Virus record (IMG/VR): IMGVR_UViG_3300025640_000065
Location: 1-22,146 of that record
Length of the DNA: 22,146 nt
DNA from: a virus
Strand: one strand, 5' to 3'
This document shows positions 1-22,146 of this stretch, piece after piece. The translations under genes and the position numbers were made by a program. Below the pieces are notes generated by a model that was not told where the DNA came from, made no database searches, and saw nothing but the letters and a program-made list of their open reading frames with translations. Each line of letters begins with the position of its first letter. The stretch's first letter is position 1.

Positions 1-57
1 GCGCCTGCATTTACTGCCACGCCGGGCAAGGTTTCAATCAAAGTGGAGGAGAAGTGA
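1..57 (+). CDS. C-terminal end of an upstream gene (partial)
   Basis: Frame 1 is open from the window edge to a TGA at 55-57 and reads APAFTATPGKVSIKVEEK. The TGA shares one base with the ATG of the next gene (TGATG). This is the same tight coupling used throughout the operon, which is the main reason to think it is real. Too little is visible to name it. The alternative is frame 3, which is also open to the edge in phase with the next gene and contains a CIYCH motif. In that case the downstream ORF would simply begin further upstream. Confidence 0.4.
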   Translation, partial: APAFTATPGKVSIKVEEK

Positions 58-278
58 TGCTGATCCGCATTCAATCTGAAGACGGCCAAGACTTTCTGGT
101 TGGTTTCGGAGAAGGTTCTGGCAGCGTTGCAATTGCGACAACGAACCTCACAAGATCGCAGCCCAATTTTGAAGATTTCACAATTGAAGAAGCCGAGGCG
201 ATTATCAAGGCAATGCAAATTGCCATTGATGGCGCAAAAACTGAACGTGATTTAATGGAGAACCACAATGGCAATTGA
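57..278 (+). CDS. small acidic protein of unknown function (73 aa)
   Basis: The protein begins MLIRIQSEDGQDFLVGFGEG and has a short beta-rich N-terminus followed by a helix near residues 45-60 (FTIEEAEAIIKAMQIAIDGA). A GGAGGAG Shine-Dalgarno at 45-51 lies five bases before the ATG at 57 and decides this start over the GTG at 54. Its 3' end overlaps the ATPase gene start (268) by 11 bases, so the two are probably translationally coupled. I do not recognise the family. Its position directly before a Sak4-like ATPase suggests a small early DNA-metabolism accessory, which is inference only. Confidence 0.65.
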   Translation: MLIRIQSEDGQDFLVGFGEGSGSVAIATTNLTRSQPNFEDFTIEEAEAIIKAMQIAIDGAKTERDLMENHNGN

Positions 279-1044
279 TCTATCACAACTGAGCCGACCA
301 ACAGCGGGGCGTCCTTTGATTGCCACGCTGTTTAGCGAAGGCGGCATGGGCAAAACAACGCTTGCGGCAATGTTCCCAAAGCCGGTCTTTATCCGCGCCG
401 AGGATGGCACGGCCAGCCTTGACGGACACCCTGACGCCATGCTGTTTCCGGTGGCCAAATCCACGGCCGACGTGTTTGAGGCAATCGAGGCGCTTGCAAC
501 GGGCGACCACGACCGAAAAACGGTTGTCATTGACAGCATCACGCAGTTTGAAAAACTGGCGATCAAGGAAATCATTGACAGCGAAAGCAACCCCAAGTGC
601 AAAAACATGGCAGCAGCGCATGGCGGCTATGGCAAGGCCTTCGGGATGCTGGATGCACGGCATCAGGAACTGCGCGAGGCTTGCGATTATCTGGCGACAG
701 ATTGCGGGTTGAATGTGGTTTTCATTGCCCATGCCACGACTGAGGAACTGGAACTGCCGGACGCTGACAAATACAGCCGGTACACGATCCAGCTTCACAA
801 GAACCGCCAATATGACTGCGTGCATCATTACAGCAACAACGCAGACATGGTGGCATTCATTCGGCTGGTGACGAACCTGCGCGGCAGCGAGGGCAATAAA
901 AAGCGGGCGATCAGCGACGGCGAGCGCGAAATCATTGCTTTTCCGGTGGCCAGCAACATCAGCAAGAACCGATACAACATCACTGCGCCAATCAAGTTTG
1001 ATCTTGGCGGTGACTTTCCCTTTTCGAAATATGTAGCGCAGTAG
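268..1044 (+). CDS. Sak4-like AAA (RecA-fold) ATPase
   Basis: A 258-aa P-loop NTPase of the phage AAA_24/Sak4-like group. A Walker A motif (EGGMGKTT) lies at residues 24-31, with K29 as the phosphate-binding lysine, and a Walker B strand (TVVID) lies at 85-89. A second hydrophobic strand followed by His (NVVFIAHAT, around 150-158) fits the sensor strand of RecA-like cores. Sak4 proteins are short Rad51/RecA-like proteins that promote single-strand annealing in phage recombination. The next two genes encode DUF669 and a RecB/Cas4-type nuclease, the usual company of this family, which strengthens the assignment. The ATG overlaps the previous gene and is preceded by a GGAG. A general phage nucleotide-binding ATPase with another role is the main alternative. 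Confidence 0.85.
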   Translation: MAIDLSQLSRPTAGRPLIATLFSEGGMGKTTLAAMFPKPVFIRAEDGTASLDGHPDAMLFPVAKSTADVFEAIEALATGDHDRKTVVIDSITQFEKLAIKEIIDSESNPKCKNMAAAHGGYGKAFGMLDARHQELREACDYLATDCGLNVVFIAHATTEELELPDADKYSRYTIQLHKNRQYDCVHHYSNNADMVAFIRLVTNLRGSEGNKKRAISDGEREIIAFPVASNISKNRYNITAPIKFDLGGDFPFSKYVAQ

Positions 1045-1057
1045 GAGATCAACGCAC

Positions 1058-1513
1058 ATGGAACTCAATGGATTTGACGCGAACAACGTAGACCCATCAG
1101 AAAGCCGCGAGCCGATCCCGGCGGGATGGTATAAGGCGGTTATCACGCAGAGCGAGGAAAAGCCGACGAAGGCGCAGACGGGCAGCTATCTGCAAATGAC
1201 GGTTGAAGTGATCGATGGCGAACATGCAGGGCGGAAGGCGTTTGAGCGCCTGAACCTGAACAACCCCAACGCCACTGCGGTTGAGATTGCCCAGCGCACC
1301 TTGTCGAGCATTTGCCGCGCTGTTGGTGTGATGACGCCGCGCCAGTCTGCGGACCTGCATGACAAGCCTTTCATGGTGAAGATCAAGGTCAAGCCAGCCA
1401 AGGACGGCTACGACGCCAGCAATGACATTGCAGAGTATGCGGCGACCAACGCTGCGCCATCGGCATCAGCGCCCAGCGCAGCGGCAGCATCTACGCCGCC
1501 CTGGAAGAAGTAG
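1058..1513 (+). CDS. DUF669 family protein, probable ssDNA-binding partner
   Basis: The 151-aa protein has the DUF669 layout: an N-terminal IPAGWYKAVI strand (around residues 20-29), a central beta region (GSYLQMTVEVIDGEHAGRKAFERLNL), and a YDASNDIAEY segment followed by a low-complexity Ala/Ser/Pro tail ending PPWKK. DUF669 genes are typically next to Sak4-like ATPases in phage recombination/replication modules and are thought to act like single-stranded DNA-binding proteins. That function is inferred from context, not shown here. The Shine-Dalgarno GGAG (1044-1047) lies ten bases upstream. The flexible tail is basic at its tip rather than acidic as in bacterial SSB. Confidence 0.85.
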   Translation: MELNGFDANNVDPSESREPIPAGWYKAVITQSEEKPTKAQTGSYLQMTVEVIDGEHAGRKAFERLNLNNPNATAVEIAQRTLSSICRAVGVMTPRQSADLHDKPFMVKIKVKPAKDGYDASNDIAEYAATNAAPSASAPSAAAASTPPWKK

Positions 1514-1527
1514 GCGTCTGCTTAGGC

Positions 1528-1549
1528 ATGGGGCGGTGCGCCGCCCCAT
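1528..1549 (+). terminator. perfect 9-bp hairpin with UGCG tetraloop (terminator-like or regulatory)
   Basis: In the 58-base gap between the DUF669 and nuclease genes, ATGGGGCGG (1528-1536) and CCGCCCCAT (1541-1549) pair perfectly around the loop TGCG, which fits the stable UNCG tetraloop class. Only two T residues follow, so it is a poor intrinsic terminator. It may instead attenuate transcription or protect the 3' end of the upstream mRNA. Confidence 0.5.
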
Positions 1550-1571
1550 TACTGGATAGATGGAGAGCAGC

Positions 1572-2516
1572 ATGAACCTTGAACCTTACAACCTGCCGCC
1601 CACGGTGCAGGCGATATTTGACCACTACAAAGCCAAGCGCAAGGACGCGCACCGCCCGCATCTCGGCGGCTCCCAGATCGGCCACGAGTGCAGCCGCGCC
1701 TTGTGGTATCAGTTTCGGCACATGGATCGGGCGACGTTTGAAGGGCGCGTGCTGCGCTTGTTTGAAACGGGCGACAGGGAGGAGGATCGCATTGTTGCAA
1801 ACCTGCGGGCCGTTGGCGTGACAGTGTGGGACCGCGATCCTGATACGGGCAGGCAGATACGCTTTACCGCGCACGACGGGCATTTCGCGTTGTCGCTGGA
1901 TGGCGTTGGCAAGGGCTTTGCGGAAAGCGGCCAGCCGCACACGCTGGAGTTCAAGACAATGAATGACAAGAACTTTAAGGCGATGGAGAACAAAGGCTGC
2001 GAGGCGACAAAGCCGGTCTATTATGCGCAATGCCAGATCGGGATGCATTTGGCCGAGATTGATCGCTGCGCTTTCATCGCCGTGAACAAGAACACCGATG
2101 CGATCTACATGGAGCGGATCAAATACGATCCGGCGATGGCACTGAAGCTGGTGGCGAAGGCTGGCGAGATTATCTTTGCGGACAAGCCCCCTGCAAAGCT
2201 GCGCAATGACCCGTCATATTTCCAGTGCAAGTTTTGCGATTACAGCGCGATTTGCCATATGGGAAAGCCGCCGGAGGTGAATTGCCGAACGTGCGCCCAT
2301 GCCACGCCTGAGCGCGGTGGTGATGGCGCTTGGTCATGCGCCAAGGGCAAGGCTTTCGGAACGTTGTGCGATGCGCACATTTTCAATCCCTATGCCATGC
2401 CATGGGAGGTGCATGACGCCAGCCCTGATTGGGTGGAGTACGTCACCGAGGACGGCGAGGTCATTCGCAACGAAGGCAACAGTCAAGAGATTGCAGATCA
2501 GTGGGTGCCGTTTTGA
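1572..2516 (+). CDS. Cas4/RecB-like PD-(D/E)XK nuclease with Fe-S-type cysteines
   Basis: A 314-aa nuclease of the PD-(D/E)XK superfamily. D110 (LSLDG) and E126-x-K128 (LEFKT) form the active-site signature, and a downstream Y-x-x-Q (YYAQ, 150-153) matches the RecB-family motif. C40 together with C219-x2-C222-x5-C228 reproduces the split four-cysteine pattern that holds the 4Fe-4S cluster in Cas4 and AddB nucleases. A second set, C238-x2-C241, C256 and C266, looks like an extra zinc site and is unusual. No CRISPR array is present, so it most likely resects DNA ends for the Sak4-like annealase. I chose the ATG at 1572 because GGAGAG lies just upstream. The ATG at 1560, four codons earlier, lacks a clear Shine-Dalgarno. 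The stop overlaps the methyltransferase start. Confidence 0.85.
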   Translation: MNLEPYNLPPTVQAIFDHYKAKRKDAHRPHLGGSQIGHECSRALWYQFRHMDRATFEGRVLRLFETGDREEDRIVANLRAVGVTVWDRDPDTGRQIRFTAHDGHFALSLDGVGKGFAESGQPHTLEFKTMNDKNFKAMENKGCEATKPVYYAQCQIGMHLAEIDRCAFIAVNKNTDAIYMERIKYDPAMALKLVAKAGEIIFADKPPAKLRNDPSYFQCKFCDYSAICHMGKPPEVNCRTCAHATPERGGDGAWSCAKGKAFGTLCDAHIFNPYAMPWEVHDASPDWVEYVTEDGEVIRNEGNSQEIADQWVPF

Positions 2517-3295
2517 TGTTACGCGTGCTTGATCTATTTAGTGGCATTGGGGGCTTCAGTCTTGGGCTTGAACGAACGGGCGGATTTGAAACCGTTGCGT
2601 TCTGCGAAATCGAGCCGTTCCCCCGCAAAGTCTTAGCTAAACACTGGCCGGAGGTGCCTTGCTATGAAGACGTCACCAAACTCACAGGCGACATTCTTAA
2701 ACGAGACGGAATTTCCGTTGATGTCATCACAGGCGGCTTCCCGTGCCAAGACATCAGCGTTGCAGGGAAGCAAGCCGGAATTGGCGAAGGAACCCGCAGT
2801 GGATTGTGGTCCGAAATTGTCCGACTTATTGGCGAGCTTAGACCCCGCTACGTCATCGTGGAGAACGTCGCAGCGCTGCTTAGTGGCCCAACTGAACAAC
2901 GAGGCGGATGGTTTGGCACAATTCTCGCAGACTTGGCCCGCTGCGGGTATGATGCGGAGTGGGAAAACATACCAGCGTCAGCCTTGGGCGCTCCCCATCG
3001 CCGCGAACGTGTCTGGATTGTTGCCTACCCCGCAAAGATCAGACGGCCCGAAATGGCATTATTCAATATCGCCCAAAATGTGCATAGAACGTGCGAAAGG
3101 TGGGCACCAAGAAATGTTGGCGCATTGGGTGGTAAAAACCTCATTGCAGACTGGCAGGAGCAATCCGGCCTTCCACTTGTGGGTGATGGGTTTCCCAACG
3201 GATCACGCATCTGTGCCGCCGCTGGCAACGCCGTAGTGCCGCAAATACCCGAACTGATCGGCAACGCAATTTTAGAAGCGGAGGCAGAAATATGA
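2516..3295 (+). CDS. C5-cytosine DNA methyltransferase (Dcm-like)
   Basis: The 259-aa protein carries the ordered C5-methyltransferase motifs. These are motif I DLFSGIGGFS (6-15, AdoMet binding), motif IV GGFPCQDIS (73-81, catalytic C77), motif VI ENV (116-118), motif VIII HRRERVWIVA (161-170), and motif X GNAVVPQI (237-244). It would transfer a methyl group from S-adenosylmethionine to cytosine C5 in phage DNA. No partner endonuclease is visible, so it is an orphan, plausibly shielding the genome from host restriction. Only about 60 residues separate motifs VIII and X, so the target-recognition region is short for the family. The ATG at 2516 overlaps the previous TGA, which suggests coupled translation. 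A second long frame is open within the gene (see 2664-3236). Confidence 0.92.
   Translation: MLRVLDLFSGIGGFSLGLERTGGFETVAFCEIEPFPRKVLAKHWPEVPCYEDVTKLTGDILKRDGISVDVITGGFPCQDISVAGKQAGIGEGTRSGLWSEIVRLIGELRPRYVIVENVAALLSGPTEQRGGWFGTILADLARCGYDAEWENIPASALGAPHRRERVWIVAYPAKIRRPEMALFNIAQNVHRTCERWAPRNVGALGGKNLIADWQEQSGLPLVGDGFPNGSRICAAAGNAVVPQIPELIGNAILEAEAEI
2664..3236 (+). other. long overlapping ORF inside the methyltransferase gene (190 codons)
   Basis: The +1 frame relative to the methyltransferase stays open for 190 codons and ends 60 bases before the methyltransferase stop. Its translation is not random-looking. It contains SSWRTSQRCL, FSQTWPAAGMMRSGKTYQ, SGLLPTPQRSDGPK and NPAFHLWVMGFPT, which resemble segments I recall from phage proteins annotated next to or within cytosine methyltransferases. 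The same DNA encodes motif VI (ENVAALL) and motif VIII in the main frame. It may be a genuine overprinted gene. It may equally be an out-of-frame reading that recurs in databases because the methyltransferase DNA is conserved. I see no strong Shine-Dalgarno before the ATG at 2664. Confidence 0.3.
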
Positions 3296-4959
3296 AACTC
3301 ACACTCAGACCCTATCAAGCCGAAGCCATTGACGCGCTTTATCAGTATTGGGCCGACAAGCGGGGCAATGATCCGTTGATTGTCGCACCGACAGGGGCAG
3401 GCAAAAGCCTGATCTTGGCAAAGCTGATCGAGGACGCTTTATCTTACACCGGCACGCGGGTGTTGATGCTCACGCACGTCAAAGAATTGATCCAGCAGAA
3501 CGCCGAGGAACTCATTGGAATGCTGCCCAGCGTTGACCTTGGCTTTTACAGCGCCAGCATCGGCCAGAAGCGGCTGGACAAGCAGGTGACATTTGCTGGC
3601 ATTCAGTCGATTTGGGAGCGTGCGCCTGACATGGTGCCACCGCCGGACTTGGTGATTATTGACGAGGCGCATTTGGTGCCGAAAAACACCACGACGCGAT
3701 ACGGAAAGTTCCTTGACGACTTGAGACAGTGCAATCCTGCCGTCAAAATTGTGGGCCTGACGGCGACGCCGTACCGGTTGGACAGCGGCTATTTGCACAA
3801 GGGCAAAGGCGCAATCTTTGACGGCATCGCCTATGACATACCGGTCGGCAAGCTGATGGACGATGGCTATCTTGCACCGCTCGTGAGTAAGGGTGCGCAG
3901 GCCAAGATTGATCTGACCAATGTCGGCAAACGGGGCGGAGAGTTTATCGAAAGCCAGCTTGCAATGGCTGCAAGCGATCCTGAGTTGGTACGGGAAACGG
4001 TTGCGGAAATCATCCGTCACGGTGCCGATCGCAAGGCTTGGTTGGTGTTTGCGTCTGGCGTTGGCCATGCGGAGATGATTGAGGCCGAAATGCAGGCCAA
4101 TGGCATCAGCGTTGCAGTTGTGACCGGTGCCGATAACAAGACAGACCGCGCGGGGCGGATTGCAGCCTTCAAGGCGGGCCGGGTGCGGTGCCTGATCAAC
4201 ATTGGCGTGCTGACGGCTGGCTTCAATCACCCGGCGACGGACTTGGTGGCAATGGTGCGCGCGACTGCATCGGCCGGCCTTTACGTCCAGATGGCGGGGC
4301 GGGGCACGCGCAAGGCCGAGGGCAAGGAGGATTGCCTGTTGCTGGACTTTGGCGGCAACGTCGAGCGGCACGGCTTTATTGATGCGGTGCGGGTGCGCGA
4401 CAAGACGCAGGGGACGGGCGACGGTGAAGCTCCCGCAAAGGAATGTCCAGAGTGCCAAACAATGGTTCCAACGGGCCTACGCTTTTGCGGGTGTGGGCAT
4501 AAATTCCCTGATCCTGAATTGAACCACGGCAATAGCGCCTATGGCGGGGCCGTGCTTTCATCGCAGGTCGTGGCCGAGTGGATTGATGTCGAGGATGTGC
4601 TGTATGATCGGCACAAAAAGCCCGGCAAGCCCGACAGCGTGAAGGTGACGTACTGCTGCGGCCTGAGGTCTGTGAGCGAGTGGCTATGCCCAGACCACGG
4701 AGGCTATGCAGCAAGCCGCTACACGGCACGCAAGGCCGCTCTGGGGGCGCAGGCCGACAGCACAGAAGATGCGCTTGCAGAGGCACCCTTGACGTGGACA
4801 GTGCCGACGCGAATAAAGATCAAGCCGCGCGTCAGTGATCCTAGGTTTGATGAGATTGTGCAGCTTGACTACAGCGCCGGGCTGAAGCCAAAACCGCAGG
4901 GGCAGGAATTGTCATGGGATGGGGGCGGCAGTGATGACTGGGATGAAATACCCTTCTGA
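3292..4959 (+). CDS. DEAD/DEAH-box superfamily 2 helicase with zinc motif
   Basis: A 555-aa SF2 helicase. Walker A APTGAGKS is at residues 32-39, the DEAH box at 124-127, motif III-like GLTATPYR at 155-162, and motif VI QMAGRGTR at 332-339, giving both RecA-like domains. After the helicase core, CPEC (384-387) and CGCG (398-401) form a probable four-ligand zinc knuckle, as in other phage helicases of this kind. The C-terminal ~150 residues hold no domain I recognise. It would use ATP to unwind or remodel DNA during replication or recombination, matching the adjacent nucleases. The start ATG overlaps the methyltransferase stop (ATGA) and follows a GAGG. The 3' end overlaps the VRR-NUC gene. 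Confidence 0.92.
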   Translation: MKLTLRPYQAEAIDALYQYWADKRGNDPLIVAPTGAGKSLILAKLIEDALSYTGTRVLMLTHVKELIQQNAEELIGMLPSVDLGFYSASIGQKRLDKQVTFAGIQSIWERAPDMVPPPDLVIIDEAHLVPKNTTTRYGKFLDDLRQCNPAVKIVGLTATPYRLDSGYLHKGKGAIFDGIAYDIPVGKLMDDGYLAPLVSKGAQAKIDLTNVGKRGGEFIESQLAMAASDPELVRETVAEIIRHGADRKAWLVFASGVGHAEMIEAEMQANGISVAVVTGADNKTDRAGRIAAFKAGRVRCLINIGVLTAGFNHPATDLVAMVRATASAGLYVQMAGRGTRKAEGKEDCLLLDFGGNVERHGFIDAVRVRDKTQGTGDGEAPAKECPECQTMVPTGLRFCGCGHKFPDPELNHGNSAYGGAVLSSQVVAEWIDVEDVLYDRHKKPGKPDSVKVTYCCGLRSVSEWLCPDHGGYAASRYTARKAALGAQADSTEDALAEAPLTWTVPTRIKIKPRVSDPRFDEIVQLDYSAGLKPKPQGQELSWDGGGSDDWDEIPF

Positions 4960-5299
4960 GAGCGAGGAGCAGATCGGCTTTTTGCGCTGGTTTGAATTGC
5001 AGTTTCGCGGGGTGTGGATATTCCACATCCCGAACGGCGGTCATCGGGCAATCAGCGTTGCCAAGAAAATGAAGGCTGAGGGCGTAAAGCCTGGCGTGCC
5101 TGATTTATATGTGCCGCGCTGGAAGTTGTGGATTGAGATGAAACGGCAAAAAGGCGGCAGGATCAGCAAAGATCAAGCCGCTTGGCACGAATATCTGTCA
5201 GGCATTGGCGACATTGTTATTGTTTGCAACGGCGCGACAGATGCTAGTCGGCAGGTGCTGGCGTTTGTGCAAGAGCGGCGCGCACGACGAACTGAGTAA
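4934..5299 (+). CDS. VRR-NUC domain nuclease
   Basis: About 121 aa, essentially one VRR-NUC domain, a compact PD-(D/E)XK fold. IPNGGHR is followed by GVKPGVPDLY, containing the active-site Asp, then WIEMKRQKGG with the E-x-K pair, then a conserved Gln in DQAAWHEYL. In phages VRR-NUC proteins usually accompany SF2 helicases and are thought to resolve or cleave branched replication or recombination intermediates. Three in-frame ATGs (4919, 4934, 4943) could start it. I favour 4934 because a GGGGGCGG stretch lies just upstream. The start overlaps the helicase end, and the last ~55 bases overlap the oppositely directed gene ending at 5244. Confidence 0.85.
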   Translation: MTGMKYPSESEEQIGFLRWFELQFRGVWIFHIPNGGHRAISVAKKMKAEGVKPGVPDLYVPRWKLWIEMKRQKGGRISKDQAAWHEYLSGIGDIVIVCNGATDASRQVLAFVQERRARRTE

Positions 5300-5387
5300 T
5301 GGACAGGCCAGCGTCAGCGGCTGCCTGTGCGATTTGCGCTTGCTGCTCTTGCGTGACGCGGCAGTGGATGACTTTATCTTTTTTCAT
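5244..5387 (-). CDS. ribbon-helix-helix DNA-binding protein, probable repressor (47 aa)
   Basis: Reading leftward from ATG 5387 gives MKKDKVIHCRVTQEQQAQIA, then a second helix AGLSITQFVVRAAL, ending in TAG at 5246-5244. A basic beta strand followed by two helices with an AGLS turn and a VVRAAL end is the typical ribbon-helix-helix layout of Arc/MobC/DUF1778-like proteins, which bind palindromic operators as dimers. GAAAGG sits seven bases before the start. It is the only leftward gene I find in the left half of the window. It faces the 5430 gene across a 14-bp palindrome, the expected arrangement for an autoregulated repressor. An antitoxin is an alternative, but I see no clear toxin beside it. 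Confidence 0.7.
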   Translation of the reverse strand: MKKDKVIHCRVTQEQQAQIAQAAADAGLSITQFVVRAALAQTPAPAD

Positions 5388-5404
5388 GGCAATGCCTTTC
5401 AATG

Positions 5405-5418
5405 GTGTTGCGCAACAC
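5405..5418. promoter_or_regulatory. 14-bp perfect palindrome, candidate operator
   Basis: GTGTTGCGCAACAC is perfectly self-complementary. It lies in the 42-base gap between the divergent ribbon-helix-helix gene and the 57-aa gene at 5430. Its half-site recurs as GCAACAC at 5423-5429, touching the 5430 start, and as GTGTTGC at 5610-5616 over a promoter-like sequence. Binding by the neighbouring ribbon-helix-helix protein is inferred. Confidence 0.55.
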
Positions 5419-5429
5419 TAAGGCAACAC

Positions 5430-5603
5430 ATGACCGAGATCAAGGCAGGCACGATTGTTTTCGCCACATCCGATTGCAAGGCTGGCGTTGCGGATGCGCG
5501 GGCATGGCTTAAGGAAAAGCAGTACACGCGCGAAGAAGTGCGCTTGTATAAGGAGGGTGGCATGGTGCTGGTGCAGGCAATTAAGAATATTCAGATTAGA
5601 TAG
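5430..5603 (+). CDS. 57-aa protein of unknown function
   Basis: The protein reads MTEIKAGTIVFATSDCKAGV, a basic amphipathic middle (ARAWLKEKQYTREEVRLYKE), then GGMVLVQAIKNIQIR. An AAGG lies seven bases before the ATG. The compact alternation of strand, helix and strand looks like a real small domain, but I recognise no family. It starts immediately right of the candidate operator, so it may be controlled by the divergent ribbon-helix-helix protein. A role as that protein's partner, for example a toxin or modulator, cannot be excluded. Confidence 0.6.
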   Translation: MTEIKAGTIVFATSDCKAGVADARAWLKEKQYTREEVRLYKEGGMVLVQAIKNIQIR

Positions 5604-5612
5604 AAAAGTGTG

Positions 5613-5640
5613 TTGCACATTGCGTTGTGGCGTGTATAAG
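5613..5640 (+). promoter_or_regulatory. sigma70-like promoter with overlapping operator half-site
   Basis: TTGCAC (5613-5618) and TATAAG (5635-5640) are separated by 16 bases and lie 35 bases before the ATG at 5675. The half-site GTGTTGC (5610-5616) overlaps the -35 box. This is one of the few non-coding gaps in the left operon, and it opens the accessory gene block. Confidence 0.5.
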
Positions 5641-5654
5641 GGATGCACGAATAG

Positions 5655-5675
5655 CAAATGAAGGAAACGAACCAA
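5655..5675 (+). repeat. 21-bp ribosome-binding leader, copy 1
   Basis: This sequence, containing ATGAAGGAAACGAACCAA, sits directly before the ATG at 5675 and supplies the AAGGAA Shine-Dalgarno. It is identical to 6298-6318 in front of the 6320 gene. Confidence 0.75.
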
Positions 5676-6295
5676 TGAGCACTATTTTTTCACAGTCCGA
5701 CGCCGCCGAACGCATCATGGCTGCAAATCTTAAATCTGGATCATGGGGCGGCTCAGAAGCCGTCTGCATGATGTCCGCACTGGTTTCAGGGGCTAAGTCC
5801 GCCGACGACTGCGTGACTGCTGGTTGGCCGAAATGGCTGGCCCGCCTCAACGTTTCATTGTTTGACGCCAATGTCGGTGCTGACGACGAGGACGCCGCCC
5901 GTCGTCAATTTGCGATGGATGTCGCTCTTGCTGTCCAGACGCCCCGTGACATGGACAAAGCGCGCGATCTGTTTTTGATTGCAACCCTTGAACGTTCGAA
6001 GGTTCACGACACTACCGGGGTCACGCAGCCTGTCATTGATCTGCTGCACCGGCGCATTGCGGGCGAAGACGTGCGTGACGAGATGGAAGTTGCCCGTGCC
6101 GCCGCCGATGCCGCCTATGCTGCCGCCCGTGCCGCCGCCCGTGCCGCCTATGCTGCCGCCCGTGCCGCCGCCTATGCTGCCGCCCGTGCCGCCGATGCCG
6201 CCGCCTATGCTGCCGCCTATGCTGCCCATGCCGCTCGTGCCGACGCCGCCTATGCCGCCCGTGCCGATCTAGTAGCGGCGTTGAACGCGTCATAA
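5675..6295 (+). CDS. phage protein with alanine-rich repeat tail (206 aa)
   Basis: Residues 1-139 form a globular part with a GWPKWLARLNVSLFD segment (around 50-64), an acidic DDEDAARRQF stretch, and PRDMDKARDLFLIATLE (around 90-106). Residues 140-198 are a low-complexity tail of AA(R/Y/D/H)-type triplets that should form one long helix. I recall similar phage proteins that combine a WLxxLN/RDMDxARDLFL core with Ala repeats, but their function is unknown to me. The start at 5675 follows AAGGAA. An upstream in-frame ATG at 5627 would lie within the promoter region and is less likely. It is the first gene after the 5613-5640 promoter. Confidence 0.8.
   Translation: MSTIFSQSDAAERIMAANLKSGSWGGSEAVCMMSALVSGAKSADDCVTAGWPKWLARLNVSLFDANVGADDEDAARRQFAMDVALAVQTPRDMDKARDLFLIATLERSKVHDTTGVTQPVIDLLHRRIAGEDVRDEMEVARAAADAAYAAARAAARAAYAAARAAAYAAARAADAAAYAAAYAAHAARADAAYAARADLVAALNAS
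6092..6267 (+). repeat. GCC-rich imperfect tandem repeat encoding the Ala-rich tail
   Basis: About 175 bases are built from shuffled units such as GCTGCCGCCCGTGCCGCC and GCCGCCTATGCT. The codon boundaries are kept, so unit gains or losses would leave the reading frame intact. The opposite strand is Gly-rich only because it is the complement of these codons. Confidence 0.85.
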
Positions 6296-6297
6296 AC

Positions 6298-6318
6298 CAA
6301 ATGAAGGAAACGAACCAA
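6298..6318 (+). repeat. 21-bp ribosome-binding leader, copy 2
   Basis: Exact copy of 5655-5675, placed just before the ATG of the 30-aa membrane peptide at 6320. It provides the AAGGAA Shine-Dalgarno. Confidence 0.75.
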
Positions 6319-6319
6319 A

Positions 6320-6412
6320 ATGAAACACTTTATCACAGATTTAATCGGGGTTGCGGCCATCTTTGGCGGCCCCTATGCGCTCTTGATTATCGGCCACGGG
6401 TTGGGTTGGTGA
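6320..6412 (+). CDS. 30-aa hydrophobic membrane peptide
   Basis: The peptide begins MKHFITDLIGVAAIFGGPYA and ends LLIIGHGLGW. Nearly all of it could form one membrane helix. AAGGAA lies eight bases before the ATG in a leader identical to that of the 5675 gene, and the TGA overlaps the next ATG (TGATG). Those two signals make it more credible than the overlapping out-of-frame extension of the 6412 gene. Function is unknown. Small phage inner-membrane peptides may act in exclusion, lysis timing or host take-over. Confidence 0.6.
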   Translation: MKHFITDLIGVAAIFGGPYALLIIGHGLGW

Positions 6413-6819
6413 TGATCCCTGTATTCAAGCTGAATGCAGCAATTGCCACAAAGCACGAAGAAGCCATCGCCCGCCTCATGTGGAAAATGGAGGCAGGCAA
6501 AAAGAAAAAACCCACATTGCACCGAGAGCACGGCAACGCGACCAACATGGGCAGCAGCGAAAAAACCCACGAATGGCTAAAAAAGGAATGGAAGCGCCGT
6601 GCAAAAATGGTGCGGGCGCATTTGAAAAAACACCCTGGCGCGCGCACAATTGACATTGCCAACGGCATCGATGTTAAGGTCAAGACAGTGAAATATTGGT
6701 GCAACAAGTTTCGCAACTCTGACGATGATTATGGCATTGGCTATGTTCGGAACGCGAGGAACAACAACTTCAACTATTGGCGGGCAGAAGACATGCCTGA
6801 AGAGGAAAAATCAAAATGA
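6412..6819 (+). CDS. basic helix-turn-helix-like protein (135 aa)
   Basis: Residues 1-60 are strongly basic and helical (KKKK at 30-33, KTHEWLKKEWKRR at 51-63). Residues about 64-101 (MVRAHLKKHPGARTIDIANG then IDVKVKTVKYWCNKF) fit a helix-turn-helix or winged-helix fold with a recognition helix near 88-100. The C-terminus is polar and rich in Asn, Glu and Lys. The ATG at 6412 overlaps the stop of the 30-aa gene. An in-frame ATG at 6301 lies inside the repeated leader and would run antiphase through the membrane peptide, so I reject it. It is the first of three adjacent putative nucleic-acid-binding genes, and regulation of phage or host transcription is plausible. Confidence 0.7.
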   Translation: MIPVFKLNAAIATKHEEAIARLMWKMEAGKKKKPTLHREHGNATNMGSSEKTHEWLKKEWKRRAKMVRAHLKKHPGARTIDIANGIDVKVKTVKYWCNKFRNSDDDYGIGYVRNARNNNFNYWRAEDMPEEEKSK

Positions 6820-7295
6820 AAACCACAATCATCATCACGGGCCAGCTTGATACCTGCACGGCGTTTGGCGTCTGCACGACAACGGGCGAAAGTGTGTTTG
6901 TTCCGGCGGCAGTGGCGCGCCCGGTCAATGTTATTGTCAACGCTGAGTATGAAGCCATCGTTGTCGAAAATGCCGAGCAGAGCCGCAAGAAAGCGCCGTG
7001 GAAGGCCATCAAGCTGTTTGGGGAGCCAACGGTGCAGATTGACGAAGATGGCCCCCTGACGGACGATGAGGTGCTTGAAGCCTTGAAAGAACTGCGAATG
7101 GCGTCTGCATATGAATTGGCCTGTCAATTTTACGACAAGCCGCGCAATAGCGAAACGGCAGAGGCTCAAACTGCGCTTGATCGGCTGGCCGCGTCTGGCC
7201 GGATTGCCAAGTGCATCATCGGCATGGGGCCGCTGATTGAAACGCGCTATGCCATGACGCTGGACGACTTCAAGGCCGAGCAGGGTGTCCAATGA
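6816..7295 (+). CDS. OB-fold plus winged-helix-like protein (159 aa)
   Basis: Residues 1-55 resemble a small cold-shock/OB barrel. TGQLDTCTAFGVCTTTGESV is followed by FVPAAVARPVNVIVNAEYEAIVVEN, matching the order of the G-F, V-F-V-P and Y-A-V-V-N strands in cold-shock domains. Residues about 80-135 (LTDDEVLEALKELRMASAYE and TALDRLAASGRIAKCI) look like a winged helix. The fused layout suggests a nucleic-acid-binding protein. I know no named family for it. It overlaps both neighbours by ATGA. Confidence 0.65.
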   Translation: MKTTIIITGQLDTCTAFGVCTTTGESVFVPAAVARPVNVIVNAEYEAIVVENAEQSRKKAPWKAIKLFGEPTVQIDEDGPLTDDEVLEALKELRMASAYELACQFYDKPRNSETAEAQTALDRLAASGRIAKCIIGMGPLIETRYAMTLDDFKAEQGVQ

Positions 7296-7630
7296 ATAAG
7301 TTGATCAAGCTATACAACCAGGGTGCATCGCGCAAAAAGATCGCATCAGGTGCTGGCGTGCCACTCTCTTCGGTTTCTCGATTGATACGGGAGGCCCGGG
7401 AGCGCGGTGATATTCCGCCAAAAAAACCTGCTGATCCAGAAATCAAGCTGGCCAACACGTTGAAAAAAGCGTGCATCACCAAAGGCACGATTTCAAGAAT
7501 GCTTTTGATGCTGCCAGCGGATGCGCAGCATTGGGTTATGAACAACACGCCTGAAGGTTCAACGGTGGCCGAGTTTGCAGCCGCCGTGCTTATGGATGTT
7601 TTTTACGCAGAGATGGGAGAAGACGAATGA
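7292..7630 (+). CDS. helix-turn-helix protein (112 aa)
   Basis: The N-terminus (LIKLYNQGASRKKIASGAGV then PLSSVSRLIREARERG) is a resolvase/MerR-like helix-turn-helix at residues 4-38. The rest is helical without recognisable motifs. Overlap with both neighbours is four bases (ATGA). It probably binds DNA as a small phage regulator. Its position as the third adjacent DNA-binding candidate suggests a middle regulatory block. Confidence 0.7.
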   Translation: MNKLIKLYNQGASRKKIASGAGVPLSSVSRLIREARERGDIPPKKPADPEIKLANTLKKACITKGTISRMLLMLPADAQHWVMNNTPEGSTVAEFAAAVLMDVFYAEMGEDE

Positions 7631-7794
7631 CACCTGAACAACAGAGACAGATCGCGCTATGTCAAGGCGACTGGAACGACCTGCCCGGGCGAACCGCTGA
7701 GTTTCGCATTGCGGCGTTGCTCAAGAAATACCCCGCTGCCGCCGTAAAGGTTGTTGCAGAGCGGAGTGAGCCGCGCAGGGTGGAGGGCGAATAG
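7627..7794 (+). CDS. 55-aa protein of unknown function
   Basis: Reads MTPEQQRQIALCQGDWNDLP, then AALLKKYPAAAVKVVAERSE, ending in EGE. The ATG overlaps the preceding TGA (ATGA) and the TAG abuts the next ATG, so it is embedded in the operon. It looks helical and basic. No family recognised. Confidence 0.6.
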   Translation: MTPEQQRQIALCQGDWNDLPGRTAEFRIAALLKKYPAAAVKVVAERSEPRRVEGE

Positions 7795-8073
7795 ATGACA
7801 GAGACACACACGCCGGGGCCTTGGGTAGTTCAATCCATGAGTGGGGAAAGCAGGCTTATCGCTAACGGCGAATGCATAATGTGCGACACAGCATACTACC
7901 CTTGGACCCCGCACAATGATGCAGACTGGCACCTTATCGCCGCAGCCCCTGACTTGCTGGATGCTTTGAAGGGGTTGAGAATGTGGATGCCCCCATGCGG
8001 CACTGATCCTGAGATTGACGACGCTATGAATGCCGCAGATGATGCAATCGCCAAAGCGGAGGGTGAAGCATGA
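7795..8073 (+). CDS. small phage protein of the HTPGPW/IAAAPDLL type (92 aa)
   Basis: The protein shows the conserved features of a widespread but uncharacterised phage family: THTPGPWVV at residues 5-13, a central strand with Cys (IANGECIMCDTAY), then DADWHLIAAAPDLLDALK near residues 43-60 and an Ala-rich C-terminal helix. Function is unknown in the family as I know it. A GGAGGGCGA lies just before the ATG, which follows the previous TAG directly. The 3' end overlaps the next gene by four bases. Confidence 0.8.
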   Translation: MTETHTPGPWVVQSMSGESRLIANGECIMCDTAYYPWTPHNDADWHLIAAAPDLLDALKGLRMWMPPCGTDPEIDDAMNAADDAIAKAEGEA

Positions 8074-8291
8074 AAACTCTGGCATTTATTCTATTCGTCG
8101 TCACGGCACCTGCGGAGCACGCGGGCGAGCGGTATATCACGGAGCATCCCGTAGAGTGCGTGCGGGACGGGGATCGCTTCATGCGCGAGTTCCGCGACGT
8201 TGGATACCGGGCGGATATGTTCTGCAAGTACACGAGGGCACCTGTCACGTCGCTGCGCCCTGTGGCGTCGTCAAAACCACCACAGAAATGA
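8070..8291 (+). CDS. small protein with signal-like N-terminus (73 aa)
   Basis: A hydrophobic start (MKTLAFILFVVTAPA) resembles a short signal peptide with a possible A-x-A cleavage near residue 15. A soluble, basic region with two cysteines (C27 and C49 by my count) follows and could form one disulphide. I do not recognise a family. The ATG overlaps the upstream TGA (ATGA). If exported it could act in the periplasm, which is only inference. Confidence 0.6.
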   Translation: MKTLAFILFVVTAPAEHAGERYITEHPVECVRDGDRFMREFRDVGYRADMFCKYTRAPVTSLRPVASSKPPQK

Positions 8292-8304
8292 AAGGAACAG
8301 ACTG

Positions 8305-8631
8305 ATGACCAATGATCTTGTTAGGCGACTACGCGAAGAACAGCCTGTGACACAGGACATGGAAAGCACATCGCAATGTGATCTTCAGGACGAAGCGGCT
8401 GATCGAATTGAGGAACTCGAAGCAAAGCTGGCGAAGGCTGTAGCTATCGCAAATCGTCGTGGGGTCTACGTCCCGACTACCGCTATCGAGTGCCGGGGTG
8501 ACAAGTGCCGGGAAAGCTGGTGCGCCTCTTGTTACGGGGATGATCACGCAGAAGCCTATGTCCGAAAAGTAACCGATCAGGACGCTACTGATAGGGCCAC
8601 CCTCGCAGAACTGAAAGGACCAACCCAATGA
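8305..8631 (+). CDS. small phage protein with coiled-coil segment (108 aa)
   Basis: Begins MTNDLVRRLREEQPVTQDME. Residues about 33-50 (DRIEELEAKLAKAV) form a short coiled coil. The cysteines in ECRGDKCRESWCASC (around 64-78) could bind metal. It ends LAELKGPTQ. The DNA of that ending carries the AAAGGA Shine-Dalgarno of the next gene, and its own leader has the same AAAGGAACAGAC box. The start at 8305 is chosen over in-frame starts from 8200 because of that leader and because the upstream part overlaps the previous gene. No function is known. Confidence 0.7.
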   Translation: MTNDLVRRLREEQPVTQDMESTSQCDLQDEAADRIEELEAKLAKAVAIANRRGVYVPTTAIECRGDKCRESWCASCYGDDHAEAYVRKVTDQDATDRATLAELKGPTQ

Positions 8632-9116
8632 CCAATGAAACCGAAGCGCCCGACATGAAGCCGTGCCCGTTTTGCGGCTCCGAAAATCTGGGGAAACTGC
8701 GCCGCAGTCCATTCCAGAGCGAAGCGTCAATTATGTGCAATGATTGCTATTCCTCTTCCGCTTCAACAGAGAAATGGAACACCCGCGCCGACCTATCCGA
8801 CGTCGAGAACGCAAAAGCCGAACAGCGCGGTTATGCAAGCGCCATGGACGCAGAACGTAAAGACGCAGACGCCCGCATCGCTGAACTTGAGGCAAATCTG
8901 GCAAGAACCATTGGTTACAAAGAAGACTACGCTGCCGCCTTTTTTAAGGCCACAGGGGAGTTACAGCAGCAGGGGGATCGATGCGAGAAACTTGAGGCGA
9001 AGCTGGCGAAGGCTGTGAAGTTAATGGATCTGTCTGTGGAATTAGCAAAGTGGGACACAACACTGATTGATGATGTAATTTTGTTTACCGCAGAACTGAA
9101 AGGAACAGACCAATGA
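8628..9116 (+). CDS. Lar-like restriction alleviation protein with coiled-coil extension
   Basis: Residues 10-60 show a Lar-type zinc ribbon: MKPCPFCGSENL, then IMCNDCYSSS, then EKWNTRAD, matching the CPxCG...CxxC...WNxR pattern of Lar family proteins. Lar of the Rac prophage modulates type I restriction in favour of unmodified DNA. The present protein is longer (162 aa) because residues about 80-145 add two EL-x-A-x-LA coiled-coil stretches resembling the 8305 gene. It ends AELKGTDQ, whose codons contain the Shine-Dalgarno of the next gene. Function by homology is moderate, since many Lar-like phage proteins are untested. Confidence 0.75.
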   Translation: MTNETEAPDMKPCPFCGSENLGKLRRSPFQSEASIMCNDCYSSSASTEKWNTRADLSDVENAKAEQRGYASAMDAERKDADARIAELEANLARTIGYKEDYAAAFFKATGELQQQGDRCEKLEAKLAKAVKLMDLSVELAKWDTTLIDDVILFTAELKGTDQ

Positions 9117-9613
9117 TCTATGAAGCATGGCGCTGCGCCTTCACGCGCCGATGGCACTGTAATGCCGATCTGCACGACACGTTTGACCCGATCCTCGGAC
9201 ACAGCGGGCGCATGGCGCTTGTGGGCATGATGATCTGGCCAGGCGATGATGCGCTGCTACGGGCCTGCATTCTGCATGACGTGCCAGAAGGGATCACAGG
9301 CGACATCCCGTCACCGTCGATCAATCACGAGATGCGCGACCTCAAAGAGCGTCGAGAGCAGGACGCGCGCAGCGCCCTGCAACTGCCTGTCATGGACAGA
9401 TCGGCACGGGTCACGGCGCGTCTGGATTTTCTCGATAAGCTGGACGCCTATTTATATGCGATCCACACCCGCCCGCGCTTGCAATTCCGCAAGGAATGGA
9501 CCAGCGCCTTTGACCGATTGTGGGACCTGGCGACTGCCGCCAAGTGTGTGGACGAATTGTCAGCAATCATTGATGGGCAATCGCAATACCTTGTGGATTG
9601 GCACCACCTATGA
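9113..9613 (+). CDS. HD-domain nucleotide phosphohydrolase (YfbR-like 5'-deoxynucleotidase type)
   Basis: A 166-aa HD-domain enzyme. H30 (GHSGRMA), H55-D56 (LHDVPEGITGDIP) and D108 (FLDKLDAY) give the H...HD...D metal-binding set, and E59 and D64 follow the HD pair as in YfbR-type enzymes. R13-W14 near the N-terminus resembles the RW pair that selects deoxynucleotides in YfbR. It probably dephosphorylates deoxynucleotides and shapes the dNTP pool. HD enzymes of this size can also remove dATP in 2-aminoadenine phages, but no PurZ or MazZ gene is visible here. It is the last rightward gene, and its TGA at 9613 meets the leftward lysis operon. Confidence 0.82.
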   Translation: MIYEAWRCAFTRRWHCNADLHDTFDPILGHSGRMALVGMMIWPGDDALLRACILHDVPEGITGDIPSPSINHEMRDLKERREQDARSALQLPVMDRSARVTARLDFLDKLDAYLYAIHTRPRLQFRKEWTSAFDRLWDLATAAKCVDELSAIIDGQSQYLVDWHHL

Positions 9614-9826
9614 GCACGCGGCGCGTTGTGTTTTGCGCTGTTGGGTCAGGCCGCGCGCGGTCTCAGGCGTGTCTGCACGAGATGGGAGGAACAGGCTGTC
9701 CTCCCATGCCTGACACAGTGCCTTGCTAGTCTCGGTATTCGATGTCGTCATCTGACACCCGGCCAGCGTTGCGCACACGGTGGCGGATAGCGTCAGCCTC
9801 CGCCCGATCTTGCTCTTGCATTTCAT
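9608..9826 (-). CDS. Rz1-like outer-membrane spanin lipoprotein (72 aa)
   Basis: A lipoprotein signal is present: basic n-region KCKSKIGRR, hydrophobic h-region, and lipobox LAGC with C24 as the lipidation site. The mature part contains C38-x2-W41 and DTPET (52-56), features I recall from o-spanin-like lysis proteins of alphaproteobacterial phages (CxxW...DTPET). It would bridge to the inner-membrane spanin and disrupt the outer membrane. AGAGG lies six bases before the ATG at 9826. The alternative ATG at 9850 would bury the signal peptide. Its first half overlaps the Rz-like gene in another frame, the classic Rz/Rz1 arrangement. Confidence 0.72.
   Translation of the reverse strand: MKCKSKIGRRLTLSATVCATLAGCQMTTSNTETSKALCQAWEDSLFLPSRADTPETARGLTQQRKTQRAACS
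9682..9707. terminator. 9-bp hairpin at the convergent junction
   Basis: ATGGGAGGA (9682-9690) and TCCTCCCAT (9699-9707) pair perfectly around eight bases. This is the only strong hairpin I see within 100 bases after the last rightward gene. There is no T-run on either side, so factor-independent termination is doubtful. It lies inside the rz1-like coding sequence on the other strand. Confidence 0.35.
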
Positions 9827-9950
9827 CGTATGCCTCTTCTTTGCCTGCACGTTTTTTGACGGCCCCGAATGTCAGGATGCCGGCGATGGCCAGTGCAAGA
9901 GCGGATAGCCCCTGCACCAGCTTTGATTTCAGGAACAGGGCCCAGATCAC
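9726..9950 (-). CDS. Rz-like inner-membrane spanin (about 74 aa)
   Basis: One transmembrane helix near residues 9-29 (KLVQGLSALALAIAGILTFG) is followed by a charged helical periplasmic stretch (KKRAGKEEAYDEMQEQDRAE ...) and a C-terminal DDDIEYRD. That is the topology of i-spanins. I place the start at GTG 9950, which overlaps the stop of the 19-codon ORF (GTGA) and has GGGG eight bases upstream. GTG 9956 is the alternative. It overlaps the lipoprotein gene out of frame. It could instead be a generic lysis-cassette membrane protein. Confidence 0.68.
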   Translation of the reverse strand: MIWALFLKSKLVQGLSALALAIAGILTFGAVKKRAGKEEAYDEMQEQDRAEADAIRHRVRNAGRVSDDDIEYRD

Positions 9951-10006
9951 AGACACAGCCCCACGACGACACCGAGGCCAAAGCAGCCTATCAGGGGATC
10001 ACGCAT
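9947..10006 (-). CDS. possible 19-aa hydrophobic leader peptide in lysis cassette
   Basis: Reads MRDPLIGCFGLGVVVGLCL. Its ATG overlaps the holin TGA (TGATG) and its TGA overlaps the Rz-like GTG (GTGA), so it fills the gap between the two genes exactly. It may serve only to carry ribosomes from holin to spanin, or it may be a tiny membrane peptide. Its small size keeps confidence low. Confidence 0.35.
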   Translation of the reverse strand: MRDPLIGCFGLGVVVGLCL

Positions 10007-10203
10007 CAGGCTTTATCCTTCGTAATGTATCCGGCCAGCAGGGGCACCAGCATGGCGATGTAATCTGCGGCAGGAACCGATTTAGCCACGCCGGGCAGGA
10101 ACATATCCAAGACAGCCAAGGTGCCTTGGACCAAGAATGTCGCAATAATCACTGCCGCCAGCTTGCGCGTTGGCATTTTTGTCGGTTGTGTTTTCAGGGT
10201 CAT
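10006..10203 (-). CDS. holin candidate (65 aa)
   Basis: After a basic start (TLKTQPTKMPTRK), two hydrophobic segments follow: LAAVIIATFLVQGTLAVLDM (residues about 15-34) and YIAMLVPLLAGYI (about 48-60). A short polar end (TKDKA) closes the protein. Size, two membrane spans and position directly after the endolysin support a class II holin that would release the amidase. The ATG overlaps the endolysin TGA by ATGA. No sequence family is recognised with certainty. Confidence 0.7.
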   Translation of the reverse strand: MTLKTQPTKMPTRKLAAVIIATFLVQGTLAVLDMFLPGVAKSVPAADYIAMLVPLLAGYITKDKA

Positions 10204-10739
10204 TTGAAACCTCCAAAGAGTTTGAGCAGGAACGCCAAGAAACCTGTAGGCTTAGGCGTGACAGGGATAGGTGGCGCGCTCTCGTACCACTTGCGGACGT
10301 TGAAACATGGGCAGGCTTTGTTAGCGACTTCGTTGTGGCCGATCAGGTTCAGGCTGCGCCCGGCCATTTTTTCAATGCGGGCAATTTCCGTTCGCAAGGC
10401 AACGTCCTGTTCAGGCGTGAAGTGCTTGCCGAACTCATCATCCCGGTGGCCGCCATATCCACCCACAAGCGCGATGTGGATGGTGTTCTTGTTCCATCCG
10501 CGTGCTCCTGCGCCTGTCTCTTCGTAGACATCACCGTCGCCGTCGAGATCACGGCCAAGCGCACGTTCGCCGCCATAGCCAAGGATCACCGCGTAGGCCA
10601 CAGCACGCCAGCCCCGATCAACAACGTGCCAGCGCGTCACCTCTTTCATGATGGCCTTGATAGGCTTGCCTAGCCCCCAGGCCTTTGTCGTGGCAAGGCA
10701 GTGGACCATGATTGTCGTTTTGTGCGCTGGAATTTTCAT
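10200..10739 (-). CDS. endolysin: N-acetylmuramoyl-L-alanine amidase (T7 lysozyme type)
   Basis: A 179-aa amidase_2 enzyme cutting the bond between muramic acid and the peptide stem. The T7 lysozyme residues align well: H13 (IMVHCLATT), Y49 (VAYAVI), then H135, K141 and C143 in GHNEVANKACPCF. The H-x5-K-x-C spacing equals H122, K128 and C130 of T7. The usual GYH is AYA here, but the Tyr is kept. A hydrophobic C-terminal tail (TGFLAFLLKLFGGFK) may bind membrane. There is no export signal, so a holin is needed. The ATG at 10739 overlaps the upstream gene stop. The longer reading to 10853 lies inside that gene and is not supported. Confidence 0.9.
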   Translation of the reverse strand: MKIPAHKTTIMVHCLATTKAWGLGKPIKAIMKEVTRWHVVDRGWRAVAYAVILGYGGERALGRDLDGDGDVYEETGAGARGWNKNTIHIALVGGYGGHRDDEFGKHFTPEQDVALRTEIARIEKMAGRSLNLIGHNEVANKACPCFNVRKWYESAPPIPVTPKPTGFLAFLLKLFGGFK

Positions 10740-10969
10740 CACAGACCCTTTCGAAGCAGTTCTTTGATGTCTTGCCGTATCTCGCCAAGCATGTGGTTTG
10801 TCTCGTCGCGGCTGTCTTTTGCCGCTTGCAGGTCTTCTGAGCGCTGGTCCCAAAGCCGTTTGATCTCTGCGCGGTTTGACAGCGCGATGGCCTCAAGCCT
10901 GACAAGCCAAACGATGGCCGCAACTGCTGCGCCGATCAGCCACCCAAACTTGGAAAACAACACTTCCAT
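10739..10969 (-). CDS. membrane-anchored coiled-coil protein of lysis region (76 aa)
   Basis: One N-terminal membrane span (FGWLIGAAVAAIVWLVRL, residues 8-25) is followed by a long charged helix (NRAEIKRLWDQRSEDLQAAK ... GEIRQDIKELL) predicted to be a coiled coil. Such proteins commonly sit just before endolysins in phages and may assist lysis or act as a second holin-like factor. I cannot assign a family. The TGA overlaps the amidase ATG (TGATG). Confidence 0.65.
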   Translation of the reverse strand: MEVLFSKFGWLIGAAVAAIVWLVRLEAIALSNRAEIKRLWDQRSEDLQAAKDSRDETNHMLGEIRQDIKELLRKGL

Positions 10970-10974
10970 ATACC

Positions 10975-11403
10975 CTATCCAATCCGGTTTCGTGGGTGGT
11001 CAATCGTTGACATTTCGATCAGGTCGATGCCGCGCGCGGTCTTGCCTTGCTCTGAACTGTTTGGGGGTGCATCGTCTGCAGCCATCCAAGACAGAACCCA
11101 TGGCTCCCACTGGCGGCGTTGGGTGGCTGCTAAGTCCAGCAACGTGTTGGCATGAAACCTGGTGTCCACCTGATCGGGCACTTGCTCCCCATCCTCGTTT
11201 GTCGTGTAGGTCAGGGTGATAGGACCAATCTCTGCCACTGTGCAGTTGGTGTAGTTTCCATCTGCGTCCATCAGACCCGCCGCTGTAAACTCGGCAACGT
11301 GGGTGGCCATGTCGGTGGCCCGCGTGGAAAACGCAAGCCGCCCGTTTTGCATTGTGACGAAGGCTGTCATTGGGCCACTCTCTGTTTCAATATCGAGTGC
11401 CAT
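10975..11403 (-). CDS. uncharacterised late phage protein (142 aa)
   Basis: Begins MALDIETESGPMTAFVTMQN and contains TATHVAEFTAAGLMDADGNY-like beta and turn segments (around 30-50), then a Trp-rich QRRQWEPWVLSWMAADDAPP (around 95-114). The start overlaps the stop of the LamG-like gene (TAATG). The position between a fibre-like structural gene and the lysis cassette suggests a virion or assembly protein, but no domain is recognised. An in-frame ATG 11 codons later is an alternative start. Confidence 0.65.
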   Translation of the reverse strand: MALDIETESGPMTAFVTMQNGRLAFSTRATDMATHVAEFTAAGLMDADGNYTNCTVAEIGPITLTYTTNEDGEQVPDQVDTRFHANTLLDLAATQRRQWEPWVLSWMAADDAPPNSSEQGKTARGIDLIEMSTIDHPRNRIG

Positions 11404-12620
11404 TAGCTTGATGCCTCCACCAGTTGTGCGTCACTTGCCGCGAAGGGGTAGTACGCTATCGAGTGGATCAGGCCGTTGAGTATTGAAGACGTTGGCTCAA
11501 AGTCGGCACGTCCATACTTCAACTCTGTGATGCCGCTTGGCATAATCCCGTCGGCGTCATTTACAACCGCTGTGCCGTCAAGAGACTGAGCAAAGTTATT
11601 TGGCTCAAACCCTAGCGCCACTTTAGATGTTTCACCCGTGGCGATGCCGTCCACAGAGAAGTTTGCCTGCGTTGATCCACCAGAAACGATAAGCGCCCTC
11701 GACGTAACGCCCTCTCTACGGATAAGAGCGCGGTTTTGCGAACTACCGTCGCTAAAGCCCGCAATGTTCTGGGTATCTGTAATGTCGCTGTCAAAGGAAA
11801 CGAAATCAACAACCAGTGTCCCTGCGTTCACGTTGTATCCGAAGGAGGATAGCAGCGTTGACAGATTGTCAGCCCCGCGTGTCACGCTTGCGCCATAGGT
11901 GGGGATCAGTGGGGATGCGGAGGAACCGGCTTCGAGTTGGGCAAAGGTGACTGATCCGCTGACAGTCAATGTAAGTGTCCCAGCACTCGGCGTGAATGTC
12001 AGACTTACGCGGTCAGTGTCCGCAGCCCCTGTGCCGACAAGAGGACCAGCAGTAGATGCGCCTGAAAGCGTCACTGTGCCTGTTCCGGTGAAGGAAAGCG
12101 TGTAGGGTGTTGCCGTAACAATTACACCCTGCGTTAAAAGCGATGCGGTATTCAGCAGAATGTTCGTCCGCCCCTCGTACACCTGCAACCCACCTCGACC
12201 TGTCGAGTAGTCAATGCCCAGACCGTACAAGGCACCGGCTGTCGTGTTAGGCAGATAATCACTGCCGTATTTGTCAAACTGCATACCCCCCAAGTCCGAG
12301 CGATACACGGCAATCTCTGTTGCATCTGTGGGGGTGATCGTCAGAGTCGTTGTGGACGCTGTGACCTCAACCCGCGACACACCGGAACTCGCATCAAGTG
12401 TACCCGTCGCAGCCCCAGAATATGCCACTGAGCCGCTTGCCGCGCGGATCGTGTAGTCAACCCCAGACACAACCGTGATCGACTGTGCGCCGCCAGCGCC
12501 GTTGCGGTACAGGTTTTCCATCGCCCACTTCAGGTTCCCGTCACTATCAAGGACGGTCTGCCCGGTGGATCGACCACTGTTGATAAGTTCGTGTGCAGTC
12601 TTTGTCGTATCAAGTGCCAT
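11403..12620 (-). CDS. virion structural protein with LamG-like C-terminal domain (405 aa)
   Basis: The protein is rich in Thr, Ser and Gly with repeated beta-strand patterns. Residues about 45-110 form a small Ig-like beta region. FAQLEAGSSASPLIPTYGAS (around 222-241) is a motif I know from phage carbohydrate-binding tail proteins, where it precedes a concanavalin A/LamG-like jelly roll. That fits residues about 250-400. It could therefore be a tail fibre, spike or decoration protein binding host polysaccharide. GGAG lies ahead of the ATG at 12620. Enzymatic activity is not evident. Confidence 0.75.
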   Translation of the reverse strand: MALDTTKTAHELINSGRSTGQTVLDSDGNLKWAMENLYRNGAGGAQSITVVSGVDYTIRAASGSVAYSGAATGTLDASSGVSRVEVTASTTTLTITPTDATEIAVYRSDLGGMQFDKYGSDYLPNTTAGALYGLGIDYSTGRGGLQVYEGRTNILLNTASLLTQGVIVTATPYTLSFTGTGTVTLSGASTAGPLVGTGAADTDRVSLTFTPSAGTLTLTVSGSVTFAQLEAGSSASPLIPTYGASVTRGADNLSTLLSSFGYNVNAGTLVVDFVSFDSDITDTQNIAGFSDGSSQNRALIRREGVTSRALIVSGGSTQANFSVDGIATGETSKVALGFEPNNFAQSLDGTAVVNDADGIMPSGITELKYGRADFEPTSSILNGLIHSIAYYPFAASDAQLVEASS

Positions 12621-12623
12621 GTG

Positions 12624-12836
12624 TCAGGCTCCAAATGTGTTGTTTGAGAAGTCAGTGACAAGCACGGGGTCAGACCCGCCAATGCGGTAGTCCTGAGCGT
12701 CCAATTCTCGGCGGGCATAGACACGTGCGGAAAAGTCCAAGAAGAGCGTCGGCTGTATTCCGCCCAGCAGCGGTATGCCACCGCGCCGGCCGAAAGGCGA
12801 CAAAAAGCCATCAAGCGGGCTGACAATGTTACGCAT
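12624..12836 (-). CDS. small late protein of unknown function (70 aa)
   Basis: Begins MRNIVSPLDGFLSPFGRRGG and ends VLVTDFSNNTFGA. The Gly/Pro-rich first half is followed by a strand-rich region (FLDFSARVYARRELDAQDYR). It overlaps the previous gene by eight bases, and the next gene follows after three. Neighbours are virion proteins, so a fibre accessory or assembly role is plausible. I recall MRxIVSPLDG-type starts in other phage tail-region proteins, without a function. Confidence 0.6.
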   Translation of the reverse strand: MRNIVSPLDGFLSPFGRRGGIPLLGGIQPTLFLDFSARVYARRELDAQDYRIGGSDPVLVTDFSNNTFGA

Positions 12837-13110
12837 GACTGACCATCACCTCGGCACCGGCGCTGGTGTAAGCATAAACGCGGGTTGCAGAAATGCCGGG
12901 GAACAGATCGGACAGCGAGACATTGCGCTCGCCTTGGCCGGGATTGTAGCGCACCGCCCCATCATCATCAGTTGGCGCAACGGCCCCCACTGTGCCTTTG
13001 ACAAGGATAAACCCGCCGGACTTATTCTGGAATGTGATTGCGGTTACGTCAGCGTTTGTAAGCTGCGTCCAAGCAGCGATTGCAAGAACGATGTCTGTAT
13101 TTTGCGCCAT
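12829..13110 (-). CDS. small beta-rich late protein, possible decoration or fibre-base protein (93 aa)
   Basis: Reads MAQNTDIVLAIAAWTQLTNA, then DVTAITFQNKSGGFILVKGT and a C-terminal ISATRVYAYTSAGAEVMVSH. Strand-turn repetition suggests a compact beta sandwich of the kind used in virion accessory proteins. The ATG at 13110 follows a GGGG about nine bases upstream. An ATG at 13128 has no Shine-Dalgarno. It is the first gene after a non-coding gap holding a promoter-like sequence. Confidence 0.65.
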   Translation of the reverse strand: MAQNTDIVLAIAAWTQLTNADVTAITFQNKSGGFILVKGTVGAVAPTDDDGAVRYNPGQGERNVSLSDLFPGISATRVYAYTSAGAEVMVSHA

Positions 13111-13142
13111 GTGTCGGCCCCCATTCATTTAAGGTTGGCCGA

Positions 13143-13171
13143 TCTATATCACGGAATGGCAGGCCAATCAA
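13143..13171 (-). promoter_or_regulatory. candidate internal late promoter (leftward)
   Basis: On the minus strand TTGATT (13171-13166) and TATAGA (13148-13143) are 17 bases apart. They lie in the 98-base gap before the 13110 gene. The -35 box falls within the hairpin at 13159-13191. Confidence 0.3.
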
Positions 13172-13191
13172 TCGCTGCGGGATCGGCCTGC
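13159..13191. promoter_or_regulatory. imperfect hairpin with GGCC-GATC repeats
   Basis: GCAGGCCAATC (13159-13169) pairs with GATCGGCCTGC (13181-13191) with one mismatch and an 11-base loop. A further GGCCGATC occurs at 13137-13144. There is no T-run, so an operator or partial terminator is more likely than a strong intrinsic terminator. Confidence 0.4.
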
Positions 13192-13208
13192 TCATGGTTG
13201 GGTGTGTG

Positions 13209-13415
13209 TCAAAAAGGGTTTTCAGAGGCCCTTTTGAACAATTCATCCACATCCGCCTCGGAGACTCCGAATTTATGGGCAATGGTTCGCACGTACATGC
13301 AATAGCGTTCGACGATACCGGGAGCCATCCGCTCAAGATACGGTAGGATGTCCTGTGGATGACCCGCCGAAACGATTTCCTCAGCAAGTCTCTGCTGTGA
13401 CACTTTTCTATTCAT
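13209..13415 (-). CDS. small helical protein of unknown function (68 aa)
   Basis: Reads MNRKVSQQRLAEEIVSAGHP, then a probable helix pair (DILPYLERMAPGIVERYCMY and EADVDELFKRASENPF). It starts three bases after the fibre gene stop with GAGGT correctly spaced, so it belongs to the late operon. No family is recognised. It could be an assembly chaperone or a regulator. A non-coding gap follows its stop. Confidence 0.65.
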   Translation of the reverse strand: MNRKVSQQRLAEEIVSAGHPQDILPYLERMAPGIVERYCMYVRTIAHKFGVSEADVDELFKRASENPF

Positions 13416-13418
13416 GGC

Positions 13419-14252
13419 TTACCTCGCGTATTGAATTATGGTTTGGCCTATATCACTGCCGAAGTTTTTCAAAACGTCACCATCGGCGCGCCACCAACGA
13501 ACGCGTATCGCGTTGATGGGGAGAGTTGCACCGGTGGGCGTGATGAGGCTGCCAGACTTAGATGTGATGGCGTCCTTGTAACCAAGGGCAAATTCTCCCA
13601 CGCCCACAGCAGTATTGAGCCTTAACAAGCCAGACCCCCCACCATTTAACCTCCAGTTGGCAGTGTTTGTGTCTGATGCGACTGTCCAAGTCACACCATT
13701 GTCACCGCTGATATACACATACAGCAATATATCAGTGTCTGCTGTTGCAGGATAAATGCCATTGAAATAAAAGCTGTAAAAGGGTTCGCTCAGACTTGAA
13801 AACACAACTTCGGATAACCCAGCCGGGTTCACCGTAGATATAGGCACATCTTTGTCCGTAACTTCTGGTCTAATGGCATCAATCGCCGCCTTGACCTTGG
13901 CAGGCGACACAAGGCTCTCAGTTGTCCCTGTGCCAGCCTCCCAAGCCGAGGTGGCCTGATCGCCCAACAGCCCTGTCTGCGTGCCTGACGTATTCACAAC
14001 CTGAGTGTCATCAAGTATCCGAAAAGCGTCGGCCGACTGGTCAACATATGCAACGCTGATCCACTGATCATTCGCCTCAGACCGCATCTTGAGGGTGTTG
14101 TTTATCGTGTCATACCAGAGCATGTTCGCATAGGTCGTGGCGGGTGCCGACGATCCGCTGCTCAGACTGCCCAGCGCCTGCAATGCGCTGTTGATGTCAG
14201 ATCGCGTTGCAGGAAATGATTGGTTGTCAATTACAAGGTCATTTTGAGACAT
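13419..14252 (-). CDS. tail fibre protein (277 aa)
   Basis: The N-terminus (MSQNDLVIDNQSFPATRSDI, then NSALQALGSLSSGSSAPATT and YANMLWYDTINNTLKMRS) matches the attachment segment of fibre proteins I know from roseobacter and related phages (SALQALAxxSSGxxAPATTYANxxWYDTxNNxLKxRNE). The rest is a beta-rich shaft and tip (residues about 120-277). It probably docks on the tail tip and contributes to receptor binding. The ATG at 14252 overlaps the J-like gene stop (TGATG). The codon before it, TTG, is an unlikely start. Confidence 0.85.
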   Translation of the reverse strand: MSQNDLVIDNQSFPATRSDINSALQALGSLSSGSSAPATTYANMLWYDTINNTLKMRSEANDQWISVAYVDQSADAFRILDDTQVVNTSGTQTGLLGDQATSAWEAGTGTTESLVSPAKVKAAIDAIRPEVTDKDVPISTVNPAGLSEVVFSSLSEPFYSFYFNGIYPATADTDILLYVYISGDNGVTWTVASDTNTANWRLNGGGSGLLRLNTAVGVGEFALGYKDAITSKSGSLITPTGATLPINAIRVRWWRADGDVLKNFGSDIGQTIIQYAR

Positions 14253-16870
14253 CAATTGTGCTCCACATATGCCGTCAGCGCCGAAAGCGACGGGGTTACA
14301 TTGTCTGTGGTCGAATTTAGCCGGACTTTGAAGCGAAAAGCGCGTCCAGATATATCGGCCACCTTGATCGGCTGGTAGTCAGACCAGGTTGGCGTTCCGT
14401 CAGGATCGTCCTGCGTGACCGACACATACGTGATGATGTTGGTGTCGGCAAATTGGCTGTCACCGCCAAGATCATCGAAATTGCCTGGGGCGTTGTCAAA
14501 CAATCCTGGCTGATCGTCAAACAGGCCAGCCGAATTATCAAAGCGATTGTTCGTGCCTGTCACATAAACGCGGCACCTTTTAATCCCACCACTACCTGCG
14601 CCTCCGCCTCCGCCTCCAGTGGTTTCAATCACATCGCTGAACAGATATTCACCAGTCGCAGGCGCAGTCGTGTAGGCGGTCAATCGCAGAGCGCCAGAAA
14701 CAACCTCGGTGTTCGTCTTGGCCCCCGTGAATGTCGGGCTGTCCGTCAAGCTGATCGTATGCGTGAACGGCTCCAGATCGGCAGGCAGAACCACAACGGA
14801 CGTAAAGCCAAGCGAGGATATGCCAGACTTGTCATAGGCGCGGACAAGATACGTCCCTGCGCGGGCCGGGACTGACGCGATGGACGCCGGGCGCGGCACC
14901 TTGTCAACGTATGTTATCGCGTTGGCCCACGTTGCTCCTGCCAACTCGGGCGAATACCGCACGCGATAAAACGACAAATCGGCGTCAGGAACAGCGTCCC
15001 AATCAAGCGTCACCACTGCGCCATTCACCTCGGCCACAAGGTTCTGCACGTCAGACGGTGGCTCTCTGCTGCCAATCGCCTCATAGTTGAAGGCAAACTC
15101 CCATTCGCCTTTGACTCCAAATGCGTTGATCGCCCGGGCGCGAAAGTCATAAAAGCCGTCGTCCAGATCGGCGGCTTCAAAGTCGCCAAGCTGACCAGTG
15201 CCAAGCGAAATCCAGCGATCCGAACTGGACAGCTTGAACTCCGCCTCAATGTAATCAATCCGCTCGCCAGCGCCGGACGTGATGTTCAGCGTGATGATGT
15301 TTGTGACGTTCTCACGGACAATCTGCGTGCGCTGCGATAAGGCAATGCCAACAGACGGCACATCGGTAAAAGACAGCAAATTCGTGTTGTTGCTGATGAT
15401 GTCCGCCTCTTCGGCGTTCCAATCAAACGCGGCCTCAGATGTCTCGCGCAGCGTCATCGTCACGCGCAGATCGCCGCCCTCGCCGCTTGGGCCGAATTTC
15501 CACGCGGCCACTTCAAACTCTTTTTCGTCCCAGCCGTAGCGATCAATCGTCAGCGCGATGATCTCGCCCACCTCAACATCCAGCGCATTCAGGCCGAAGT
15601 CGGCGCTGAATGTCATCTGCTCACGCGCTCGGAACAGCGTCAGTTTTGCAATGCGCTGCGCCGCTGATCCGCTGGTTGTCAAAGGCAGTTGCATATCAAG
15701 CGCGGTTTGCTCGCCGCCGTCTTCAGTCTCAAAGACGGACGAAGTGAACGGCGGATAATCTGTCGTGATCCATCGCGCGGCCTCATCGTTGAAGGTGCCT
15801 TGCACCGAGTTGAATTGGTCGCGCAAATTGGTCCGCGTATCAAGCGAGATGCCGCTGCGCATATCGTCCAGCGTCAGAACCTTTGTCGGAGCCACATAAT
15901 CGGCGGCAATCAGTTTCCATTTGCCAGCGCCCCAGAATAGCGTTCCAGCGCAGCACGTCATCATGCGGCCAAGAATTGTGGAATGGCTATCGCCAGCGTT
16001 CACAATGCCGTTCATGGTGTATCGGGCTTCAGTGCCGCCGCCAGCCAATGTAATGGCCTCATCGCAGACGTTGGCGGCCACAGAGAAGGCCGTGTCGTCA
16101 ATGTCGGTGTCAGACATGCCGTAAGCCGCTGCAATGTAATCACGGACGCACAGGGCAGCGTTGGCGCTCCATGCGGCTGTTGTCGTGCGCGGGTCGTAAA
16201 CTTTCTTGCCTTTCACCACCGTCGTGATCAGCGGCAAGCCATTTGCGAACACGTCTTGATTGAACTCATATCGGACATAAAGATAGGCGATGCCTTTGCC
16301 GACGAATGACCCATTTATTTGCACGCTCTCGGCCAGCAAGTCTGCGTCGGCGGCTGTCTGATCGCCAAGGTGCTTGCGGATGCGGATTTTGTTTTTCCAA
16401 CGCCCATCCACAAAGCCCGTGTCCGCGTCCCACGTCACCACCTCATCGTTGATGTAGATGTCGCCAATTTCCTCGACCTCATGGCCAGCGAGTGCGATAA
16501 TTTGATGCAAGAACTTGTTGTTGTTTCCAGTCGTCTCATAGTAGGTGATTGTGCCGCCTTTGCGGACTTGGCCATAAACGAAGTCATGGGGCGAAATTGC
16601 GCTTTTCTGGTTTACAAGGATGCCTTGCGAGGTGAGCGCGCCAAAGTCAGGCTTTGGGGCAAGTGCTTGCAGCGCCCAGCTTGAGACGGCAGATATGGCG
16701 AGGTATCCAACGATAGCAGCGCCGCCTATCCCAAATATGCTGAAGCCTGCGACCGCCGTACCAAACGATCCCAATGAGCCTAGAATTGCAGCGCCAACAG
16801 TAACAGGATCGCGCGGAGCCTGATCCCAATCGGCATATCGCATCACATTGTAAGGGACCTGTCTCTTCAT
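14252..16870 (-). CDS. J-like tail-tip host-specificity protein (872 aa)
   Basis: The N-terminus carries a hydrophobic Gly/Ala-rich stretch (residues about 23-68), as in lambda J relatives. A core (about 70-500) follows with KSAISPHDFVYGQVRKGGTI and YINDEVVTWD, the phage-tail protein fold of this family. A fibronectin type III-like domain starts near PPSDVQNLVAEVNGAVVTLD. A Gly-rich hinge (TTGGGGGGAGSGG) precedes residues 776-803, four heptapeptides RFDNSAG, LFDDQPG, LFDNAPG and NFDDLGG, and a final beta domain. It forms the tail tip that contacts the host. The ATG at 16870 overlaps the peptidase gene stop (ATGA). The reading upstream to 16978 lies within that gene. Confidence 0.9.
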   Translation of the reverse strand: MKRQVPYNVMRYADWDQAPRDPVTVGAAILGSLGSFGTAVAGFSIFGIGGAAIVGYLAISAVSSWALQALAPKPDFGALTSQGILVNQKSAISPHDFVYGQVRKGGTITYYETTGNNNKFLHQIIALAGHEVEEIGDIYINDEVVTWDADTGFVDGRWKNKIRIRKHLGDQTAADADLLAESVQINGSFVGKGIAYLYVRYEFNQDVFANGLPLITTVVKGKKVYDPRTTTAAWSANAALCVRDYIAAAYGMSDTDIDDTAFSVAANVCDEAITLAGGGTEARYTMNGIVNAGDSHSTILGRMMTCCAGTLFWGAGKWKLIAADYVAPTKVLTLDDMRSGISLDTRTNLRDQFNSVQGTFNDEAARWITTDYPPFTSSVFETEDGGEQTALDMQLPLTTSGSAAQRIAKLTLFRAREQMTFSADFGLNALDVEVGEIIALTIDRYGWDEKEFEVAAWKFGPSGEGGDLRVTMTLRETSEAAFDWNAEEADIISNNTNLLSFTDVPSVGIALSQRTQIVRENVTNIITLNITSGAGERIDYIEAEFKLSSSDRWISLGTGQLGDFEAADLDDGFYDFRARAINAFGVKGEWEFAFNYEAIGSREPPSDVQNLVAEVNGAVVTLDWDAVPDADLSFYRVRYSPELAGATWANAITYVDKVPRPASIASVPARAGTYLVRAYDKSGISSLGFTSVVVLPADLEPFTHTISLTDSPTFTGAKTNTEVVSGALRLTAYTTAPATGEYLFSDVIETTGGGGGGAGSGGIKRCRVYVTGTNNRFDNSAGLFDDQPGLFDNAPGNFDDLGGDSQFADTNIITYVSVTQDDPDGTPTWSDYQPIKVADISGRAFRFKVRLNSTTDNVTPSLSALTAYVEHN

Positions 16871-17286
16871 ATCCACGCCTTCGAAATATCGGTTATGGGC
16901 ATGTATATCACACCTTGCCGCGAAAGAAACGCCGCTTTGATGCCCGTGCAAATGCCCATGCCGTACCCAATGCCCCAATCGGCCACACGATCCGTCACCA
17001 CAAGCGCGCCGCGCGGCGGTACATGCGCAACCCGCGTCAGCTTATCATCCACCGCGTCCACAAACGAAAAGAACCCAAACTCGCTGCGAAGCTGGTCCTT
17101 GCGCATGGGCCGTTCACCATAGGCCGTCGCAACCATATAGCGCCCCAGCCAATCGTCGGCCCACCCGTGGCCATACATGGCCCGCCACGCGCCATTGGTG
17201 AACGTCAGGCAGTCGTGGTGCCCCCACCGGAAAGGCGCGCTCCTGACGGCCTTGAGATAGGCGTTTAGCTGCTTTTGCGGCCCCAT
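16867..17286 (-). CDS. NlpC/P60-like tail peptidase (DUF6950 type, 139 aa)
   Basis: The motif FRWGHHDCLTFTNGAWRAMY (residues 19-38) holds the likely catalytic Cys (C26) in the W-G-x-H-D-C context used by this tail-assembly cysteine peptidase group. HVPPRGALVV (around 88-97) is the conserved second block. The usual His appears to be replaced or displaced in the C-terminal part, so activity is uncertain. It sits between tail-tip genes like GTA gp14 and lambda K, suggesting a role in tail-tip assembly or local peptidoglycan cleavage. It overlaps both neighbours. Confidence 0.78.
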   Translation of the reverse strand: MGPQKQLNAYLKAVRSAPFRWGHHDCLTFTNGAWRAMYGHGWADDWLGRYMVATAYGERPMRKDQLRSEFGFFSFVDAVDDKLTRVAHVPPRGALVVTDRVADWGIGYGMGICTGIKAAFLSRQGVIYMPITDISKAWI

Positions 17287-17816
17287 GAAATCTCCGCGTC
17301 CTGAATTGGTGCGACATAATCAAAGAACGTGTCGCCAGCGTACCGCGCCTTCTGGCTTTCGCTCGTGTAGCGGCGGTTGCTGGCCTTTTCCGCCTCAACC
17401 ATTTTGCTATCAACCAGCACCGACACAGTGCCAGACTCGGCGCTGTCCTCAATCGTCATCTTGTTCAGACGTCCGGTAAACACCTCGACAACGTCAGTCA
17501 CCGATGCGTCGCCAAAATAAACCCGGCACACGCGCCGCTGATACGGCTCTTGCAGCGCCAAGCTGATCACAGCGCCGGACATGCCGCTCAGGCTGATTGT
17601 CAGCGCCTTGGCCGACATATCATTGACTTCTTCAAGGCCGCTGATTGCAATCAATTCACCCGCGCCAAGGTAGGTGTCGGACCCAATAACCTTGTCACCA
17701 TACCCGCTCCAAAAACGGACAGACGCGCTGCTCAGAAGAAACTCAACCGCGAAATATGGCTGCGCAGTTTCGCCAGCCCAAGCCGCGATAAGAGGTGCCG
17801 GAACCGTGCGGCTCAT
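17265..17816 (-). CDS. tail-tip protein, DUF2163-like (183 aa)
   Basis: Features match the phage minor tail group that sits between the distal tail protein and the peptidase: WSGYGDKVIGSDTYLGAGEL (residues 36-55), ISGLEE, LSGMSGAVISLALQEPYQRR (around 75-94), VFTGRLNKMTIED (around 111-123), then YTSESQKARYAGDTFFDYV and DAEISWG at the end. It would form part of the tail hub. The start at 17816 overlaps the previous stop. It also overlaps the peptidase gene by 22 bases. Confidence 0.78.
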   Translation of the reverse strand: MSRTVPAPLIAAWAGETAQPYFAVEFLLSSASVRFWSGYGDKVIGSDTYLGAGELIAISGLEEVNDMSAKALTISLSGMSGAVISLALQEPYQRRVCRVYFGDASVTDVVEVFTGRLNKMTIEDSAESGTVSVLVDSKMVEAEKASNRRYTSESQKARYAGDTFFDYVAPIQDAEISWGRKSS

Positions 17817-18427
17817 GCTGCCTCCATTGCGCTGAAGCTGATGCCGTATTGCGCCACGTCAGCATTCCAACCCGTCACATTTTCGGCCAAGCGAAAACGG
17901 CCAACGGCGTTTGCCACGACAACGCTGCTCGATCTTGTCCCGCGCACGGCTGGCCATACATCCAGCGTCGCGTTGCCAGAGACATCAGTGTCAACGTCCA
18001 CCAGAACCTTGTGCAGCGTTGCCGTAGCAGCCGCCCCAAGCTGGATGTAGTCGCCAGCCAAAAGCCAGCCCGTTTGGCTAACCGCCGCACCCGTGACGGA
18101 TATTGTGCTGCCCGTTTGATCCGTGATGATTGGCGTGCCGGGTGCTGCCGATGCCGTCCCTCTTGGCACACACCCATTCGGATCGCCAAGCAGGAACGTC
18201 CCAGCCTGCCCGTTTAGGGATAACAGAAAAGCGTTCCACTGCTCTGCGGCTGTGCGGCGCATGGGCGGCAGCGTGATGTCGGCCTCCCACATCTGGCCCG
18301 CGTATTGGTGCGCCTGCCCCGCAAAGGTAAACGGCGACATGCTATAGGCCACCGCGTTTCTGGCCCGAAAGCTGACGCTGCGAATGCCCGTGTGCGCTGG
18401 CAGGGCGAGGGGATACGTGATTGCCAT
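17813..18427 (-). CDS. distal tail-like protein (204 aa)
   Basis: The protein shows a known siphophage pattern. YPLALPAHTGIRSVSFRARN is near the start, then SPFTFAGQAHQYAGQMWEAD and ITLPPMRRTAAEQWNAFLLS, then LNGQAGTFLLGDPNG (around 71-85) and a C-terminal strand-rich domain ending in SFSAMEAA. Homologous proteins sit directly after the tape measure and probably form the ring that joins tail tube and tip. The start overlaps the tape measure stop (TAATG). Confidence 0.8.
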   Translation of the reverse strand: MAITYPLALPAHTGIRSVSFRARNAVAYSMSPFTFAGQAHQYAGQMWEADITLPPMRRTAAEQWNAFLLSLNGQAGTFLLGDPNGCVPRGTASAAPGTPIITDQTGSTISVTGAAVSQTGWLLAGDYIQLGAAATATLHKVLVDVDTDVSGNATLDVWPAVRGTRSSSVVVANAVGRFRLAENVTGWNADVAQYGISFSAMEAA

Positions 18428-20388
18428 TATCCGAAGGACCTTCCGTAAGAGCCGCCGCGCAGCTTGGCGTCCGCCACCGCAGCTTTCGTCGCCTCAACCA
18501 TCTTGGGCAGCATCGCGGTAACCTCCGCTCGGCTGACGCCTGAGCCGAATGTGTTGTTCTGAATGACAGTGACGCCACCGCCGCCGGATGACATTGCGTT
18601 GTTCGTCTGCCCTGCGCTCAATATCCGCCCGTTGACTTGCGGCACGAACAATTCTCGGCCATGCTCTCCGGTGATGTAGGGCTTGCCTGCCTGAACGCTG
18701 CCGCCCGACGCCTGCCCCGTGATGGGCGCGCCACCTCCGCCGATAGCCCCGAACACGCTGCCCAGAATGCCGCCACCGCCGCTGCTGAAACTGCCGACAA
18801 GCTGCTGCACGACCAAAACCCGAAACAACTCTTTGATGATTTCAGACGCCATTGACTTGAAGGCATCTCCGGCGCTTTGCGTGCCATCAATCATTGACAT
18901 GAATGCGTCCTCCATGCTGGCCTCGACGGTGCTCATTGTGCTTCTTAAATTCTCAGCGTCAAAGCCAAGAGCTTGAAGGGCAGGGGAGCCGTTGATTATG
19001 GCACCAAACATATCCTCAAACGACTGAGTGGCATTTTGCGCAGAACGCGCGGTTGATGCTGTGGTGCTTGCAGCGGCCTGCATCGGTGTAAGTATTTTTG
19101 ACGCCGAAATAGCTGCCTGCTCATAGTTCTCGCCAATCTGTTCAATATCTTGGCGCAGTTCTGCTGTGACCTCTCTGCCGCTCGCCTCAATATCAGCAAT
19201 AATTTGAGCCTCTTTTCGCATGCGCTCTGTGGCAATGCGCTGCCGCTCTCGTTCCTCTGCTGACAACTTGTTGAGTTCGGCCTGTTCGCGGAGTTCTTTT
19301 GTTTCTGCGCTAATTCCCTCAATTCCTGAAACAGCGCGTCCTTCAGCCGCCTTTTCAGCGTTGCGGCGCGCAATCGCTTGCTGAAGATTGTCTTCTGCTT
19401 TGGTAAGTTTTGAAAGCCAACTTGCAGCCTGCTCACTTGCTTCGCCGTATTTCTCGACATTGGCGTTGTAAGCTGCCTGCGCCTGCGTCACGGCGCTAAG
19501 TTCGCTTTCAAGACCCTCATATTCCTCGACCAAGTTGCGCAACCCAGTTGCATCAAGAGGTTCGTCAGATAGCCGGTTACGAAGGTCCAAAAACCTATTG
19601 ACCGCTTGTGAGACTGTGGCAATCCCTTCCGCAGCCTTCACAATCAAAGGTGACAAGTTGATCAGCGCAGTGCTCAAATTCGCATTGATGACGCGCGACA
19701 TCAAGTCAAGCTGCGTCTGCGCCTCCTCAGCATTGCGGATCATATCCTCGTCAATAACAATGCCAAGTTCGCGCGCCTCGCGCCGCATCGCCTCCATGCC
19801 ATCCCGGCCTTCGCGCAGCATGTTGATCATCGCAACACCCTCGCGGCCAAACAAGCCAGCCGCAAGAGCCGCTTTGCGCGTCGGGTCTTCAACCTTTTGC
19901 ATTTCCTCAGAAATGCGCATAACCGCTTCATCAAGGCCAACGCGCCGCAATTCATCCGCGCTCAGGTTCAATTCATCAAGCGCTTTTTTCGCTGCGCCCG
20001 TTCCCATTGACGCCTCACCCAACCGCTTTGAAAAGCGTTCAAGGCTGCTATCCAGCTTGGCCTGAGATACGCCAGAACTTTCGGCAATCGCTCGGAACTC
20101 TTGCAGCGCATCAGTCGTCAAGCCAATTTGATCAGCCTTTTTGCCAATCTCATCTAGCTGCTCAGTCACCCGACGAACAGCCGCGACAACCGCCGTTGCG
20201 GACAGTGCAGGCAAAAACGCTGCCGAAGCCAAAGACAACCTTTTGAAGCCTGCCGAAACCGATCCAAGACTTTTATTGGACTTCCTCGCAAAATGCTCAA
20301 CCCGTTTCTGGTTTCGCTCCATTGCCTTCGCAAACTCTTTATCCCGGGCGGATAAAATGATGTTCAGTTGTTCAGCACTAACGGCCAT
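18427..20388 (-). CDS. tape measure protein (653 aa)
   Basis: It begins SAEQLNIILSARDKEFAKAM, typical for tape measures, with a hydrophobic segment near residues 52-70 (LASAAFLPALSATAVVAAV). Long coiled-coil stretches run to about 450, and the C-terminal region is Gly-rich with GEHGRELFVPQ (574-584), the conserved tape-measure end motif. It sets tail length and is ejected during infection. At roughly 1.5 angstrom per residue the tail would be near 100 nm, by general scaling. The start at 20388 overlaps the preceding chaperone frame by 11 bases. Confidence 0.92.
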   Translation of the reverse strand: MAVSAEQLNIILSARDKEFAKAMERNQKRVEHFARKSNKSLGSVSAGFKRLSLASAAFLPALSATAVVAAVRRVTEQLDEIGKKADQIGLTTDALQEFRAIAESSGVSQAKLDSSLERFSKRLGEASMGTGAAKKALDELNLSADELRRVGLDEAVMRISEEMQKVEDPTRKAALAAGLFGREGVAMINMLREGRDGMEAMRREARELGIVIDEDMIRNAEEAQTQLDLMSRVINANLSTALINLSPLIVKAAEGIATVSQAVNRFLDLRNRLSDEPLDATGLRNLVEEYEGLESELSAVTQAQAAYNANVEKYGEASEQAASWLSKLTKAEDNLQQAIARRNAEKAAEGRAVSGIEGISAETKELREQAELNKLSAEERERQRIATERMRKEAQIIADIEASGREVTAELRQDIEQIGENYEQAAISASKILTPMQAAASTTASTARSAQNATQSFEDMFGAIINGSPALQALGFDAENLRSTMSTVEASMEDAFMSMIDGTQSAGDAFKSMASEIIKELFRVLVVQQLVGSFSSGGGGILGSVFGAIGGGGAPITGQASGGSVQAGKPYITGEHGRELFVPQVNGRILSAGQTNNAMSSGGGGVTVIQNNTFGSGVSRAEVTAMLPKMVEATKAAVADAKLRGGSYGRSFG

Positions 20389-20572
20389 CGACTTTCTCCA
20401 CCAGTTTGCGATATTGATCAGCAGTCATCGCGTCCTCGCCAGGCTTCTTGGGTGAGTGTGCATCGGACCACCCCTCAAAAACAAGCCAAGCATCTTTCGG
20501 GATCATATCACGAATTTCATCAGGCTTTAACCCCGCGACGATCCCGTTCTTAATCATGTTGCGGACGTTCAT
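20378..20572 (-). CDS. T-like second frame of tail chaperone (64 codons)
   Basis: Reads MNVRNMIKNGIVAGLKPDEI, then RDMIPKDAWLVFEGWSDAHS and a basic end. It lies between the chaperone and tape measure genes and overlaps the latter. Its ATG overlaps the short product's stop (ATGA), so independent translation by reinitiation is possible. Expression as the tail of the frameshift fusion is more in keeping with siphophage biology. Confidence 0.65.
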   Translation of the reverse strand: MNVRNMIKNGIVAGLKPDEIRDMIPKDAWLVFEGWSDAHSPKKPGEDAMTADQYRKLVEKVDGR

Positions 20573-20943
20573 CCGCTTTGGGATAGGTCCGCTGTCTTTT
20601 TTTTTGAGGCTTCATCCGTTGCGTCAGGCATAAACGCAATTCCCAAGACAGCCTGCGCCACCTGAAACAAGCGCATCAAATCCGCTGGCGTTGAACGTGC
20701 AAGAACCTTGTCAGCGTCATGGTCCTTCATGCCGCCACCAACAAGGGCCAGCGCCAGAATATCCCGCACCTCGGTGCTTGTTGGCTTTGTGCCGCGCCCA
20801 AAAAAGCCTTCCCAAAGATCAAAAATCCCTCGGTGCTTATCCTCGAAACGCTCAATCTCACGATTGCGCAATACAAACGTGTAAGAGGTGTCGTCGATAT
20901 ACTCAACGACACCCCCACGCGGCGCTTCTGCCGTGATCGCCAT
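20378..20943 (-). CDS. tail assembly chaperone fusion made by -1 frameshifting (188 aa predicted)
   Basis: The upstream chaperone frame reaches TCA AAA AAA AAG. A -1 slip there continues without a stop as DSGPIPKR into the 64-codon frame, ending just inside the tape measure gene. The join gives 116 + 8 + 64 residues. This is the G/GT arrangement of lambda-type phages, in which the minor fusion product recruits the tape measure and the major short product chaperones tube protein. Positions and frame direction all agree. Frequency cannot be told from sequence. Confidence 0.75.
20569..20943 (-). CDS. tail assembly chaperone, GTA_gp10-like (124 aa)
   Basis: Contains YTFVLRNREIERFEDKHRGI (residues 21-40), FDLWEGFFGRGTKPTSTEVR (41-60) and DILALALVGGGM (61-72), the pattern of the GTA gp10/TAC family in which a small helical protein counts substrate or tube partners. 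It ends in ASKKKTADLSQSG, where the Lys codons form the slippery run. It is the frequent, short chaperone product. Its gene follows the tail tube gene, whose stop overlaps this start (TAATG). Confidence 0.85.
   Translation of the reverse strand: MAITAEAPRGGVVEYIDDTSYTFVLRNREIERFEDKHRGIFDLWEGFFGRGTKPTSTEVRDILALALVGGGMKDHDADKVLARSTPADLMRLFQVAQAVLGIAFMPDATDEASKKKTADLSQSG
20596..20602 (-). promoter_or_regulatory. slippery site A AAA AAG for -1 ribosomal frameshifting
   Basis: On the minus strand nine A residues (20605-20597) are followed by G. In the chaperone frame this reads TCA AAA AAA AAG, giving the canonical heptamer A AAA AAG. The -1 frame from here is open into the 20378-20572 frame. I did not find an obvious strong stem downstream within the first few bases. 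Confidence 0.75.
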
Positions 20944-21368
20944 TATGCCGCCGTGAACGCGATGACGCCGGTGCTTTCAAGGCTGACGCTGTATGTCACG
21001 CCGCCCTCAGTTTCGCCGCCGAACTCAAGCGTCGTCAAACGGAACGCGCCCGCATAAGTGCCAAAGTCTGGCACAACGATCTGAAAGTTTGCCGAATTGT
21101 CAGCCCCCATTGCGACGGTATTGGCCCGCGCCTCGGCAGTGCTGTCCTCAAAAAAGCCATCGCCAGATACAGACACGTTTTTGAGCCCCGCAAGCGTTTC
21201 GGTCCACAAGGCACCTTCTGGCGATGTGCAATCAGGCGTTGTCACATCAATCGAGGAGTTGTTGATCGTGAGCGTCTTGCTGTTCAAACCGCAAAGGTTT
21301 GCAAATGCTTCTGCCACTTCGCCGTCGCCGATCTTGACCAGCAGGGCGCGTCCGAGTTGTTTAGCCAT
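20943..21368 (-). CDS. major tail tube protein (141 aa)
   Basis: Begins MAKQLGRALLVKIGDGEVAE and contains LCGLNSKTLTINNSSIDVTT (around 24-43), GLKNVSVSGDGFF and a beta-rich C-terminus with TLEFGGETEGGVTYSVSLES. This is the TP901-1/GTA gp9-type tail tube pattern, and it is followed by the chaperone and tape measure genes. It would polymerise into the tail tube. A GGAGG lies seven bases before the ATG at 21368. The ATG at 21380 has none and would contain that Shine-Dalgarno. Confidence 0.9.
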   Translation of the reverse strand: MAKQLGRALLVKIGDGEVAEAFANLCGLNSKTLTINNSSIDVTTPDCTSPEGALWTETLAGLKNVSVSGDGFFEDSTAEARANTVAMGADNSANFQIVVPDFGTYAGAFRLTTLEFGGETEGGVTYSVSLESTGVIAFTAA

Positions 21369-21406
21369 ATCGGCCTCCATAAAGAGCGCTTGCCCAGAGC
21401 GCGGGT

Positions 21407-21823
21407 TCAGGCGGTATCAAGCATCGCTTGAAGTGCAATGACAGCCGTATAACCACGCCCGTCGCTATCTCTTGTAGCCGAAATCGTCTCGAATATCAAT
21501 TCCACCAGCGTATAGCCAGCGACTGTCACAGACGCCTCTTGACGGTGCAAAGCGTCCTTGACGGCCTCAGCTATGCGAACAGCCTCAACACGCCCTGACG
21601 GGCTGCGTGAATGCGCCTCAAGCGTGATGTCAACCAAAGCCCCCTGCGCCGTGTCAGTGTCAAAAGCATTCGGCTGGATTGTGTTGAAGCGCAGATAAGG
21701 AAATACCACATCCTGCGGAGGCTCATCATAAATCCGCCCGGCAACCAACGCAGTGACGCCAGCAGCAGCATTCAACGCGGCAAGCACGCCAACCTGCGTT
21801 GCAAGAGCATAACCATCAGCCAT
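21407..21823 (-). CDS. tail terminator/completion protein, DUF3168 (138 aa)
   Basis: The protein follows the DUF3168 pattern: ALNAAAGVTALVAGRIYDEP (around 16-35), FPYLRFNTIQ (41-50), VDITLEAHSRSPSGRVEAVR (around 64-83) and IAEAVKDALHRQEASVTVAGY. Members (GTA gp8, lambda U-like) cap the tail tube and join it to the head. It overlaps the previous neck gene by eight bases, and the tail tube gene follows after 38 bases. Confidence 0.9.
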   Translation of the reverse strand: MADGYALATQVGVLAALNAAAGVTALVAGRIYDEPPQDVVFPYLRFNTIQPNAFDTDTAQGALVDITLEAHSRSPSGRVEAVRIAEAVKDALHRQEASVTVAGYTLVELIFETISATRDSDGRGYTAVIALQAMLDTA

Positions 21824-22146
21824 TCGTTGCGTCCTTCAGTGCCTTATTCAGACTGCGTTGAACGGTGCGCTTGTGCCGCTCGCCAATCATCGCCTTCACT
21901 TCGCGCCGAAAGTTGTACCCAAACTGATTTGGCCCCCAGCCGTAGTTGATTGAATTGGCCGCAAGTCCGTTGTCCTCATTGCCATCATAGAAGTTGATAA
22001 AGCCAAATATTTCGCCTTCGCTCACTTTTACAGTGCTGCTAATGCCAGATTTCAAATCACCGTTTGCCACCGGAACAATCGCGCGGGCCTTGCGCGCGCC
22101 AGAATTGACGGTGCGTTCAATCGACTTGCGCAGCGCCTCGTGCGTC
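21816..22146 (-). CDS. HK97 gp10-like neck protein (5' end beyond window)
   Basis: The frame is open to the right edge. Visible residues begin THEALRKSIERTVNSGARKA, then RAIVPVANGDLKSGISSTVK, and end AMIGERHKRTVQRSLNKALK DATNG. The helix followed by (A/V)PVxxGxLxxSI is the signature of the HK97 gp10 family that joins head and tail. The position just before DUF3168 fits the standard order. The true start lies outside the window. Confidence 0.85.
   Translation of the reverse strand, partial: THEALRKSIERTVNSGARKARAIVPVANGDLKSGISSTVKVSEGEIFGFINFYDGNEDNGLAANSINYGWGPNQFGYNFRREVKAMIGERHKRTVQRSLNKALKDATNG

Follow-up and report, generated by a model that had tools for sequence, protein, structure and literature searches.

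Conserved nine-adenine slip sites between the tail chaperone frames G and T of marine phages suggest a part for RNA polymerase slippage beside ribosomal frameshifting

The G and T frames of the tail module

The locus lies on the minus strand of a 22-kb marine phage record, which we analysed over positions 1-22,146 (the whole stretch of DNA, hereafter the window; Table 1). Two overlapping frames, the second in -1 relative to the first, are placed between the tail tube and tape measure genes, which is the arrangement of lambda-type G/GT pairs. The first frame encodes G, whose match to PF11836 (GTA gp10; E=5.6e-8, 33.2 bits) lies above the curated cut-off of 27.8 and is accompanied by a match to phrog_8985 (1.2e-9); PF11836 was also matched by 11 of 11 diverse G relatives. 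The second frame, T, found no family match of its own in the family scans. Among 11 aligned relatives, four have a T that matches PF09550 (Phage_TAC_6; best E 6e-6), and through them the assignment of the window domain as T-like, probably of the PF09550 type, is supported. A sequence-only reading of this DNA had described a GTA_gp10-like chaperone linked to a T-like tail, and the family matches bear out that description. AlphaFold gave a confident model for G (pLDDT 85.8) and a modest one for T (pLDDT 78, pTM 0.45). Comparison of the G model with the PDB by Foldseek and VIA-align returned no meaningful match, and sequence searches of the PDB found nothing.

Table 1. Features of the G-T locus and of two further regions of the window.
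Feature	Position	Strand	Evidence
Major tail (tube) protein, directly upstream of G	20943..21380	-	PF06199 1.8e-26; phrog_1407 3.6e-34
G, tail assembly chaperone, 124-aa zero-frame product	20569..20943	-	PF11836 Phage_TAC_11; phrog_8985
Slip site, nine A's and G (TCA AAA AAA AAG)	20596..20605	-	conserved in 92/92 distinct window-clade slip regions
T, -1 frame domain, 72 codons after the slip (DSGPIPKRMNVR...KVDGR) and stop	20378..20596	-	T HMM in relatives
Overlap read in both frames, -1 reading conserved (G-P-x-P-x-R-L)	20569..20596	-	column entropies
ATGA stop/start overlap, not conserved	20569..20572	-	ATG in 1/90 relatives
Tape measure protein, directly downstream, overlaps the end of T	18427..20388	-	phrog_9483 7e-45
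C5 cytosine methyltransferase gene	2429..3295	+	PF00145 1.5e-43
190-aa ORF inside the methyltransferase gene, +1 frame	2664..3236	+	phrog_1008 6.8e-19
222-aa ORF with Ala/Tyr/Arg repeat	5627..6295	+	

The 3' end of G on the minus strand reads GCC TCA AAA AAA AAG ACA GCG GAC CTA TCC CAA AGC GGA TGA. The nine A's occupy 20605-20597 and are followed by G20596; two heptamers stand here in register, A AAA AAA (20605-20599) and A AAA AAG (20602-20596), and the zero-frame stop is at 20571-20569. Read in -1 from G20596, the same strand gives DSGPIPKR, then MNVR and onward to a stop at 20380-20378. G through AAG accounts for 116 codons and the -1 part for 72, a total of 188 aa plus stop. The sequence-only reading had noted TCA AAA AAA AAG near the end of the chaperone frame, a stop-free -1 passage through DSGPIPKR into a 64-codon frame (20572-20378), and a fused frame of 189 codons; inspection of the strand and its translation confirm all three.

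Conservation of the frame switch among relatives

Scanning viral contigs with the G protein returned 284 close relatives. We fetched 80 of them and built up a diverse set by alignment-based and distant-member scans and by genome searches. Profile models of the G and T domains found both at 333 loci, a number that includes some contigs fetched repeatedly and corresponds to 150 distinct slip regions. T lies in -1 relative to G at 327 of the 333 loci, in the same frame at two and in +1 at four, the last coming from two contigs with an 8-A run. All 92 distinct relatives in the window clade carry NNA AAA AAA AAG/AAC with T open in -1. This shared possession of run and open frame means that the arrangement in the window is not due to chance, and, judged from sequence conservation, the programmed -1 frame switch between G and T is real. 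Both elements on which the sequence-only reading had relied, the A-run and the -1 opening, are thus kept in 92 of 92 distinct window-clade relatives, and its likening of the locus to lambda G/GT stands as regards a programmed -1 switch with a slip site near the 3' end of G.

The two loci with both domains in a single frame are natural fusions: gp16 of Rhodobacter phage RcapNL (190 aa) and contig L143, in which the DNA itself has ten A's, as one extra A would give. RcapNL was the sole match in the phage collection, where we found no cultured phage with a nine-A site; a plasmid search gave no match.

Several relatives depart from the common pattern. The 8-A runs of L064/L103/L215 and L146 and the ten A's of L143 stem either from sequencing errors in the homopolymer or from genuine replication slippage. 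In L312, whose sequence is identical to that of L301, the site reads TCA AAA AAA AAG TGA, so that G ends right at the slip site. L302 and L303 have T in -1 yet no recognisable slip site; in L302 a possible CTG start is preceded, at a distance of a few bases, by AGAGGGG, which may point to separate initiation. L305 and L306, with weak GTA gp10-type matches, seem by eye to have a T-like stretch in the same frame and may be further natural fusions.

Within the window clade, translation of the overlap from the run to the zero-frame stop is better conserved in -1 than in the zero frame. The -1 residues follow G-P-x-P-x-R-L, with column entropies of 0.24-0.58 bit at the best positions, and the zero-frame residues over the same bases vary (1.26-2.74 bit). 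These columns also bear on the idea that there is no programmed fusion, and that G and a 64-aa protein are made separately, with reinitiation at the ATGA overlap giving rise to the latter. Such an overlap is truly present in the window. Only the window, however, has an ATG there (1 of 90); nearly all the others have a leucine codon at that position, and in 68 of 90 neither ATG nor GTG nor TTG occurs from the run up to the conserved NVR motif. Reinitiation can thus not be the route that the relatives have in common, and we rejected it as such. Conserved GPxPxR residues lie upstream of the window ATG, and reinitiation in the window would yield a T lacking its conserved start. Since naturally fused versions exist as well, we regard separate products as highly improbable. 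Of the competition between reinitiation and frameshifting that had been envisaged for this locus, the overlap itself is borne out, and the case for its use is weakened by its absence from relatives.

Two classes of slip site

At 85% identity of G, the 150 distinct slip regions fall into 74 clusters. Of these, 56 have nine A's, distributed over phase 0 (AAA AAA AAA N; 21 clusters), phase 1 (NAA AAA AAA ANN; 5) and phase 2 (NNA AAA AAA AAG/C, the window type; 30). Counted by region, 131 of the 150 distinct -1 regions have nine A's and most of the others are short-class sites. Ten A's with the -1 arrangement occur in one cluster and eight in none. Short clusters have six A's (seven clusters) or seven (four clusters), all in the A AAA AAG register; another four clusters have G GGA AAG or G GGA AAC instead of an A-run, and two have no recognisable site. 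Short sites thus obey the ribosomal heptamer register, and nine-A sites occupy all three registers.

Each phase bears on how the length of the run is held. Window-type sites have TCA, GTA, GCA, TTA, ATA or ACA just ahead of the three lysine codons, which is a choice of six different amino acids but an A at the end in 92 of 92 cases, against only 15% A at third positions of the same genes; site sequences share ancestry, so probabilities based on independent draws are not to be taken literally here. The third lysine codon of these sites is never AAA, which would give ten A's. In phase 0, a synonymous change from AAA to AAG would produce the more shift-prone heptamer A AAA AAG with 8 A's; it was never seen, and the other Lys codons of phase-0 genes are 69% AAG. 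All five phase-1 clusters have one A more than the heptamer A AAA AAA needs. It is evidently the number nine, independent of codon register, that the nine-A sites conserve. On a tree of G that is poorly resolved at many of its forks, the two site classes are intermingled, and parsimony calls for at least 10-12 changes.

Stimulatory elements and host tRNA

The two classes also differ in the sequence upstream of the slip site, in an exploratory contrast that includes only four tree-independent pairs, too few to test. Pairing with the anti-Shine-Dalgarno sequence reaches a peak of about -6.7 kcal/mol in the short class at a spacer of 5-8, where the nine-A class has about -2. The minimum over spacers 2-13 is -7.3 in the short class versus -4.3 in the nine-A class (p=4e-4), and three control stretches further upstream show no class difference (p>0.6). 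Compared with control stretches of the same class, short sites show enrichment (p=0.005) and nine-A sites do not (p=0.54); with a fixed threshold, a Shine-Dalgarno-like element is present at 12 of 15 short sites versus 16 of 40 nine-A sites (p=0.014). These values lend support, short of proof, to the view that the element would mark the short class and not nine-A sites as a class. Upstream pairing in the window is only -3.3 kcal/mol.

Downstream RNA structure was rejected as a shared stimulator, being weak in both classes (mean folding z of -0.56 in the nine-A class and -0.64 in the other); a locus identical to the window has a z of -1.86.

A pattern search of 14 genomes found tRNA-Lys with only the UUU anticodon in 13, the G carriers apart from bin G001; in G001 alone, whose title names an archaeal bin, CUU is present too. 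E. coli too has only tRNA-Lys(UUU). A host with this tRNA alone permits, or favours, ribosomal slippage, and the argument made for Thermus, with host tRNA-Lys(CUU) as the cause of a non-ribosomal route, was rejected on these counts. We likewise rejected ribosome sliding on iterated AAA: A9 or A10 gave little product in vitro (PMC4363877), and phase-1 sites have only two AAA codons.

Which enzyme slips

We propose that the nine-A run at 20605-20597 serves as a programmed -1 frame switch. A majority of messages would yield the 124-aa G and a minority the 188-aa GT, which runs on from G into the -1 frame T domain. If roles are as in lambda, coating of the tape measure protein would fall to G and recruitment of tail tube subunits to GT. 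In the nine-A class, RNA polymerase would at least partly be responsible, by adding one A, so that ten A's place T in frame with G; in the window, -1 ribosomal slippage on A AAA AAG or A AAA AAA would offer a parallel route. Relatives with 6-7 A's and a G, or with GGGAAAG, would rely on the ribosome alone, aided by the upstream Shine-Dalgarno-like element. We think it probable, with appreciable doubt, that the nine-A switch makes G and GT in this way, at least in part by transcriptional slippage and with the ribosome acting in parallel in the window.

Runs of about nine A's or T's cause efficient slippage of bacterial RNA polymerases (PMC1088944, PMC5009743), and in the coding sequences of many bacteria selection against slippage becomes visible once runs reach nine (PMC1088944). 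Because the relatives conserve the nine-A length in any codon register, RNA polymerase slippage is indicated, as well as ribosomal slippage or instead of it; both the conserved run length (56 clusters) and the use of phases 0, 1 and 2 are those of 9A-type transcriptional slippage. The same conservation alters one claim of the sequence-only reading, that the slip takes place at A AAA AAG. That heptamer is present, and in the window it follows the ribosomal pattern X XXY YYZ in the zero-frame register, but the ribosome need not be what slips on it. Against a transcriptional part stands the fact that any nine-A run holds an in-register A AAA AAA, to which the window adds A AAA AAG.

On a purely ribosomal account the polymerase copies nine A's faithfully, and the run is kept because it supplies two tandem heptamers, A AAA AAA and A AAA AAG, for -1 frameshifting. 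The canonical heptamer in register in the window, the AAG or AAC that follows in all phase-2 sites, and hosts with a single tRNA-Lys(UUU) agree with this account, and relatives with 6-7 A's and G or with GGGAAAG/C can hardly work otherwise. T is moreover nearly always in -1, with the +1 arrangement confined to four loci on two contigs with 8 A's. A single shift direction among relatives has been taken as a sign of ribosomal shifting, shifts in two directions being a heuristic for transcriptional slippage that is not obligatory (PMC3711429); a fixed -1 direction could also follow if slippage mostly adds one A. What the purely ribosomal account leaves unexplained is the absence of 8-A sites with A AAA AAG (0 sites), the failure of phase-0 sites ever to adopt AAG, the surplus A of phase-1 sites, and the association of the upstream Shine-Dalgarno element with the short class. 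We hold it to be plausible but rather doubtful. The site classes, the stimulator contrast and a dnaX-like alternation together lead us to rank transcriptional slippage, alone or with the ribosome, above the ribosome alone in the window.

The run might instead be a hot spot for phase variation, where replication slippage among 8, 9 and 10 A's toggles GT in the population. Contigs with 8 A's (L064/L103/L215, L146) and with ten (L143) do exist, but these lengths are rare and may be homopolymer sequencing errors, and the 131 of 150 distinct regions with nine A's, the remainder being mostly short-class, speak against toggling. A tail chaperone would also be an odd target, and we give this idea very little credence.

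Returning to transcriptional slippage in the nine-A class, we suggest more tentatively, as a matter on which the balance is slightly unfavourable, that RNA polymerase slippage at nine A's repeatedly replaced, or was replaced by, ribosomal frameshifting, in which case transcription and not translation would set the G:GT ratio in the majority of these phages of Alphaproteobacteria.

Relation to known systems

A -1 frame switch in tail assembly chaperones, as in lambda G/GT, is textbook knowledge; it counts among the classic cases of translational recoding, for which the ribosome is generally held responsible. The new part here is the pair of slip-site classes, with conservation of nine-A length. 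Lambda-type G/GT was described by Levin 1993 and Xu 2004 (reviewed in PMC5009743). For Rhodobacter phages, too, the usual translational frameshift in tail chaperone genes has been noted (PMC8601537). Our search of open-access papers found no report of a tail assembly chaperone using transcriptional slippage.

The present locus shares with lambda the order tail tube, G, T, tape measure, the overlapping frames, and a -1 switch near the 3' end of G that, as predicted from sequence, would give a short product and a longer fused one. It differs in having no sequence match to lambda G or T in family scans, with a PF11836 G and a T probably of PF09550 type instead, and in that its commonest site is a nine-A run in any register and not only a heptamer. 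G belongs to the GTA gp10 family, like RcGTA-type g10/g10.1; at a GTA-like locus (L308) a T-like stretch lies in the -1 frame without an A-run. RcapNL gp16 has the same G and T domains as the window but, unlike it, carries both in one frame without a shift.

The nearest parallel for the two site classes is dnaX, which uses nine A's and RNA polymerase in Thermus thermophilus and A AAA AAG, stimulators and the ribosome in E. coli (PMC5009743). Here too, one gene family would reach the same end by a ribosomal heptamer or a nine-A polymerase slip. The gene is a different one, the shift makes the longer product, and the alternation (at least 10-12 putative switches) is read from one poorly resolved phage gene tree. 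Conserved nine-A runs also join two frames in IS elements and other genes with 9A/9T slippage (PMC1088944, PMC3711429); those are transposase and bacterial genes, unlike the tail chaperone considered here.

Should the nine-A class prove transcriptional, closely related phages would arrive at one essential assembly ratio by way of two machines, a natural experiment on how slippage by the polymerase and by the ribosome replace each other. A gene finder that searches for heptamers alone would then misread the mechanism. The phages concerned are common in marine metagenomes, as the number of close relatives returned by a single scan attests.

Other observations in the window

Two regions outside the tail module deserve mention (Table 1). 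The 222-aa ORF contains a long low-complexity Ala/Tyr/Arg repeat (AAYAARAAA...) and has no family match in PHROGs. The 190-aa ORF is nested entirely within the C5 cytosine methyltransferase gene, in its +1 frame. The phrog_1008 match recurs in the +1 frame of the annotated methyltransferase of three distant phages, Sulfitobacter phiGT1, Microbacterium vB_MoxS-R1 and Synechococcus S-H1, where the ORFs have 185-219 open codons and a shared motif (for instance SWRTSQ / SWKTSQ ... GMMRSG / GLMRNG ... MGFP). The ORF thus looks like a conserved, usually unannotated overlapping gene.
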